Shown piece by piece: positions 1 through 64,000 of a stretch of DNA of 64,000 nt. The stretch is from Synechococcus elongatus PCC 11801. GTDB lineage: Bacteria; Cyanobacteriota; Cyanobacteriia; Synechococcales; Synechococcaceae. The notes beneath the pieces are model-generated. The model was given only the letters and a program-made list of their open reading frames with translations, ran no database searches and was not told the DNA's origin. Position 1 is the stretch's first letter. Every line of letters starts with the position of its first letter. Where the stretch lies: positions 310,001 through 374,000 of the forward strand of contig NZ_CP030139.2 in assembly GCF_003846445.2 (NCBI RefSeq). The letters are read 5' to 3'. The translations under genes and the position numbers were made by a program.

Positions 1-176
1 CTGACGATTTCCAAACGGCGGAATATTTGCAGGCACACGGCTTTGTCGATGTGATTGTGCCGCGCACCCAAATGAAGAAAACCCTAGCGCAGTTAATTCG
101 TCTGCACCAACCGCGATCGCTGGAAGTGAAGATCCCAGTCCTTGAGTCGTCGAGCCCTGCAGCTGCTTCCTTCTAG
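1..176 (+). CDS. accD: Acetyl-CoA carboxylase carboxyltransferase beta subunit, 3' end only
   Basis: The frame starting at base 3 is open from the window edge to TAG at 174-176 and encodes the last 57 residues of a protein. It reads [20 protein letters not shown] and then [16 protein letters not shown], the conserved C-terminus of cyanobacterial and plastid AccD. AccD and AccA together transfer carboxyl from biotin to acetyl-CoA, giving malonyl-CoA for fatty acid synthesis. The zinc finger and catalytic core lie outside the window. It converges with dnaX, with 40 bases between the stops. The short Ser/Ala-rich tail after the conserved block is typically variable. Confidence 0.9.
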
Positions 177-216
177 CACCGCCGTAGTGAGCAGCCTCTC
201 TCCCGTCGCAGTGTGG

Positions 217-2160
217 CTAGAAGTCTACGTCAGGGTCAGCAACAGTCTCGCTGTCGGACTCGCGATCGCTGACGACTTCGCCATTAAAAAATTGCGCCAG
301 ACTCTTGGCGGCTTTCAACCCCGGATCAAGTTCCCAATCCGCTAGGGGGCGAGGCGCAGCAGGCGGCGTTTCAATCTTGGGAGCTGGAGCAATCTCAGTT
401 GGTTGGGGTGAACGGGGTGCGATCGCGACTGGTTTTGATTGTTGAATCGGTGCAACTGGCCCAGGCGCTGGAGCCGGAGGTGCGATCGTGGCGATCGCCG
501 GCTGATGCGAGGGTTCTGCGATCGCAGTCGGTTCTGAGGGTGGCGCTGGCCGAGGGCTGGGGGAAGGTGCAATGGGCGATCGCACCGACTCGGTGACGAC
601 TGGAACCGTGGGCGGGGCCGGCAGACTCACAGGGTTGGGGGCTGCACCGCTGCTGGATTCTAATTCCACCGCGATCGCTTGGCCCAGAACGGTTTGAAAT
701 GCTTCGGCCAGCAGATTGCGCTTACTCTGCACGGTCGAGAGCCATTGGGGCGGCAGGCTGATCACGGCTTGACCGGCTTGGCAGCGGAGCAAACGCCCTT
801 GCTGCCGCAACAACATTTGCATCCCCCGCGAGGCAATATTGGCCAAGACGCGCTGCCACAACTCTTCTAAATCCAGCGGATCTGGTTGCGGCGCTGCGAT
901 CGGCTCAGGTGCCGGGCTTACAGGAGCAGGCGTGGCAACTGCTGGCGGAGCAACAGGGGCAGCAGTGGGTGCTGTGGGTGGGGCCGGACTCGCCGCTACA
1001 GTCGGGCTGACGGGAGTCGGCAGACTGACAGGACGAACGGGGGTTGTGGCTACAGGTTCAACCGTTGCTTGGGCGCTGGGCAGCAACCCGAGCAAAGCAA
1101 CTTCTAGCCAGAGTCGCGGCTGAGTTGTGTTTTTGATCTGCAGTTCCGACTGCCGTAGGTGTTGTTGCAGCTGCAGAATCCGCTCAGGACTCCAGGCTTG
1201 GGCAAAGGTGCAGAGCGCCTGCCAAGTGGCCTCGGTAACTGTGGTTAAGTCGCGGCGTTGAGGTGCGGTACGAGCGATCAAGAGATCACGACTAAAGGCG
1301 GTCAGATTTTGCAGAACAGTGAGGGGTTCCCGACCGCGATCGAGCAGTTGGCGGATGAAGGTGAGTAATGCCTCAGGATCATTGGCGGCGATCGCTTCCA
1401 GTAGTTGCAGGAGCTGGCGTTCCGGCACAGCACCGAGCAGATCCCAGACCGCTTCTGGCGTCACCGGTGGTGGCAGAAGTCCTAACTGATCGAGCAGGCT
1501 CTCGGCATCGCGCAGGCCGCCCTGAGCCAGTTGCGCCACGAGGGCGATCGCTGTCGGCTCGATTTCAATGGATTCTTTCTGGGCAATGACTTGCAGGTGA
1601 TCGGTCATCGCCTGTAGGGGGATGCGGCGAAAATCGAAACGCTGGCAACGGGAAATAATCGTCGGCAAAACCCGCTGCGGATCGGTGGTCGCCAGCACAA
1701 AAACGACGCGATCGGGCGGTTCTTCCAAGGTTTTGAGCAGGGCATTAAACGCTGCCGTGCTCAGCATGTGACATTCGTCGATCACATAGACCTTGAAGCG
1801 ACATTGAACGGGGGCAAACTGTGCTCGTTCAATCAGCTCACGGATGTTATCGACGCCCGTGTTGGAAGCCGCGTCAATTTCAATGACATCGAGGGCGTTA
1901 CCCTGTGCGATCGCCCGACAAGCTTCGCAAGTCCCGCAGGGACTGGCCGTTGGCACAGGGCTGGCTTGGCAGTTGAGGGACTTGGCCAGAATGCGGGCGC
2001 TGGAGGTTTTGCCCGTCCCGCGTGGACCTGTGAACAGGTAAGCGGGGGCAATCCGCTGCTGCGCCAGGGCTTGACTCAGCGTCCGCGCGATCGCCTCTTG
2101 CCCCACCAAATCGGCAAAGCATTGCGGCCGATATTTGTGATGCAGCGGTTCGTAGGCCAT
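217..2160 (-). CDS. dnaX: DNA polymerase III subunit gamma/tau
   Basis: Clamp-loader ATPase of the replicative polymerase. From the chosen start (MAYEPLHHKYRP, a classic DnaX N-terminus) the protein has 647 residues; an upstream in-frame start at 2178 would add six. The Walker A GPRGTGKT is near residues 45-52. Zinc-binding cysteines fall near 64, 75, 78 and 81 (CGTCEAC). The Walker B VYVIDECHM is near 124-132, followed by the LATTD sensor region. After about residue 370 comes a long Pro/Ala/Thr-rich linker, then a tau-like C-terminal part. The P-loop region is uninterrupted, so there is no intein like the one known in Synechocystis DnaX. It ends a leftward series with sufA, the TPR gene and the small membrane protein. 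Confidence 0.95.
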   Translation of the reverse strand: MAYEPLHHKYRPQCFADLVGQEAIARTLSQALAQQRIAPAYLFTGPRGTGKTSSARILAKSLNCQASPVPTASPCGTCEACRAIAQGNALDVIEIDAASNTGVDNIRELIERAQFAPVQCRFKVYVIDECHMLSTAAFNALLKTLEEPPDRVVFVLATTDPQRVLPTIISRCQRFDFRRIPLQAMTDHLQVIAQKESIEIEPTAIALVAQLAQGGLRDAESLLDQLGLLPPPVTPEAVWDLLGAVPERQLLQLLEAIAANDPEALLTFIRQLLDRGREPLTVLQNLTAFSRDLLIARTAPQRRDLTTVTEATWQALCTFAQAWSPERILQLQQHLRQSELQIKNTTQPRLWLEVALLGLLPSAQATVEPVATTPVRPVSLPTPVSPTVAASPAPPTAPTAAPVAPPAVATPAPVSPAPEPIAAPQPDPLDLEELWQRVLANIASRGMQMLLRQQGRLLRCQAGQAVISLPPQWLSTVQSKRNLLAEAFQTVLGQAIAVELESSSGAAPNPVSLPAPPTVPVVTESVRSPIAPSPSPRPAPPSEPTAIAEPSHQPAIATIAPPAPAPGPVAPIQQSKPVAIAPRSPQPTEIAPAPKIETPPAAPRPLADWELDPGLKAAKSLAQFFNGEVVSDRESDSETVADPDVDF

Positions 2161-2235
2161 CGACAACCAGCAGTGCAATCAGCAGAGGAGATCAGGCTAG
2201 CAGAGCAGCATCCGTCCTGCTGTTCCTGCTGGGCA

Positions 2236-2487
2236 CTAGGAGGATTGCTCTGGGAAAAAGCGACGACGCACCCAAGACCCCACACCGCTGAGGATAGCGC
2301 CTGCCATCAAGAGTCCAAGGGCAGGCTGAAACAAAGGCTGCCAGAGCGACATCCACAGGTCAAAACCCAAGGGCCAATCGAAACGTCGCCCCAACAGCGC
2401 GATCGCAAACCAAATGAGGGCCGCAATCACAAAAAAGACATTGAAGACGAGCAGGCGATCGAGCCCTTGCAGCAGTCGTTGCAACAT
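2236..2487 (-). CDS. Small two-helix membrane protein, unknown function
   Basis: An 83-residue protein with a hydrophobic helix near residues 14-32 (VFNVFFVIAALIWFAIALL) and a second near 52-68 (PALGLLMAGAILSGVG). It ends in a basic, aromatic C-terminus (WVRRRFFPEQSS). I do not recognise a named family, but it looks like the small conserved membrane proteins common in cyanobacteria. It starts 9 bases after the stop of the upstream TPR gene, so the two are probably co-transcribed and perhaps translationally coupled. Function cannot be inferred beyond an integral membrane location. Confidence 0.7.
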   Translation of the reverse strand: MLQRLLQGLDRLLVFNVFFVIAALIWFAIALLGRRFDWPLGFDLWMSLWQPLFQPALGLLMAGAILSGVGSWVRRRFFPEQSS

Positions 2488-2496
2488 TGGATGGGG

Positions 2497-2925
2497 TTAG
2501 ATCGGGAAGAGCCAGTTTTGGATGCGATCGAGGCTAGCCCAGTTGGGTTTGCGCTTCTGGCCATCGGCCAAACTTTCGCGCAGATCTTGGCGCAGTTCTG
2601 CGGACACCGTGATTACCCGGAGGGCGATATCAATGTGCTGACGCACGCCCTTGGTATCTGTTTCCAACATTGCCAAAGCCAGGTTAACCCGCGCCTGCGG
2701 ATCCTGAGGATTGAGCTTCACTGCCCGCTGCGCTGCTTTCATCGCTTGACGCGGTTCATCGAGCAGCAAATACAGCCAAGACAAGCAGGTCCAAGATGCA
2801 CTGCTACGGGGTTGGCGTTCGCAGATGGACTGAAACAGCGGCACCAAATCCGCGGGCGGTTCACCGGCTTGATAGCGACGAATACCGTCTTCGAACAGAG
2901 ATTCGGGAGTTTCAGTGAAGCTCAT
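2497..2925 (-). CDS. TPR-repeat protein
   Basis: The start chosen is the ATG at 2923-2925, giving MSFTETPESLFEDGIRRY and 142 residues. The longer open frame upstream is basic and low-complexity and overlaps the sufA 3' end, so it is unlikely to be translated. The middle carries at least two tetratricopeptide units, including ASWTCLSWLYLLLDEPRQAM and AAQRAVKLNPQDPQARVNLA. TPR proteins act as protein-interaction scaffolds; in cyanobacteria many serve photosystem assembly, but no partner is evident here. It lies between sufA (80 bases upstream) and the small membrane gene (9 bases downstream). Confidence 0.8.
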   Translation of the reverse strand: MSFTETPESLFEDGIRRYQAGEPPADLVPLFQSICERQPRSSASWTCLSWLYLLLDEPRQAMKAAQRAVKLNPQDPQARVNLALAMLETDTKGVRQHIDIALRVITVSAELRQDLRESLADGQKRKPNWASLDRIQNWLFPI

Positions 2926-3004
2926 GCTGCGATCGCAAGATTCTTTCGATTCGATCAGCCTATCGTGTTTGGGGAGGATTCTTCGAGCCTTAGAGTTGCA
3001 GCAA

Positions 3005-3361
3005 CTAAGCCGAGAAGGAGCTACCGCAACCGCAGGTCTGAGCGGCATTGGGGTTGGTGAACTTGAAGCCACCGCCAATCAAAGCGGTGCTGTAGTCCAA
3101 GGTCATGCCGTAGATGTAGAGCAGGCTCTTAGGATCGCAGACGACGCGGAAACCGTCGTAGTCGTAGACTTCATCTTTCTCGTGAATTGCATCGGCGGTG
3201 ATGAAGTCCATGGTGTAAGACATGCCAGAGCAGCCGCCTTGCCGGACGCCCACCCGCAGCAGCAGATCGGTACCTTGCTGGGCTTGCATTGCTTGCAGCT
3301 GTGCAAGGGCCGTTTCACTGATCAAGATGCCTTTTTGGGGGACAGTGGTCGTTTGCGTCAT
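3005..3361 (-). CDS. sufA: Fe-S cluster assembly A-type carrier (SufA/IscA family)
   Basis: An A-type carrier that binds a nascent [2Fe-2S] or [4Fe-4S] cluster and hands it to apoproteins. The start at 3361 gives MTQTTTVPQKGILISETALA and 118 residues, the usual family length. An upstream in-frame start at 3415 adds an untypical tail. The three conserved cysteines are present: one in RQGGCSGMSY and two in the C-terminal CGCGSSF. The window has no sufBCD, as is common for cyanobacteria where A-type carriers are dispersed. It is divergent from acnB, a [4Fe-4S] enzyme. IscA and SufA cannot be separated by sequence reading alone. Confidence 0.92.
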   Translation of the reverse strand: MTQTTTVPQKGILISETALAQLQAMQAQQGTDLLLRVGVRQGGCSGMSYTMDFITADAIHEKDEVYDYDGFRVVCDPKSLLYIYGMTLDYSTALIGGGFKFTNPNAAQTCGCGSSFSA

Positions 3362-3682
3362 GGCGTTAGGGCTCCTGTCGAACCGTTCAAACCCATCAGT
3401 GGCCTGTCTTGCCATTCTACAAAGGTGAACTCAACGTAGCGAATTGAGATAAGGCTGTCTTTCGATTGAGATCGTGCAGCTCTGAGCTTCGAGAAACCTT
3501 GTAGAACACTGCTAGACCCGCCGGTTTCGACAAGGCCGAGCATGAGAGCTGTTGGGGATGTGAGTGGTAACGAATCCTGCAATCTGAACGGTAGGGTGGG
3601 AATAAAATCGGAAATCTAGCTGCAGGCACGATCGCCGAGTCAGCTTGGGATTTTGAGAGTGACAACGCAGGAGACGATCGCA
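3362..3682. promoter_or_regulatory. Divergent sufA/acnB control region
   Basis: A 321-base gap between divergent start codons with no convincing gene. A dyad CTCAA (3430-3434), nine bases, TTGAG (3444-3448) lies 69-87 bases upstream of sufA. The octamer ATTGAGAT occurs at 3443-3450 and again at 3465-3472, 22 bases apart, about two helical turns. The acnB ribosome-binding site AGGAG is at 3669-3673, ten bases before its ATG. No clean -35/-10 pair could be assigned by eye. Confidence 0.45.
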
Positions 3683-6268
3683 ATGTTGGAAGCCTACCGC
3701 CAAGCCGCCGCTGAGCGCGAAGCTTTGGGGGTTCCGCCGCTGCCGCTAGATGCGGATCAAACAGCAGCCCTGTGTGAGCTCTTGCAAGCACCGCCCGCCG
3801 GTGAGGAAGCAACACTGCTCCATTTGCTGCGCGATCGCGTTCCCCCTGGGGTCGATCAAGCTGCCTATGTCAAAGCCACCTTTCTGAGTGCGATCGCCCA
3901 CGGCGAAACCACTAGTCCGCTGATCACGCCGGTCGAGGCAGTTGAACTGCTCGGCACGATGATCGGCGGTTACAACGTTGCCGCGCTGATTGATCTACTT
4001 AAGAGTGCAGATGCGGCGATCGCCACAGCTGCCGTTGCTGCTCTGAGCAAAACCTTGCTGGTCTACGACGCTTACAACGATGTGGTCGCACTGGCTGAAA
4101 CCAACGCCTACGCCAAGCAGGTTCTGGAATCTTGGGCGAATGCCGAGTGGTTCACCAGCAAACTCACCCTGCCGGAAGCGATCACCGTCACCATCTTCAA
4201 AGTGCCGGGTGAAACCAACACCGATGACCTTTCACCCGCAACCCACGCCACCACCCGTCCCGACATTCCGCTCCATGCCCAAGCAATGCTGGAAACGCGG
4301 CTGCCGGGTTCCCTCGAAACGATTCCCGTTCTGAAAGAGAAAGGCTATCCGCTGGCCTACGTCGGCGATGTGGTTGGCACCGGTTCTTCGCGCAAATCCG
4401 CAATCAACTCTGTCCTTTGGCATATCGGCGAAGACATTCCCTTTGTGCCGAATAAGCGCAGTGGCGGCATCATCCTCGGCGGCAAAATCGCGCCGATCTT
4501 TTTCAACACCGCTGAAGACTCGGGTGCACTGCCGATCGAATGCGATGTCAGCGCCCTCGACACCGGCATGGTCGTTACCATTTATCCCTACGAAGGGGTG
4601 ATTAAAGATGAGGCGGGTACTGTTCTTTCCACCTTTAGCCTCAAGCCAGACACCATCCTCGATGAGGTGCGAGCTGGTGGCCGGATTCCCCTGCTGATTG
4701 GGCGATCGCTCACGGATAAAGTGCGATTGCAGTTGGGCTTGCCCGTTAGCGATGTCTTTGTTCGGCCGCAACCCCCTGCGGATACCGGCAAAGGCTATAC
4801 CCTCGCCCAAAAAATGGTCGGTCGCGCCTGCGGTCTTCCGGGGGTTCGTCCCGGCACGAGCTGCGAACCGATCATGACCACCGTTGGCAGCCAAGACACC
4901 ACGGGGCCAATGACGCGGGATGAAATGAAGGAGCTGGCCTGCCTTGGCTTCAGTGCCGACTTGGTGATGCAGAGCTTCTGCCACACCGCCGCCTATCCCA
5001 AACCTGTTGACATCAAAACCCATAAAACCCTGCCGGACTTCATTGCCCAGCGCGGTGGCGTCGCCCTCAAACCCGGTGACGGCATCATCCACAGCTGGCT
5101 GAACCGGATGCTGCTGCCCGATACGGTCGGGACTGGTGGCGACAGTCACACCCGCTTCCCGCTCGGGATTTCCTTCCCGGCTGGTTCCGGTCTGGTTGCT
5201 TTTGCAGCTGCGATCGGAGCCATGCCGCTAGACATGCCGGAATCCGTGCTGGTGCGCTTCACCGGTTCACTGCAACCGGGCATCACCCTGCGAGATGTGG
5301 TCAACGCCATTCCCTACCAAGCGATTCAGCAAGGACTGCTGACTGTATCTAAAGAGAACAAGGTCAACGTCTTCTCTGGCCGGATTATGGAGATCGAGGG
5401 ACTCCCCGATCTGAAGCTAGAGCAAGCCTTTGAGCTGACCGATGCCACAGCGGAGCGTTCCTGCGCCGGCAGCACGATCAAACTCAGCGAGGACACCGTC
5501 GCCGAATATCTGCGATCGAATGTGGCGCTGATGAAAAACATGATCGCCCGTGGCTACGAAGACAGCCGCACCTTGGCGCGTCGCATTCGCCAGATGGAAG
5601 ATTGGCTCGCCAATCCACAACTGCTCTCGGCGGATGATGACGCTGAATACGCAGCCATCATCGAAATCAACCTCGATGAGCTGACCGAGCCGATTCTGGC
5701 TTGCCCCAACGATCCCGACAATGTCAAAAAGCTGTCGGAAGTCGCCGGCGATCCGATCCACGAAATCTTCATCGGCTCCTGCATGACCAACATTGGTCAC
5801 TATCGCGCCGCGGCCAAAGTGCTGGAAGGCGAAGGTCAAGTTGGCGGTCGCCTCTGGATTTGCCCACCGACCCGGATGGATGAAGACCGGCTCAAGGAAG
5901 AAGGCTACTACAGCATCTTCGCCGCGGCTGGCGCTCGTTTGGAAGTGCCCGGTTGTTCACTTTGTATGGGCAACCAAGCCCGCGTTGCGGACAACACTAC
6001 GGTCTTCTCGACCAGTACCCGCAACTTCAACAACCGCATGGGCAAAGGTGCTCAGGTCTACTTAGGTTCAGCGGAATTGGCGGCAGTCTGCGCCCTCTTG
6101 GGACGTATTCCCACACCGGAGGAATACCTGAAGATCGCGGCTGAGAAGATCAATCCCTTTGCGGCTGACCTGTATCAGTACCTCAACTTCGACCAACTGG
6201 AAGGCTTTGCCGATGAAGGTCGTGTCAAACCGGCTGAGGAAGTCGATCGCATTCTGACAACTGTCTAA
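3683..6268 (+). CDS. acnB: Bifunctional aconitate hydratase 2 / 2-methylisocitrate dehydratase
   Basis: Interconverts citrate and isocitrate through cis-aconitate, feeding 2-oxoglutarate synthesis for nitrogen assimilation. The start at 3683 ([17 protein letters not shown]) matches the known AcnB N-terminus and has AGGAG ten bases upstream; a start at 3653 would add ten residues. The length of 861 is close to the E. coli enzyme (865). The helical AcnB-specific N-terminal domain comes first, then the swivel domain ([11 protein letters not shown] and [10 protein letters not shown]), then the catalytic domains. Cluster ligands are visible in [11 protein letters not shown] and CSLCMGNQ. It is followed by a strong terminator and stands alone as a transcription unit. 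Confidence 0.96.
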
Positions 6269-6289
6269 GCCCATTTTTGATTGCGCAAT

Positions 6290-6323
6290 AACCTCCGGAG
6301 GCGATCGCTTCCGGAGGTTTTTT
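6290..6323 (+). terminator. Rho-independent terminator of acnB
   Basis: A perfect 10-base stem AACCTCCGGA / TCCGGAGGTT encloses a loop that is itself a HIP1 octamer, and a run of T follows. It begins 21 bases after the acnB stop. Confidence 0.9.
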
Positions 6324-6337
6324 CTTGCTTGAAGACC

Positions 6338-6353
6338 TGTGATCAAAATCACA
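6338..6353. promoter_or_regulatory. CRP/SyCRP1-type operator, perfect consensus
   Basis: TGTGATCAAAATCACA matches TGTGA-N6-TCACA exactly, the binding consensus of E. coli CRP and Synechocystis SyCRP1. It lies 78 bases upstream of the RTX gene ATG and just after the acnB terminator, so it can only serve the RTX gene among annotated neighbours. That a CRP-family regulator actually binds it is inference. Confidence 0.55.
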
Positions 6354-6380
6354 AGCTGTACTGCAATAGATCACAGCTTG
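6352..6380. repeat. Inverted repeat upstream of RTX gene
   Basis: CAAGCTGT (6352-6359) and ACAGCTTG (6373-6380) are perfect inverted arms around 13 bases. They interlock with the CRP-like site: GATCACA at 6369-6375 also pairs with TGTGATC at 6338-6344. The structure could act as a second operator or as a stem in the leader transcript. Confidence 0.5.
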
Positions 6381-6430
6381 GCTCATGGCTCTCAGCGAGA
6401 GTAAACCTATTCTCCCTGCAGCACTCAGCC

Positions 6431-7273
6431 ATGACCTTCCGCTCTCTGATCGGCTCCACCAGCCAAGTAAAATCCCCCATAACGCCGCTCAAAAACCTGC
6501 AGCCGATCAACACGTTGACGGTCTCTGCCCCAACAGCAGTTGTCACCATCTACGGCTCCACGGGCAATGACAATCTTTTAGGCGGTTTTTTTGCAGACAT
6601 CATCTATGGCGGTGATGGCAATGATCTCCTCTCTGGTGGCACGACCTATTCGATGGCAAGCTACTCCAGCGGCCAGTACATCAATGATCTCTCTGGCGAT
6701 ACGCTCTATGGCGAGGCTGGTAATGATCTCTTGCTTGGAGGGCTCGGTCGTGACTCTCTCTATGGTGGAGTGGGCGATGACATACTAGACGGCTACGGAT
6801 TTAAACCTCAGCTATCTCAAGTTGCTGTTGGCGAGACATTTCCCTTTGAAATCGATGGCAATTTTCTGGATGGTGGGGAAGGAAATGATCTACTGATTGG
6901 GTCGATGGGAAACGATACCTTAACGGGTGGGACATGCAATGACGTTCTTAATGGCGGGGGTGGACGGGATCTGATCACTGGCGGACTGGGTGCTGATCAG
7001 TTTGTCATTAATGTGGAGAGCTATCGCGACAGCTCTATTTTCCCGAACCTATATGCCAAAATCCTAGACTTTAGTCTAGAAGATACGCTTCGCGTTGATA
7101 GCCCTGTCATCTTGCAAGTCGCATCTGCTGACTCAGCCAACATCAATCAAGTCAATCTCTACACAACCTCCGCTTCTGGAAGTCTTGATTTGATTGCGAT
7201 GGTTCAAAGTTCTGCCTTTGCTTCAGTGGGTGATTTAGCTTCGGCAGTCATGAATGATTTGCTAGGGCTTTGA
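6431..7273 (+). CDS. RTX (hemolysin-type calcium-binding) repeat protein
   Basis: The ATG at 6431 gives MTFRSLIGSTSQ and 280 residues; an open frame from 6281 runs back through the terminator and is rejected. From about residue 50 there are three blocks of glycine-rich nonapeptides of the GGxGxDxL type (for example GSTGNDNLLGG, YGGDGNDLLSGG, DGGEGNDLLIGS), which fold into a calcium-loaded beta roll. The repeats end in GADQFVI and ILDFSLEDTL, the usual RTX terminal module. There is no N-terminal signal peptide, which fits type I secretion, but no HlyD or TolC partner is adjacent. The gene has no HIP1 octamer. Surface or secreted location is inferred; substrate or function is unknown. Confidence 0.88.
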   Translation: MTFRSLIGSTSQVKSPITPLKNLQPINTLTVSAPTAVVTIYGSTGNDNLLGGFFADIIYGGDGNDLLSGGTTYSMASYSSGQYINDLSGDTLYGEAGNDLLLGGLGRDSLYGGVGDDILDGYGFKPQLSQVAVGETFPFEIDGNFLDGGEGNDLLIGSMGNDTLTGGTCNDVLNGGGGRDLITGGLGADQFVINVESYRDSSIFPNLYAKILDFSLEDTLRVDSPVILQVASADSANINQVNLYTTSASGSLDLIAMVQSSAFASVGDLASAVMNDLLGL

Positions 7274-7375
7274 TTGCAGCTTTAGAAGACTGAGTCCAAG
7301 ACTCAACCGGATTGTCAACACAATATGTGTACCCTCTTCTTCCCAATTCAGAGACGCAATAGCAGCGAGTCTGTA

Positions 7376-9298
7376 TCAATCCGTGGGACAAGTTTCTTGT
7401 TGGGCGAGGCGCCGGAAAGAAGGCGATCGCTCGAGCAGTTCGGCGTAGGTGCCGCTGGCAACCACTTTGCCTTGGGAAAACTCAAAAATGCGATCGCATC
7501 GCTCTACCGTCGAGAGGCGGTGGGCAATCAGAATTACGGTGAGATCGCGACTGAGTTCCTGTAAGGCCGCCATCACCGCAGTTTCAGTGGCATTGTCTAA
7601 AGCACTCGTTGCTTCATCGAGTACCAAAATTGAGGCGCGGCGATAGAGCGCGCGGGCAATGCCGATGCGCTGGCGCTGACCGCCACTGAGCCGAACGCCA
7701 CGCTCCCCGATCGCTTCGTCATACCCCTTGGGCAGTGCCTCAATGAATTCAGCAATCTGTGCCCATTGAGCAGCCTGGCGAACCCGATCGCGATCGATGC
7801 GGCTGGGTGGAATGCCAAAGGCGATATTTTCTGCGATCGTGCCATCAGCCAGAAAAATGGACTGCGGCACATGCGCGATCGCCTGCTGCCAAGCCCGAAT
7901 CGTCTCAGGCGACTGCAAGGGCTGATCGTCAATCCAGATCGTGCCCTCGACGGGTTGCAGTAAACCCAAAATCAGATCAGCAGTTGTACTCTTGCCGCTG
8001 CCTGTGCTGCCGACAAAAGCGACCGTGCTACGAGCTGGAATCATCAGATCGAGCTGATCCAGGATCCACGGTCCTGTTTCGCCGTAGCGGAAGCGAACGG
8101 ACTCGAACTGCAGCGATCGCTCCAGCGTGAGGGGTAGCGGGGCGATCGCCGTTGACGGGGACTGGACAGGGCGATCGAGTGCTGTCAAAACGGCTCCTAA
8201 TGCCACAGCATCGGAACGGATGGTGGCGATCGCGGCAAACCCCTGCTGCAAGGGCGAGAGTAGTCGATAGGAACCGAGGGCAAAGCCACCCAGAATCGGC
8301 AAGGCTTCGGCAAAACCCCGTTCCTGACTCGCCAAAATCTGTGCCATTAAAGCAATGCTGACAATTGCGATCGCAGTGATCACAAAGCGAGGTGATTCAG
8401 CGATCAACATCCGCGCCTCTTGGCTGCGGCGATAGTTGTAGTCGAAGCGTCGGTAAAGGTCTTCAAACAGACCTTGGCTGCCATCGAGTAAGACATCACG
8501 AATGCCGCCCAAGCTCTCCTGCAAAATCTTGAGGACGAGGCGAGAGTTTTCAGATTTGAGGCGACTAAACCGCAGCAGGCGCTGACGATTAAGCCAATAG
8601 ACGGCGCTGTAGGTCGAACCCAGAATTAGAGCCGCTGCGATCGTCAGCTCGGGCGTCAAAATCAGCAAGCCTGTCAGCAGCGCTGCAATCACGACCGCGC
8701 TGGCATTGAGTTGCAGCAGCGGTTGAATCACGCTGGCAACCACACCATTGACATCGTGGGTGATCTCCGCAATCAGGCTGCTGCTGTTGTGGCGGACATG
8801 AAAGGGATAGGGCTGGTAGAGAATGCCGCGAAACACGGCTCGACTGAGGTCAGAACCAATGCGATAGGCCAGTCGCACCCGCACATTCAGGGTCAGTAGC
8901 TGCAGGCCATTACTGAGCAGTACGGTCGCAACAAAAACGCCTGTCACCCAAGGAATCAGCTTGCTAGGGCTATCGATCCCCAATTGCTGGGCGATCGGTT
9001 GCAGCCAACGGTATTGCAATAGCTGTGCAGGCTGAGCCAGCGCCGTCAAAAACGGCAAGATTGACCCCAAGCTACTCAGCTCCGCCAAGCTAGATCCCAG
9101 AATCAGCAGTTGCAGCAAAATCAACTGCCGGCGACGGCGGGGCGAGAGATGAGACCAGAGGCGAAACAGGTCGTTCAAAGGGGGGCTGACCAGAAGATCC
9201 TCGATTCTTGCAGACAGTAGACCAGGGCTGGATCGCTTGGCAATGGGCGCAGCTAAGCCTGCGATCGCCAGTGACCAAGACTTCTGGTGCGATCGCAC
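7376..9298 (-). CDS. ABC exporter half-transporter (membrane domain fused to ATPase)
   Basis: A 640-residue half-transporter that probably works as a homodimer. Six hydrophobic segments lie roughly between residues 55 and 350. The ATPase domain follows, with Walker [10 protein letters not shown] near residue 430, signature LSGGQRQR and Walker [13 protein letters not shown], then the H-loop IAHRLST. It resembles the HepA/PglK-type lipid or oligosaccharide exporters more than HlyB-type toxin exporters: no C39 peptidase-like N-terminus is present. The GTG at 9298 is the only good start found, and the first 35 residues are untypical, so the true start may lie downstream. It converges on the RTX gene and is divergent from aspS (60 bases between starts). 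Confidence 0.88.
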
Positions 9299-9358
9299 GC
9301 GATCGGAACCGCTTCACGGATAATAGAGAGTTTGTTGTTCAAGCTCGCCCCCGTCTCC

Positions 9359-11158
9359 ATGCGCACTCACTACTGCGGCGATCTCCGTGCCGAACAAGTC
9401 GGCACCACCGTCACGCTCTTTGGCTGGGTCGATCGGCGACGCGATCATGGTGGCGTGATTTTTGTGGACCTGCGCGATCGCACGGGCACGGTGCAAATCG
9501 TCAGCGATCCGGAGCGGACGCCGGAGTCCTATCACCAAGCGGAAGGGCTGCGCAACGAATATGTGGTGAAAATCACCGGACGGGTCAGCGCGCGACCGGC
9601 CGAATCGCTGAACCCGAAGCTACCGACTGGCGAAGTCGAAATCTACGCCGATCGCATTGAAATTCTGAATGCGGTGCGCCGTCAGCTCCCCTTCCAAGTC
9701 TCCAGCGCTGACGAAGAAACAGTGCGGGAAGACCTACGCCTGCGCTACCGCTACTTGGATCTGCGCCGCGAGCGCATGAACCGCAACCTGCAACTGCGTC
9801 ACCAAGTCGTTAAGGCGATGCGCCGCTTCTTGGAGGATGAGGAGCAGTTCATCGAAATCGAAACCCCTGTCCTGACCAAGTCGACGCCGGAAGGTGCACG
9901 GGATTACTTGGTGCCCTCACGGGTCAATCCCGGCGAATGGTTTGCTCTGCCACAGTCACCCCAGCTCTTTAAACAGCTGCTAATGGTGTCAGGCTTCGAT
10001 CGCTACTACCAAATCGCCCGTTGCTTCCGTGACGAGGATTTGCGCGCCGATCGCCAGCCAGAATTTACCCAACTCGACATGGAAATGAGCTTCCTCTCGC
10101 AGGAAGAAATCATCGACCTGAACGAGCGGCTGATTGCCCACATTTTCAAGACGGTCAAAGGCATTGATCTGCCGCGTCCCTTCCCGCGTTTGACCTACGC
10201 CGAGGCGATGGATCGCTACGGCAGCGATCGCCCTGATACGCGTTTCGGCCTCGAGCTCGTTGATGTCTCCGATGTTGTCGCGGACATGGGCTTCAAGGTG
10301 TTCAGCGGCGCTGTCAAATCCGGCGGTAAGGTCAAAATCCTGCCCATTCCCGATGGCAACGATCGTATTTCCAACGTGCGGATCAAACCCGGCGGCGATA
10401 TTTTCAAGGAAGCCACGGAAGCGGGTGCCGCTGGTCTGGCCTACATTCGCGTTCGTGAAAATGGCGAGATCGACACGATCGGCGCAATCAAAGACAATCT
10501 CAGCAACGAGCAGAAAGCAGAGATTCTCCGCCGCACCCAAGCCCAGCCCGGAACGCTGCTGCTGTTTGGGGCTGGCAGCACCGATATCGTCAACAAGTCC
10601 CTCGATCGCGTTCGCCAATTCCTCGGCAAAGAGTTGGGATTGATCGATCCTGACGCGATCAATCTGCTCTGGGTCGTGGACTTCCCGATGGTGGAGTGGA
10701 ATGCCGACGAGAAGCGCTACGAAGCGTTGCACCACCCCTTCACAGCGCCCAATCCTGAGGATTTGGACGACCTAACCACGGCTCGGGCGCAAGCCTACGA
10801 CATTGTTCTGAACGGCTTGGAAATTGGCGGCGGTAGCCTGCGGATTTACCAGCGCGACATTCAAGAACGCGTATTTGAAACGATCGGCCTTTCCTATGAG
10901 GAAGCGCAGGCTAAATTTGGTTTCTTGCTAGAAGCGTTTGACTTTGGCACCCCGCCCCACGGTGGTATCGCCTATGGCCTCGATCGCTTGGTGATGTTGT
11001 TGGCGGGTGAAGACTCGATTCGTGATGCGATCGCCTTCCCGAAAACCCAGCAAGCGCGATGTCTGCTGACCGATGCTCCCGCCGATGTCAGCGATCGCCA
11101 ACTCAAGGAGCTCTACGTCGCTTCGACTTGGCAGCCACCGATCAAAGAGCGCGACTGA
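9359..11158 (+). CDS. aspS: Aspartyl-tRNA synthetase
   Basis: Class II synthetase that charges tRNA-Asp. The start at 9359 gives [15 protein letters not shown], the normal bacterial N-terminus, and 599 residues; an upstream start at 9287 overlaps the divergent gene. The N-terminal OB fold is visible ([20 protein letters not shown]). It is followed by class II motif 2 ([20 protein letters not shown]), the bacterial GAD insertion domain around residues 300-410, and motif 3 ([14 protein letters not shown]). Whether it also charges tRNA-Asn, as in bacteria using GatCAB, cannot be told by eye. Confidence 0.96.
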
Positions 11159-11201
11159 TCCGTATCGAGCGCAGCGATCGATTCAGGTTGCTCGAAGGTG
11201 G

Positions 11202-12086
11202 CTAGATCGCTGCTAGAACCACTTTGGGTTTGCAGAGTCCCGCCGTGATGGTGCCGATCCCCAGAAAACGGTTCTGGGGACAATAGACTCGCGCCGGCGA
11301 TCCCTCAACAGCGGGCAGGTCCGTGATCGGAATGGCCTGCCCTTGCCGCCAGCGATCGCTGGCTTCTTCTGCTAGTCTCACTACGGCTAAGTGCTGCAAC
11401 GGTGAATCCAAGGCCAACAGCGGTACGGGGGCACCGTCGAGGAGATCGGTGAGCGGTGTACTGGTGCTGATCTCAAAGCCACTACTGGCCGTGCGCCGCA
11501 ACTCAGCCAACGTACCCCCCACCCCGAGGGCTGCTCCCAAATCCCGCGCCAGCGATCGGATGTAAGTTCCCGCTCCACACTGAACCTCAAGGTCCAATTC
11601 TGCTTGGGCGCCAGGCCGCCAGCCAAGAATGCGGATAACCTGAATCTCAACCGTGCGCCAGGGCAAATCCACCGGTGCTTTCCCTTGACGTGCAAGCTGA
11701 TATAAGCGCTGCCCTTGGACTTGCACTGCACTGACTTGGGGAGGCTGTTGCTGAATCTGTCCGAGGAATTGCGGTAGAACGGCTTCGATTGCGGTCAGAG
11801 GAAGGTGGCTAGTATCAGCTTCTGCCAAGCGATCGCCACTCAGATCATCCGTACTAGTTTGTAAGCCCAACCGGATCATCCCGACGTAGGTTTTACCACT
11901 CGGTAAATAGGGCAGGAGGCGGGTGGCTCGCCCCACCGCGATCGGTAACACTCCAGTGACCGCTGGATCGAGAGTGCCCCCATGCCCGATGCGTCGCTCT
12001 CGCAACAGCCGCCGCAGCTTGGCGACACAGTCGTGGGAAGTCCAGCCGGCTGGCTTATCGAGGTTGACAAACCCTTCAGACAACAT
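11202..12086 (-). CDS. truB: tRNA pseudouridine-55 synthase
   Basis: Makes the pseudouridine of the T-loop in tRNAs. The start at 12086 gives MLSEGFVNLDKPAGWTSHDC, the canonical TruB opening, and 294 residues; the open frame continues to 12374 but that stretch covers the divergent receiver gene. The catalytic motif GHGGTLDPAVTGVLPIAVGR holds the essential aspartate. The C-terminal part (GSPARVYCPQNRFLGIGTIT) resembles the small PUA-like end of bacterial TruB. It is transcribed leftward, convergent with aspS. Confidence 0.95.
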   Translation of the reverse strand: MLSEGFVNLDKPAGWTSHDCVAKLRRLLRERRIGHGGTLDPAVTGVLPIAVGRATRLLPYLPSGKTYVGMIRLGLQTSTDDLSGDRLAEADTSHLPLTAIEAVLPQFLGQIQQQPPQVSAVQVQGQRLYQLARQGKAPVDLPWRTVEIQVIRILGWRPGAQAELDLEVQCGAGTYIRSLARDLGAALGVGGTLAELRRTASSGFEISTSTPLTDLLDGAPVPLLALDSPLQHLAVVRLAEEASDRWRQGQAIPITDLPAVEGSPARVYCPQNRFLGIGTITAGLCKPKVVLAAI

Positions 12087-12175
12087 GGCAATCCCTCGCA
12101 AGGACAGTAGACTACGCCACAGCGGTGAGCAGTCGTCGGTAGTAGAATTAGCTTCTTTGAATTCCAGTAACGCTG

Positions 12176-12547
12176 ATGGCCAATATCCTCGTTGTTGACG
12201 ACAGCAGTCTCTATTTAGAACTGGCGCGTCAAGCGCTAGCTGAACATGGCCATCACGTGACTCTTGCCAACAATGGTCAGGAAGCTTTACAAACCATTGC
12301 CCAGCAAAAGCCAGACCTGATCTTGCTCGACATTGTGATGCCGGAAATGAATGGCTACGATGTCTTGCGATCACTCAAGAAATCGCCGGACACAGCTAGC
12401 ATTCCCGTCATCCTTTGTTCCACGAAGGGCGAAGACTTTGATAAGTATTGGGGCCTAAAGCAGGGCGCGACTGCTTACTTAACCAAGCCCTATGAGGTCA
12501 ACGATCTGCTGGTTTTGGTGCAGGAACAAATTAGCTCTGCAGGTTAG
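12176..12547 (+). CDS. Orphan CheY-like response regulator (receiver domain only)
   Basis: A single 123-residue receiver domain with no output domain. The acidic pocket is in ILVVDDSS, the phosphoryl-accepting Asp in LLDIVMPEMNGYDVL, the switch Ser/Thr in CSTKGED and the conserved Lys in LTKPYE. The WGLKQGATAYLTKP region is like cyanobacterial PilH/PixH/TaxY-type regulators of phototaxis or pilus motility. No histidine kinase is adjacent. It lies about 1 kb upstream of kaiA on the same strand but is separated from it by the oppositely oriented rplU-rpmA pair, so co-transcription is unlikely. Confidence 0.9.
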   Translation: MANILVVDDSSLYLELARQALAEHGHHVTLANNGQEALQTIAQQKPDLILLDIVMPEMNGYDVLRSLKKSPDTASIPVILCSTKGEDFDKYWGLKQGATAYLTKPYEVNDLLVLVQEQISSAG

Positions 12548-12628
12548 TGCTCAGCGATGGACCTACGGCTGGGCGATCGGTTTTCACCGAACCCCTACCT
12601 AAACGAGCCGTTCGCTGCCATACAACAA

Positions 12629-12657
12629 GGGGGACCCGCTGCTTGTTCGGGCCCCCC
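12629..12657 (-). terminator. Terminator of rplU-rpmA
   Basis: Read leftward, a ten-pair G/C-rich stem (GGGGGGCCCG / CGGGTCCCCC, one G-U pair) is followed by TTGTTGT. It begins 18 bases past the rpmA stop. It could also stop the receiver gene from the other side. Confidence 0.75.
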
Positions 12658-12674
12658 TAATCGGTCAGTGAAAC

Positions 12675-12941
12675 CTAAGCAGCCGAGGTGGCTGGATAAA
12701 CACTGACTTTTTTGCCGCCTTTGCCCTTCCGTTCAAAGGTGACCACGCCGTCGATCAGAGCGAACAGGGTGTCGTCACCACCGCGACCGACATTGACGCC
12801 GGGGTGGAACTTCGTTCCGCGCTGGCGAACGATGATGCTACCCGAGCGCACGACTTCGCCGCCAAACTTTTTGACGCCGAGGCGCTGGGCGTTAGAGTCG
12901 CGCCCGTTCCGAGTACTACCGGTTCCCTTCTTATGAGCCAT
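12675..12941 (-). CDS. rpmA: 50S ribosomal protein L27
   Basis: An 88-residue basic protein beginning [19 protein letters not shown], the invariant L27 N-terminus that reaches the peptidyl transferase centre. It continues with [15 protein letters not shown] and a [15 protein letters not shown] tail. There is no extra N-terminal extension of the kind cleaved in Firmicutes. It follows rplU with a 34-base gap, the standard bacterial arrangement, and ends just before a strong hairpin. Confidence 0.97.
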
Positions 12942-12975
12942 GGTGTTGGATCCTCTGGTGAGAACGATTCAATAA

Positions 12976-13359
12976 TTAGCCAGCAGCGTCGATGTCCGCT
13001 TCTGATTTGGGTAGGTCAGCCACATTAGCCGTCAAAACCTTGCCACCCACGGTGATCGACTCGACCAAAACCCGAGTCAAATCTTGGCGATGGCCTTGTT
13101 TTTTACGGGTCTTTTTCTTGGGCTTCATCTTGTAGACGGTGATCTTGCGACCGCGAGGGTGGCTGAGAACCGTCACTTGCACACTGGCACCTGCCACATA
13201 GGGCTGGCCGATCTGCGGAGCGCCTTCGTCCTGGACAAGCAGAACTTTGTCGAGCGTCAGGGATTGATCCAATTCTGCGTCGAGGCGATCGAGATCGTAG
13301 AACCGACCGGGTTCAACCCAGAGTTGCTTACCGCTTGCTTCGATGATTGCGTAAGCCAT
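12976..13359 (-). CDS. rplU: 50S ribosomal protein L21
   Basis: A 127-residue protein starting MAYAIIEASGKQLWVEPGRF, typical of L21, with the conserved KITVYKMKPKKKTRKKQGHR RNA-binding stretch. The C-terminal extension beyond the core (ITVGGKVLTANVADLPKSEA) is seen in cyanobacterial and plastid homologues. It is the first gene of the rplU-rpmA unit. Its promoter must lie in the 236-base gap shared with the divergent kaiA. Confidence 0.96.
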   Translation of the reverse strand: MAYAIIEASGKQLWVEPGRFYDLDRLDAELDQSLTLDKVLLVQDEGAPQIGQPYVAGASVQVTVLSHPRGRKITVYKMKPKKKTRKKQGHRQDLTRVLVESITVGGKVLTANVADLPKSEADIDAAG

Positions 13360-13582
13360 GTATGTTCAGCCGTAGAGGTGGCCACTGCTGCCTGAAGCAG
13401 CGAAGGCACTTAATTAAAACCTGTTCCGAGCCGCCTTTTGAGACAACAGCCCTCTATCATCTCAGAAAAATTTGAGAACTGTCAAACTGTGGGCATAGCG
13501 ATCGCGGCAGTGAAACCCGCAATGCTAGGGTAGATTAGTTTTTTCTTTGTCAGAGATTAATTGGTCTGCGGCCCCAGTCCTA

Positions 13583-13588
13583 AAGGAG
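13583..13588 (+). promoter_or_regulatory. kaiA ribosome-binding site, supports GTG start
   Basis: AAGGAG lies seven bases before GTG at 13596, which fixes kaiA initiation at this non-AUG codon. Confidence 0.8.
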
Positions 13589-13595
13589 TGACTGC

Positions 13596-14450
13596 GTGCT
13601 CTCGCAAATTGCAATCTGCATTTGGGTAGAATCAACGGCAATTCTGCAGGATTGCCAGCAAGCATTGGCGGGCGATCGCTACCAATTGCAGATCTGTAGC
13701 TCTGGCGATCTGCTGCTCGACTATGCGCAAACCCATCGCGACCAGATTGACTGTCTGCTGCTAGTCGCTACCAATCCTGGTTGCAAAACCGTCATTCAGC
13801 AACTCTGCTTCCAGGGCATTGTGGTACCGGCGATCGTGGTGGGCGATCGCGATACTGACGATGTCACCGACACCCAGAAAGACTGGGTCTACCACAGCGC
13901 CGAGCTGCATCTCGGTATCCATCAGCTGGAGCAACTGCCCTATCAAGTGGATGCAGCTCTAGCGGAATTTTTGCGCCAAGCCCCCGTCGAGACCATCGCC
14001 GACCAGGTCATGCTGATGGCGGCTACCCATGATCCCGAACTCGCTAGTCATCAGCGCGACCTAGCCCAACGCTTACAAGAACGCTTGGGCTACCTCGGTG
14101 TCTACTACAAACGCGATCCTGATCGCTTTCTGCGCAATTTACCGGCCTACGAGGGACAGAAGTTACTAGAGGCGATGCAGACCAGCTATCGCGAGATTGT
14201 GCTGAGCTATTTCTCCCCCAATAGCAATCTCAATCAGAGTCTTGACAACTTTGTCAACATGGCATTTTTTGCCGATGTTCCGGTTACTCAAGTGGTGGAA
14301 ATTCACATGGAACTCATGGATGAGTTTGCCAAAAAGCTGCGCGTGGAGGGCCGTTCCGAGGATATTTTGCTGGACTATCGACTGACTTTAATTGATGTCA
14401 TCGCTCATCTCTGTGAGATGTATCGGCGCTCTATCCCACGGGAAACCTAA
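13596..14450 (+). CDS. kaiA: Circadian clock protein KaiA
   Basis: Stimulates KaiC autophosphorylation during the subjective day by binding the KaiC C-terminal tail. The product is 284 residues, the full length of the long S. elongatus form. Residues 1 to about 135 form the pseudo-receiver domain, which lacks the phospho-accepting Asp set. The C-terminal four-helix dimer domain (about 180-283) contains the conserved stretches LGYLGVYYKRDPDRFLRNLP and SYFSPNSNLNQSLDNFVNMA. Initiation is at GTG with AAGGAG upstream. Compared with PCC 7942 KaiA as I remember it, the C-terminal domain is almost identical, while the pseudo-receiver differs at many positions (for example around residues 85-98). It has its own promoter region and is followed by the kaiBC promoter region. 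Confidence 0.98.
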   Translation: MLSQIAICIWVESTAILQDCQQALAGDRYQLQICSSGDLLLDYAQTHRDQIDCLLLVATNPGCKTVIQQLCFQGIVVPAIVVGDRDTDDVTDTQKDWVYHSAELHLGIHQLEQLPYQVDAALAEFLRQAPVETIADQVMLMAATHDPELASHQRDLAQRLQERLGYLGVYYKRDPDRFLRNLPAYEGQKLLEAMQTSYREIVLSYFSPNSNLNQSLDNFVNMAFFADVPVTQVVEIHMELMDEFAKKLRVEGRSEDILLDYRLTLIDVIAHLCEMYRRSIPRET

Positions 14451-14539
14451 AAAGGTAAAGGAGGTCTTAAGCCCCGCTCAATTACTCATTCGAGCCTGTT
14501 AGATAGTCTGATTGCTGTTGACCCGTTCTTAATCTGTGC
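14451..14539 (+). promoter_or_regulatory. kaiA-kaiB intergenic region with the kaiBC promoter
   Basis: In S. elongatus kaiBC is transcribed from its own rhythmic promoter just upstream of kaiB. This 89-base gap holds the equivalent region. A perfect anti-SD complement AAAGGAGGT sits at 14457-14465 directly after the kaiA stop, but no start codon follows at usable distance. No strong SD precedes the kaiB ATG itself. No hairpin that could end kaiA is obvious. Confidence 0.6.
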
Positions 14540-14848
14540 ATGAGCCCTCGTAAAACCTACATTCTCAAGCTCTACGTCGCCGGCAATACTCCGAACTCGG
14601 TTCGAGCCCTCAAGACGCTCAAGAACATCCTTGAAGTCGAGTTTCAAGGTGTCTATGCCCTGAAGGTGATCGATGTTTTAAAAAATCCTCAGTTGGCAGA
14701 GGAGGATAAAATTCTAGCGACGCCAACGCTTGCTAAGGTTTTACCGTTGCCGGTGCGTCGGATTATCGGTGATTTATCCGATCGCGAGAAGGTACTGATT
14801 GGTCTTGACTTGCTCTACGGAGACTTGCAAGACACGGATGATTTTTAG
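14540..14848 (+). CDS. kaiB: Circadian clock protein KaiB
   Basis: A metamorphic thioredoxin-like protein of 102 residues that binds phosphorylated KaiC at night, sequesters KaiA and signals through CikA and SasA. It begins [20 protein letters not shown]. The fold-switch positions G88 and D90 are present in LIGLDLLYG. The acidic tail ends DLQDTDDF, and this tail is where it differs slightly from the PCC 7942 sequence I recall (ELQDSDDF). It is followed 51 bases later by kaiC and is clearly in one operon with it. Both genes avoid HIP1 octamers and use many A/T-ending codons. Confidence 0.98.
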
Positions 14849-14899
14849 GGATTTTGAATCCTCCCATCAGTACCACTTGATTGTTCAAGCTCTTATAAA

Positions 14900-16459
14900 A
14901 TGACCCCCGCTGAGATGACTGGTTCCAATAACGGCTCTACGCACCAAGCGGTTGCCAAAATGCGCACGATGATTGAAGGCTTTGACGATATTAGTCATGG
15001 TGGTCTTCCGATTGGGCGATCCACACTTGTCAGTGGGACTTCTGGAACTGGCAAAACCCTCTTCTCAATTCAATTTCTCTACAACGGCATTATTGAATTT
15101 GATGAGCCGGGTGTCTTCGTCACCTTTGAAGAAACGCCACAAGACATTATTAAAAATGCGCGCAGTTTCGGCTGGGATCTCGCCAAGCTTGTGGATGAAG
15201 GAAAATTGTTTATTCTTGATGCTTCCCCAGATCCAGAAGGTCAAGAAGTAGTCGGTGGCTTTGACTTATCAGCCCTGATCGAACGTATTAATTATGCTAT
15301 TCAAAAGTACCGTGCTCGTCGGGTTTCCATTGACTCAGTTACATCCGTTTTTCAGCAATATGATGCTTCTTCAGTCGTTCGCCGAGAATTGTTCCGACTC
15401 GTCGCTCGTCTCAAGCAAATTGGTGCCACGACCTTGATGACTACTGAGCGCTTGGAGGAATACGGCCCGATCGCTCGCTATGGCGTTGAAGAATTTGTCT
15501 CCGATAACGTCGTCATCCTACGCAACGTGTTGGAAGGCGAACGCCGCCGCCGAACCCTCGAAATTCTGAAGCTGCGTGGCACGAGCCACATGAAAGGGGA
15601 GTATCCGTTCACGATTACGGATAACGGCATTAATATCTTCCCGCTCGGGGCAATGCGCCTCACGCAGCGATCTTCGAACGTCCGCGTTTCTTCTGGGGTT
15701 ACGCGACTCGATGAAATGTGCGGTGGCGGCTTCTTCAAAGACTCGATTATTCTTGCGACGGGTGCGACTGGCACTGGCAAAACACTGCTGGTGAGTCGGT
15801 TTGTTGAGAATGCCTGTGCGAACAAAGAGCGAGCCATTCTCTTTGCTTATGAAGAGTCACGGGCACAGCTGCTCCGCAATGCCTATTCTTGGGGCATGGA
15901 CTTCGAAGAAATGGAGCGTCAGGACCTTCTTAAAATTGTCTGTGCCTATCCAGAATCAGCGGGTTTGGAAGACCATTTGCAGATCATTAAGTCGGAGATT
16001 AGCGAATTTAAACCGGCTCGAATTGCGATCGACTCTCTCTCGGCTTTAGCGCGTGGTGTGAGTAATAATGCTTTCCGACAATTTGTGATTGGCGTGACTG
16101 GCTATGCCAAACAGGAAGAGATCACAGGACTCTTCACCAACACCAGCGATCAGTTTATGGGAGCCCACTCGATTACAGACTCCCATATTTCAACCATTAC
16201 TGACACGATTATCTTGCTGCAGTACGTTGAAATCCGCGGCGAAATGTCTCGTGCTATTAACGTCTTTAAGATGCGCGGTTCTTGGCACGACAAAGCGATT
16301 CGTGAATTCATGATCAGCGACAAAGGACCGGATATCAAAGACTCCTTCCGGAATTTCGAGCGGATTATTTCCGGCTCACCAACACGGATCACTGTGGATG
16401 AGAAGAGTGAGCTGTCGCGGATTGTGCGCGGCGTTCAAGAAAAGGGGCCGGAAAGCTAG
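14900..16459 (+). CDS. kaiC: Circadian clock ATPase/autokinase KaiC
   Basis: The central clock protein, 519 residues, a double-RecA hexamer. The CI ring has P-loop GTSGTGKT (46-53) and catalytic EE (77-78), and sets the pace by slow ATP hydrolysis. The CII ring has P-loop GATGTGKT and YEES, and phosphorylates itself at Ser431 and Thr432 (in HISTITDT; numbering counted back from residue 519), with Thr426 nearby. The C-terminal A-loop and tail (about 488-519) that bind KaiA are intact. Substitutions relative to PCC 7942 KaiC as I remember it include several in residues 3-17 and scattered conservative changes such as TTLMTTERLEEYG and EISEFKPAR. The last codons overlap the stop of the convergent gene by four bases. 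Confidence 0.99.
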   Translation: MTPAEMTGSNNGSTHQAVAKMRTMIEGFDDISHGGLPIGRSTLVSGTSGTGKTLFSIQFLYNGIIEFDEPGVFVTFEETPQDIIKNARSFGWDLAKLVDEGKLFILDASPDPEGQEVVGGFDLSALIERINYAIQKYRARRVSIDSVTSVFQQYDASSVVRRELFRLVARLKQIGATTLMTTERLEEYGPIARYGVEEFVSDNVVILRNVLEGERRRRTLEILKLRGTSHMKGEYPFTITDNGINIFPLGAMRLTQRSSNVRVSSGVTRLDEMCGGGFFKDSIILATGATGTGKTLLVSRFVENACANKERAILFAYEESRAQLLRNAYSWGMDFEEMERQDLLKIVCAYPESAGLEDHLQIIKSEISEFKPARIAIDSLSALARGVSNNAFRQFVIGVTGYAKQEEITGLFTNTSDQFMGAHSITDSHISTITDTIILLQYVEIRGEMSRAINVFKMRGSWHDKAIREFMISDKGPDIKDSFRNFERIISGSPTRITVDEKSELSRIVRGVQEKGPES

Positions 16460-17463
16460 TCTGCGGTGGCGATCGCCGTCAGATAGCACGCTTGCAGATC
16501 AGCCGTCAGTCCTAGAACGGAGAACGCGAGCGCTTCGCGATAGAGCCGTTGGGCTGGGTGTTGTAGTGAATTGGCGGCACCAGCTGCGCTAAAGACAGCA
16601 GCTTGGGTACAGCGATGCATCAGGCTAAGGGCTTGCACCCGCAAATCTAGCGCTCGATCTGGCAATCGCTCGGATTGCAGGAGAGTGGCGGCGATCGCCT
16701 GTTCGATCTGCTCCAATCGGGACTGGAGGAGAGCCGCACTGTCCAATGACTGCTTTTCCAGAGTTCGGATTGCAGCCCGCGCAACGCCGCAGGCAAAAGC
16801 CGTTGGACTAAGAATGCCTTGGCGATCGCGATCGTGGATCCATGTGGCAGGCTGAATCGTTACCAAGCGATCGCGGGGCAGCGTAATGCTCAGCTGAGCA
16901 GCGACTGTGCCAGTTGTTCCCATCGCAGCCAGCGCCAAGGGCGAGACTTGCCATTCAGGTGCGCTGGCTGGGATCAAGCAAAAGAGAATTTGGCCGTCGG
17001 GTAAAGGGGCGGCAATCAAAAACTCCTCAAAAAAGCCCCAGCCCGTCAGCCAAGGAAGCTGACCACTCAGGCAGATCTGATCTCCTTGCCATTGAGCTTG
17101 CAAAGGAACGGGCGATCGCCGCAGATGGGAAAAGCCAATTCCAACTTTGGGTTGACCCTGACGCAGACCTTGCAAGCAACGATCGCCGGGACAATATCTG
17201 GCGAGAAGCGCCGCGGCACTTTGGTGCTGGGTTTGCAGAAACGCCAAGGCACCTGAAGCACTGGCGATTGCAGTCTGTGCTTGCCAAACCTGCAGCGGGG
17301 AGAGTGCCGCTTCCCCCGCAATGGTAGGAAGAGACAGCCCCAGCCAACCGCGATCGCCCATTTGCCCAAGCACTGTGGCTAGGACAGCAGGATCTTGATC
17401 GATCGCTTCTGCTTGGGGCTGCACCTCGGCGGTCAGCCAATTTTGCAGGGCTTGCAGTTCCAC
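16456..17463 (-). CDS. Acyl-CoA dehydrogenase-like protein
   Basis: A 335-residue protein with the helical N-terminal segment (GDRGWLGLSLP), the middle beta domain (about 105-190) and the C-terminal helical bundle of acyl-CoA dehydrogenases. The family is usually near 380 residues, so this is a little short. The C-terminal region (AAGAANSLQHPAQRLYREAL) lacks an obvious catalytic Glu at the usual place, so enzymatic activity is doubtful. It is convergent with kaiC and overlaps it by four bases, so read-through would be antisense to kaiC. S. elongatus is not known for beta-oxidation, which makes the role unclear. Confidence 0.75.
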   Translation of the reverse strand: MELQALQNWLTAEVQPQAEAIDQDPAVLATVLGQMGDRGWLGLSLPTIAGEAALSPLQVWQAQTAIASASGALAFLQTQHQSAAALLARYCPGDRCLQGLRQGQPKVGIGFSHLRRSPVPLQAQWQGDQICLSGQLPWLTGWGFFEEFLIAAPLPDGQILFCLIPASAPEWQVSPLALAAMGTTGTVAAQLSITLPRDRLVTIQPATWIHDRDRQGILSPTAFACGVARAAIRTLEKQSLDSAALLQSRLEQIEQAIAATLLQSERLPDRALDLRVQALSLMHRCTQAAVFSAAGAANSLQHPAQRLYREALAFSVLGLTADLQACYLTAIATAD

Positions 17464-17497
17464 TCCCTCACCGATATCTGAGGCGATCGCATTGGAG

Positions 17498-17980
17498 CTA
17501 AGCGGCCAAGGCCGCTTCGATCGCTTGAATTAGCGCCGGATCGTTAGGGGCAACACCGCTCTTGAAGCGTGCCAAAACCGTACCGTCCTTGCCGACCAAG
17601 AATTTCTCAAAGTTCCACGCGACATCTCCAGCAGGTTCCGTTTGGGTCAGTGCCGCATAGAGGGGATGTTGATCAGCCCCTTTGGCGTGGACTTTGTCGA
17701 ACAGCTCAAAGCTGACATCGAAGCGAGTTGAGCAGAAGGTTTTGATCTCCTCGTTGCTGCCCGGCTCCTGCGCCCCGAAATCATTGCAGGGGAACGCCAA
17801 GATCTGCAGCCCGCGATCGCGGTATTGCCGATAGAGGGCTTCTAAGCCGCTGTACTGGGAGGTGTAGCCGCAGTAAGAAGCGACATTAACGATCAACAAC
17901 ACCTGACCAGCGTAGTCACCGAGGCTTTTCGCTGCACCATCGATTGTCTTGACTGCAATGTCCGTGACCTGAGGAGCCAT
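17498..17980 (-). CDS. Glutathione peroxidase (cysteine type)
   Basis: Reduces hydroperoxides; cyanobacterial members often use NADPH or thioredoxin instead of glutathione. The start MAPQVTDIAVKTIDG at 17980 gives 160 residues; a start at 18001 would add seven. The motifs are NVASYCGYTSQY with the peroxidatic Cys, AFPCNDFGAQEPG with the Gln and a second Cys, and WNFEKFLVGKDG with the Trp-Asn of the catalytic tetrad. The cysteine replaces selenocysteine of animal enzymes. It stands 34 bases upstream of the acyl-CoA-dehydrogenase-like gene on the same strand, possibly one transcript. Confidence 0.93.
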   Translation of the reverse strand: MAPQVTDIAVKTIDGAAKSLGDYAGQVLLIVNVASYCGYTSQYSGLEALYRQYRDRGLQILAFPCNDFGAQEPGSNEEIKTFCSTRFDVSFELFDKVHAKGADQHPLYAALTQTEPAGDVAWNFEKFLVGKDGTVLARFKSGVAPNDPALIQAIEAALAA

Positions 17981-18093
17981 AAGGGGTTCACAAATCTTCA
18001 TCTTCTATTGTCGCAGGCTTGCTGGCTCTCCCTGGCGACTTTAGACGGGTGGGTCTCCGGTCCCCATCAGCAAAATGGTAGGTTGCTGTTGCC

Positions 18094-20565
18094 TTGTCCC
18101 TGCGATCGCCCGTGACGCTCTCTCCGCCCGATAGTCCCAAAGTCCGTCTGCGCGATCGCCGCGATGCCCTGATCTTGCTGGGGTTCTGGTTGCTGTCCTT
18201 AGCGATCGATGGACTCTGGCGCAGCGTTGACCTCGCCCCACCGGCTTGGGATCAAGGCGATCACTTCAGTCGGGCTCTGGCCTTTTGGCAGGCATGGCAA
18301 TCACCTCAGCTTTTGAATGGCGGTTGGTGGACACAGCTATGGCAACTCGCGCCGACCTATCGGGGGCCACTGACCTATCTGCTGACCCTGCCGCTCTTCC
18401 TGCTGTTTGGAGCCAACTGGGAGAGCGCGATCGCTAGCAACGGTCTGTTTAGCGGACTGCTACTGATCAGCACCTACGGCCTGGGGCGACTCTATGCCAA
18501 TCGCACCACGGGTTTGGTGGCGGCGGGTCTGAGTCTGGCGGCACCGCTGGCGATCATTCAGCGGGTCGATTACCTGATCGACTACAGCCTGACGGCAGTG
18601 CTGACGCTGACTTGGCTCTGCCTATCGCTCTGGAAGTTTGCGAGGAGCCCCAAGCGACGACTGGGGGCAGCAGCGGCCAGTGGGGTCGCGATCGCGGCGG
18701 TCTTTCTGACCCGTCCGACCGGACTGATCTTTCTGTGGTTGCCGCTGTTGTGGCTGGCGATCGCGGCAGTGGGCCAACTCTTCCAGCAACGCCGCTGGCA
18801 ACCCTTGGCTGAATTGCTGGTGGCAGGTGGCATTGCAGGGCTGTTGTCTTGGCCTTGGTTTAGCACCAACTGGCTGACGATTCTGTCCTCGATCGCCAAT
18901 GCTCGCGACTGGGGGGTGAAGTATCAGGAGGGTTTGGAGGCCAATACTCTCGCAGGCTGGCTCTACTACCCCGAAAATCTGCCGGAGATGCTGTCGCCCT
19001 GGCTGTTCGGTGTGTTGGTCGTCAGTAGTGCCATTGCTGCTGTTTGGCTTTGGCGGCGCGGTGAATCGGGACCCGGCTCGCGCGATCGCTGGCTCTGGCT
19101 GGCGGGCTTTCTCTTTGGTGCATATCTGATCTGTGTCCTGGGCAGCACCAAAGTCACACGTTTCTTCCTGCCGTTGCTGCCCAGCTTGATCGTGCCCTTA
19201 GTTGCCCTACCGACGGTTCTGCCCCGACGCTGGCAGCAGGCACTGTGGACGGGGGTGGCGGCGATCGCGATCGCAGTAGGATTACAGACCATTTTCCCAG
19301 GGCCGATCCGAGCAGCTTGGCCGACCCGCTTTCCCCAAACGCAGGCTTGGCCGTTGGCTGGGATCATCGAGCGCATTCGCGAGACACAACCGCAGCTGCA
19401 ATCAACCCTAGCCGTCTTGACGGATGCCGAAGCTCTGAATGCCTTCAACCTCAACGCCGAGGGGCAAAAGCAGGACTTCAGCGTTTTTGCGCGGCAAACC
19501 CTAGCGCCGGAAGAGAACTGGCAGGCAGACTTGCAAGCGTTTGACTGGTTCCTCAGCAAAACCGGCGATCAGGGGGTGATGGCGGGCAAGACGGAAGAAC
19601 GGCTGGTGGAAGCGATCGCGCGATCGCCTGAATTTCAGTCCGTGGGACAGTGGCCACTTCCAGATGGAAGTCAAGCGCAACTCTGGCAACGGCGAGCCCT
19701 GACCCTCTCGGCCAAACCGAGCGCCTGCCCCAAGCAGCCACTGGAACTAGCAGTCATTGCACCGCCTCAAGCCAAGGCCGGTCAGCCGTTTCAGATCACT
19801 TATCGGCTGCGCGGGTCGATCGCACAACTGCGCAACAGCCTGTTATTGATCACTTGGCAGAACGATCGCGATCGGCTCTGGGTGCAGGATCACCAACCGG
19901 GCCTGGGCTACCTTAAAGCCGGTGCGGGCTGCATTGAACTGGAAGAACGCCTGACCACCCAAGCCCCCGACTCGCTCCCAGAGGGTTCCTATCAGTTGCA
20001 GGTTCAACGTCTGGATCGCGAGACCGGCGATCGCCAAATCCTGCCGACGGCTTCGACGGTCATTCAACTGGGGACGATCCTGGCGCCGACCAGTCCGACG
20101 GCCCTTGATCCGGTCAGTCGCTTGCATCAGTTGGGGACACTCCTAGAGACTGGTCAGGTTGATCCGCTCTTTGCTGACGTGAGTCTTCTCAATCAGGCTG
20201 ACCCTGAGCAGCACTATCTTGATCAGGCGATCGCCAGTCTCCAAGCGCGGTTAGAGGATGAGCCGAACCAGTTGGACTGGCTCTATCCCCTCACCCTCAG
20301 CTATGTGCTGGAGCGGCAAGCCCCCCAAGCGGAGGCTGTGCTGCAACGAGTCGTGGCGGTCAACCCTGACAATGCGTGGAACTGGACATACCTCGGGTTT
20401 GTGCAGCTCTATCAGTTCCAAGGCGCTAAGGCGCGACAGTCTTTGCAAGAAGCAGCGATGCGTCAGCCCGAAGTGCCGATTCTGCCGACTTTGCAAGCGG
20501 TGGCTGCGGTGCAGTCTGGACAGTGGGGCGAAGCGATCGCCCGTTTACGGGGAGAGATGAACTAA
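18094..20565 (+). CDS. Polytopic glycosyltransferase (GT39/ArnT-like) with C-terminal TPR domain
   Basis: An 823-residue membrane protein. The first periplasmic loop holds PPAWDQGDHFSRAL, placed like the catalytic acidic motif of GT39/GT83 enzymes that use polyprenyl-phosphate sugars. About ten hydrophobic helices run to near residue 420. A soluble beta-rich part follows, and the last 130 residues contain TPR units (NPDNAWNWTYLGFVQLYQFQ). The start is TTG at 18094; GTG at 18112 is an alternative. It is immediately followed by the MT-GT2 fusion and the YbhN-like gene, forming a cassette. Transfer of a lipid-linked sugar to a protein or lipid at the outer face of the membrane is inferred from the family. 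Confidence 0.82.
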   Translation: MSLRSPVTLSPPDSPKVRLRDRRDALILLGFWLLSLAIDGLWRSVDLAPPAWDQGDHFSRALAFWQAWQSPQLLNGGWWTQLWQLAPTYRGPLTYLLTLPLFLLFGANWESAIASNGLFSGLLLISTYGLGRLYANRTTGLVAAGLSLAAPLAIIQRVDYLIDYSLTAVLTLTWLCLSLWKFARSPKRRLGAAAASGVAIAAVFLTRPTGLIFLWLPLLWLAIAAVGQLFQQRRWQPLAELLVAGGIAGLLSWPWFSTNWLTILSSIANARDWGVKYQEGLEANTLAGWLYYPENLPEMLSPWLFGVLVVSSAIAAVWLWRRGESGPGSRDRWLWLAGFLFGAYLICVLGSTKVTRFFLPLLPSLIVPLVALPTVLPRRWQQALWTGVAAIAIAVGLQTIFPGPIRAAWPTRFPQTQAWPLAGIIERIRETQPQLQSTLAVLTDAEALNAFNLNAEGQKQDFSVFARQTLAPEENWQADLQAFDWFLSKTGDQGVMAGKTEERLVEAIARSPEFQSVGQWPLPDGSQAQLWQRRALTLSAKPSACPKQPLELAVIAPPQAKAGQPFQITYRLRGSIAQLRNSLLLITWQNDRDRLWVQDHQPGLGYLKAGAGCIELEERLTTQAPDSLPEGSYQLQVQRLDRETGDRQILPTASTVIQLGTILAPTSPTALDPVSRLHQLGTLLETGQVDPLFADVSLLNQADPEQHYLDQAIASLQARLEDEPNQLDWLYPLTLSYVLERQAPQAEAVLQRVVAVNPDNAWNWTYLGFVQLYQFQGAKARQSLQEAAMRQPEVPILPTLQAVAAVQSGQWGEAIARLRGEMN

Positions 20566-20568
20566 GTG

Positions 20569-21999
20569 ATGAATGACCATACGGCTGCGATCGCTGCTCA
20601 TTTTGATCAATTGGCACCGGATCTCGATCGCTGGCGGCGACGCAACCGCACTTACTACCGCGATCTGGAAAAGCTGCATCGCTTTTGGATACCAGCAGGC
20701 TCACGGGTGCTGCAGATTGGCTCCGGTTTAGGAGATCTCCTCGCGACCGTTGAACCGTCCTTCGGCGTCGGGATTGATGTCTCGCCGCAGGTGGTGGCGA
20801 TCGCCCAGCAACGCCATCCACAGTTTCAGTTTCATTGCTTGGCTGCCGAAGAGTTGACACCCGAGGCGATCGGTGATCCGAAACCGTTCGACGTGATCAT
20901 CCTGACGGGCGTCCTCAGCTACCTGACAGATATTCAAGTGGTGATGGAGCGACTGCAAGCTTTTTGTCATCCTCGTACGCGGCTGATTCTCGGCTTCCAT
21001 AACTTTCTCTGGCAGCCCCTGCTGACGCTGGCTGAGAAAGCGGGGCAGCGATCGCCCCAACCGCCCGAGAGCTGGCTGGGTATGCAGGATATTCTCAACC
21101 TGCTGACGCTGGCAGGCTATGAGCCGATCAAACAGGGTCGGCGTTTCTTAGTGCCACGACAGATTCCTTTGCTAACGGGCTGGATCAACCGTTGGATTAG
21201 TCCGCTGCCGGTGATCGAGCATCTGGCACTGACCAACTATGTCATTGCGCGTCCGATTGCTCGACCCCAAGCTCAGCCCAGTGTCTCGGTGATTGTTCCG
21301 GCTCGCAATGAAGCGGGCAATATTGCCGCAGCTGTTGAGCGCTTGCCTGAACTGGGTGCAGAAACTGAGTTGATCTTTGTGGAAGGCCACTCCCGTGATC
21401 AGACTTGGGAGACGATCGAGCAGACTGTGGCTGAGTATCAGGGGCCGCTGAAGCTGCTAGCCTGCCGCCAAACCGGCAAGGGTAAAGCCGATGCTGTGCG
21501 GTTGGGCTTTGATAAGGCCAGTGGCGACATTCTGATGATTCTTGATGCGGATTTGACCGTGCAGCCCGAGGATCTGGGGCACTTCTACCGTGCGATCGCC
21601 AGTGGACGGGGTGAATTCATCAACGGTTCGCGGCTGGTCTATCCGCGATCGCGGCTGGCAATGCCGGGGCTGAATACTTTTGCTAATCGGACTTTCGCCC
21701 TAATCTTTTCATTCCTGCTAGGACAACCGCTCAAGGACACCCTTTGCGGCACTAAGGTGCTCTGGAAAACCGACTACGATCGCGTGGCGGCAGGACGGAA
21801 ATACTTTGGGGATTTTGATCCCTTTGGCGACTTTGATCTGCTGTTTGGTGCCGCCAAACTCGGCCTCAAAATTGTCGAAGTGCCAGTGCGTTATCAGGAA
21901 CGCAGCTACGGCAGTTCCAACATTGCCCACGTCCGCGAAGGGCTGATTCTGGCACGGATGTGTCTTTACGCTGCTGGCAAACTGAAGTTCCCGTACTAA
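20569..21999 (+). CDS. Fusion of SAM-dependent methyltransferase and GT2 polyprenyl-phosphate glycosyltransferase
   Basis: Two enzymes in one 476-residue chain. Residues about 1-215 are a class I methyltransferase with motif I VLQIGSGLGDLLA and post-motif VGIDVSPQVV. Residues about 240-476 are a GT2 domain with VSVIVPARNEAGNI, the GKGKADAVR stretch, the DxD-type LDADLTVQPEDL and DTLCGTKVLWK, resembling dolichol-phosphate-mannose synthases. Such enzymes make the polyprenyl-P-sugar donors used by GT39 enzymes such as the gene just upstream. The preceding stop (20563-20565) abuts a GTG (20566) and ATG (20569); GGAGA before them fits either start. Substrates are unknown. Confidence 0.85.
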   Translation: MNDHTAAIAAHFDQLAPDLDRWRRRNRTYYRDLEKLHRFWIPAGSRVLQIGSGLGDLLATVEPSFGVGIDVSPQVVAIAQQRHPQFQFHCLAAEELTPEAIGDPKPFDVIILTGVLSYLTDIQVVMERLQAFCHPRTRLILGFHNFLWQPLLTLAEKAGQRSPQPPESWLGMQDILNLLTLAGYEPIKQGRRFLVPRQIPLLTGWINRWISPLPVIEHLALTNYVIARPIARPQAQPSVSVIVPARNEAGNIAAAVERLPELGAETELIFVEGHSRDQTWETIEQTVAEYQGPLKLLACRQTGKGKADAVRLGFDKASGDILMILDADLTVQPEDLGHFYRAIASGRGEFINGSRLVYPRSRLAMPGLNTFANRTFALIFSFLLGQPLKDTLCGTKVLWKTDYDRVAAGRKYFGDFDPFGDFDLLFGAAKLGLKIVEVPVRYQERSYGSSNIAHVREGLILARMCLYAAGKLKFPY

Positions 22000-22005
22000 C
22001 GCTCC

Positions 22006-23022
22006 TTGACTCCTGCGACCCCACCGCCCTCGACGATAACTAGCCAGCGCTGGATTGTACCGCTGCTGTTGGTTACAGTGCTGCTCAATCTGGGGCTGAT
22101 ACTCTGGGGCGGTTGGCAGACGATTTGGCAACAGCTCCGCCAGATCCCGTTCGCCTTTTATCCGCTCAGTGCACTGATCCTCTGTTGTGGCTATGGCATC
22201 GGTTTTTGGCGCTGGCATACCTACCTGCAGGTGCTCGATCACTGGTTACCCATCCGCCCCAGCCTACGGATTTTTTTGGGCAGTTTGGCGCTGACTGCCT
22301 CACCGGGGCGAGCAGGGGAATCGATCAAATCGCTCTGGTTGCGGCAGCAATTCGGCGTTTCAGCGGCGCGATCGCTGGCGGGTCTGGTCTGTGAACGGCT
22401 CTGCGATCTGCTGGCGGCTCTGCTGATTGTGGGGCTGGGGCTCTCAGCCCGACTCGGGGCAGGCTTTTGGTGGGCTTGCTTGGGGCTCGCGATCGCCCTA
22501 TTTCTAATCCTCGGCCAGCCTCAACGTCTGCAAGCGTGGGCTGAACGCTTTGGTGGGCGTTCGCGGCGGCGTAAAGGCTTAGAGCGCTTGGCGCATCTCC
22601 TGTTCAGTGCCCGTCGCTTGCTACAGCCGCGTTACTTAGCCGGTGGACTGCTTGTCTCGGTCGCCATTTGGTCACTCGAAGGGGTAGTGCTCTACGGCTG
22701 TTTTCAGGTGTTGCAAGCGGAAACGATCAATCTGCCGACGGCCATCCTGATTCGGGCAGCCATGGGTTTGGGCGGAGTGTTGACGTTGCTGCCGGGCGGC
22801 TTGGGCGGTGCGGAAGCTGCTTCGATCTCCTTGGCACTCCTCTACGGGGCCGATCGCGATCAAGCGATCGCCGCGACCGTGCTAATACGCCTGCTGACTC
22901 TCTGGTTCCCGATCGCGATCGGCTGGGTTGCCTTGCATCGCCAAAGTCGCACCCTTAAATCTCTCGCGTTGTCTCCTCTCCCTGAACCCGATGCTGACCA
23001 GTCGCCAAAATCCCCTCGCTAA
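22006..23022 (+). CDS. YbhN/AglD-type integral membrane protein (lysylphosphatidylglycerol synthase TM region family)
   Basis: A 338-residue protein with seven or eight hydrophobic segments. Family-like motifs include LTASPGRAGESIKSLWLR, LVCERLCDLLAALL and LLPGGLGGAEAASISLALL. Members are suspected lipid or glycolipid flippases or enzyme helpers, but none is firmly assigned. The likely start is TTG at 22006, six bases after the stop of the MT-GT2 fusion, so it is translationally linked to it. It completes a three-gene cassette with GT39 and GT2 partners. Its 3' end overlaps the next gene by 32 bases. Confidence 0.8.
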   Translation: MTPATPPPSTITSQRWIVPLLLVTVLLNLGLILWGGWQTIWQQLRQIPFAFYPLSALILCCGYGIGFWRWHTYLQVLDHWLPIRPSLRIFLGSLALTASPGRAGESIKSLWLRQQFGVSAARSLAGLVCERLCDLLAALLIVGLGLSARLGAGFWWACLGLAIALFLILGQPQRLQAWAERFGGRSRRRKGLERLAHLLFSARRLLQPRYLAGGLLVSVAIWSLEGVVLYGCFQVLQAETINLPTAILIRAAMGLGGVLTLLPGGLGGAEAASISLALLYGADRDQAIAATVLIRLLTLWFPIAIGWVALHRQSRTLKSLALSPLPEPDADQSPKSPR

Positions 23023-23767
23023 ACAAATTCGCCAACTGCATCAGGCTAAAGGTCGCCGCCAGCAGCAAGCCTTTTTGCTGGAGGGAACCCACCTCTTACA
23101 GGAGGCGATCGCAACCGGCTGGCCACTCCTGCAAGTCTGTGCGACCCCCGAGTGGCAAGACCAGCATCCGCAGCTCTGGCAGCAGGCAACGCAAGTGGCA
23201 CCGGAGCAAACCGTCAGCGCAGATTTGCTGGCGTATCTTTGCACCACGGTTAGTCCGGATGGAGTGGTGGCGATCGCGGCACGACAACCGCTCCGGAAAC
23301 CTGATTCACGCGCTTCGTTGCTAGTTGCTGTCGAAACTCTGCAAGACCCAGGCAATCTCGGCACGATTATTCGCACGGCAGCAGCAGCAGGGGCAGAAGG
23401 CCTCTGGCTTAGTGCCGATTGCGTCGACCCTGACCATCCGAAAGTGCTGCGAGCTTCTGCCGGTCAATGGTTCCGGCTACCAATGGCGATCGCCCCCGAT
23501 CTCGGGCAAACCCTGCGATCGTTGCAGCAACAGGGCCACCAGATTGTTGCGACCTTGCCGCGTACCGAAACGACGCTGTGGCAAGCGAACTTTCGGCAAC
23601 CAACGGTGCTGCTCTTGGGAAATGAAGGCGCAGGGCTAAGTGCCAACCTGGCGGCGATCGCGGATACCGCTGTCACAATTCCCCAAGCTGCGGGCGTGGA
23701 ATCGCTGAATGTGGCGATCGCGGCAGCTCTACTGCTCTACGAAGCCCGCCGCCAGCGACAAAGCTAG
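22991..23767 (+). CDS. SpoU/TrmH-family RNA 2'-O-methyltransferase
   Basis: The start at 22991 gives MLTSRQNPLAKQIRQLHQAK, the usual opening of TrmH/RlmB-like enzymes, and 258 residues. A small N-terminal substrate-binding domain precedes the SPOUT knot domain, which has the three family motifs: VETLQDPGNLGTIIRTAAAA, LLLGNEGAGL and ESLNVAIAAALLLYEA. It methylates a ribose in rRNA or tRNA; the exact site cannot be read off. The start lies within the last 32 bases of the YbhN-like gene, so coupling is likely although function is unrelated. Confidence 0.9.
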   Translation: MLTSRQNPLAKQIRQLHQAKGRRQQQAFLLEGTHLLQEAIATGWPLLQVCATPEWQDQHPQLWQQATQVAPEQTVSADLLAYLCTTVSPDGVVAIAARQPLRKPDSRASLLVAVETLQDPGNLGTIIRTAAAAGAEGLWLSADCVDPDHPKVLRASAGQWFRLPMAIAPDLGQTLRSLQQQGHQIVATLPRTETTLWQANFRQPTVLLLGNEGAGLSANLAAIADTAVTIPQAAGVESLNVAIAAALLLYEARRQRQS

Positions 23768-23824
23768 CCGCATCGCCGCCGTACAATGGCGAAATGCTTC
23801 TGCAATTGGCACGGAGAAACAAGG

Positions 23825-25264
23825 GTGAGCAGCGAGTTTGACTACGACGTCATCGTCATTGGTGCAGGCTACGGCGGTTTCGATGCAGCCAAACATGCCT
23901 GTGAAAAAGGCCTAAAGACGGCGATCGTGGAAGCCCGTGACCTTGGCGGCACCTGTGTGAATCGCGGTTGCGTTCCTTCCAAAGCACTGCTGGCAGCCTC
24001 AGGGCGGGTGCGGGAAATTACCGACACTGATCACCTCCAAAACTTTGGCATTCAAGTCCAAGGCGTCAGCTTCGATCGCCAAGCGATCGCGGATCACGCG
24101 GCTAACTTGGTCGAGACGATTCGCGGCAATCTTGGCAACACCCTCAAACGGCTGGGGGCTGACATTCTGATGGGTCGCGGTCGGTTGGCCGGCAGCCAGC
24201 GCGTCACCGTCACTGCTGCTGATGGAGTGGAAAAAACCTATAGCGCCCGGGATGTGATTCTGGCGACGGGCTCTGATCCTTTTGTGCCGCCCGGCATTGA
24301 AATCGACGGTAAAACCGTTTTCACCAGCGACGATGCCCTCAAGCTGGAAACCCTGCCTCAGTGGATTGCGATTATCGGCAGTGGCTACATCGGCCTAGAG
24401 TTCTCTGATGTCTACACGGCGTTGGGCTGCGAAGTGACGATGATCGAAGCCCTCGATCGCCTCTTGCCGACCTTTGACCCCGATGTCGCCAAAGTTGCCC
24501 AGCGATCGCTGCTGGAGGGGCGGGATATCGAAACTCGTACCGGCGTCTTGGCCCGCAAAATTACGCCGGGCTCGCCGGTTGTGATTGAATTGGCCGACTT
24601 CGAAACCAAAGAACTGGTGGAAGTGCTGGAAGTCGACGCCTGCCTAGTGGCCACGGGTCGGATTCCCAGCACCAAAAATCTGGGTTTGGAAACCGTTGCT
24701 GTTGAAGCCGATCGCCGCGGTTTTATTCCCGTCGATGCGGGGATGCGCGTCCTGCGGGATGGTAATCCAGTGCCGCACCTCTACGCCGTCGGTGATGCCA
24801 CTGGCAAACTGATGTTGGCGCACGCTGCTGCGGCTCAAGGCGTGGTCGCGATCGAAAACATCACTGGCCATCCGCGCAGTGTCGATTACCGCAGCATTCC
24901 AGCGGCGACCTTCACCCACCCCGAAATCAGTTCGGTCGGCCTCAGTGAAGCCGATGCCAAAGCACTGGGTGGACAAGAAGGGTTTGAAGTGGCCAGCGTC
25001 CGCAGTTACTTCAAGGCCAACTCCAAGGCCCTGGCAGAGGCCGATGCCGATGGCTTCGCCAAGCTCCTGTTCCGCAAAGATACCGGCGAAGTGCTGGGCG
25101 CTCATATCTTTGGGTTGCATGCTGCTGACCTGATTCAAGAGGTCGCCAACGCGATCGCTCGTCGCCAGTCGGTCAAAGAGCTAGCCTTTGAGGTGCACAC
25201 CCACCCGACTCTGAGTGAGGTGATCGAATCGGCCTACAAACAAGCTGCTACTGCGATCGCCTAA
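23825..25264 (+). CDS. lpdA: Dihydrolipoamide dehydrogenase (E3)
   Basis: Re-oxidises the lipoyl groups of pyruvate dehydrogenase and the glycine cleavage system. The GTG start at 23825 gives (M)[20 protein letters not shown] and 479 residues; a start at 23786 adds an untypical Cys/Trp-rich lead. Seen motifs are the FAD-binding GAGYGG, the redox disulfide [13 protein letters not shown], the NAD-binding [11 protein letters not shown], the second FAD site YAVGDATGK and the catalytic His-Glu in HTHPTLSE. The length fits the family. It is followed by trpC on the same strand, 77 bases downstream. Confidence 0.95.
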
Positions 25265-25341
25265 ATTCCGGTTCTTCTCTTGCGATCGCTGGTCATAATC
25301 CGGCTAGCGATCGCCCCTCTATTCCTTGCGCTCACACTCCC

Positions 25342-26229
25342 ATGGAAGTCCGTCGCCGTCCGCCCAATCCGGCTGTGCATGTTGCCAGCCTCACCTATCA
25401 GGTCAAGGTGCCGGGGAGTAGCCCCAGCAATATCCTCGAGGAAATTGTCTGGTACAAGGAGCGCGAGGTCAGTGCTTGGCGGGAACAGTTGCCGCTGCAA
25501 CAGCTCCAGGCTCAAGTTCGCCAACTGACCCAAGCCCCTCGCGATTTCCTCGCGGCACTGCGTCAAGCTCCTATCCAGCCTGCGGTGATTGCTGAGGTCA
25601 AAAAAGCTTCACCCAGCAAGGGCGTCCTGCGGGAAGACTTCGATCCCGTGGCGATCGCCCAAGCCTATGCCGCTAATGGCGCAGCTTGTATTTCAGTCCT
25701 GACCGACGAGAAATTCTTCCAAGGCAGCTTCGAGAATCTGCAACGAGTGCGAGCAGCTGTCGATGTGCCGCTGCTTTGCAAAGACTTTGTGATCTACCCC
25801 TACCAGATCTACAAAGCACGCCTGCTTGGGGCCGATGCCGTCCTGTTGATCGCGGCAATTCTCTCGGATGCCGACCTGCGCTACTTCCTCAAAATCGCCC
25901 ATAGTCTGGGCTTGAATGCCTTGGTGGAAGTGCACAGCCTGCCGGAGCTGGAGCGAGTTTTAGCTCTAGATGACCTGCGGCTGGTCGGCATTAACAACCG
26001 CAATCTCAAGACCTTTGTCACCGATCTGGCCGTGACCGATCACTTGGCTGCCCAATGCCGCGATCGCGATCTGCTGCTGGTCAGTGAATCAGGTCTGTTC
26101 TCAGGAGCGGATCTCGCTCGCGTTAGCCAAGCGGGCGCACGGGCTGTCTTGATTGGTGAGTCGCTAGTCAAGCAACCGGATCCGGGGCTGGCGCTGCAAC
26201 AGCTACTGAGCGATCGCCCGTCGGCTTAG
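25342..26229 (+). CDS. trpC: Indole-3-glycerol phosphate synthase
   Basis: Fourth step of tryptophan synthesis, a TIM-barrel enzyme of 295 residues. The N-terminal extension of about 30 residues ([17 protein letters not shown]) is typical of cyanobacterial TrpC. Core motifs are [61 protein letters not shown] and [11 protein letters not shown]. As in many cyanobacteria it is not part of a trp operon; the neighbour lpdA is functionally unrelated. Confidence 0.96.
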
Positions 26230-26277
26230 TTTCAGGGGGGGCTTGCACACTGCCTAGATTGAGTGACTGTGCTCTGA

Positions 26278-27657
26278 TTAGAGCAGTGCTGTAGTAGCCG
26301 GCTGGTCGGGGGCCAGCGGTTTAAGCGGCGATCGTAAACACTGCTCCATCAACCCTGTGATGCCCTCAGCAATATAAATCGGCACATTGAGAGCTGTTTC
26401 CACGTCCGCTACCGTCAAGTCGTCCAAGAAGCAACGATCGCCGTGGCGCAACATCACGGAAGGTAGTAACAAGCCATCGCCCAAATCGCGATCGCCTAGG
26501 GATTCAATCAAATCTTGACCCGTGAGCAAGCCGGTGACGGTGAGCGCTTGACCCCAGTAGCGACTGGCTAAACCGACTAGATCGACTTGCAAGCCTTGGA
26601 CTCGATTTAATCGAGCTTGGAGGGGTTGAAAAGCTTGCTCTACCACATTCCCCACCACCCAAGTCAGCCGACGGGATGGCGCAATTTGAGGAGGTAAAGC
26701 CTCGGCTTGGCGTTCAAATTCACTAATAAACGACCGAATGGAACCTACGCCGTTTTCCAGTTGGGGATATTGTTCGTACCAACTGGCGGCGGGCAGGGGT
26801 TGACCAGCAATGAGATACCATTCATCGGCCAACCAAGCAAAGCGGCTGCCGAGTTCCGCTTGAAATTGCGACTGGAGAGCCTCAACGAGTGAGATCGTCG
26901 CCGCAGCATCGGCAGGCTGCACGGGGCGTAATTCATCCTCCGTGGGCCGAAAGCGGGTCAGACCGACGGGCACAACAGCCACCGAGGCTACGGTTGCAGG
27001 ATCACCTGTATGAAAAGCGGCTAAATCCGTCAGAGTTCGCTGCAGTTGGGCCCCATCGTTAAGGTCTGGACAGACGACGACCTGCGCGTGAATTTGCAGG
27101 TGGTGCTCACGGAACCACTGCAACTGCTCAACAATCAAGCCCGCCCGTTCATTTTTGAGCAACCGCCGCCGCAGATCGGGATCGGTGGCATGGACGGAAA
27201 CATAGAGCGGTGACAACCGCAGCTGAGCAATGCGTCGCCATTCTGCTTCGCTGAGGTTCGTCAGTGTCAGGTAGGAGCCGTAGAGAAAACTAAGGCGATA
27301 GTCGTCATCTTTGTAGTAAAGGCTCTCGCGTTTCCCGGGGGGTTGCTGATCAATAAAGCAAAAGGGACAGCGATTGTTGCACTGAATCAACCCATCGAAG
27401 AGAGCGGTCTCAAATTCCAGCCCTAGCCCTTCGTCGGTGTCTTTCTCAATGTCGATTTGGTGCGATCGCCCAGCAGCATCCAGCACCTCTAACGCTAAAA
27501 ACTCATCGCTGCAGAGGAATTGATAATCGATCAGATCGCGGGGTTGCTGACCATTGATCGAAACGATCGCATCGCCCGGCTCAAAGCCAATTTCAGCCGC
27601 AATCGAATCCGGTAAAACTCGGCTAATGCGGGCGGGTTGAAGACTCGAACGGCTCAT
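26278..27657 (-). CDS. PDZ / radical-SAM-like / DUF512 protein, cyanobacterial conserved
   Basis: A 459-residue protein beginning with a PDZ-like domain (ISRVLPDSIAAEIGFEPGDA, residues about 8-60). A region with CNNRCPFC, a CX3CX2C pattern matching the radical-SAM [4Fe-4S] motif, follows near residue 93, and then YRLSFLYGSYLTLTNL. The C-terminal half resembles DUF512. Cyanobacterial homologues are annotated as a putative Fe-S-containing oxidoreductase of unknown substrate. It is transcribed leftward, next to uppP with a 46-base gap. It may be an Fe-S redox or radical enzyme; no reaction is known. Confidence 0.85.
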   Translation of the reverse strand: MSRSSLQPARISRVLPDSIAAEIGFEPGDAIVSINGQQPRDLIDYQFLCSDEFLALEVLDAAGRSHQIDIEKDTDEGLGLEFETALFDGLIQCNNRCPFCFIDQQPPGKRESLYYKDDDYRLSFLYGSYLTLTNLSEAEWRRIAQLRLSPLYVSVHATDPDLRRRLLKNERAGLIVEQLQWFREHHLQIHAQVVVCPDLNDGAQLQRTLTDLAAFHTGDPATVASVAVVPVGLTRFRPTEDELRPVQPADAAATISLVEALQSQFQAELGSRFAWLADEWYLIAGQPLPAASWYEQYPQLENGVGSIRSFISEFERQAEALPPQIAPSRRLTWVVGNVVEQAFQPLQARLNRVQGLQVDLVGLASRYWGQALTVTGLLTGQDLIESLGDRDLGDGLLLPSVMLRHGDRCFLDDLTVADVETALNVPIYIAEGITGLMEQCLRSPLKPLAPDQPATTALL

Positions 27658-27703
27658 GGGGGCGATCGCAGGACAGGATTAATGAAAAAAGCACACCCTT
27701 CCA

Positions 27704-28570
27704 TTAAATATTCTGCAAAGTTCCCGTGGCGATCGCCGTCAGAATCAGACCGCCAAAGATAATCCGATAGATGACGAAGCTCCAAGTGTTGTGGGTGCGC
27801 AGAAAACGCAGCAACCAAGCGATCGCCAACCAAGAGAAGATCAGCGAAGACAGCGTACCGATTGCGAGAACACCCAAGGAGGATCCGTCCAATCCTGCCT
27901 CGAGTAAGTCCTTGAGTTCGACTAAGCCTGCGATCGTGATCGCCGGAATTCCCAGCAGGAAGGAGAAGCGGGCAGCGGTATCGCGTTTCAAGCCTCGGAA
28001 TAAACCTGCAGTCAGGGTTGAGCCCGATCGCGAGACACCAGGCACCAAGGCCAAGGCTTGGGCCAAGCCCATCCACAGGCCATCTGCAAGGCGCAGTTGA
28101 CTGAGATCGCGCTGATGTTTGCTCAGTTGCTCAGAGGCACCTAGCAAGAGCCCCATCACGATGGAGACCACCGCGATCGCGCCCAAACTACGCAGAGGGG
28201 AATTGTCGTAATCGGGAATGAAGCGCTTGATCAGCAGGCCGCCGATCAGAATTGGAATGGTGCCAAAGAGGATGCCCAAGCCCATCTGGGCCGATTCACT
28301 GCGAAAATCCTTTTGCCGGACGGCGCTGACCAGCCCCCGCAGAACGTAGGTCAAGTCCTGACGGAAGTAGGACAGGACTGCCACAATGCTGCCGAGCTGA
28401 ATCACCGCAGTAAACGCCACACCAGGATCGCCCCAGCCCAAGACCACTGGCACAACTTTGAGGTGAGCTGTGCTGCTGATTGGCAAAAATTCAGTGGCAC
28501 CTTGGACAAACCCCAAAACAATGGCCTGCCAAAGGTCGAGGCGATCGGCGCTACTGACAGCAATGAGCAT
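27704..28570 (-). CDS. uppP: Undecaprenyl-diphosphate phosphatase
   Basis: Recycles the C55 lipid carrier for peptidoglycan and glycan export, with its active site facing the periplasm. The start MLIAVSSADRLDLWQAIVLG at 28570 gives 289 residues; nine more would be added from 28597. Characteristic motifs are FVQGATEFLPISSTAHL, with the catalytic Glu pair, and LVPGVSRSGSTLTAGLFRG. About eight hydrophobic segments are visible. The enzyme links to other envelope genes in the window (dacB, LD-carboxypeptidase, GT39 cassette), though not by operon. Confidence 0.95.
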   Translation of the reverse strand: MLIAVSSADRLDLWQAIVLGFVQGATEFLPISSTAHLKVVPVVLGWGDPGVAFTAVIQLGSIVAVLSYFRQDLTYVLRGLVSAVRQKDFRSESAQMGLGILFGTIPILIGGLLIKRFIPDYDNSPLRSLGAIAVVSIVMGLLLGASEQLSKHQRDLSQLRLADGLWMGLAQALALVPGVSRSGSTLTAGLFRGLKRDTAARFSFLLGIPAITIAGLVELKDLLEAGLDGSSLGVLAIGTLSSLIFSWLAIAWLLRFLRTHNTWSFVIYRIIFGGLILTAIATGTLQNI

Positions 28571-28672
28571 GGAGAGCGCTTCCTGTCCGCGGATCACGGG
28601 CGTGAGACAACTTCAGCATTGTGACTGATTGTTGCTCTTTCGTTGTGGCGATCGCGGCAATCGAGCGGCTGG

Positions 28673-28930
28673 CTACTTTTCGAGCCGCACCACGTACCAC
28701 TGCACCACCAGTCCAGGCTCTGTCTCAAACTCGCAGGCAGTGTTGAGCAGGTCCTGCGCTTGGGCTTTGCGATCGCCGCGCTCCGCCGTACCCATCGGCA
28801 AATTGTCGGGATAGCGATCGATCAGGGCTTCTAGATAGGCCAGCATTTCCTCTGGCGTCACAAACCGTTCTGGCTGATTGGGTTCCAGCAGGACATAGGC
28901 GTCTTCGCGATAGAGCAGAGCATTGGCCAT
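28673..28930 (-). CDS. CRR7-like protein (NDH-1 assembly type), tentative
   Basis: An 85-residue soluble protein, MANALLYREDAYVLLEPNQP and onward, with ERFVTPEEMLAYLEALI and a WYVVRLEK end. The pattern of a short protein starting with a Y-x-YVLLE strand and a TPEE helix resembles the cyanobacterial and plant chlororespiratory-reduction-7 family (DUF3571), needed for NDH-1 assembly. I assign this from memory of the family, not from a search. A good ribosome-binding site (TAGGAG) precedes the ATG. It is 102 bases upstream of uppP and 30 downstream of ppx on the same strand. Confidence 0.6.
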   Translation of the reverse strand: MANALLYREDAYVLLEPNQPERFVTPEEMLAYLEALIDRYPDNLPMGTAERGDRKAQAQDLLNTACEFETEPGLVVQWYVVRLEK

Positions 28931-28960
28931 AGCAAACTCCTAGAAGAGATTCGTCAACGC

Positions 28961-30625
28961 CTAAACGGTGCTGAGCGGCTGGGGAACGAGTTCCGCTGCA
29001 ACATTGATGGCAAAAGCGGCCTCCAGCGCATGACGGTTGTAGTCAAAACTCCAGAGTTCTAGGGCACAGTCCTCACCAGACCGAGCGGGATGGAGTTGAA
29101 GCAGCAGCTGTCGTTGGGGTGCGAGATAACGACAGTGGAGGCTGGCGATCGCTCCTACTTGTCGGCGATCGAGGGCAACTGCCGCCCGCAGAATAGCGCT
29201 GAGCTGTTCCACGAGGCGGCGCTGTTCTTTGGTAGGTAAGGTGCGGAAGTTCTCGTGTTTTTTCTTGGGCAGACTCTTGCGGTGATAGCGTGCCAGATTG
29301 GCGATCAACTCAATTTCTGTCTCGTTGTAGCCCAGCAGTCCGCCGTGGCGAATCAAGTAATAGGAATGCTTGTGGTGCGAGGAGTGGTCGATGTGATGGC
29401 CGCAGTTGTGGAGAATTGCAGCGGCCCAGAGCAGCTGTCGTTCGCCTTCGCCCCATTGGTGCAGGTATCCCTGCAGCTGATCGAAGAGACTGAGGGCTAA
29501 CCGGGCAACCTGCTCGCCGTGACTGACATCCACCCGAAACTTGCGCGCTTGATTGTAGACACTGCGCTGCCGCACCGATCCCTGATAGCGCAATTTATCT
29601 TCGATCAGCCCATGACTGAGCATCCAATCGACAATCAACCCTTCGCGCAGCGCCCGCTCGCAGATCGTGATCTGATCGCAGCCCAACATCTGCATCGTTT
29701 CCTGCAGCACGATCGCCCCAGCCACAATGATCTCGGCCCGTCGTTCTGAGAGCTCCGGCAGGGTTTGACGCTCGGCAAACGGCATCCGTCGCAACTGCTG
29801 AACCAGTTGTTGCAGATCACTCAGGGCCAAGCTGTAGCCATTAAATGTCGTGGGCAAGCCCCCCTGACTTTGATGGGCATGCAGGGCTGCCAGGGCTTGA
29901 ATCGTACCCGAGGTCCCAATTAGGCGCAGGGGCGTGCTGGGGGGTAGGGCCGCTTTGACTTCATCGACCGCCCGCTCGACCATGCCCCGCACATAAGCCT
30001 GCAGCACAGTGTATTCACTGGGGCTAATCGGGTCGGTGTGAATGAACTCCTGAGTCAGCCGGACTGCACCGACTTTGGTACTGGTCAGACAGAGGGGTTC
30101 TTGCCCTGCACCCAGAATTAGCTCGGTGGAACCGCCGCCAATGTCGATAATGGCGTGGTGTCGTTGCTGGAAATCCATGCCCGACAGCACCCCAAGGTAA
30201 ATGCGCCGTGCTTCCTCGGGGCCAGAGATTAAATCAACTTCCAGCCCGACTTCATGGATGACGCGATCGAGAAATTGGCGACCATTGGGGGCTTCCCGCA
30301 CCGCACTGGTGGCCACAGCCACGATTTGGGTGGCTCCCCGAGCCGCCGCGATCGCCTGGCACCGTTGCAGGGCTTGCAATGCGCGCTCCATCGCAGCTTC
30401 AGTCAATTCCCCCGTCGCCGGATCGCGATCGCCCAAGCGAACTGTGGCCTTCTCGGTGCCAATGATGTCGAAGGCGGGCAGATCGGGCCGAATCCGCACC
30501 ACCACCATGTGAATGGAGTTCGTGCCCACATCAATCGCCGCCAAAATCGGTTCCGACCCTAGCTCGCTCGGCAGGGACGGCTGGGTGTGGGGCACAATCT
30601 CGGTGCTCATGGGCGCGGGTTCCAA
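28961..30625 (-). CDS. ppx: Exopolyphosphatase (Ppx/GppA family) with HD-type C-terminus
   Basis: Degrades polyphosphate chains, or pppGpp in GppA-type members. The N-terminal actin-like ATPase domain shows AAIDVGTNSIHMVV, the second phosphate loop IDIGGGSTELIL and IGTSGTIQALAAL. A linker precedes the HD-like helical domain with LLWAAAILHNCGHHIDHSSH. There are 554 residues from 30625; the start MSTEIVPHTQ at 30610 is equally plausible. It is divergent from the prenyltransferase gene, with 71-86 bases between starts, and lies upstream of the CRR7-like gene. Confidence 0.93.
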   Translation of the reverse strand: MEPAPMSTEIVPHTQPSLPSELGSEPILAAIDVGTNSIHMVVVRIRPDLPAFDIIGTEKATVRLGDRDPATGELTEAAMERALQALQRCQAIAAARGATQIVAVATSAVREAPNGRQFLDRVIHEVGLEVDLISGPEEARRIYLGVLSGMDFQQRHHAIIDIGGGSTELILGAGQEPLCLTSTKVGAVRLTQEFIHTDPISPSEYTVLQAYVRGMVERAVDEVKAALPPSTPLRLIGTSGTIQALAALHAHQSQGGLPTTFNGYSLALSDLQQLVQQLRRMPFAERQTLPELSERRAEIIVAGAIVLQETMQMLGCDQITICERALREGLIVDWMLSHGLIEDKLRYQGSVRQRSVYNQARKFRVDVSHGEQVARLALSLFDQLQGYLHQWGEGERQLLWAAAILHNCGHHIDHSSHHKHSYYLIRHGGLLGYNETEIELIANLARYHRKSLPKKKHENFRTLPTKEQRRLVEQLSAILRAAVALDRRQVGAIASLHCRYLAPQRQLLLQLHPARSGEDCALELWSFDYNRHALEAAFAINVAAELVPQPLSTV

Positions 30626-30696
30626 GCTAGGCCTAGTCTGCCATGCAGCGGGGGACTCACTGGCAGTGGGATAATAAAGCCGTTCTTGACGGTGCT

Positions 30697-31575
30697 ATGA
30701 GTTCCTCTGCCTCCCGTGAATCGACTTGGTTAGCAGTCATTCGCCTACTGCGCTGGGACAAGCCAGCAGGGCGCTTGATTCTCTTGATTCCTGCACTCTG
30801 GGCAGTGGTACTGGCTTCCGCTGGGCGGCCTGATTTTGGCTTGCTGTTGGTGATCGTGAGTGGCGGATTGGCTGCCAGTGCCGCCGGTTGCGTGATCAAT
30901 GATCTTTGGGATCGCAACCTCGATCCGCGGGTTGAGCGCACCAAACAACGCCCGTTGGCTTCTCGTCGTCTCTCAACACGGGTGGGCGCGATCGCGGCGA
31001 TCGTATCGCTAGTCGCTGCTTGGGGACTGTCCCAATTCCTCACTCCCCTTGGCTACTGGCTCTGCGTGGCGGCTGTGCCTGTGATTGTGCTCTATCCTGG
31101 TGCGAAACGCGTCTTTCCAGTCCCGCAACTGGTGCTGGCGATCGCTTGGGGATTCAGTGTGCTGATCAGCTGGGCAGCCGTCCAAGGGGAACTGCAGCCA
31201 GCAACAGCGGCACTCTGGGCAGCGACACTGTTTTGGACCTTGGGCTTTGATACGGTTTATGCCCTCGCCGATCGCGAAGACGACATTCAAGTGGGCATCC
31301 AGTCCAGCGCCCGCTTCTTTGGTGACTTAGCCCCACAGGCGATCGCGGCTTGCTACCTCTTGACTAGCCTCTTCCTGGCTTGGACGGGGGTTTTACTCAA
31401 CCTCCATCCGCTCTTTTGGTTGACCTGGGGCGGGGCGACAGGCTTGTGGGTCTATCAAAGCTGGCGCTTGCGAGAGCCGCTGCCGCGCTCAGTCTATAGC
31501 CAGATTTTTGCGGAGAACGTCTCGATTGGTCTGTTGGTACTGACAGGCTTTTGGTTAGGGGTTGGGCTACTGTGA
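30697..31575 (+). CDS. plqA: 4-hydroxybenzoate polyprenyltransferase (plastoquinone synthesis)
   Basis: UbiA-family membrane enzyme attaching the solanesyl chain to 4-hydroxybenzoate, an early step of cyanobacterial plastoquinone-9 synthesis. The start MSSSASRESTWLAVIRLLRW at 30697 gives 292 residues; an earlier start at 30643 is untypical. The two aspartate-rich motifs are visible as NDLWDRNLDPRVERTKQRPL and YALADREDDIQVGIQS. About eight membrane helices follow. The stop TGA overlaps the GTG start of the next gene. The gene symbol follows Synechocystis use; ubiA is the general name. Confidence 0.9.
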   Translation: MSSSASRESTWLAVIRLLRWDKPAGRLILLIPALWAVVLASAGRPDFGLLLVIVSGGLAASAAGCVINDLWDRNLDPRVERTKQRPLASRRLSTRVGAIAAIVSLVAAWGLSQFLTPLGYWLCVAAVPVIVLYPGAKRVFPVPQLVLAIAWGFSVLISWAAVQGELQPATAALWAATLFWTLGFDTVYALADREDDIQVGIQSSARFFGDLAPQAIAACYLLTSLFLAWTGVLLNLHPLFWLTWGGATGLWVYQSWRLREPLPRSVYSQIFAENVSIGLLVLTGFWLGVGLL

Positions 31576-32480
31576 CGAGCGTCTGGCCAGAGCCTCTTCA
31601 ACCGGGCGATCGCCTGCTGGCGATCGCGCCTAGTGGTTGCCTGCGTGAACTTGACGCTCTGCAAGCAGCGCTTGAGCTTTGGCGGCAGGCGGGCTTTCAG
31701 ATTGACCTCGCGCCGCACTGGCAGGAGCAACAGGGATATTTAGCCGGCAGCGATCGCGATCGCCTCGCGGACTTGAAAGCAGGTTGGCTCGATCCGCACT
31801 ATCGCGGCTTGGTCTGCATTCGGGGTGGCTGGGGTGCTGCTCGACTTCTCGAAGGATGGGACGACTGGCCAACTCCACCAGAACCGAAATGGTTGATTGG
31901 CTTTTCGGATATCACCACGCTGTTGTGGACGCTGACGCGCCAGCAACGGGGAGCGGTTCATGCTCCCGTTTTGACGACCCTAGCAGCGGAACCCCCGCGA
32001 TCGCTGCAGCGCCTTTGGGATTGTCTGCAAGGCAAACCACTAGAACCCCTCGCCGGTAGCGTCTGGGTGCCCGGAACAGCAGAAGGCCCCATCTACCCCG
32101 CCAACCTAACAGTGGCGACCCATCTGCTGGGAACGCCTTGGCTGCCCGACCTGCGCGGTGCCATTCTGGCGATCGAGGATGTTTCGGAGCAACCCTATCG
32201 GCTTGATCGCTTGTTGACCCAGTGGCGCTTAAGCGGTCAACTCCAGCATCTGGCTGGGATTGCGGTCGGGCGCTTCAGTCAGTGCGATCCGCCCTCCGAT
32301 CGCCCCAGTTTTAGTGTCGAAGCGGTTCTGCGCGATCGCCTCAGTGACCTTGGGATCCCAGTGCTCGCGGACTTGCCCTTCGGGCATGATGGCGAAAATG
32401 CTGCCTTGCCGGTCTGGGCGATCGCCCAGATTCAAGGCGATCGCCTCCAGATTGATTGGCCCGCTGCCAGTCAGGAGTAA
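31572..32480 (+). CDS. LD-carboxypeptidase (S66 family, MccF/LdcA-like)
   Basis: Serine peptidase family that trims the terminal D-Ala from tetrapeptide muropeptides or, in MccF, opens microcin C-type compounds. The start is GTG at 31572, overlapping the TGA of plqA by three bases; 302 residues result. Motifs are LLAIAPSGCLRE, CIRGGWGAARLLEGWD, IGFSDITTLLW with the nucleophilic Ser region, HAPVLTTL, and the Glu-His partners in AIEDVSEQPYRLDR and LPFGHDGENAALP. Murein recycling is the likelier role in a cyanobacterium. It converges with msrA. Confidence 0.9.
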   Translation: MTSVWPEPLQPGDRLLAIAPSGCLRELDALQAALELWRQAGFQIDLAPHWQEQQGYLAGSDRDRLADLKAGWLDPHYRGLVCIRGGWGAARLLEGWDDWPTPPEPKWLIGFSDITTLLWTLTRQQRGAVHAPVLTTLAAEPPRSLQRLWDCLQGKPLEPLAGSVWVPGTAEGPIYPANLTVATHLLGTPWLPDLRGAILAIEDVSEQPYRLDRLLTQWRLSGQLQHLAGIAVGRFSQCDPPSDRPSFSVEAVLRDRLSDLGIPVLADLPFGHDGENAALPVWAIAQIQGDRLQIDWPAASQE

Positions 32481-32507
32481 GAGAAGCTACAACTGACAGC
32501 GATCGCG

Positions 32508-33248
32508 TTAGTGGGGCACTACAGGGCATTCGGCGAAGTTTTTCGACCAAACCTCAGGGTGAACCGTCAGTTGCGACTTGAGTTCAGCAGGCAAATTCCA
32601 CTGTTCGGGATGGGGCAGGTCAGCGCCAGTGGGTTGAGCGCCACAGTAGGGACGGCTGCCCGGTTTATCGAGGTACTGCTGGTGGTACTCCTCCGCGAAG
32701 TAGAAGGTCGGCGCATCAATGATTTCAGTAGTGATGGCGCCGTAGCCCTTGGCTTTTAAGACCGCTTGGTAGGCTGCTTGAGAAGCCAGCGCAATCTGCT
32801 TTTGCTCGGGCGTGTAGCAATAGATGCCAGAGCGGTATTGCGTACCGCGATCGGGTCCTTGACCCATCCCTTGGGTGGGGTCGTGGCTCTCCCAAAAGGC
32901 TTTGAGCAGGTCCGCGTAGCTAATGCGATCGGGATCGTAGGCAACGCGCACGACTTCGTTATGGCCTGTCAGTCCGCTGCAGACTTCACGATAGTTCGGG
33001 TTGGGGGTCAGGCCGCCAGCATAGCCAACCGCTGTCGAGTAGACGCCGGGCAACTGCCAAAACTGTTTTTCGGTTCCCCAGAAGCAGCCGTTACCAAAGA
33101 GGGCGAGTTGAATCCCGACTGGAAAGGGGCCATCAAGCGGAGTCCCCAGCACAAAGTGTTTTGCCGGCACCAGCATCGCTTGCGCACGACCCGGTAAGGC
33201 CTGTTCAGGAGTAGGGAGGCCGGGTTTCTTGCCAAACAGTCCAAACAT
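32508..33248 (-). CDS. msrA: Peptide methionine sulfoxide reductase A
   Basis: Repairs S-methionine sulfoxide in proteins. The catalytic [19 protein letters not shown] lies near residues 51-69, and [22 protein letters not shown] and [12 protein letters not shown] are all present. Its 246 residues exceed the common core because of an N-terminal segment of about 45 residues ([20 protein letters not shown]) and a C-terminal extension ([20 protein letters not shown]) as in plant and cyanobacterial forms. It lies just downstream of acr3 on the same strand (86-base gap), which may link oxidative and arsenic stress. Confidence 0.95.
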
Positions 33249-33334
33249 GGTGCGATCGCAGGAATGTGCTTCTCCACTCTGCCATTTCTCTCCCCTTGCC
33301 TAGGGTCGCAACGATCGCAGCGCAACCGAGGGCT

Positions 33335-34396
33335 TCAGGCGACCGTCTCGCTCGGTCCAAACCAAGATCGACTGCGATTAGCGATCGCGACCAGCACCAG
33401 CATCATCGGCACTTCCACCAAAACACCGACTACCGTGGCGATCGCCGCGCCGGACTGCAGGCCAAACAGACTGATTGCCACAGCAACTGCCAGCTCAAAG
33501 AAGTTCGAAGTCCCGATCAAAGCAGCGGGGGCAGCCTGACTGTGGGGTAGCTTCCAGCGCCAAGCCCAGGCGTAGGCGATCGCAAAAATCAGCAGACTTT
33601 GCAGCAAAATCGGCACGGCAATGAGAGCGATCGTCTGGGGCTGCGCCAAAAAAGCCGATGCTTGAAAGCCAAAGAGTAGCAGCACCGTCAGCAATAGTCC
33701 GAGGGTTGAGAATGGCTTACAGGCGCGATCGAACTGACTGATTGCAGCCGCTCCCCGTTTCAACAAGCGGTTGCGCAAGCTTTGTCCGACGAGCAAGGGC
33801 ACCGCCACGTAGAGCAGCACGGAGCCCAAGAGGGTTGGCCAAGGTACGGTGATCGCAGCGAGTCCTAGCAACAGCGCAGTGATCGGGGCATAGGCAACGA
33901 CTGTCACCAAGTCATTGACCGCCACTTGAATGAGCGTGAAGGTCGGATCGCCCTGCGTCAGACGGCTCCAGACGAAAACCATGGCAGTGCAAGGCGCAGC
34001 CCCCAAGAGGATCAGACCGGCGATCGCCGACTCCGCAAGCTGGGGTTCAATCCAGTCCCGAAAGAACCAACCGAGGAACAGCCAGCCGAGCAGCGCCATC
34101 GTGAATGGCTTGATTGCCCAGTTGACTGCCAGCGTGACGATAAACCCCTTGGGCTGACGACCGAGTTGCTTAGCAGCCCCTAAATCAACATCAACCAGCA
34201 TCGGCAGAATCATGCACCAGATCAGCACCGCGATCGGCAGGTTGATCTGAGCAATTTCCCAACGGCTTAAACCGGCAAAGAAAGCCGGAAATTGCTGACC
34301 CAGCAGTAGACCCAACCCGATCGCGATCGCTACCCAGAGACTGAGCCAGCGTTCAAAGAAACCCAAGCGGGGGGCGCGATCGCAGGAAGCAGTCAT
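33335..34396 (-). CDS. acr3: Arsenite efflux transporter, Acr3 (ArsB-BASS) family
   Basis: Exports arsenite using the proton gradient. The start MTASCDRAPRLGFFERWLSL at 34396 gives 353 residues and ten hydrophobic helices; an upstream start at 34465 would run through the operator region. Family motifs include LGAAPCTAMVFVWSRLTQGD, with the conserved Cys needed for transport, and IGTSNFFELAVAVAISLFG. It is divergent from the GAPDH-arsJ operon, and the shared 87-base gap holds an ArsR-type dyad. No arsenate reductase (arsC) or arsR is in the window, so those must lie elsewhere if present. Confidence 0.93.
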   Translation of the reverse strand: MTASCDRAPRLGFFERWLSLWVAIAIGLGLLLGQQFPAFFAGLSRWEIAQINLPIAVLIWCMILPMLVDVDLGAAKQLGRQPKGFIVTLAVNWAIKPFTMALLGWLFLGWFFRDWIEPQLAESAIAGLILLGAAPCTAMVFVWSRLTQGDPTFTLIQVAVNDLVTVVAYAPITALLLGLAAITVPWPTLLGSVLLYVAVPLLVGQSLRNRLLKRGAAAISQFDRACKPFSTLGLLLTVLLLFGFQASAFLAQPQTIALIAVPILLQSLLIFAIAYAWAWRWKLPHSQAAPAALIGTSNFFELAVAVAISLFGLQSGAAIATVVGVLVEVPMMLVLVAIANRSRSWFGPSETVA

Positions 34397-34438
34397 AGGA
34401 GTGGGGCTTGTGTTGCAGAAAACAGGCTGGCGCTGCTT

Positions 34439-34454
34439 ATCAAGATAATTTGAT
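34439..34454. promoter_or_regulatory. Putative ArsR-type operator between acr3 and GAPDH-arsJ
   Basis: ATCAA-GATAAT-TTGAT is a perfect 5-base dyad with a 6-base spacer, placed 29 bases before the GAPDH start and 42 before acr3. ArsR/SmtB regulators bind dyads of this kind. The spacer GATAAT resembles a -10 box for rightward transcription, so binding would block RNA polymerase. Confidence 0.55.
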
Positions 34455-34483
34455 GAGTAGTGCAACTGTCAAGGAATGACGCC

Positions 34484-35485
34484 ATGCGCGTTGGCATCAA
34501 TGGATTTGGGCGGATCGGCCGACTGGCTCTGCGAGCCGCGTGGGATTGGACAGAACTGGAGGTTGTCCAGATCAATGAACCCTACGGTGAGGCTGCCGCT
34601 GCAGCGCATTTATTAGAGTTTGACTCCAGTCAAGGGCGCTGGTCGCGCGAGATCACGGCGACGGCAGACAGCCTGACGATTGAGGGGCGATCGCTACACT
34701 ACAGTCGCGCCACCAATCCAGCCGCGATCGATTGGGCAGCGCAGGGCGTTGAGCTGGTTTTGGAGTGCAGCGGCCAATTTCGGACGGCAGAGAAGCTGGA
34801 GCCACATTTTCAGGCGGGCGTTCAAACCGTGATTGTTTCTGCGCCCGTAAAAGAGGCGCTGAATATCGTCATGGGGGTCAACGACAATCGCTACGACCCT
34901 AGCCAGCACCGGCTGCTAACCGCTGCTTCCTGTACGACCAACTGTCTGGCACCCGTTGTCAAAGTCTTGCAGGAGGCGATCGGGATTCGCCATGGTTTGG
35001 TGACGACCATTCATGACCAAACGGCGACGCAGTCAATCGTTGATTCCTATCACAAAGACCTACGGCGATCGCGGGCAGCGGGGCAGTCGCTGATTCCGAC
35101 TTCGACTGGATCAGCCACTGCGATCGGGCTAATTTTTCCAGAGCTGCAGGGCAAACTCGACGGTTTGGCAGTGCGGGTGCCGCTGCTCAATGCCTCACTG
35201 ACTGATGCGGTGTTTGAACTAGAGCATGAGACGTCTGTTGAGGAGGTTAATGGTCTGTTTCAAGCAGCTGCCAGCGGTTCACTGCAAGGAATCTTGGGCT
35301 ACGAAGAGCGACCGCTAGTTTCGGTGGATTATCGCGGTGATGCGCGATCAGCGATCGTGGATGCCCTTTCCACACGCGTGATCAACGGTACGCAGGTCAA
35401 GGTTCTGGCTTGGTACGACAACGAATGGGGCTATAGCAACCGCTTGACGGAACTGGCACGGAAAGTTGCGAGGGCGTTGGCATGA
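34484..35485 (+). CDS. gap: ArsJ-associated glyceraldehyde-3-phosphate dehydrogenase
   Basis: Type I GAPDH of 333 residues, starting [20 protein letters not shown] at 34484. The catalytic Cys is in [13 protein letters not shown] and the partner His in [10 protein letters not shown]; the C-terminus is the normal [12 protein letters not shown]. In arsenate, such enzymes form 1-arseno-3-phosphoglycerate in place of the bisphosphate. The four-base overlap (ATGA) with arsJ and the divergent acr3 mark it as the arsenic-dedicated paralogue, not the Calvin-cycle Gap2 or glycolytic Gap1, which should be elsewhere. Confidence 0.9.
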
Positions 35486-36741
35486 GTGCTTCCTCTGAGG
35501 CGATCGCCCTGCGCCGCTACGCCTTGGTGACACTGGCCTATTGGGGCTTCACGATTACCGATGGGGCGCTGCGACTGCTCGTCCTGCTCTACTTCAACCA
35601 GATTGGCTACAGTCCGCTGGCGATCGCGAGCCTTTTTCTGCTCTACGAAATCTTCGGCATCGTCACCAATTTTTTGGGTGGCTGGATTGGGGCTCGCTTT
35701 GGCCTCAAGCTGACGCTCTACGGCGGCGTTGCTTTGCAAATTGCGGCGCTGTTGCTGCTATCCAGCCTCAATCGCAACTGGCCAATGTGGGGCGCGATCG
35801 CTTGGGTGATGGCCGCGCAAGCGCTCTCCGGCATCGCCAAAGATCTGACCAAGATGAGCGCCAAGAGTGCGATTCGCTTGGTGGTGCCGCGTCAGGCCGA
35901 AGGACGCCTGTTCAAATGGGTGGCCGTGCTCACCGGCTCTAAGAATGCTCTGAAAGGCGTGGGCTTTTTTGTCGGCAGTCTGTTGCTAGCCAGTTTGGGC
36001 TACCAAGGGGCATTACAGGCTCTCGCTGTCGGTCTCAGCCTGGTTTTGATTAGCAGCATCGGGGTGCCCGCCAACCTTGGCCAACTGAAGCGCAAGCCAA
36101 AGTTCAAGCAGCTTTTTTCCAAATCTCAGGGCATCAATATCCTCTCCGCAGCTCGCTTTTTCCTGTTTGGCGCACGGGATATTTGGTTCGTCGTTGCCTT
36201 ACCGGTCTTCCTCCGCACCGCGCCACCCTTGGGATTGGGCTGGAGTTTCACGCAGACGGGCGCCTTTCTGGCGTTGTGGGTGATTGGCTATGGCTTAATT
36301 CAAACGATCGCGCCGCCTTTATTGCGCTGGCTGGAAACAGGTCGTCCCCCCAGTCCGCAGACTGTACAACGCTGGGGCAGTGGCCTAGCGATCGCACCTG
36401 CTGGGATGGCGATCGCACTGCAAGCGGGTTGGGCGGCAGGGCCAGTGGTGATTGTGGGGCTAGCCTTGTTTGGCCTGCTGTTTGCCGTTAATTCCGCCGT
36501 GCATTCCTACTTGGTTTTGGCTTACAGCGCCGATGATCAGGTCGCCTTAGATGTTGGCTTCTACTACATGGCGAATTCAGCGGGGCGACTGGCGGGTACT
36601 GTCCTGTCAGGACTGATCTTCCAACTGCTAGGGCTGACAGGATGCCTTTGGGGATCCGCCTTGATGGTGGCGCTGGCCGCCGCGATCGCCCTTGCCTTGC
36701 CCGCTTTACCAACCACGCCCTCAGCAACCGCAACGAGCTGA
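35482..36741 (+). CDS. arsJ: ArsJ organoarsenical efflux MFS transporter
   Basis: A 419-residue major-facilitator protein with about twelve helices that exports 1-arseno-3-phosphoglycerate, which then breaks down outside to arsenate. The N-terminal helix pair [20 protein letters not shown], the stretch [20 protein letters not shown] and the C-terminal [20 protein letters not shown] look characteristic of ArsJ. The start overlaps the GAPDH stop as ATGA, so the pair is translationally coupled. With GAPDH it gives arsenate resistance without reduction, complementing Acr3. Confidence 0.92.
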
Positions 36742-36801
36742 GCACTGACTTGTGAGGCAGCCGCCAACATGGCAGCCTGAGGAAATTGCGCTGCGCTGAT
36801 C

Positions 36802-37692
36802 ATGTCCGCTGCTCCCCCAACTTGGACGCCCGTTCCCACAGACGATGGCTCCTACACGTTTTACTCCGAGACGTTTCAGGAGACCTTTCACAGCCGCGAG
36901 GGAGCCCGTCAGGAAGCTGAGCAAAAGTATGTGCAGCAGTTGCAAATCGGCACTTGGGCAGCCCAGCGATCGCCCCTGCGGATTTTAGATGTCTGCTATG
37001 GCCTCGGCTACAACACCGCTGCAGCGTTGGAATCGGTTCTGGCAGCCGGTGAGGGGCACTTGCAATGGCTGGGCTTAGAACTGGATCCCACTGTGCCGCA
37101 GGCTGTGGTCAGTAGCAATTTGATTCAGGAATGGTCACCGCCGGTGCAACAGATGCTGCGGGATCTGGCCCAGACCGGTAACCACCAGAGCGATCGCTTT
37201 CAGGGGCAACTGCTCTGGGGCGATGCCCGCCAGACAATCCAAGAGGCGATCGCCCAGAACTTTCAAGCTGACGCTATTTTTCTCGATCCCTTCTCGCCCA
37301 AGCGCTGTCCCCAGCTCTGGACGGTGGAGTTTTTACAGCTCGTGGCTCGCTGCTTAGCACCCCAGGGACGACTGGTCACCTACTGTCGTGCTGCCGCTGT
37401 CCGCACTGCTCTACAGCTAGCTGGCTTGCAGATCACCAACCTGCCGGCACCCGCTTCGGCCTTTGCCCATCGTTGGTCCTTGGGCACGATCGCCGCTTGG
37501 GAACCGCTCCCTTCCCTGTCTCAAGCTGAGCAGGAGCACTTACACTGCCGCGCTGCCGTGCCTTATCGCGATCCGACGTTGCAGGATACCGCCGAAGTCA
37601 TTCGCCAACGACGCGATCGCGAGCAGCAGCAGAGTGAGCTGGAGTCCACCAGTGCTTGGCGTCGACGCTGGGGCTTGCAGGCCGATCCCTAG
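36802..37692 (+). CDS. MnmC-like SAM-dependent methyltransferase
   Basis: A 296-residue protein with Rossmann motif ILDVCYGLGYNTAAAL and DAIFLDPFSPKRCPQLWTVE, matching the methyltransferase domain of MnmC, which completes mnm5s2U at the tRNA wobble base. The FAD-oxidase half of E. coli MnmC is absent, as in many cyanobacteria and Gram-positives. The C-terminal 50 residues (QRRDREQQQSELESTSAWRR) are polar and probably disordered. It is 60 bases after arsJ on the same strand and overlaps the 3' end of aroH by four bases. Confidence 0.85.
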   Translation: MSAAPPTWTPVPTDDGSYTFYSETFQETFHSREGARQEAEQKYVQQLQIGTWAAQRSPLRILDVCYGLGYNTAAALESVLAAGEGHLQWLGLELDPTVPQAVVSSNLIQEWSPPVQQMLRDLAQTGNHQSDRFQGQLLWGDARQTIQEAIAQNFQADAIFLDPFSPKRCPQLWTVEFLQLVARCLAPQGRLVTYCRAAAVRTALQLAGLQITNLPAPASAFAHRWSLGTIAAWEPLPSLSQAEQEHLHCRAAVPYRDPTLQDTAEVIRQRRDREQQQSELESTSAWRRRWGLQADP

Positions 37693-38081
37693 CGGTGGTT
37701 TACAGACTCGGTCAGTACCCAATCAGGTCGGAGGACTTGAGCGCCCCGCAGGTAGGGATGCTCGATCGGTGGCTGATCTGCGGGGCAGTTGAAATGCAGG
37801 AGCAGACGGATGCAGCGCTCTAAGCTGCCCTGCACATACATTTGCTGAACGTCCAGCAGCGGCACGTTCTGCCAACCGGGGCGCTGGCGCGCGACCGCCG
37901 CTGGAAACATGGCATCAAGGTCACGGGTGACCGAGAAAGTCAGGCTAACAATATCGTCCGGGTTGAGAGGATTGCGGCGCTCGAGCTCATCCAGTAGTTC
38001 ACTGACGGCTTCACGCATTGCTTCCGCCGTGTTTTCACGAACGGTCGTTGCACCTCGAATCGCTTTGACCCGCCACGACAC
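37689..38081 (-). CDS. aroH: Chorismate mutase, AroH type
   Basis: Converts chorismate to prephenate for phenylalanine and tyrosine. Its 130 residues form the trimeric AroH fold. Typical pieces are VKAIRGATTVRENTAEAMRE with the active-site Arg, FSVTRDLDAMFPAAVAR, VPLLDVQQMYVQGSLERCIR and LLLHFNCPADQPPIEHPYLR. It is unrelated to the helical AroQ type. It converges with the MnmC-like gene (stop codons overlap) and lies upstream of sppA's 3' end on the same strand. Confidence 0.95.
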   Translation of the reverse strand: MSWRVKAIRGATTVRENTAEAMREAVSELLDELERRNPLNPDDIVSLTFSVTRDLDAMFPAAVARQRPGWQNVPLLDVQQMYVQGSLERCIRLLLHFNCPADQPPIEHPYLRGAQVLRPDWVLTESVNHR

Positions 38082-38137
38082 GGCCTATCCTCCTGGGCAA
38101 TCATCCCTCCAGAGTATCCCGTGATTCAGGCCAGACC

Positions 38138-38950
38138 TCAAGGACGGTAGAGCCAGAGTGGTTGACCAGCAGCCGTCAGCTCAAACTCCAGCCAATCAAG
38201 GCCGGCACCGACCTGTCCCAAGGGCAGCAGTCGACGAGTGAGGGGCTTGGGTTCTTCGATTGGCGCGAGGGTTGCTTTCTCAGGATCCAGCCCCACCAGT
38301 TCAGCCGCCCAACTCCGGGCATCTTCTTCAGTCCCCAGGCGATCGACTAACCCTAAGCTCAGCGCTTGCTCTCCCGTGAAAATTCGTCCATCGGCAAAGC
38401 TTTTCACGGTGTCAACGCTCAATTGCCGCGCCTCGGCGACCGTTTGGACAAATTGCTGATAGCTGGTGTCGATCAGGGTTTGCAGGATGTCCTTTTCGTT
38501 CTCAGTCAGCTCGCGATCGAAGGAAAGGATGTCCTTATAGGGACCGGATTTGATCACCTTGAAGGAGACACCAACCCGTTCCAGCAGGCGTTCAATGTTA
38601 TTACCGCGCAGAATCACGCCAATGCTGCCCGTGATCGTACCGGGGTTGCTGACGATTTTGTCGGCTCCCATGCCAATGTAGACACCGCCTGACGCCGAGA
38701 TATTGCCAAAGCTGGCGATGACTTTAGTTTGATGCTGGCTGCGCAGCCGCTTCAGGGCTTCATAGATTTCTTGAGAGTCGCCCACAGTCCCGCCCGGGCT
38801 ATCAATCCGCAGCAGCAGTGCGGGATAGCCTCGTTCGGCCACAGTCTTTAGCGATCGCAATAGCCGTTGACGGGTTCCCCCGGCGATCGCCCCCGACACT
38901 TCGATGCGAGCAATTTGTTTGCGGGCACGGCGCGGGAAGGGCCAAACCAT
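38138..38950 (-). CDS. sppA: Signal peptide peptidase SppA, short form
   Basis: The ATG at 38950 gives MVWPFPRRARKQIARIEVSG and 270 residues, the short single-domain type; the open frame to 39169 overlaps the divergent transporter. The catalytic serine lies in GNISASGGVYIGMGADKIVS and the lysine in KSGPYKDILS, forming the Ser-Lys dyad of the S49 family. LLLRIDSPGGTVGDSQEIYE forms the oxyanion region. No transmembrane helix is evident near the N-terminus, so it may be soluble or peripherally bound. In Synechocystis, SppA homologues act in light acclimation. Confidence 0.92.
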   Translation of the reverse strand: MVWPFPRRARKQIARIEVSGAIAGGTRQRLLRSLKTVAERGYPALLLRIDSPGGTVGDSQEIYEALKRLRSQHQTKVIASFGNISASGGVYIGMGADKIVSNPGTITGSIGVILRGNNIERLLERVGVSFKVIKSGPYKDILSFDRELTENEKDILQTLIDTSYQQFVQTVAEARQLSVDTVKSFADGRIFTGEQALSLGLVDRLGTEEDARSWAAELVGLDPEKATLAPIEEPKPLTRRLLPLGQVGAGLDWLEFELTAAGQPLWLYRP

Positions 38951-39037
38951 AGGGAATCCGAGAATGTTGAAGTTCTCTGATTGTAGGAAATCCCCGTTAG
39001 AGCTGAAGCCAAAAGCGGCGATCGCAGCCTTGTTAGA

Positions 39038-40132
39038 ATGAGCGCCGACCTTTCCGCCATCGCTATGCCTGCTGCTGGGCCGCCTGCGCTCGCCAAGACT
39101 CCGCTTTTGCTGGCGCCCTTTTTCCTCTGGGGAACAGCCATGGTGGCCATGAAAGGCACCACCGATCACACCACCCCACTGTTTCTCGCGACTGTTCGCT
39201 TGCTACCAGCTGGACTGCTAGTTCTTCTCGCCGCCGTTTGGCTCGGTCGCCCTCATCCTCAGGGCTGGCGGGCTTGGGCTTGGATCAGTCTGTTTGCCGT
39301 GGTGGATGGCACCCTTTTCCAAGGCTTTTTGGCGGAAGGATTAGCGAGAACCGGAGCCGGTATTGGTTCCGTCATGATTGACTCGCAGCCACTGATTGTG
39401 GCGTTGCTGGCTTTTTGGCTGTTTGGAGAACGGATCGGACTTTGGGGCTGGCTCGGGCTGGCGATCGGCATTCTTGGCATCAGCCTGTTGGGGCTACCGG
39501 AAGCTTGGCTCTTGGCGGTGAGCGATCGCCTGCTGCAATGGCTACATTTACCACTTCATGCGGCCACACCAGCGATCGCGGATCTCTGGCCTACCGACCA
39601 AAACTGGCTGAGGGCACTATTCAACAATGGTCGCTGGCTGATGCTGCTTGCCGCCGCATCCATGGCCGTAGGCACAATTCTCAGTCGCTACGTCTCGCGT
39701 TGGGCTGACCCAATCGCAGCTACCGGCTGGCACATGGTGGTCGGATCCATTCCCCTCGCCTTTGGCAGCTGGAGCCTCGAAAGCCAGCAGTGGCAACAGC
39801 TCGGTCTGAATGATTGGCTAGCTTTGAGCTACGCGACCGTCTTTGGCAGTGCGATCGCCTACGGCCTCTTCTTCTACTTCGCGGCCAGCGGTAGTTTGAC
39901 GAGTCTGAGTGCGCTGACGTTTCTCACGCCTGTCTTTGCCCTCCTGTTTGGCAACCTCTTTTTGGGCGAACAGTTGGGCATGATCCAGTGGGTTGGCGTT
40001 GTCCTCAGCTTGATCAGCATCCTGCTGATTAGCCAGCGCGACTGGCTGACAGCCCAATGGCTGAAAACCCGCTTGCAGCCTCCGGCAGCAGATCCGGCAC
40101 TGGTTGAAGGACCCGATCGCTCGTCCCAATAG
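39038..40132 (+). CDS. EamA/DMT-superfamily transporter
   Basis: A 364-residue membrane protein with ten hydrophobic segments in two EamA repeats. The first repeat shows LLLAPFFLWGTAMVAMKGTT and ARTGAGIGSVMIDSQPLIVA; the second shows GTILSRYVSRWADPIAATGW and the closing FLTPVFALLFGNLFLGEQLG. A loop of about 60 residues between the repeats, and a polar tail, are extra. Starts at 39038 and 39065 are both possible. DMT members export metabolites or amino acids, but the substrate is not predictable. It is divergent from sppA with an 87-base gap. Confidence 0.88.
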   Translation: MSADLSAIAMPAAGPPALAKTPLLLAPFFLWGTAMVAMKGTTDHTTPLFLATVRLLPAGLLVLLAAVWLGRPHPQGWRAWAWISLFAVVDGTLFQGFLAEGLARTGAGIGSVMIDSQPLIVALLAFWLFGERIGLWGWLGLAIGILGISLLGLPEAWLLAVSDRLLQWLHLPLHAATPAIADLWPTDQNWLRALFNNGRWLMLLAAASMAVGTILSRYVSRWADPIAATGWHMVVGSIPLAFGSWSLESQQWQQLGLNDWLALSYATVFGSAIAYGLFFYFAASGSLTSLSALTFLTPVFALLFGNLFLGEQLGMIQWVGVVLSLISILLISQRDWLTAQWLKTRLQPPAADPALVEGPDRSSQ

Positions 40133-40195
40133 CAACCTCGAAATCTTTCCCCAACCGCGATCGCGGTTCTATCAGCCTCTCTGGGAGGAGGTTTT

Positions 40196-41263
40196 ATGAC
40201 TGCCCGCCGTTTCCTATTTGTCTCGACGCCCGTTGGCCCACTGGGCTCCGGTCGGGGGGGAGGCGTTGAGCTGACCCTACCCAATTTGGCGAAGGCCCTG
40301 ATTCAACAGGGACATCAGGTCACTGTCCTTGCACCTGCCGGATCGGTACTGCCTGATTTACCGCTGGAAACGGTACCGGGAACTTGGCAAAGCACCGCCC
40401 AAAGTCATGGACGGGCCACTCCCGCTGAGATTCCCGCCGAGAGTGTGCTGGCACAGATGTGGGAGTGGGTTCGCCAGCAACAGGCTCAGTTCGATTTGAT
40501 CCTCAACTTTGCCTACGACTGGCTGCCGTTTTACCTGACGCCATTTTTGACAACGCCGGTCGCCCACCTCGTCAGCATGGGATCGCTTTCAGAAGTGATG
40601 GATCAGGCGATCGCCACCATGCTGGATCGGGTTCCTGGCAGCATCGCTGTCCACAGCCAGGCGCAAGCTGCGACCTTTCCCTTCGGCGATCGCTGCCTCT
40701 GCATCGGCAATGCCCTTGATCTCAGCACCTACAACTTCAACCCCGAGCCCGAGCCAGTCTTGGGCTGGGTGGGGCGGCTGGCTCCGGAAAAAGGGTTGGA
40801 GGATGCAATTCAAGCTGCTCAGCAAGCAGGCTTGCCTCTGCGCGTGTGGGGCGCGCTGACCGAACCAGATTATTGGCAAACCTTGCAACAACGCTTTGGC
40901 GATCGCGCCGTCAGCTATCAAGGCTTTGTCAGCACAGCCGAACTTCAGCAAGGCTTGGGGCGCTGCCAAGGGCTCCTGATGACGCCCAAGTGGGTCGAAG
41001 CCTTTGGAAATGTCGCTATCGAAGCTCTTGCCTGTGGCGTACCGGTCATTGCCTATGCCCGCGGCGGCCCATTGGAAATTATTGAGCAAGGTAAGAGTGG
41101 CTGGTTAGTCGAGCCCGATCGGATCGAGTCTTTAGTCGATGCGATCGGGCAACTGTCAGCAATTGATCGCCAGCGTTGTCGAGAACGAGCTGAAGCTGAA
41201 TTCTCGCTGGCGGCGATGGGACGGCGCTTGGAAGCGTGGCTTCTGCCTCTAGCGACTGGCTGA
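40196..41263 (+). CDS. Glycosyltransferase family 4 protein
   Basis: A 355-residue GT-B fold enzyme. The N-terminal acceptor side opens with FLFVSTPVGPLGSGRGGGVE and LAKALIQQGHQVTVLAPAG. The C-terminal nucleotide-sugar side shows LGWVGRLAPEKGLEDAIQAA and MTPKWVEAFGNVAIEALACG, with the conserved EX7E-type motif, then VPVIAYARGGPLEIIEQGKS. A strong purine-rich SD (GGGAGGAGG) precedes the ATG. The acceptor is unknown. Its 3' end overlaps that of the convergent XRE regulator by 15 bases. Confidence 0.9.
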   Translation: MTARRFLFVSTPVGPLGSGRGGGVELTLPNLAKALIQQGHQVTVLAPAGSVLPDLPLETVPGTWQSTAQSHGRATPAEIPAESVLAQMWEWVRQQQAQFDLILNFAYDWLPFYLTPFLTTPVAHLVSMGSLSEVMDQAIATMLDRVPGSIAVHSQAQAATFPFGDRCLCIGNALDLSTYNFNPEPEPVLGWVGRLAPEKGLEDAIQAAQQAGLPLRVWGALTEPDYWQTLQQRFGDRAVSYQGFVSTAELQQGLGRCQGLLMTPKWVEAFGNVAIEALACGVPVIAYARGGPLEIIEQGKSGWLVEPDRIESLVDAIGQLSAIDRQRCRERAEAEFSLAAMGRRLEAWLLPLATG

Positions 41264-42001
41264 AGCCTCGAGTTGCGATCGCTGTCCACTGTCTGGCAGC
41301 AGGGCCAGTAACTGTCCAGCGGTGACCGGTACCTCAATGACGGCGCTTAACGCGGCAGCCAAGCCCACACACTCTGCTTCAATCTGGCGATCGGTCAATT
41401 CTGCTTGGCCTTCGAGGACCTTGCGCAGCAAAGCATCGCGTTCTGGGTCAGCACTGGGCAGCGCCGCAATGAGCGACTCCGTCAGATCACTGAGGGTTTT
41501 CCGCGATTCTCGAGCTTGATCGGCCAAGAGTGTCCGCAGATAACGACCGAACCAAGGCACTAAATATTCCCGATCGCCAGTACTTTGGGTCTGTTCCAGG
41601 CTGATTTCGAGACGATCGATCGCGGTTCGAATCGATGCAATTAGTTCATGGGGAGGGAGCGATCGCGGCTCTTGTCCGGGCTGCTGAGCATAGGTCTCAT
41701 CGCCGCTCAGAGTGGCATCCAATTGTTCTAGCGAGAGCTCGGCAAGCCGCGCTAATCGTCGCATCAACCCCCAGCGAATTTCCCAGGGATCAATTTCTCC
41801 AGATTCGTATTTGTTGATCAGGGTCGGAGAAACCCCTAATAATCGTGATAGCTTGCGCTTCGAGAGATTCTCAGGAGCGGGCAACATGTCTGCGAAAGGA
41901 CGCAGGGATCGGCCAGCCAAGTTAGCGCGGATTTGTTGAACGAGGCGAGCGAGACGTAAAGCTCGCTGCTGGCTATCAATCTCGAAGTTGCTCGAAGGCA
42001 T
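41249..42001 (-). CDS. XRE-family helix-turn-helix regulator
   Basis: A 250-residue protein from ATG at 42001 (a TTG lies two codons earlier). The N-terminal third carries an XRE-type HTH: LSKRKLSRLLGVSPTLINKY followed by ESGEIDPWEIRWGLMRRLAR. The remaining helical part has no ligand-binding domain that I recognise. It contains TIGDRLEI-type amphipathic helices likely to dimerise. It faces a 269-base AT-rich non-coding gap that should contain its promoter. Targets are unknown; the convergent glycosyltransferase gives no clear link. Confidence 0.82.
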   Translation of the reverse strand: MPSSNFEIDSQQRALRLARLVQQIRANLAGRSLRPFADMLPAPENLSKRKLSRLLGVSPTLINKYESGEIDPWEIRWGLMRRLARLAELSLEQLDATLSGDETYAQQPGQEPRSLPPHELIASIRTAIDRLEISLEQTQSTGDREYLVPWFGRYLRTLLADQARESRKTLSDLTESLIAALPSADPERDALLRKVLEGQAELTDRQIEAECVGLAAALSAVIEVPVTAGQLLALLPDSGQRSQLEASASR

Positions 42002-42270
42002 CAACAACCGGCCACGTAGAGTTTACAACCGTTCAATAATAATTCTCTCTAGGCAATTTGGACAGTATTTTGACCTCAAAATGTGCAGGATATTGACTCA
42101 ATCTTTTATCCATAAAGACTGCTTTGCTCATCTTCCAGCCCTGAAAAATGTTACGGGTTTAACAGGAACAAGGCATCTTAATTCTCGACAGGCGATCGTG
42201 TTTTAGAAACATCACAGGTAGTCATCTGATTAAGGACTGCAGGATTCATAGTTGTCTCTTTAGTGATAAT
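42002..42270. other. AT-rich gap between leuS 3' end and XRE regulator
   Basis: A 269-base stretch clearly richer in A/T than its surroundings. A 72-codon rightward frame (41988-42206) crosses it but has no SD, begins inside the XRE gene and resembles nothing known. No tRNA fold or strong terminator was seen. It presumably carries the XRE promoter and may hold a small RNA. Confidence 0.4.
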
Positions 42271-44820
42271 TCAGGCTGGAGCAATGACAAAGTTGACGAG
42301 CTTGCCTGGAACCACAATAACTTTGCGAATTGTCTGACCAGTTAACCAGCGTTGACCCACCTCGGATTGTTCTGCTAACTGTTGCAGCTGATCGCGATCG
42401 GCAGCGGCCGGCACCATAATCGTGCCTCGGGTTTTCCCCATAACTTGAATCACCAAAGGAATTTCATCGACGACCAATGCCGATTCATCCAACTCGGGCC
42501 AAGGCTCAAGGTGCACCGATCGCGTTCCACCCAATTGCTGCCAGAGTTCTTCGGCAATGTGAGGGGCAAAGGGCGCTAGCAGTAGCACCAACGTCCGCAC
42601 GCCTTCTAGATAGGCTGGGCTACCAGCAGTAGGCGCATCGTTAAGCGCATTGGTCAGCTTCATCAGCTCGGCGATCGCCGTGTTGAGCTGATAGTCCTCT
42701 TCCAAATCCTCAGTGACGGCTTGGATGGCGGTATGCACGGCGCGGCGCAGATCCTTCTCGGCTTTTGCATCTGCGGTAGCGGTTACCTCGATTTGACTCG
42801 CGGTTTGCACCAGCCGCCAGACCCGATTCAGGAAGCGGAATTGACCTTCAACGTCGGCGTCATCCCACTCCAGATCCTTCTCGGGCGGCGCTTTGAAGAG
42901 GATGAACATCCGTGCGGTATCCGCACCGTAGCGATCGAGCACTCGCGCCGGATCAACGCCGTTGTACTTCGACTTCGACATCTTCTCGAAGAAGACCTCA
43001 AGGCGATCGCCGGTGTCGGGGTCGAGGGGCTGGCTGGGATCGCTGATGCGATCGCTGGGCACATACTTACCCGTCTTCGGATTTTTGTAGGTCAGCCCCT
43101 GCACCATGCCCTGAGTCAACAGCCGCTTAAACGGCTCATCAAAGCTGAGCAGACCGCGATCGCGCAGCACTTTGGTGAAGAAGCGGGAGTAGAGCAGGTG
43201 CAGAATCGCATGCTCAATACCGCCAACATACTGATCCACCGGCAGCCAGTCGTTGACCTTGTCCTTGGTGAAGGCAATTTCAGGATTGGTGGCGTCGCTG
43301 TAGCGCAGGTAATACCAAGACGAACACATGAAGGTGTCCATCGTGTCGGTTTCACGTCGTGCTGGTTTGCCACAGCTTGGGCAAGTTGTCGTCACCCAAT
43401 CTTCCAGTTGAGCTAGTGGCGAAGGACCGCGACCGCTGAATTGCACGGAATCTGGCAGTTGTACTGGCAGATCCGCTGCGGCCACAAGGCCACAATCAGG
43501 ACAATGAACGATCGGAATCGGGCAGCCCCAGTAGCGCTGACGGGAGATCAGCCAATCGCGCAGCCGATATTGCACATGGGCTTGTCCCCAGCCTTGTTCC
43601 TCGGCAAAAGCGATGATCTTGGCTTTCGCTTCAGTTGAAGGCAGACCGTCAAACTGGCCGGAGTTAACGATCACGCCCGTTTCTGTGAAGGCCGCCGTCC
43701 AGGGTTCTGCGATCGCGCCTTCTGTCGGCTGAATCACCGGCTGCACTGGCAAGCCGTACTGCTGGGCAAAAGCAAAGTCACGACTGTCGTGAGCCGGAAC
43801 CCCCATCACCGCGCCAGTACCGTATTCCACCAAGACGTAGTCAGCAATCCAGATCGGCACCTGCTGGCCGGTAAACGGATTGGTGACGAAGCCGCCGGTC
43901 GGAACGCCACGTTTCGGACGATCCTCTGCCGTCCGATCCATTTCGCTGGTCTGGCTGACTTCCGCTGCAAAGGCTTCAACGGCCACCTGTTGCTCGGTTG
44001 TCGTCACCTGTGCCACGAGCGGATGCTCCGGTGCAAGCACCACGTAGCTGACGCCGTAGACTGTGTCTGGACGGGTTGTAAAGACTTTGACGCGATCGCT
44101 GGAACCCACGATCGGAAATTCCAGATAAGCGCCGGTGGATTTACCGATCCAGTTAGCCTGCATCAAGCGCACGCGCTCTGGCCAACCGGTCAGTTGGTTG
44201 AGATCCTGCAGCAGTTCTTCGGCGTAGTCCGTGATTTTGAGGAACCATTGCTTGAGCTGACGGCGCTCAACTTTGGCACCCGATCGCCACGATCGTCCTT
44301 CACTATCAACCTGCTCATTCGCCAAGACGGTCTGGTCGATTGGATCCCAGTTGACCGTGGCTTCTTTTTGGTAGGCCAGCCCCGCTTCAAAGAACTGTAG
44401 GAACAGCCACTGCGTCCAGCGGTAGTAATCCGGTGAGCAGGTGGTGACTTCGCGATCCCAGTCGTAGGACAGCCCCAGCTGCTTTAATTGTTCGCGCATC
44501 TGCGCAACGTTTTGATAGGTCCAATCCGCTGGTTGAACCCCGCGATCGATCGCCGCATTTTCCGCAGGCAAGCCAAAGGCATCCCAACCCATCGGGTGCA
44601 GCACTCGGAAGCCTTGACGACGCTTGACCCGCGCGATCGCATCAGTAATGGTGTAGTTGCGCACGTGGCCCATGTGCAGATTCCCTGAAGGGTAGGGGAA
44701 CATCGACAAGGCATAAAATTTGGGGCGATCGTCCGCTTCGGGAGTGCGATCGAGCTGCGCAGCGGCCCAGGACTGTTGCCACTTAGTTTCAATTGCCTGG
44801 GGATCGTAGCGGCTGTCCAC
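42271..44820 (-). CDS. leuS: Leucyl-tRNA synthetase
   Basis: Class Ia synthetase of 849 residues. The HIGH-type signature is [16 protein letters not shown] near residue 42, and the KMSKS motif ([13 protein letters not shown]) lies in the C-terminal half. The CP1 editing domain (about 220-420) contains [20 protein letters not shown] and the editing-site [14 protein letters not shown] zinc-like insert shows HCPDCG and TCPSCGKPA. The C-terminal anticodon-binding and tRNA-contacting domain ends in [14 protein letters not shown]. The N-terminus [20 protein letters not shown] is canonical. It is divergent from the GGCT gene (56-base gap). Confidence 0.97.
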
Positions 44821-44876
44821 CGGAACTCCTTGGTATTCTGCAAGCGTGACTTGGCACCGTTTCGCATTTTCGCATA

Positions 44877-45335
44877 ATGCCTTCCCAGTCCCCCCAGACC
44901 CCGCTGGCCGTCTTCGTCTATGGCACGCTGCAGCCGGGCGAACACTATTATCAAGTCCTCAACTTGGCACCGTGGGTAGAATCAGCCACGCCAGCGCAGG
45001 TACGAGGCCAGCTCTATGCGTTGCCAGCAGGCTATCCTGCGCTCACGGAGGGTAAAGACTGGGTCAGTGGCGTTTTGTTGCGCTTTCGATCTGCTGCGCT
45101 ACTGCCTCGGCTCGATGATTTAGAAGGCTATGTTCCCGATCGCGATCGCAGTCTCAACCTATATGAGCGTTGCTGGGAAACGATCTACGACCAAATGGGA
45201 CAGCCGTTAGAAGAGGCCTGGTTGTATCGCATGGCAATCGCTGCGGTCACTCGTCAGCGAGGCATTGAAGTCCCGTCAGGCCACTGGACGGCTGCTGTGC
45301 AAGCAGAACTCTGGGGACCAAGGGTCGAGCATTAG
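44877..45335 (+). CDS. Gamma-glutamylcyclotransferase-fold protein
   Basis: A 152-residue protein with the family opening [16 protein letters not shown] and a compact beta barrel. [18 protein letters not shown] leads to [20 protein letters not shown], where the catalytic Glu of GGCT/AIG2 enzymes would lie, then the YRMAI strand. Members open gamma-glutamyl amino acids to 5-oxoproline or act on related amide bonds; the substrate here is unknown. It converges with the anti-sigma gene, with a four-base overlap of stops. Confidence 0.85.
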
Positions 45336-45841
45336 CGACGACTCGCTGGCATAAAGGTTGCCGGTTTGACAGCCTTGAGCGGCGGACGGGGCAGATCGAT
45401 CACAGGTTCATCCAGCGCGAGCAGCAGCGGCTCACTACTGGGGTAAGAAGCGTTGGCTGGTTCACGATTGGTTGCTGTGCGAACGCTGACTTCAGGTAGG
45501 AAAGGATTGCCCACTGCAACTGCCACCATGGCCACCAAGCCGGTGGGAATTAGCCAGCGACGCCAACGCCGACGGCGAACCCGTGGGTCGGCAAAGACGG
45601 CTGCCGCGATCGCTTCAGCACTACGATCGCTACTGATCACCGTCGATTGCTGCTGCAACCAAGCCCTCTGGATGTGTCGCAGTTGAGCATAAGTTGCTTG
45701 TGCGTCGGGATCTTCTGCTAGCCACTGTTCAACCTGTTGACGCTCAGCAGCGGTGACCGCATTGTCGAGATAAGCACTCAACAGTTCAAAACACTGTTCT
45801 GAGGTCCGTTCAAAGGATCGTTGCTCAGACACGGGCGTCAA
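45332..45841 (-). CDS. Putative anti-sigma factor for the adjacent ECF sigma
   Basis: A 169-residue protein just downstream of the ECF sigma gene on the same strand (73-base gap), the classical sigma/anti-sigma order. The N-terminal 60 residues look like an anti-sigma domain (CFELLSAYLDNAVTAAERQQ). A basic stretch RVRRRRWRRW then leads into one short hydrophobic segment (LIPTGLVAMVAVAVG), probably a single membrane span. The zinc-binding HX3CX2C of ZAS anti-sigmas is missing, as only one Cys is present. The C-terminal 60 residues would be periplasmic or lumenal and are Pro-rich. The role is inferred from position and layout. Confidence 0.75.
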   Translation of the reverse strand: MTPVSEQRSFERTSEQCFELLSAYLDNAVTAAERQQVEQWLAEDPDAQATYAQLRHIQRAWLQQQSTVISSDRSAEAIAAAVFADPRVRRRRWRRWLIPTGLVAMVAVAVGNPFLPEVSVRTATNREPANASYPSSEPLLLALDEPVIDLPRPPLKAVKPATFMPASRR

Positions 45842-45914
45842 CCTCTGGGTTTGCGTTCACAGCTTTTGGCCTCAATTCCATCCTAGACAGGACGACTGAG
45901 AAGTTTAGGGCTTC

Positions 45915-46571
45915 TTAGAAGAGTTTTAGATAACCGCTGAGCTGGTCTTGCAGCCGCTGGCGGGCGCGGGCAATCCGCGATTTGACGGTCCCGAGGGAGA
46001 CACCAGTCGCCGCCGCAATCTCCTCGTAGGCCAGCCCTTCAATTTCCCGCAGCACAATCGTGGTGCGGAAACTTTCTGGCAGACCAGCGATCGCCCGACG
46101 TAGTTCCCCGTAGAACTCCTGTTTCTCCAGCTCTTCACTGGGCCCTGCCTGGTCGGTCGGTAGTTCCCAATCCATCTGATCGTTGCCAATTTGGCGGGGT
46201 GCATCCAGCGAGAGGGCGGGCTGCCGCCGTTTGCGCCGCCGCAGTTCGTCGTAGAACAGGTTGGTGACGATGCGACTGAGCCAGCCCTTAAAACTGCGCG
46301 GCTCCTGCAAGTTTTTGAGATTGCGATAGACGCGAATCCAAACTTCTTGCACGAGATCGGCACGATCTTCCCAGTCAGGAGCGAGATGGTAGATCAAACG
46401 TTCCACATGGTTCTGATAGCGCCGCACCAATTCCGTAAACGCCAAGCGATCGCCGGGCTGCTTTTGGCAGCGCAGCACCAGTTCATCGAGCGGAAGCTGA
46501 TCAACAGAGCGGGGCAAGCGAGAACCTGTCGCCTCGGAATTAGACCAAGCACAGGGAACAGATGCAGTCAT
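45915..46571 (-). CDS. sigG: ECF RNA polymerase sigma factor (SigG/RpoE type)
   Basis: A group 4 sigma factor of 218 residues. Region 2 is LAFTELVRRYQNHVERLIYH with DLVQEVWIRVYRNLKNL and FKGWLSRIVTNLFYDELRRR. Region 4 contains LPESFRTTIVLREIEGLAYE followed by EIAAATGVSLGTVKSRIARA, an HTH that reads the -35 element. The N-terminal 25 residues are variable, so the start could be later. The downstream gene is its likely membrane-bound anti-sigma, suggesting control by envelope or light stress. SigG is the usual name for this cyanobacterial lineage; orthology is inferred. Confidence 0.9.
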   Translation of the reverse strand: MTASVPCAWSNSEATGSRLPRSVDQLPLDELVLRCQKQPGDRLAFTELVRRYQNHVERLIYHLAPDWEDRADLVQEVWIRVYRNLKNLQEPRSFKGWLSRIVTNLFYDELRRRKRRQPALSLDAPRQIGNDQMDWELPTDQAGPSEELEKQEFYGELRRAIAGLPESFRTTIVLREIEGLAYEEIAAATGVSLGTVKSRIARARQRLQDQLSGYLKLF

Positions 46572-46576
46572 GGACG

Positions 46577-46586
46577 CAGACGTCTG
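46577..46586. repeat. 10-base palindrome just upstream of the sigG start
   Basis: CAGACGTCTG is perfectly self-complementary and ends five bases before the sigG ATG, where the ribosome-binding site would sit. It could be an operator or a translational element, or chance. Confidence 0.35.
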
Positions 46587-46774
46587 TTATTTGCAGCTTC
46601 AGACGGCTCAGCCTGGCAAAGGTTCCCTGCTATGGGGTCATCGTGCCATGTCACCAAGGGGTTGAGCGATGAGCCAGAGCCAGTCCTTGGGCAGTCCCCT
46701 AACCGATCCAGCGCGATCGCTGGGCTTAGCTCATCGGTCGATCGCCTCATCACGATCGACAAGATGACCAGTTA

Positions 46775-47302
46775 TCAATCGTCGGGGGCCAACATTTGCA
46801 ACAGCGGTGCAACTTGGAGCAAGAGCGGTTGGCGTTCAAGGTTGTCACGGCTGCTGGAGGCAGACGATCGCAGCCCAAAACCAAGGGAGATCGCCTCACT
46901 GACCCGCGCAGCAATCAGGGTTTGATACTGCTCTAACCCCAACTGGCGCACCGATTGGGCCTGCTCGAGACTGCTGGCGTAGAGCGGCGGTAGACGGTTC
47001 AGCGCATGCACCACGATCGCGGGCAAATCGAGGGTGACGTCTTCTCGCAACTCAAAGGCACTGACCTGGGCGATCGCCTCCGAAAAGACGAGTTCTTCCA
47101 TCAAGTTGAAGAGCTGCTGCCGGGGCATGACGATCACTTCACCGCTGCGCAGCGCCCCGATCAATCGCCGTAGAGCCAGCTGCTGCAATTCAGATAAGGC
47201 CGTTGCCTGCTCACAGATGCGGTTGACCCCCGCTTCGAGGGCAGGCGTTAGGAAACCCAACCGTAGGGCTTCATCAACGCATTGCTCTAAAGCGATCGCC
47301 AT
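46775..47302 (-). CDS. comFB: ComFB-family protein (cyclic di-nucleotide receptor type)
   Basis: A 175-residue protein whose central part (NLMEELVFSEAI, later VVHALNRLPPLYASSLEQAQ) is diagnostic of the late-competence ComFB family. Cyanobacterial members (CdgR) have been reported to bind c-di-GMP and/or c-di-AMP and to affect cell size or motility. The start ATG at 47302 overlaps the TGA of the upstream peptidase gene as ATGA, which decides it over a TTG or ATG further up. With hfq two genes upstream this forms a possible signalling/competence group. Confidence 0.82.
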   Translation of the reverse strand: MAIALEQCVDEALRLGFLTPALEAGVNRICEQATALSELQQLALRRLIGALRSGEVIVMPRQQLFNLMEELVFSEAIAQVSAFELREDVTLDLPAIVVHALNRLPPLYASSLEQAQSVRQLGLEQYQTLIAARVSEAISLGFGLRSSASSSRDNLERQPLLLQVAPLLQMLAPDD

Positions 47303-48153
47303 CAGTTCAGCCCTCCCTGTAGCCATGGAGTGGGATCGACCGACTCACCCAGCACGTAGAAGCCCCAGTGCAGGTGAGGACCCGTTGAAGCTCCGGTATT
47401 GCCAACCGTTCCGATCACTTCGCCGGCCTGCACGAACTGTCCTTCACGGACATTGATGCGATTGAGGTGAATCAGGATGCTGGCAATGCCCTGACCATGA
47501 TCGATACCGACCGTGTTGCCATGCACCTCAAAGCCTTGCTGCTCATAACCGACGAGAGCCACTCGGCCAGCCGCAGGCGCTCGGACAGGTGTCCCCGTGG
47601 CATCGGCATAGTCTAGGCCACGGTGGAAATAGTCTTCTGCAAAAACGCCGTTGTAGTAGCGCCGCACACCATAGACCGTTGAAATGCGACCGGGCGCTGG
47701 TCGCCGTAGAGGACCGTTCCAAAACAATTCTGGCGTCACCAGTGCTTTGAACTCAGCTACGCGATCGAACTCCAAATCAGTCCCCAGATTGGACTTGCCG
47801 GGGGGTAGCCAAATGCGCTGTACCGGAAAACTGCGCCGTGCCACTTCGATGGGAATGCGCCGCTCTTGGGTGGTGCCTTGCACGGTCAGCAGATAGCCGC
47901 CCGGCTTGAGTAGGGGGGTGGTGGGAATCAAGGCGCGATACTGGCCCGCCCCGATCGCAAAGACTGGGACCTCGCGAGGGCCAAACCGAACTTGGGGCGG
48001 TGTCTCGGCAGAGGACTGAATTTTGACCTGCAGGGTGTCGCCTTGACGGGGCGCTATCGGCGTCACCGTTGCCGTCAGCACATCGGTGGGCTGCACAATC
48101 ACGGGCGTGAGCGCCACCACGGAGAGAAACGAGGGGAGCAGAGGACGCAGCAT
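47302..48153 (-). CDS. M23-family peptidoglycan endopeptidase (secreted)
   Basis: A 284-residue protein from MLRPLLPSFLSVVALTPVIV at 48153, which looks like a signal peptide; an earlier start at 48183 is possible. A beta domain of about 120 residues is followed by the LytM catalytic domain, with zinc ligands in DYFHRGLDYADATGTPVRAP, then GIASILIHLNRINVREGQFV and the HLHWGFYV motif. All H/D positions expected for an active M23 enzyme seem present. It cuts peptide cross-links in the periplasm. It lies between hfq (81 bases upstream) and comFB (four-base overlap). Confidence 0.92.
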   Translation of the reverse strand: MLRPLLPSFLSVVALTPVIVQPTDVLTATVTPIAPRQGDTLQVKIQSSAETPPQVRFGPREVPVFAIGAGQYRALIPTTPLLKPGGYLLTVQGTTQERRIPIEVARRSFPVQRIWLPPGKSNLGTDLEFDRVAEFKALVTPELFWNGPLRRPAPGRISTVYGVRRYYNGVFAEDYFHRGLDYADATGTPVRAPAAGRVALVGYEQQGFEVHGNTVGIDHGQGIASILIHLNRINVREGQFVQAGEVIGTVGNTGASTGPHLHWGFYVLGESVDPTPWLQGGLN

Positions 48154-48234
48154 GAGAGGGTTCCCGATTGCGTGAGCAAGCAAAGATTCAGCGAAAGCTC
48201 AGGGCAGTGAGGGCATAGAAGGCAGCGATCGCCC

Positions 48235-48447
48235 CTAGCTCAGCGGTCGCAGGAAAACCAACGCCGATCGCCAGAGAATGATCGTTTCTCCCTGTTGGGT
48301 ATTGAGGCAGAGGCAGTCAGGATCCTGCCAAGCCAGACGCGCTTGCCAGACATCACCACTGCTGAGTTTGACTTCTAGCAACACCTGTTCGCGGATGTAC
48401 TGCTGCAGAAGTCGAACACTGGGCAGGCTGGTATCGAGCAAGGCCAC
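48235..48447 (-). CDS. hfq: Hfq-like Sm protein (cyanobacterial type)
   Basis: The GTG start at 48447 gives (M)ALLDTSLPSVRLLQQYIREQ and about 70 residues, the length of Synechocystis Hfq; a TTG at 48522 would add 25 untypical residues. The Sm1 region VLLEVKLSSGDVWQARLAWQ and Sm2 region ETIILWRSALVFLRPL match cyanobacterial Hfq. In these organisms Hfq binds the pilus ATPase PilB and is needed for pili, motility and, in S. elongatus, competence, instead of acting as a general sRNA chaperone. It is divergent from dapF and heads the hfq-M23-comFB group. Confidence 0.85.
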   Translation of the reverse strand: MALLDTSLPSVRLLQQYIREQVLLEVKLSSGDVWQARLAWQDPDCLCLNTQQGETIILWRSALVFLRPLS

Positions 48448-48569
48448 AGAAATTGCATGGAGCGCTAGCGACCGCAGCTTAACACCCCTGCCTGGGCTCT
48501 GCAGCCATTCCTGCGAATCCAAGCCCGCGATCGCCGTAGGATCAAAGAACTTCTTTGTCCCCAGCGGTT

Positions 48570-49412
48570 ATGACTCTGCAGTTCGCGAAGTATCACGGTC
48601 TTGGCAACGATTTCATATTGGTAGACAACCGTGAGTCTGGGGAACCGAAACTAACGCCTGAACAGGCCGTGCAAATCTGCGATCGCAATTTTGGGGTCGG
48701 AGCAGATGGCGTCATTTTCGCCCTGCCCGGCACTAGCTGCAGCGACTACGTGATGCGGATTTTCAACTCCGACGGCTCGGAGCCAGAAATGTGCGGCAAT
48801 GGCATTCGCTGTCTGGCCAAGTTCCTGAGCGAACTAGATGGCGGTGCTCAATCGCGCTACCGCATTGCCACGGGCGCGGGGCTAATTGTGCCGGAGCTGA
48901 CGGAGACAGGACTCGTCACCGTTGATATGGGACCGGCTTACCTGAAACCCGCTGAAATTCCAACGACGCTGGCAGGTGACGGCGATCGCGTTGTTGAAGC
49001 TGAGCTGGAAGTGGGCGATCGCGTTTGGAAAGTCACGACGGTCAGCATGGGCAATCCCCATTGCATCACCTTCGTAGACGATGTTGCGGCTATTCCACTC
49101 GCTGAGATTGGGCCGCTGTTTGAGCACCATCCTGTCTTTCCCCAGCGCACTAACACCGAGTTTGTGGAAGTTGTGCGCCCCGACTACCTGAAGATGCGGG
49201 TTTGGGAACGAGGGGCTGGGGCAACCTTGGCCTGTGGCACGGGCGCTTGCGCGACTTTGGTTGCTGCTGTCCTGACGGGGCGGAGCGATCGCCAAGCGAC
49301 GGTAGAGCTACCCGGTGGGCCGCTGCAGATCGAGTGGCATGAAGATGACCATCTGTTCATGACTGGCCCGGCAGTACGGGTGTTCAGCGGTAGCATGGAG
49401 CTAGCTGCCTAG
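48570..49412 (+). CDS. dapF: Diaminopimelate epimerase
   Basis: Converts LL- to meso-diaminopimelate for lysine and peptidoglycan. The start at 48570 gives [20 protein letters not shown] and 280 residues. The two catalytic cysteines lie in [15 protein letters not shown] and [17 protein letters not shown], typical of the PLP-independent racemase fold. NRNFG-type and [20 protein letters not shown] segments complete the substrate site. It runs directly into the small Cys-rich gene (12 bases) and likely shares its transcript. Confidence 0.96.
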
Positions 49413-49424
49413 TTGCTACCAACG

Positions 49425-49670
49425 ATGTCAGAGCCTGCCCGCGTTAATTGTGCCGTGGACTGTGTGGAGGGATGCGTCTTGGGCGAGCAATGCCCAGGTC
49501 GGCCGTTCCAGCAAGAGGCCGAGCGTTTCATCCGCGAGACTCCCCTTGATCAGATGTTGGACATTGCGGCAGAAGCAGTGCGGCGGCGGCAGCTAGAACG
49601 CTTGGCAGGCGGCAGCAGCGGGCCGCAGTGGGTGTTCCCCGAAGATGGCATTCAGCCGGATGGTTTCTAA
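49425..49670 (+). CDS. Small cysteine-rich protein, unknown function
   Basis: From ATG at 49425 an 81-residue protein begins MSEPARVNCAVDCVEGCVLG. Four cysteines lie in the first 25 residues with spacing CX3CX3CX5C; the rest is a helix rich in E/R (AAEAVRRRQLERL) and a polar tail. There is no signal peptide. The clustered cysteines suggest metal or Fe-S binding, but this is inference. It sits between dapF (12 bases) and the cysteine desulfurase (52 bases), which suits an Fe-S or sulfur-transfer partner. I recognise no named family. Confidence 0.7.
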   Translation: MSEPARVNCAVDCVEGCVLGEQCPGRPFQQEAERFIRETPLDQMLDIAAEAVRRRQLERLAGGSSGPQWVFPEDGIQPDGF

Positions 49671-49722
49671 CCTGCTGATTGGCTCCAGTTCCGTCAATCA
49701 AGGGCGGTGAGGACAGACTGCT

Positions 49723-50883
49723 ATGTCAACCTATCTGGACTACAGCGCCACGACACCGATGCGCCCGGAGGTGTTGGAGCGCTTCACGGCCGTTGCCCAA
49801 GAGCAATGGGGAAACGCAGCCAGTCTGCACCAGTGGGGGAATCGGGCGGCCCTGGTGCTAGAGCGATCGCGCCAGCAAGTCGCGTCTCTGATTCAGGCTG
49901 AACCGGAGGCGATTGCCTTTACATCGGGTGGCACGGAGTCGGATAACTGGGCGATTCTTAGCCCCTACCTGGCCGATCCACAACCGGGACACCTGATTAT
50001 TTCTGCGATTGAGCATTCCGCGATCGCACGCCCTGCCGCTTGGTTAGAGGAGCGCGGCTGGCAGATCACGCGCTTACCCGTCGACTGCCATGGTCGGATC
50101 CATCCAGCCGACCTCACGAGTGCCATTCGACCCAACACGCGCCTGATCTCGGTGATCTGGGGTCAAAGTGAAGTCGGGACGTTGCAGCCGATCGCTGAAT
50201 TAGCCGCGATCGCCCATGAGCATGGCATTCTCTTCCACACGGACGCGGTGCAGGTGGCGGGACGCCTACTGATCGATGTCCAGCGGTTGCCGATCGATCT
50301 GCTCTCGCTCTCCAGCCATAAGTTGTATGGGCCGCAAGGTGTAGGGGCGCTCTACATTCGACCTGGCCTGACGATTCCGCCGTTGTTGCAGGGCGGCAAT
50401 CAGGAAGGTGGCCTGCGATCGGGTACTCCACCTGTGCCTGCGATCGCGGCCTTTGGCGAAGCAGCCCAGCTTGCCGCAGCAGAACTGCCGTCGGAAAGGT
50501 TGCGTCTACAACAGCTGCGAGATCGCCTCATCGCTCTTCTGTCCGCAGAGTCTCGTTTGAAACTGACTGGCGATCCAGTGCAGCGCTTGCCCCATCACGT
50601 CAGTGTTGTGGTGCGCGGAGGCGGCAGTGGAACTGGTCAACAACTGGTGCGAGCCATGAACCGGCTGGGCTTTGGCATCAGTGCTGGCTCTGCTTGCAAT
50701 AGTGGCCGCAGTCAACCCAGTCCAGTTCTACTAGCCATGGGGTATAGTCCCCAAGAAGCCTTGGCAGGCATTCGTTTCAGCCTGGGTCGCTCGACTCAAA
50801 TGGCGGACATCGAAGCGGCTGCGATCGCCCTGCGATCGGCGCTGCACAGTTTGCCCCAAGCCTCGTTGTTGTCTCCAGCCTGA
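49723..50883 (+). CDS. Cysteine desulfurase (NifS/IscS class)
   Basis: A PLP enzyme releasing sulfur from cysteine, 386 residues. It opens with YLDYSATTPMRPEVLERF. The PLP lysine is in SLSSHKLYGPQGVGALYI, and the histidine in ISAIEHSAIARPA stacks on the cofactor. The active-site cysteine lies in FGISAGSACNSGRSQPSPVL, in a long flexible loop as in class I enzymes. It matches IscS/NifS rather than SufS. The small Cys-rich gene precedes it, and the DUF1995 gene follows one base after its stop. Confidence 0.95.
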   Translation: MSTYLDYSATTPMRPEVLERFTAVAQEQWGNAASLHQWGNRAALVLERSRQQVASLIQAEPEAIAFTSGGTESDNWAILSPYLADPQPGHLIISAIEHSAIARPAAWLEERGWQITRLPVDCHGRIHPADLTSAIRPNTRLISVIWGQSEVGTLQPIAELAAIAHEHGILFHTDAVQVAGRLLIDVQRLPIDLLSLSSHKLYGPQGVGALYIRPGLTIPPLLQGGNQEGGLRSGTPPVPAIAAFGEAAQLAAAELPSERLRLQQLRDRLIALLSAESRLKLTGDPVQRLPHHVSVVVRGGGSGTGQQLVRAMNRLGFGISAGSACNSGRSQPSPVLLAMGYSPQEALAGIRFSLGRSTQMADIEAAAIALRSALHSLPQASLLSPA

Positions 50884-50884
50884 G

Positions 50885-51643
50885 ATGAGTGCCTCTATGC
50901 TGGCTTTTCCCGCCGATCTTGAAACTGCCGTTGAACAGGCGAAGGACGCTGCACAGCAAGCCCTTGCTGCTGGATTGACCCGCATTCAGGTCGATCTGGC
51001 GATCCCGGAGCTCAAAATTCAGCCGATCGCCTGGCAGTTTCTGCAGGCTTTTGTGGATCGAGAAGCCAAGCTGCGGGTCTTCTTCCCCGATCCCGGTGCG
51101 GCTGCCCTCGCGCGGCGCGATTGGGGCGAGCTGCCATTTGCTGTGCGCGGTATGGAAGAGCTGAAGGCGGCAGTGCAGCCCGAGGAAGAACTCTTCATCT
51201 TCATTGAGCCCTCGTCTGTCGAAGTTCAGCGATTAGAACAGCTCTGCCAAGAGATTGGCGATCGCCCTGTGATTCTCTTGAATCCGCGCTTGGAAGATGT
51301 AGCCACGATTGGGATTGGCTACGCCGCACGTCAACTGCGGGAACGCTTCTTGAACCAGTGGCAGTCGGCTTACTATCTCTCGCCCTTGGAAGGAGCTGCC
51401 ATCTTTCATGCCTATCCGCAGCGGTGGCAAGTTTGGCAAGAGACAGAGAACGACTACGAACTCCTGCAGGAATATGACCAGCGTCCTAACGGGGAAGATC
51501 TCGATCGCCTCTTTGCGGGTCTTGCAGCGGTCGATGTCGATGCCCCTATTGGCGTGGCTGCACCGGCTGCCACCGCAAGTCGGCCAAATCGCGGGGGGCT
51601 CCTGAACGAGTTACAGCGTTTTCTCCGAGCCCTTGGGAGCTAA
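50885..51643 (+). CDS. DUF1995 family protein
   Basis: A 252-residue soluble protein starting one base after the cysteine desulfurase stop. Segments such as FPADLETAVEQAKDAAQQAL, RVFFPDPGAAALARRDWGE and LNPRLEDVATIGIGYAARQL match the cyanobacterial/plastid DUF1995 family, which includes plant LPA3 (photosystem II assembly) and related proteins. The C-terminus after residue 200 is low complexity then helical (GLLNELQRFLRAL). Function in cyanobacteria is not established. Translational coupling to the upstream desulfurase is likely from spacing. Confidence 0.8.
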   Translation: MSASMLAFPADLETAVEQAKDAAQQALAAGLTRIQVDLAIPELKIQPIAWQFLQAFVDREAKLRVFFPDPGAAALARRDWGELPFAVRGMEELKAAVQPEEELFIFIEPSSVEVQRLEQLCQEIGDRPVILLNPRLEDVATIGIGYAARQLRERFLNQWQSAYYLSPLEGAAIFHAYPQRWQVWQETENDYELLQEYDQRPNGEDLDRLFAGLAAVDVDAPIGVAAPAATASRPNRGGLLNELQRFLRALGS

Positions 51644-51649
51644 CCAAAC

Positions 51650-52405
51650 ATGGCAGGGCGGCGGCTAATCATTGGCGATGTGCACGGACATTACCGCAGT
51701 CTTTACCGCCTGCTGGAGCTAGCTGAGCCCGATGCAGAGGATCAGGTCTATTGTCTGGGCGATTTGATCGATCGCGGCCCCGACAGTGCCAAGGTGATCG
51801 CGCTGGTGCGGTCGCAGGGCTACGTCAGCCTCATGGGCAACCACGAGCATTTGCTCTCCCAAGTACTGGCCTTTCCCGAGTTACCCGAGTTGCGCTTGCA
51901 TTGGTTTCAAGCAGGCGGTCAGGCCACTCTATCCAGCTTTGGTAGCTGGGAAGCCTTGGCAGAACTGCAGCCGTGGCTGCAACAGCTACCGCTCTATCTG
52001 GATTTAGGCGAGATTTGGCTGGTCCATGCGGGTGTCGATCCAGACCTGCCCTTGAGTCGCCAAAATGCCAATGAGTTCTGCTGGATCCGCGATCGCTTTC
52101 TGATGCAGACTCGCCCCTTCTTTACTAACAAAACCATCCTCGTTGGCCACACCATCACCTGCACCATGAATGGCATTCAGCCTGGCTACCTTGCGGCTGG
52201 CGCTGGTTGGTTGGGACTCGACACCGGCGTTTATCATCCCAGCAGTGGCTGGCTGACAGCCCTAGATTGGGACAATCAGCGGGTCTTCCAAGTCCATGCC
52301 CATGGGGACGCCACCCAGATCTACGACTTGTCAGATCGGGTTCAAACCGTGACGCCTCAACAACTGGCGACTCGGCGATCGCTGCTGCGGCAACCGCGAG
52401 CCTAG
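51650..52405 (+). CDS. PPP-family metallophosphatase (serine/threonine or Ap4A type)
   Basis: A 251-residue phosphoesterase with all PPP signatures: IIGDVHGHYRSLYRLLELAE, CLGDLIDRGPDSAKVI, LMGNHEHLL, then VHAGVD and LVGHTI for the second metal-binding half. The compact size fits bacterial PrpA/ApaH-like enzymes. It may dephosphorylate proteins or hydrolyse Ap4A; the sequence does not settle which. It starts seven bases after the DUF1995 stop, so the group from dapF to DUF4330 reads as a rightward run. Confidence 0.92.
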   Translation: MAGRRLIIGDVHGHYRSLYRLLELAEPDAEDQVYCLGDLIDRGPDSAKVIALVRSQGYVSLMGNHEHLLSQVLAFPELPELRLHWFQAGGQATLSSFGSWEALAELQPWLQQLPLYLDLGEIWLVHAGVDPDLPLSRQNANEFCWIRDRFLMQTRPFFTNKTILVGHTITCTMNGIQPGYLAAGAGWLGLDTGVYHPSSGWLTALDWDNQRVFQVHAHGDATQIYDLSDRVQTVTPQQLATRRSLLRQPRA

Positions 52406-52449
52406 GCAACCGCACGGTAAAATAGCGCCCGACACTTCAGGGTTCCAGC

Positions 52450-52983
52450 ATGGCTATTCTCGATTCCCAAGGTCGTCTTTTTGGCCGCATAAGCCTGATC
52501 GATCTGGGTGCTGGAATCATCTTGGTGGCTGCGATCGCCGGTATTTTTCTCTCGCCAACCCTGACGACTTCGGTGGCGCAAGTCAGCGGCCAACGCCAGT
52601 CCCTACAAGTGGATGTGATGATTCGCGGCCTCACCGCTCGCAACCCCACGGCGCTGTTTGCTGGGATTGAGAAAGAAGCCAAAACCAATTTGATCATCCG
52701 CAATCAACCCTACGGCCAGATCGACTTGGTGAGCATTCAGCCTCTACCCCGCACAGTTCTCGTTCCCCAGCCAGATGGAGGGGTCAAGGCCCTGCCCGAT
52801 CCGCGCCCTGAACAGTCCTACACCAGCGACACGATCATTACCTTGGCGGGGCAGGCACAACCGACGCCCGATGGCTATGTCTTTGGCAACGTCAAGCTGA
52901 AGGTGGGCACCCCGATTGAGCTGGAAGGTAAGAACTACCGGTTTGGCGGCAGTGTCATTGATATTCGTCCGGTTCAACCCTGA
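52450..52983 (+). CDS. DUF4330 domain membrane-anchored protein
   Basis: A 177-residue protein with a conserved N-terminus [20 protein letters not shown] and one hydrophobic anchor ([15 protein letters not shown], residues about 20-34). A soluble part of about 140 residues follows, in which [16 protein letters not shown] and [20 protein letters not shown] are family-like. DUF4330 is frequent in cyanobacteria and has no assigned role. It is 44 bases after the phosphatase gene and nine before fni. Confidence 0.85.
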
Positions 52984-52991
52984 GTAAGCCT

Positions 52992-54038
52992 GTGAACCTT
53001 CCGATCGCGGCTGACTCGTCCCTGCCCCAACGCAAAGCAGAGCATCTGCAGCTTTGTCTTGCCCCTGACGTCGAAAGCCCAGAAGTCACAACGGGTCTAG
53101 AGCGCTATCGCTTTCAGCATTGCGCCCTCCCGAATTTGAGTCTGCAGTCCTTAGATCTCAGCACTCAGTTTTTGGGGCGATCGCTGGGGGCACCGCTGCT
53201 GATCTCGTCGATGACGGGTGGCACTGCCGCTGCCCAGCTAATCAACCGTCGCCTCGCGATCGCGGCTCAAAAGTACCGCCTAGCCATGGGGGTGGGTTCC
53301 CAGCGGGTGATGCTGCGGCAGCCTGAAACCACCTCGACTTTTGACGTGCGAGATCTGGCACCGGATATTCTGCTGCTGGCTAACCTTGGCGCGGTGCAGC
53401 TCAACTATGGCGTCACGCTGGCAGATGCCCAGCAACTTGTCGATCGCCTTGGAGCCGATGCGCTGATCCTGCATCTCAATCCGTTGCAGGAATGTATTCA
53501 AGCAGAAGGCGATACAGACTTTCGCGGGCTTCTGGCTCGGATTGGGGAACTCTGTGCAGGCTTGAACGTCCCGGTCATCGTCAAAGAAGTGGGCAATGGT
53601 CTCTCGGCACCTGTGGCAGAGCAACTGTTATCAGTCGGGGTGGCTGCGTTAGATGTCGCTGGTGCAGGTGGCACCTCCTGGGCGCGGGTAGAGGGCCAAC
53701 GTGCTGCTGATCCTCTGTTGCGTCGTCTAGGCGATCGCTTTGGCGATTGGGGCATTCCCACAGCGGAGAGTTTACAGCAGGTACGCCAGGTCAGTGCTTC
53801 GGTTCCACTGATTGCCTCCGGCGGTATTCGCCACGGGCTCGACGCGGCTAAGGCGATCGCCCTCGGAGCGGACCTCGTGGGCTTAGCGCGCCCCTTCTTG
53901 GTCGCTGCAGACCAGTCGGAAGAGGCACTGGATCGATGGATTACCGAGTTATTGGCCGAGCTACGCATCGTGCGCTTCTGCACCGACAGTCCCGACTGGG
54001 CGGCGCTGCAGCGTCCGGGTGTCTTGCTGCCCTGCTGA
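52992..54038 (+). CDS. fni: Type 2 isopentenyl-diphosphate delta-isomerase
   Basis: FMN-dependent enzyme interconverting IPP and DMAPP for carotenoid, chlorophyll and quinone precursors. It starts with GTG at 52992 and has 348 residues. Core motifs are [78 protein letters not shown] and [18 protein letters not shown]. The last 103 bases overlap the dacB gene in another frame. It replaces Idi1, as usual in cyanobacteria. Confidence 0.96.
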
Positions 54039-55393
54039 TCAGTTCGCCAGCTTGGAGCTTTTGTCCGGCAGCTCTGCCAGCACGACTGGAAACCCTACTC
54101 CGACAAGACCGCTCGATCCGCTGGAGTATTGCGATCGCGGATTTAGAGGGGCGATCGCTGTTCCGCTACCGGGCTACGGAAGCGCTGATTCCGGCGTCGA
54201 ATCAAAAACTGCTCACGACGATCGCTGCACTCAAGCAGCTAGGCTCCGAGGCTCGTTTGCAAACCCGACTCTGGCTCCAGTCCAGCCAGCAGGTTTTGAT
54301 TCTGGAAGGCGCCGGTGATCCCAGCTTTAATCGCACGGGCATCGATGCGTTAGCGGCGGCTGTTCCGCGCGATCGCTACAGCCAATTGATCGGTCTGGAT
54401 GATCCCCCAAGTGGCTACTGGCCAGCGGCTTGGTCTGCGCTTGACCGACAACAGGGCTATGGTGCTCCACTGAACCGCCTGATTTTGCTGGAAAATGCCC
54501 ATCAGCTCACGCTCCAACCCCGTGCCTTGGGTCAACCGCTGGGGGTGATCTGGGAAGACCCCTTGGATAGCCAGCGTTGGCAAGTCCGCAACCGATCGCG
54601 GACTGTTGCTAGTCAAGCCGCTGAATTTATCAATCTAGATCGCGATCCGCTGCGGCCAATCTTGACTGTGGCGGGGCAATTGCGCGTTGGCTCGGAATCA
54701 GAGCCCGTGGCGATCGCGGCTACCCAACCGGGTCAGCGCTTTCTGGAAGCCTTTCAACGGCGGCTACAGTCTGCCGGTAGTTCAGTCGAGACGGTTCGTC
54801 TCCAAACCAGTTGGCCCAGTGGCGATCGCACACTCTTAACCACAGTGGACTCGCCACCCTTGCGTGAGTTGATCCGCACCACCAATGAGGACAGTCAAAA
54901 TCTCTATGCGGAAGCGTTGTTGCGCTGGCTGGGACGGGAGGGGCAACCGGATCCGGTTCGCGATCGCCGTGCAGCGGATCAAGCAGAACTGCGCCAATCC
55001 CTGCAAGCGATCGGAATTTCGACAGCAGGATTAGTGGTGGATGACGGCTCTGGCCTGTCGCGTCGTAATCGAGTCAGTGCCCAGACCTTGCTGGAAGCCT
55101 TACTCTGGCAAGCTCAGCAGCCCACGAATCAGACCCTACGCGCCTCCCTGCCGATCGCAGGCTCTGGTGGTACGCTGCGCCGTCGCTTTACGAACAGCCC
55201 ACTTCGTGGACGGGTTCAAGCAAAAACTGGTTTTCTAACAGGCGCAGCAGGACTCTCGGGGTTTGCCGATTTACCGAACTACGGCCCGATCGCCTTCAGC
55301 ATCTTGGCCAATCAACCCAATGCCACGAACCTCGGTAGCCGCATCGATCGCTTGGTGAATGCTATGGCGCCACTCTCCCGCTGCGATCGCTAA
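53936..55393 (+). CDS. dacB: D-alanyl-D-alanine carboxypeptidase/endopeptidase (PBP4 type)
   Basis: A 485-residue penicillin-binding protein. The start ATG at 53936 (AGAGG ten bases upstream) is needed to include the signal peptide: a basic stretch, then [14 protein letters not shown]; no later ATG, GTG or TTG keeps it. The motifs are [20 protein letters not shown] with the SxxK serine, a Ser-Asn-type [17 protein letters not shown] and [18 protein letters not shown] with KTG. The long insertion domain (about 120-300) is that of the PBP4/DacB group. It overlaps fni by 103 bases, which is unusual. It trims or cleaves cross-links in the periplasmic peptidoglycan. Confidence 0.9.
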
Positions 55394-55398
55394 AGGGA

Positions 55399-56004
55399 TC
55401 ACGAGCGACAGATAGCAACGCCTCCATCTGAATTGCTGATGGGGTTATCAACACTACAAGGACAATAAGCAAGAGCAGGAGGGATGACTTCCGTTTGTTT
55501 GACGAGGCGGTTATTGTTGTCGCGATCGCGATAGTTGAGGACTAATACTGTTTGCTGACTAGTGTCGAGGTCTTGATCAATCCGAGAGCCTTGCAAAATA
55601 CCACGATTATTGGGCCATCCATTCTCATTAAATGCTGGCAACTGTGCTGCGATCGCTTCAGCAAAGCTGGGAGTGCTACTTGGATTGCACAATGTTTGCA
55701 GGGTGACAGAGCCAGCACAGGAGTTTTCTAAATCATAGTTGTTGTCACTCGCGCGACATAGTTGATTCGCGATCGCTCTCGCTTGTTCTACATCTGACAC
55801 AATACGACTACTTGTGAACTGATTAACACGACTAAAGCTACTAGTTTGCGCCGTAATTTGAATGGCACCAACTGTTCCTGTAGCTACAATTGTCAGCAAA
55901 ATAGCACTGACCAGAACCTCAACAATTGAACTCCCTTGATGTGACCTACAACGCTGATAATATGATTGTTGATGTCGATACAATCGATGAGAAAAGAATT
56001 TCAT
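55399..56004 (-). CDS. Type IV prepilin-like protein (minor pilin, PilV-like)
   Basis: A 201-residue protein with a 24-residue basic leader then SIVEVLVSAILLTIVATGTV, the hydrophobic prepilin helix. The cleavage site is after the Gly in HQGSSIVE, with Glu at about position +5. The soluble part has four spaced cysteines able to form disulfides, and ends PCSVDNPISNSDGGVAICRS. It lies 42 bases downstream of the larger pilin-like gene and converges with dacB. It still carries three HIP1 octamers. It is a probable minor pilin for type IV pili or DNA uptake; processing by PilD, encoded 1.9 kb away, is likely. Confidence 0.85.
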   Translation of the reverse strand: MKFFSHRLYRHQQSYYQRCRSHQGSSIVEVLVSAILLTIVATGTVGAIQITAQTSSFSRVNQFTSSRIVSDVEQARAIANQLCRASDNNYDLENSCAGSVTLQTLCNPSSTPSFAEAIAAQLPAFNENGWPNNRGILQGSRIDQDLDTSQQTVLVLNYRDRDNNNRLVKQTEVIPPALAYCPCSVDNPISNSDGGVAICRS

Positions 56005-56045
56005 GTCAGTACAAGAATTATTTGATCAAATGAGTTGACCCAGAG

Positions 56046-57776
56046 CTAGCGAAGTGGAGAATTTAGAGTCCAGCTACTGGCGGATCCTGGCACTAAGCGA
56101 TAACTATATAGGCGATTTGCTTTGCTTTGATTGACTCCAAGTTGTGCTAGTCCAAACTGCGCCAAGAGAGTTCTCATCTCTGGATCAACAACAATTTCAG
56201 CCTCACCATCGAGAAATGTTTTACTACTTTTACCACCTGCATTCGATGGGTTTTGAATTGAGTTGATCCATAGTGAGCCAGTGATGAGTCGAGATGCTTC
56301 TCCACCCCCACCATTAATAATTAAATCGACATTCGGAGCAATGATAAATGCATCACCTAGGGACTCGTTGCCATTGATAGTTAAGGTTCCCGATTCTTCA
56401 ATCACCACGATCGGAAGTGGCGTGTTTGGTGTAGATCGCCGAATAACGAACTGAGGAATTACACCGCTACTTCCAGCCTCAATTCGAATGACAGCACGAT
56501 TCCTACCATCAACAGTGATTTCGATCACTTGATTACCATTGAGTGAATTATTGGCATCTAGCCTATCCCTATTGAATAAGGACTCTAATTGTTTATTGAT
56601 AAGGTCGTTATTGGCGATTTGATTTGCATTATCTTTTTGATCACCTAAAAAATTGACTGTAAAAAAATTGAGATTTGGCTCTTTATCTTGGTTGAGCGTC
56701 TTAATCTTAATAGATTCCGATTGAACATCAATTATTTCAAAAATCACATTTTTGTTATTAAATAATTTTGTGATAATGTCATAAGGAAAATCATATTCCC
56801 CCTTAAGCGCGGTTACGATTCCAGCAATTGCAGCGCGATCTCCCTTACTTTGGATAGCATCTATGCTTTCGCAGTCAATGCAGGTCGCATTCGCAAGACA
56901 AAAATCATAGGCTGTTGAATCTTGGCCGTTTGCAGGATCCTTGATTATTTCTCCTGCAGTTTCGATGTCCAAACCACCAAGATTACTCTTGGCCGACTTG
57001 AAGAGTAAGCCTGCACCGTACAGGAATCCAGAAGGACTAGAGTTTTCGGAGAACTCCTGTAAATTGAAAGATTGTTGGATAACAGCCTGAGTATTTCCCC
57101 TCGTTCCTATTCGCCCCACAACTGCCAGTGTTGCCTGGGTAGGTGGGATATTATTCGCTTTATCTCTATTGGTTCTGTAATCTAGTAAATTACTGATATT
57201 GAGGCTGTCCCTTTTAATCTCGCGCTCGCTGTCTATTTGACCTGTTATCCAAGCAGGTAGCCGGCCTTCTCGTGAGTTTGTGACTGCTTTTGTTAGCTGC
57301 TGCAGCAAGGAATTAATGTCGTCTTCTCCATAAAGTTGAAGATTGCCATCAGAATCTTTTCCACAGCCAACCCTGATGCGGGGATTGTCTTGAATTCCTT
57401 TTTTGATATTTTCTAGTTGACTCTTAATTGATTCATAGTAGTCAGCTCTACGCTGATTGAAAACTTTTGCAGTTTCTTCCCATTCATCCCTATCTAGCCC
57501 TACTAGATAGCTATAGGGACCATTAAGTTGTCGGATAATTTCAGAAATCCCATTCTCAGCATTATTTCGCGCTAATAAAATTTGCCTATCTTGCCCACTT
57601 GCTGTACGTTCGCTAGTCGCTCTCACCATCAATGCAGTTGAACTCACGACTAGTATGAGTGCAAGAACAAGCACTGCAGGGAGAATATAGCCTCCATGTC
57701 TTAGCTGTCTCTGAGATGCTCGCAAATGGGCTCGCAGCTTAATATGCTGCAGCAATTTTTTGGTGGACATCGGCAC
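56046..57776 (-). CDS. PilX-like pilus assembly/minor pilin-type protein, AT-rich
   Basis: A 576-residue protein. The N-terminus has a basic leader and one hydrophobic helix (YILPAVLVLALILVVSSTAL) preceded by HGG, like the PilX/GspK class rather than classical prepilins; the Glu5 position is not obvious. The rest is hydrophilic and rich in Asn, Asp and Ser, with LNQDKEPNLNFF-type strands. Near residue 480 VVIEESGTLTINGNESLGDA begins a beta-helix-like piece. The gene is visibly AT-rich and free of HIP1, unlike its neighbours, which suggests acquisition. It probably forms a pair with the downstream pilin-like gene. Confidence 0.75.
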   Translation of the reverse strand: MPMSTKKLLQHIKLRAHLRASQRQLRHGGYILPAVLVLALILVVSSTALMVRATSERTASGQDRQILLARNNAENGISEIIRQLNGPYSYLVGLDRDEWEETAKVFNQRRADYYESIKSQLENIKKGIQDNPRIRVGCGKDSDGNLQLYGEDDINSLLQQLTKAVTNSREGRLPAWITGQIDSEREIKRDSLNISNLLDYRTNRDKANNIPPTQATLAVVGRIGTRGNTQAVIQQSFNLQEFSENSSPSGFLYGAGLLFKSAKSNLGGLDIETAGEIIKDPANGQDSTAYDFCLANATCIDCESIDAIQSKGDRAAIAGIVTALKGEYDFPYDIITKLFNNKNVIFEIIDVQSESIKIKTLNQDKEPNLNFFTVNFLGDQKDNANQIANNDLINKQLESLFNRDRLDANNSLNGNQVIEITVDGRNRAVIRIEAGSSGVIPQFVIRRSTPNTPLPIVVIEESGTLTINGNESLGDAFIIAPNVDLIINGGGGEASRLITGSLWINSIQNPSNAGGKSSKTFLDGEAEIVVDPEMRTLLAQFGLAQLGVNQSKANRLYSYRLVPGSASSWTLNSPLR

Positions 57777-57883
57777 TAGTCAAAGTCAGGTCGGCCAGAC
57801 TAAAAATCTAGGTAGCCATCTGTAAAGTGCCCGACTTCTCAGTTGGAATCACTAACTTAAATAATGGAGTTTCTAAAAACAGT

Positions 57884-58672
57884 CTAAAAAAGTAAAACCT
57901 GTTGATACAGTTGAATCCACTCGGCTCCCCAGATCCAGGCGATCGCGCCGCCTAGTGCTAGGAACGGACCAAAAGGCATCGCCTGCATTGGCTTGAGTGT
58001 GCCAAGCCAGCGTCCAATACCCCCCGCGATCGCACCACTCAGACAAGCGAGGAACAGTGCTAAAAGCAGTTTAGGACCGCCTAGCCAAACACCCAAAAGC
58101 GCTAGCAACTTGCTGTCGCCACCGCCGAGTACCGGCTGTCGAAGCACAAATTCACCAACCCAGCGGAATAGATCACTGAGCCACAGTGCCGCGATCGCTA
58201 CAAACAACGACCAGAACAACGTCACAGGCCAGTTTGCTGGCGCGATCGCCAACTGAAAAGCGACGCCCACAGCTAGTCCCGAAGCCGTCAGGGCATTGGG
58301 CAGCGTCATCGTATCGAGGTCAATGACACTCAAGGCCACGAGCCACGAGAAGAGAATCCAACCACCGACCGTGGCTGCCGACCAGCCAAACTGTACCGCT
58401 AGCAAAACAAATAGAGCTGCAGTAAATGCCTCAATAATTGGGTAGCGGGCGGGAATCCGATGCTGACAAAAATGACAGCGACCCTTTAGCTTTAGCCAGC
58501 CAATAATCGGCACATTATCTTGAGGACGCAGCGATCGCCGGCAGTAAGGGCAACGGGAGGGCGGGTGCAGCAGCGATAGTCCCAATGGCAGCCGATAGAT
58601 CACCACATTGAGAAAACTGCCGATTGCAGCGCCTAAAACCGCGACAAACAACAGCGCAACGGCTTCAAACAT
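57884..58672 (-). CDS. pilD: Prepilin leader peptidase / N-methyltransferase
   Basis: A type IV aspartyl protease (A24) of 262 residues that cleaves prepilins and methylates the new N-terminus. The first loop carries the zinc-type pairs CPYC and CHFC. The two catalytic aspartates lie in SVIDLDTMTLPNALT and GGGDSKLLALLGVWLGG. About seven further hydrophobic helices are seen. It is transcribed leftward toward the two pilin-like genes, which are its likely substrates, and lies 107 bases upstream of the PilX-like gene, with pili and competence as the joint role. Confidence 0.95.
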   Translation of the reverse strand: MFEAVALLFVAVLGAAIGSFLNVVIYRLPLGLSLLHPPSRCPYCRRSLRPQDNVPIIGWLKLKGRCHFCQHRIPARYPIIEAFTAALFVLLAVQFGWSAATVGGWILFSWLVALSVIDLDTMTLPNALTASGLAVGVAFQLAIAPANWPVTLFWSLFVAIAALWLSDLFRWVGEFVLRQPVLGGGDSKLLALLGVWLGGPKLLLALFLACLSGAIAGGIGRWLGTLKPMQAMPFGPFLALGGAIAWIWGAEWIQLYQQVLLF

Positions 58673-58677
58673 AGTGG

Positions 58678-58920
58678 TTAAGCGTCAGCTTGAAGCTGAT
58701 CGAGGGGCACAAAAAACTCTTGGGGCAACAAGATGGGACGCTGACCAAAGACGACATCGCCCCGTCCTGATCGCCGATTCAGCACCACCCCCACGGGTCG
58801 TTGATCCGTCTGTGGATGGGCAACGAAATAGGCACGGTAGATTTTGCGGGCTTCCCGCAGCAGGCTAGCTTGGCCACTGCGATCGCTGGCTGAACCAAGC
58901 CGTGGGAACTCCAGACTCAT
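58678..58920 (-). CDS. Small conserved-type protein, unknown
   Basis: From ATG at 58920 an 80-residue basic protein, MSLEFPRLGSASDRSGQASL, with REARKIYRAYFVAHPQTDQR and a C-terminal FFVPLDQLQADA. An earlier start at 58965 is possible. It ends five bases before the pilD start, so it is probably co-transcribed with pilD. No motif or membrane segment is seen and I recognise no family. The coding frame is clean and codon choice is like the neighbours. Confidence 0.6.
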   Translation of the reverse strand: MSLEFPRLGSASDRSGQASLLREARKIYRAYFVAHPQTDQRPVGVVLNRRSGRGDVVFGQRPILLPQEFFVPLDQLQADA

Positions 58921-59142
58921 CGCTTTCTGTCCTCTATCGCCTCCCATGGAAGCATACTGCTGCAACGAGCGGGAATCTATTACAGAGGCGATCGCCCCCA
59001 GCCTTTTGCAGCAAAGGACTCTCCTGATCGGCTATCTGCTCCGATGGCAGGGGGTTCAGTGCCGCAGTAAGCAGTAAACCGCCTCTGCACTGCAGTCTGC
59101 AGGGGATGGAAAACGAGAACAAAATTTTAAGTCCGCCTCGGT

Positions 59143-61869
59143 TTACGCCTCGTCTTCTAAATCCTTGACAGGAAAACGATTAATCAGATCCAAGGCAGCA
59201 CGGGCGGTGTCTTTAATGCCAGCCTGCAAGTAAGGCATGTGAGGAATTTGCGCGAGGAAATCGATCGTGCGGCGCAGCACGCGCACAATATCGCCTTCAT
59301 CGAGGCTGGTCGCGGCGCAGAGTTCATTCCAGTCCATGCCTTCAGCCCAAGCCTTCACCAGTCCGGTCAGATCCAGCTCAAGCCAAATTGGGGTGAAGAC
59401 ATTGCGACGACTCTGCTGCTGTTGGAGCTGACGCCGTAGTCCACGCACCCCCATCAAGGCATCTTCTACGGCAGGCGGAACGTCAAAGCGCGTCCAGAGA
59501 TCCGGACGTGAGACTTCTGTGACCAAGGCTTCGCTCGCTGCGGCAAATTCAGCAGGTGTCAAGCCATCCAGCTCACCGCTCATCAGGACTAGGCCGAGCC
59601 AAAGTTCGTTATCACCTCGGAGAGCCGCGACGTTCTGGCCCATTTCCGTCGGTTTCAGGTCTTCTAAGCAGGAGAAGTTCTCCAAGATGCTCATCAAACT
59701 GAGGAACTCCTGCCAGTGACGCTGACCCAATTTCTCAAGCCGAGCCCGGCGATCGCCAATTTCGTCCTCCAGCGCTTGCAATTGCTGCTGGCGTTTATGG
59801 AGCCGCTTACGGTTTTGCCAGCGATGGACGGGATGGTTGATCAAAAGCGTGTTGACCGCTTCAACCTGTTCCGCTTGTTGCACCACTTCCTCAGCCAAAT
59901 CACTGCCTGCCAAGGCGAGGTGATGCCGCTGGCTCAATTCCCAGAGTTTTTCCGCAATCCAAGCCGTGGCTTCATCTCCCTTGCCATGCTGACCGGGTTT
60001 CTGTAGATGCGCGGGTGGATGGAGATAATCGACAGCGCTGATGCGGGCGAGTTCGGCATGAAGCCCCACGACATCGGAGGTGGTCGCGACCACCCAGCGA
60101 TTGTCCATTCCAAGGCAAAGCAACCAGGGGAATTGACCCGAGCCAGGAATTTTAGCGATCAATACTGCGGGAAGTGGCTCGGGCACCGGCACATGGCGAC
60201 CCTTGAGGCTGAGGATCGTACCAGCTACTGCAAATGAGAGCGCCATCGCTAAATCGCGATGCACGACTTCTTCGGCTTGCTCATGCAGGATTTTGAGCAG
60301 GCGCTTTTCTTCCTTAAGGCGACCGTAGAGCTTGTCGTACTCAGCCAAGGCGACAAAATCAACATCGGCTAGCTCGGCCTGGAGGCGATCGCGCTCAGCT
60401 TCGACCGCGGCAATTTTCTCCTGCTCTGGCTTAAGCGAGAGGTTGGCTAAATAGCGCCCAAAGCTACGTTCGACTAGCTCCTTTGCCTCTTCGAGGCTGT
60501 GCTTTTGCAACAGGTTCAAGACCATGCCGTAGCTGGGCGTGAACTGGCTAACGAGCGGGTCCGGCCCGACGGTTGCTAGGTGAGCGGCTTCCTGCGCGCC
60601 CTCAAAGCGAGACTGAACCGTGACCACATAGCCTTGGTCATCCAAGCCTCGCCGTCCGGCTCGACCCGACATCTGCAGAAACTCGGAGGGCAACAACAGC
60701 CGATGGCCGCTATCCGTCCGCTTCGAGAGGCTGGCAATCACGGTTGTCCGTGCCGGCATATTGATGCCCGCCGCTAGGGTTTCCGTGGCGAAAACAACTT
60801 TGACCAGTCCTTCTTGGAAGAGTTCTTCAATCAAGCCTTTCCACGCTGGCAACACCCCAGCATGGTGCGAGGCAATACCGCGCATCAGTGGTTCCACATG
60901 ACCCGATCGCGCCGCTTCAGGACTCTGGGCAAGAAAGGCATCAATCCGTGCTTTGAGCCGTGCCGCTTCCTCCGCATTGACGAGCGAGATTGGCCCCAGA
61001 TCGCGCACGGCTTTATCGCAACCGCGGCGACTGAAGATGAAGTAAATCGCCGGTAGCATCTGCCGCTGTTGGAGCTGACCCACCACAAAGCCGAGGGAGG
61101 GGATCTCCGGGATTTCTCGCCCCTTGCGATCGTGCTTGGCCCCTTTCGCCTTGCGCCGCACTTTGAAAGATGGGTGAATCGCTTTGCCCGTCTCATCCAA
61201 CAGCGGAAACAAACCGTTGTTGCCGCAGAAACTGAAAGCAAGGGGAATCGGGCGATAGTCCGAATAAATCAAGTCGGTGGGGCCGTGGACTTGATCAATC
61301 CAATCGGTGAGCTGCCCGCCATTGGCGACGGTGGCCGAGAGCGCAACCAATTGAACAGTGGGTGGGCAATAGATGATCGACTCTTCCCAGACGGTGCCCC
61401 GCTGCTGGTCATTCATGTAGTGGCACTCATCCAGCACCACTGCTTCAACATCGATCATCGAGGTGCCGACTTCGCCAATCCGCGTGCCATAGAGCATGTT
61501 GCGGAAAATCTCAGTGGTCATCACCACGATCGGAGCATCCCGTGCAATCGAGGTGTCGCCCGTCAGGAGCCCAACGCGATCGCTGCCGAATTGTTCGCGA
61601 AAGTCCCGCAGCTTTTGGTTAGAGAGTGCTTTCAGCGGCGTGGTGTAGAAAACGCGCTTACCCCGTGCCAGCGCCCGATAGATTGCATATTCACCGATCA
61701 GCGTTTTGCCTGAGCCAGTCGGGGCGCAAACCACCACCGATCGCCCCTGATCGAGTGCTGCGATCGCCTCTTTCTGGAAATCATCTAGCTCAAACGGAAA
61801 CAGCGTCGCTACATCCAGCGAAAAAGCTGTTTCAGTCTGACTCACGAGGGTATCCACAATTGAGGGCAA
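59143..61869 (-). CDS. Ski2/Mtr4-like DEAD/DEAH RNA helicase with DSHCT domain
   Basis: A 908-residue superfamily 2 helicase. Motifs are the Q-like FELDDFQKEAIAALDQG, Walker A CAPTGSGKTLIGEYA, TTPLKALSNQKLRDF, DECHYMND (motif II, with the H of the Ski2 type), LVALSATVANG (motif III) and QMSGRAGRRGLDDQGYVV (motif VI). The DSHCT C-terminal domain includes WTRFDVPPAVEDALMGVRGL. Cyanobacterial and plastid (ISE2-like) relatives act in RNA turnover or processing. It is one of the longest genes here, and it has no operon partner. Confidence 0.93.
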   Translation of the reverse strand: MPSIVDTLVSQTETAFSLDVATLFPFELDDFQKEAIAALDQGRSVVVCAPTGSGKTLIGEYAIYRALARGKRVFYTTPLKALSNQKLRDFREQFGSDRVGLLTGDTSIARDAPIVVMTTEIFRNMLYGTRIGEVGTSMIDVEAVVLDECHYMNDQQRGTVWEESIIYCPPTVQLVALSATVANGGQLTDWIDQVHGPTDLIYSDYRPIPLAFSFCGNNGLFPLLDETGKAIHPSFKVRRKAKGAKHDRKGREIPEIPSLGFVVGQLQQRQMLPAIYFIFSRRGCDKAVRDLGPISLVNAEEAARLKARIDAFLAQSPEAARSGHVEPLMRGIASHHAGVLPAWKGLIEELFQEGLVKVVFATETLAAGINMPARTTVIASLSKRTDSGHRLLLPSEFLQMSGRAGRRGLDDQGYVVTVQSRFEGAQEAAHLATVGPDPLVSQFTPSYGMVLNLLQKHSLEEAKELVERSFGRYLANLSLKPEQEKIAAVEAERDRLQAELADVDFVALAEYDKLYGRLKEEKRLLKILHEQAEEVVHRDLAMALSFAVAGTILSLKGRHVPVPEPLPAVLIAKIPGSGQFPWLLCLGMDNRWVVATTSDVVGLHAELARISAVDYLHPPAHLQKPGQHGKGDEATAWIAEKLWELSQRHHLALAGSDLAEEVVQQAEQVEAVNTLLINHPVHRWQNRKRLHKRQQQLQALEDEIGDRRARLEKLGQRHWQEFLSLMSILENFSCLEDLKPTEMGQNVAALRGDNELWLGLVLMSGELDGLTPAEFAAASEALVTEVSRPDLWTRFDVPPAVEDALMGVRGLRRQLQQQQSRRNVFTPIWLELDLTGLVKAWAEGMDWNELCAATSLDEGDIVRVLRRTIDFLAQIPHMPYLQAGIKDTARAALDLINRFPVKDLEDEA

Positions 61870-62007
61870 TGTTCCAATTGTGACCTATCCCGCTCGCCCC
61901 TCCAATTGGCAGCAGTCCCACGAAGATGACTGTCCAGCCACCAAGAGCAAGGCATTGATAGCTTGATATTCCTTAGATTCGCCAATGCTCCTGAGTGAAG
62001 ACAGTTG

Positions 62008-63027
62008 CTAAGCAGGCTCACCATCATCGACGACTTGTAGCTGAATCACCCGTCCACTTTGAATGTCACCGAGGGGCAGGCTGATTAATGTGCCGGAGAG
62101 AGTTTGCAGGTGCTGGAGGAGCGATCGCAGATTGGGCGTGCTGGCACCACTTTCGACGTAGAGGCGATCGCTGAGGCTGCTGACGCGCCGCCAACTGGTG
62201 TAAAGCTTGGCGATCGCCTGCTCTAGCTGCGCTGACTGGCTCAACAGGTCGGAGACCAAATTGAGAATATCGAGCCGCTGGGCTTCATTCAGCGCCTGCT
62301 CCAAATCCAGCGTCGTATTGTTGAGTGTGCGCACCTGCTGTGCCGCTTCGAGGTAGCGCGACAAGTAGCGGGCTGCCGCTGTCATCTCCTTGAGAGTGTT
62401 GAGATCGGGCTGCAGCGCCACTTCTTCTTGCAGCGGAGCTTGATGGATTTCTGGCAGTTTTTCCAGCTCGCGGACAAAAGGCGCGATCGCTTTGGCAGGG
62501 AGTCGGTTTTCAGCGGCTTTCTGACGCACGGGTTCAGGCAACAGATCCGAGCTAACCGCTGTCCATTCATCTGTCAGTTGGCGCACCTGTTGCCGTGTGA
62601 TCCGCTGTCCATTGCGCGCTGCATCGCCAATCAACTGCTGGACTTCGGGTGCCGATTGGGAGGTCTCAACAAAGGCGCGTTTGCTGAAGCGCGAGAGGGT
62701 GTCCGTTTCCAAAATGCCTTCATCCACCAAGGCATCGGCACTGTTGGCCAACTCGATCAAGGCATAGGCGCGACTTTTGGTGATCTCGCGATCCTTAAGC
62801 CAGTTCAGAAATCCCATGCCGCGACCTTCACCGCCCCGTTTCTCGCGATCGCGCACCACGCGCAAAATTCGCCCGCGCCAAATCTCGGTTTGTAAGTCAA
62901 AGCGATCGCAGACCAGCCAAGCCTGATCGACCTGCTGCTGAAAGTCACCTTCTGTTAGCGCTTCATCACTTGGATCCGGCAGTTCCAAATCTAACGAAGC
63001 GTCAGGCGGGGCAGCAAGAACAGTCAT
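62008..63027 (-). CDS. Conserved cyanobacterial-type protein with possible DNA-binding N-terminal part
   Basis: A 339-residue soluble protein from ATG at 63027; the open frame to 63177 is rejected as untypical. Acidic residues 1-35 are followed by a helical region including RGMGFLNWLKDREITKSRAY and ALIELANSADALVDEGILET that could hold a helix-turn-helix. A middle region is rich in Gln, Arg and Glu, and a C-terminal coiled-coil-like part covers LNNTTLDLEQALNEAQRLDI. I recognise no named family; a ParB/KorB-like or nucleoid-associated role is a guess. It is divergent from psaE. Confidence 0.75.
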   Translation of the reverse strand: MTVLAAPPDASLDLELPDPSDEALTEGDFQQQVDQAWLVCDRFDLQTEIWRGRILRVVRDREKRGGEGRGMGFLNWLKDREITKSRAYALIELANSADALVDEGILETDTLSRFSKRAFVETSQSAPEVQQLIGDAARNGQRITRQQVRQLTDEWTAVSSDLLPEPVRQKAAENRLPAKAIAPFVRELEKLPEIHQAPLQEEVALQPDLNTLKEMTAAARYLSRYLEAAQQVRTLNNTTLDLEQALNEAQRLDILNLVSDLLSQSAQLEQAIAKLYTSWRRVSSLSDRLYVESGASTPNLRSLLQHLQTLSGTLISLPLGDIQSGRVIQLQVVDDGEPA

Positions 63028-63206
63028 GAGCAAGGGCAACAGAGGTAGGCGGTCATTATCGCACTGGGCTGTCGCGGCCAGAGAAACAAAACTTAAAGGC
63101 GAGAAGCCTCGGCAATTGGAACACCGGTAGTAGTCTAGAAACGATGTCTGCAAGCTGATTCCAGCCTTTTGAGACATCGCAGAAGCTCATCGAGGAAGCA
63201 TCAGTT

Positions 63207-63434
63207 ATGGCCATCGCGCGTGGTGATAAGGTTCGGATCCTCCGCCCAGAGTCTTACTGGTTCAACGAAGTCGGCACGGTGGCTTCGGTCGACCAAAGCG
63301 GCATCAAGTATCCCGTGGTCGTCCGCTTTGAAAAAGTGAACTACAACGGCTTCAGCGGTTCGGATGGCGGTGTCAACACCAACAACTTCGCCGAAGCAGA
63401 ATTGCAAGTGGTTGCCGCCGCTGCCAAAAAATAG
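63207..63434 (+). CDS. psaE: Photosystem I reaction centre subunit IV
   Basis: A 75-residue SH3-like stromal subunit that helps ferredoxin docking and cyclic electron flow. It opens [20 protein letters not shown], and the usual [17 protein letters not shown] and the tail [13 protein letters not shown] are all present. A GAGGAA purine stretch lies shortly before the ATG. The gene stands alone and is followed by a strong terminator. The product would be on the cytoplasmic face of thylakoid PSI. Confidence 0.97.
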
Positions 63435-63463
63435 ACTGCGCCTGTCTTCACAAGAGGTTCCTG

Positions 63464-63493
63464 AAACGGCTACAGCAACTGTGGCCGTTTTTT
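63464..63493 (+). terminator. Terminator of psaE
   Basis: AACGGCTACAG and CTGTGGCCGTT pair over 11 positions (one G-U) around a three-base loop CAA, and the second arm runs into a T tract. It lies 30 bases after the psaE stop. Confidence 0.88.
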
Positions 63494-63543
63494 GTGACTG
63501 AAGCTCTCGCCGTATACTGCTTCGGTTGCGATCGCTTCCTGTC

Positions 63544-64000
63544 TTGCCTGAGTTACCCGAAGTCGAAACTGTCCGCCGTGGACTGGATCAACAAACCCTG
63601 CAACGCACTTGCATGGGCGGGGAAGTGTTGCTGGATCGCACGATCGCGGCACCTAACTCTGAGCAATTCCTTGCTGCCTTGCAGCAGACTCAGATTCAGG
63701 AATGGCAACGGCGTGGTAAGTACCTGTTAGCGAGCCTTCAGCAGGGCGATCGCCCTGCCGGAACGTGGGGCGTCCACTTGCGGATGACGGGGCAATTCTT
63801 CTGGACAACGCCCGAGACTCCGATCGCTAAACATACGCGAGTGCGATTGCAGTTTGAGGGCGATCGCGAATTGCGCTTCATCGATATCCGCAGCTTTGGG
63901 CAGATGTGGTGGGTGCCGCCCGATCGCCCAGTAGAATCCGTGATCACTGGCCTAGCGAAGTTGGGGCCAGAACCGTTTGCTCCAGAATTTACTGCTCGCT
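63544..64000 (+). CDS. mutM: Formamidopyrimidine-DNA glycosylase, 5' part
   Basis: Excises 8-oxoguanine. The frame starts at TTG 63544 and is open to the window edge (152 codons). After the removed Met, the N-terminus PELPEVETVRRGLDQQ is the invariant MutM opening, with Pro as catalytic nucleophile. KYLLASL and GVHLRMTGQFFW follow as expected (the Lys and Met that contact the lesion). It then runs through FIDIRSFGQMWWV. The zinc finger lies beyond the window. The TTG start is decided by the Pro2 requirement. Confidence 0.94.
   Translation, partial: MPELPEVETVRRGLDQQTLQRTCMGGEVLLDRTIAAPNSEQFLAALQQTQIQEWQRRGKYLLASLQQGDRPAGTWGVHLRMTGQFFWTTPETPIAKHTRVRLQFEGDRELRFIDIRSFGQMWWVPPDRPVESVITGLAKLGPEPFAPEFTAR

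Follow-up and report, generated by a model that had tools for sequence, protein, structure and literature searches.

The window analysed here, a 64,000-nucleotide stretch of DNA from an S. elongatus-type cyanobacterium, contains three co-directional open reading frames on the forward strand, adjoining the circadian-clock genes. Gene A (18094–20565, TTG start, 823 aa) encodes a predicted ArnT/PMT-type GT-C membrane glycosyltransferase; gene B (20566–21999, GTG start, 477 aa) encodes a fusion of predicted SAM methyltransferase and GT2 domains; and gene C (22006–23022, TTG start, 338 aa) encodes an MprF/YbhN-type (LPG_synthase_TM) membrane protein, a putative lipid-sugar flippase or scramblase. 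The TAA stop codon of A (20563–20565) directly abuts the GTG of B, and 6 bases separate the stop of B from the TTG of C, an operon-like packing for which the ORF coordinates agree with the initial annotation. B may instead start at the ATG at position 20569, given that its G001 relative reads MNDHT. In other genera, the A/B junction is frequently a 4-base overlap. The 3' end of C is overlapped by a gene for an RlmB/TrmH-type RNA methyltransferase (22928–23767, same strand), which we do not judge to be part of the pathway because it is missing beside the cassettes of Cyanobiaceae. Between positions 17450 and 26300, no promoter-like site was found (2.3 expected) and terminators showed no excess (10 found vs 9.1). 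An Rfam search of the window gave no match, and neither did a literature search with six PCC 7942 locus tags presumed from kaiC numbering.

The B protein combines a class I SAM methyltransferase domain (approximately aa 29–200; Pfam match at 4e-13) with a GT2 domain (approximately aa 239–475; 3e-20) and has no transmembrane segment. In PDB profile searches, the methyltransferase part matched 3ccf (6e-13), whereas the GT2 part was closest to PfDPMS (5mlz, 3.5e-20), followed by ArnC and Synechocystis GtrB, in line with the original assignment to the GT2 of polyprenyl-phosphate-sugar synthases; its best NCBIfam GT2 match, AglJ, is under the cut-off. The DxD motif (D327, D329) and R356, the equivalent of the PfDPMS Arg117 that contacts the lipid phosphate (PMC5526996), are present in 98/98 relatives. 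The same holds for the acidic residue past strand 2 (D/E71, 98/98) and, nearly throughout, for the SAM glycine motif (G52 and G56 in 98/98, G54 in 94/98). Thus, the GT2 part looks like an enzyme of the polyprenyl-phosphate-sugar-synthase type that keeps the DxD and the Arg117 equivalent of PfDPMS, its nearest PDB relative. However, Arg131 and Ser135 of PfDPMS are replaced by Asn370 and Asn374 in 98/98 relatives, so B is no bona fide DPMS, from which it further differs by the N-terminal methyltransferase and the missing transmembrane domains. The literature search found no methyltransferase-GT2 polyprenyl enzyme and no function described for the B family, which is strongly conserved across many phyla.

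The A protein consists of membrane helices (approximately aa 15–400), a periplasmic alpha/beta and beta-rich region (approximately 420–660) and a TPR tail (approximately 673–822). For the window protein, both the PMT_2 match (PF13231, E=1e-3, 19.7 bits against a gathering cut-off of 26.1) and the TPR match (E=6e-5) are under the Pfam cut-offs, so that these assignments are secure at the level of the family only: PMT_2 is matched by 25 of the 29 family members, and the relatives in G026 (32.1) and G125 (28.3) are above its cut-off. A profile built from 3 sequences gave no useful PDB match, and 29 sequences were required to retrieve ArnT (5ezm, 1.6e-8); hhalign of A with the ArnT-like PMT1 family gave 98.8%. 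In the AlphaFold2 (AF2) model the TPR tail, already noticed in the initial annotation, is predicted with a pLDDT of ~90 and is the only part matched by Foldseek. The membrane part is of low confidence, so the GT-C fold of A rests on sequence profiles, which place it among the GT-C membrane proteins of ArnT/PMT type. Asp53 (codon 18250–18252, forward strand), located past the first membrane helix, is invariant in 29/29 relatives and aligns with an Asp that ArnT-like PMT1 proteins conserve; given the position of the catalytic Asp described for GT-C enzymes (PMC11127046), we regard it as the putative catalytic residue. By itself, the window protein falls short of the PMT_2 cut-off behind the GT39 label originally given to A, and solved structures place ArnT (GT83; 5ezm/5f15) nearest, as the best PDB match of both the A family and the neighbouring PMT1 family. 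The first periplasmic loop holds a conserved Asp in ArnT as in A, but in ArnT it is followed by Glu whereas A has mostly Asp-Gln, and the long periplasmic beta and TPR regions of A extend beyond the ArnT-matching part.

The C protein matches PF03706 (LPG_synthase_TM) at 1.1e-41 (143.8 bits against a cut-off of 33.4) and is the sole protein of this family in the genome. Its sequence has no match in the PDB; with its AF2 model (pLDDT 79) as a query, Foldseek retrieved MprF alone at E<=0.001 (TM 0.53–0.60), which bears out the YbhN-type identity first proposed and points to a flippase-type fold, such that C is a putative lipid-sugar flippase or scramblase. The fold and the Pfam family are common to the MprF flippase domain, YbhN and GpgF, but C lacks a synthase domain, and where a lipid synthase might be expected as its partner it has a GT2 and a GT-C. 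COG0392 carries the name AglD2/YbhN (PMC12713373); in the literature searched, no MprF/YbhN protein was demonstrated to flip a polyprenyl-phosphate sugar.

Absence of the trio from other genomes would have spoken against a common pathway, but the three genes recur as neighbours in Cyanobiaceae, so the trio is not confined to S. elongatus. Among the 151 Cyanobiaceae genomes examined, C lies less than 2 kb from B in 21 of the 23 that carry B. The B-C pair is the tightest (co-occurrence in 21 genomes, p=3e-18, 21/21 within 2 kb), followed by A and B (19 genomes, p=1e-16, 16/19 within 5 kb). Three genomes (G335, G446, G480) have B and C with no match to A at E<=1e-40. All linked B genes fall in one clade (SH-aLRT 99%). 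The recurrence in other genera, the linkage counts and the B tree together rule out a chance neighbourhood of A, B and C. The description as a three-gene cassette needs to be extended in that Cyanobiaceae usually carry a second, adjoining ArnT-like gene. Furthermore, gmd and fcl adjoin the cassette in G026 and G344, the latter also with a TuaG/WcaA-like glycosyltransferase gene.

Linkage of A and B is limited to the S. elongatus/Cyanobiaceae clade; outside it, each of the two genes occurs independently of the other. In 39 diverse cyanobacteria, B is present in 16, A in 23 and both in 9 (9.4 expected), which indicates that A is in general independent of B and leaves functional coupling of the two across Cyanobacteria at large unsupported. 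The B family comprises at least 583 loci in many phyla, often beside other GT-C genes: a GT-C adjoins B at 24/96 loci compared to 0/295 distant large ORFs, and at several loci (L055, L065, L069, L072, L042, L045) an ArnT/PMT-like GT-C lies beside B without C or A. At many B loci no recognisable GT-C was found beside B. The trio proposed as one route in the initial annotation is kept in Cyanobiaceae, whereas the B family as a whole, with its varied GT-C neighbours, is not specific to it.

With the gene families, key residues, linkage and co-inheritance of the trio observed, we consider it probable that A, B and C form a three-component transmembrane glycosylation system made up of a lipid-sugar synthase, a flippase and a GT-C. 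Under this scheme, cytoplasmic B would load polyprenyl phosphate with a sugar taken from a nucleotide donor, its methyltransferase part probably methylating the sugar or the lipid-sugar; C would mediate the passage of the polyprenyl-phosphate sugar across the inner membrane; and A, via the conserved first-loop Asp, would move the sugar from the lipid to a periplasmic acceptor, which could be a protein, lipid A/LPS or a surface glycan such as O-antigen. The beta-rich/TPR region of A may bind the acceptor or a partner, and in Cyanobiaceae the second ArnT-like GT-C would serve a second acceptor from the same donor. A GT2 of the expected synthase type and, by profile, a GT-C are linked at the locus, whereas the linked GtrA, Wzx, SMR or MATE flippase of such systems is missing and C is of the MprF/YbhN type. 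A GtrA domain is encoded outside the cassette, in a separate GT2-GtrA fusion elsewhere in the same genome, which could be an alternative donor supply for A. More specifically, B might be a two-step maker of a methylated polyprenyl-phosphate sugar and the MprF-type scramblase its dedicated transporter, an idea that we put forward tentatively and hold to be possible but doubtful.

Within the three-component reading, a special case is glycosylation of proteins, e.g., pilin or secreted proteins, with A acting as a PMT-type O-glycosyltransferase whose TPR tail docks the protein. The PMT-like domain, the confidently modelled tail and the known glycosylation of cyanobacterial pilin (PMC12288463) agree with this proposal, but among solved structures A is nearest to ArnT, a lipid A modifier, rather than to PMT, PilA of S. 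elongatus is known to be modified by a different, Ogt-type glycosyltransferase (PMC12288463; PMC9260433), and the gmd/fcl and TuaG/WcaA-like neighbours hint at surface glycans, so we find a protein acceptor rather unlikely. Still less favoured, and in our view unlikely, is modification of lipids, whereby B would glycosylate and/or methylate a phospholipid or glycolipid, C would bring the product to the outer leaflet, and A would act separately with another donor. Such an arrangement would resemble gpgSDF of P. aeruginosa, where genes for a glycolipid synthase and a deacetylase precede that of the YbhN-type GpgF, and is compatible with the tightness of the B-C pair, the three genomes without a match to A at E<=1e-40, the ability of A to stand alone and the activity of characterised MprF-domain proteins on phospholipid-type lipids (PMC11980842; PMC12713373). 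However, GpgS belongs to GT4 and B to GT2, the GT2 part of B is closest to polyprenyl-phosphate-sugar synthases, and the GT-C enzymes that adjoin B without C or A in several lineages are of the ArnT/PMT-like kind, known users of polyprenyl-phosphate sugars. Finally, it is very unlikely that C serves membrane homeostasis by scrambling phospholipids in general, the role suggested for E. coli YbhN, with its adjacency to B incidental: as the sole LPG_synthase_TM protein of S. elongatus, C could be a housekeeping copy, and MprF scrambles many lipids (PMC11980842), but most Cyanobiaceae have no relative of C (27/151 have one, E<=1e-10) and the strong relatives are nearly always beside B.

Of the steps of three-component glycosylation, that of the flippase is the most uncertain; for the candidates discussed in PMC11127046, direct proof was lacking. 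The trio is a compact operon with a single-copy C co-inherited with B and lies in a model cyanobacterium that can be transformed, which makes transport of polyprenyl-phosphate sugars by a scramblase fold testable, and the fused methyltransferase could account for methylated sugars in cell-surface glycans. Should the donor be methylated and the MprF-type scramblase be dedicated to it, three-component glycosylation would gain a donor chemistry and a flippase class that are both new to it, distributed across many phyla via the B family.

A similar plan is found in archaea, where AglD, AglR and AglS of Haloferax make up the terminal-mannose module of N-glycosylation (PMC3871713). There, too, lipid-phosphate-mannose is produced on the cytoplasmic side, its crossing requires a membrane protein and a transferase acts at the outer face, but the system is dolichol-based and its acceptor is an N-linked glycan. 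To our knowledge, no methyltransferase is fused to the GT2 of that module. The bacterial precedents are the GtrA/GtrB/Gtr* systems of O-antigen glucosylation and the polyprenyl-phosphoribose system of C. youngae (PMC11127046; PMC8035078), in which, as in the trio, genes for a lipid-sugar synthase, a flippase and a GT-C are linked; the GT-C of C. youngae also bears an extra periplasmic (carbohydrate-binding) domain. The trio differs from both in that its synthase is a GT2 free of transmembrane segments and fused to a methyltransferase, its flippase candidate is of the MprF/YbhN type instead of GtrA, Wzx, SMR or MATE, and its GT-C has a TPR tail. The overall plan is known from other bacteria, and the combination of parts proposed for the trio is a putative one.

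Genes A (18094-20565), B (20566-21999) and C (22006-23022) all run in the same direction, and their junctions are as described in the initial annotation, although the true start of B is probably the ATG at 20569, since its relative in the S. elongatus-type genome G001 begins MNDHT. A divergent glutathione peroxidase gene is separated from the cassette by 92 bases, and the next gene after C, encoding an RlmB/TrmH-type RNA methyltransferase, overlaps the end of C. The cassette is located downstream of kaiABC; between the kaiABC-like genes (13596-16459; 284, 102 and 519 aa) and the cassette, there are only an acyl-CoA-dehydrogenase-like ORF and the glutathione peroxidase gene, both on the opposite strand. 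The window genome represents a sister species to G001 within the same genus (protein identity of 95% for B, 89% for A and 86% for C).

The A-B-C order is identical in G001, where several small ORFs without a counterpart in the window, one resembling a PIN-type toxin, separate glutathione peroxidase from A (L031:1093-4756). In Synechococcus UW140, HJ21-Hayes and BO 8801, Cyanobium E1_MAG and Aljojuca 7A6, the order is PMT1-A-B-C, PMT1 being a second ArnT-like gene, with a frequent 4-base A/B overlap, and in two further genomes (G026 and G344), it is PMT1-B-C-A, followed by gmd and fcl, the genes of GDP-fucose synthesis. In some high-GC loci of the Cyanobium type (L070:9866-11497; L071, L074, L075), B lies under a long antisense ORF that conceals it from longest-ORF calling and was located by tblastn match. 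Among 151 Cyanobiaceae genomes, B and A are each present in 23 and both in 19 (Fisher p=1e-16), within 5 kb of each other in 16 of the 19; C is found in 21 B-bearing genomes, always within 2 kb of B (21/21; p=3e-18), both p values ignoring kinship. The linkage probably had a single origin before the split of S. elongatus and Cyanobiaceae, with many later losses, because all 17 linked B sequences form one clade in the B tree (SH-aLRT 99). The weight of the evidence lies in the retention of the linkage across this span, including re-ordering without separation in G026 and G344. The trio noticed in the initial annotation is real and firmer than stated there.

By domain search, B joins a class I methyltransferase (Methyltransf_12, 4e-13) to a GT2 domain (3e-20) whose best NCBIfam match, AglJ, scores far under the cut-off. 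Compared with solved structures, a profile of 16 relatives retrieves the dolichyl-phosphate-mannose synthase (DPMS) PfDPMS (3.5e-20), then ArnC and Synechocystis GtrB, and, with its front half, methyltransferases (3ccf, 6e-13). Across 98 relatives, drawn from Cyanobacteria, Chloroflexota, Bacteroidota, Acidobacteriota and further groups, little or no variation is seen in the DxD aspartates 327 and 329, Arg356 (aligned to PfDPMS Arg117), Asn370, Asn374, the DxxCGxK motif (391-397) and the SAM glycines. Arg131 and Ser135, kept in bona fide DPMS (PMC5526996), are both replaced by Asn, so that, judged by these residues, B is DPMS-like without being a DPMS.

The PMT_2 match of A by itself is weak; 25 of its 29 relatives match this domain. 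The A family profile retrieves ArnT at 1.6e-8, that of the neighbouring ArnT-like PMT1 family does so at 1.6e-22, and hhalign joins the two families (98.8%, E=1e-16). Trp52-Asp53, Trp255, Asn259, Arg356, Pro363 and Asn449 do not vary among the 29 relatives, and residue 163 is always Asp or Glu. In GT-C enzymes, the catalytic Asp follows the first helix (PMC11127046), the predicted location of Asp53. The AF2 model (pLDDT 69.5) has membrane helices to ~400, too uncertain for a fold match, a mixed or beta-rich region to ~660 and a confident TPR-like tail matching TPR structures, e.g., MamA. The S. elongatus relative of PMT1 is far from the cassette, next to a sucrose-phosphate-synthase-like gene (L158:8660-10561).

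C matches LPG_synthase_TM (1e-41) and is the only protein of this type in genomes G000 and G001; its predicted model (pLDDT 79) matches solely MprF structures at E<=0.001 (TM 0.53-0.60). MprF scrambles lipids promiscuously (PMC11980842), and the YbhN-type GpgF is encoded in a glycolipid operon as a putative flippase (PMC12713373). The canonical alternative in this genome, a separate lipid-sugar synthase of 368 aa with a GT2 domain, a C-terminal GtrA domain and the motif DGDLQHPPE (L160:2695-3801), is encoded ~1.5 Mb from the cassette in contig coordinates.

Among 39 diverse cyanobacteria, B is present in 16, A in 23 and both in 9, against 9.4 expected by chance; several Leptolyngbyaceae-like genomes carry A and B on separate contigs. 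The B family spans at least 583 loci. A same-strand ArnT/PMT-type gene of three subfamilies occurs within 3 kb of B at 24 of 96 loci versus 0 of 295 more distant large ORFs, a descriptive comparison given that some of those neighbours had served as seeds for the profiles. Only PMT1-B is present in Chamaesiphon, Anabaena and Pseudanabaena. Given this independence of A and B and the varied GT-C neighbours, B looks like a donor-making enzyme coupled to differing GT-C enzymes in differing lineages. In genome G007, A stands next to a PMT1 relative in divergent orientation, with no B at the locus (L137:2037-6265), so the two GT-C genes can travel together alone. On a Myxococcota-assigned contig, genes for a PMT_2 protein, for B and for an A-like GT-C lacking the TPR tail stand in a row (L080:490-5334), by its gene content a similar set beyond Cyanobacteria. 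In Anaerolinea, a C-type protein lies directly 3' of B (L107:8898-11307), an apparently independent pairing in Chloroflexota.

The glycosylation route proposed in the initial annotation is supported in part: it agrees with the polyprenyl-phosphate-sugar-synthase-like GT2, the ArnT/PMT-type A with its TPR tail and the MprF-type C; protein as the acceptor of A is without special support, because PilA of S. elongatus is modified by a different glycosyltransferase (PMC12288463; PMC9260433). For the O-antigen of S. elongatus, synthesis by a Wzm/Wzt route has been proposed (PMC4390846); side chains would then be left for a cassette-type system to add in the periplasm. One cyanobacterial LPS is reported to contain an O-methyl hexose (PMC4515613). 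The methyltransferase of B would most likely act on the sugar, either while it is nucleotide-bound or once it is lipid-linked.

In known three-component systems, a synthase of polyprenyl-phosphate sugars works with a flippase and a GT-C enzyme (PMC11127046; PMC8035078), a division of labour also found in AglD/AglR/AglS of Haloferax (PMC3871713). By analogy, B would load the sugar on the lipid, C would flip the lipid-sugar and A would transfer the sugar. Whereas the bacterial flippases are of the GtrA, Wzx, SMR or MATE type (PMC11127046; PMC8035078), the candidate here is the MprF/YbhN-type C. The cassette is a variation on the known three-component plan, distinguished by its putative flippase class and the methyltransferase fusion.
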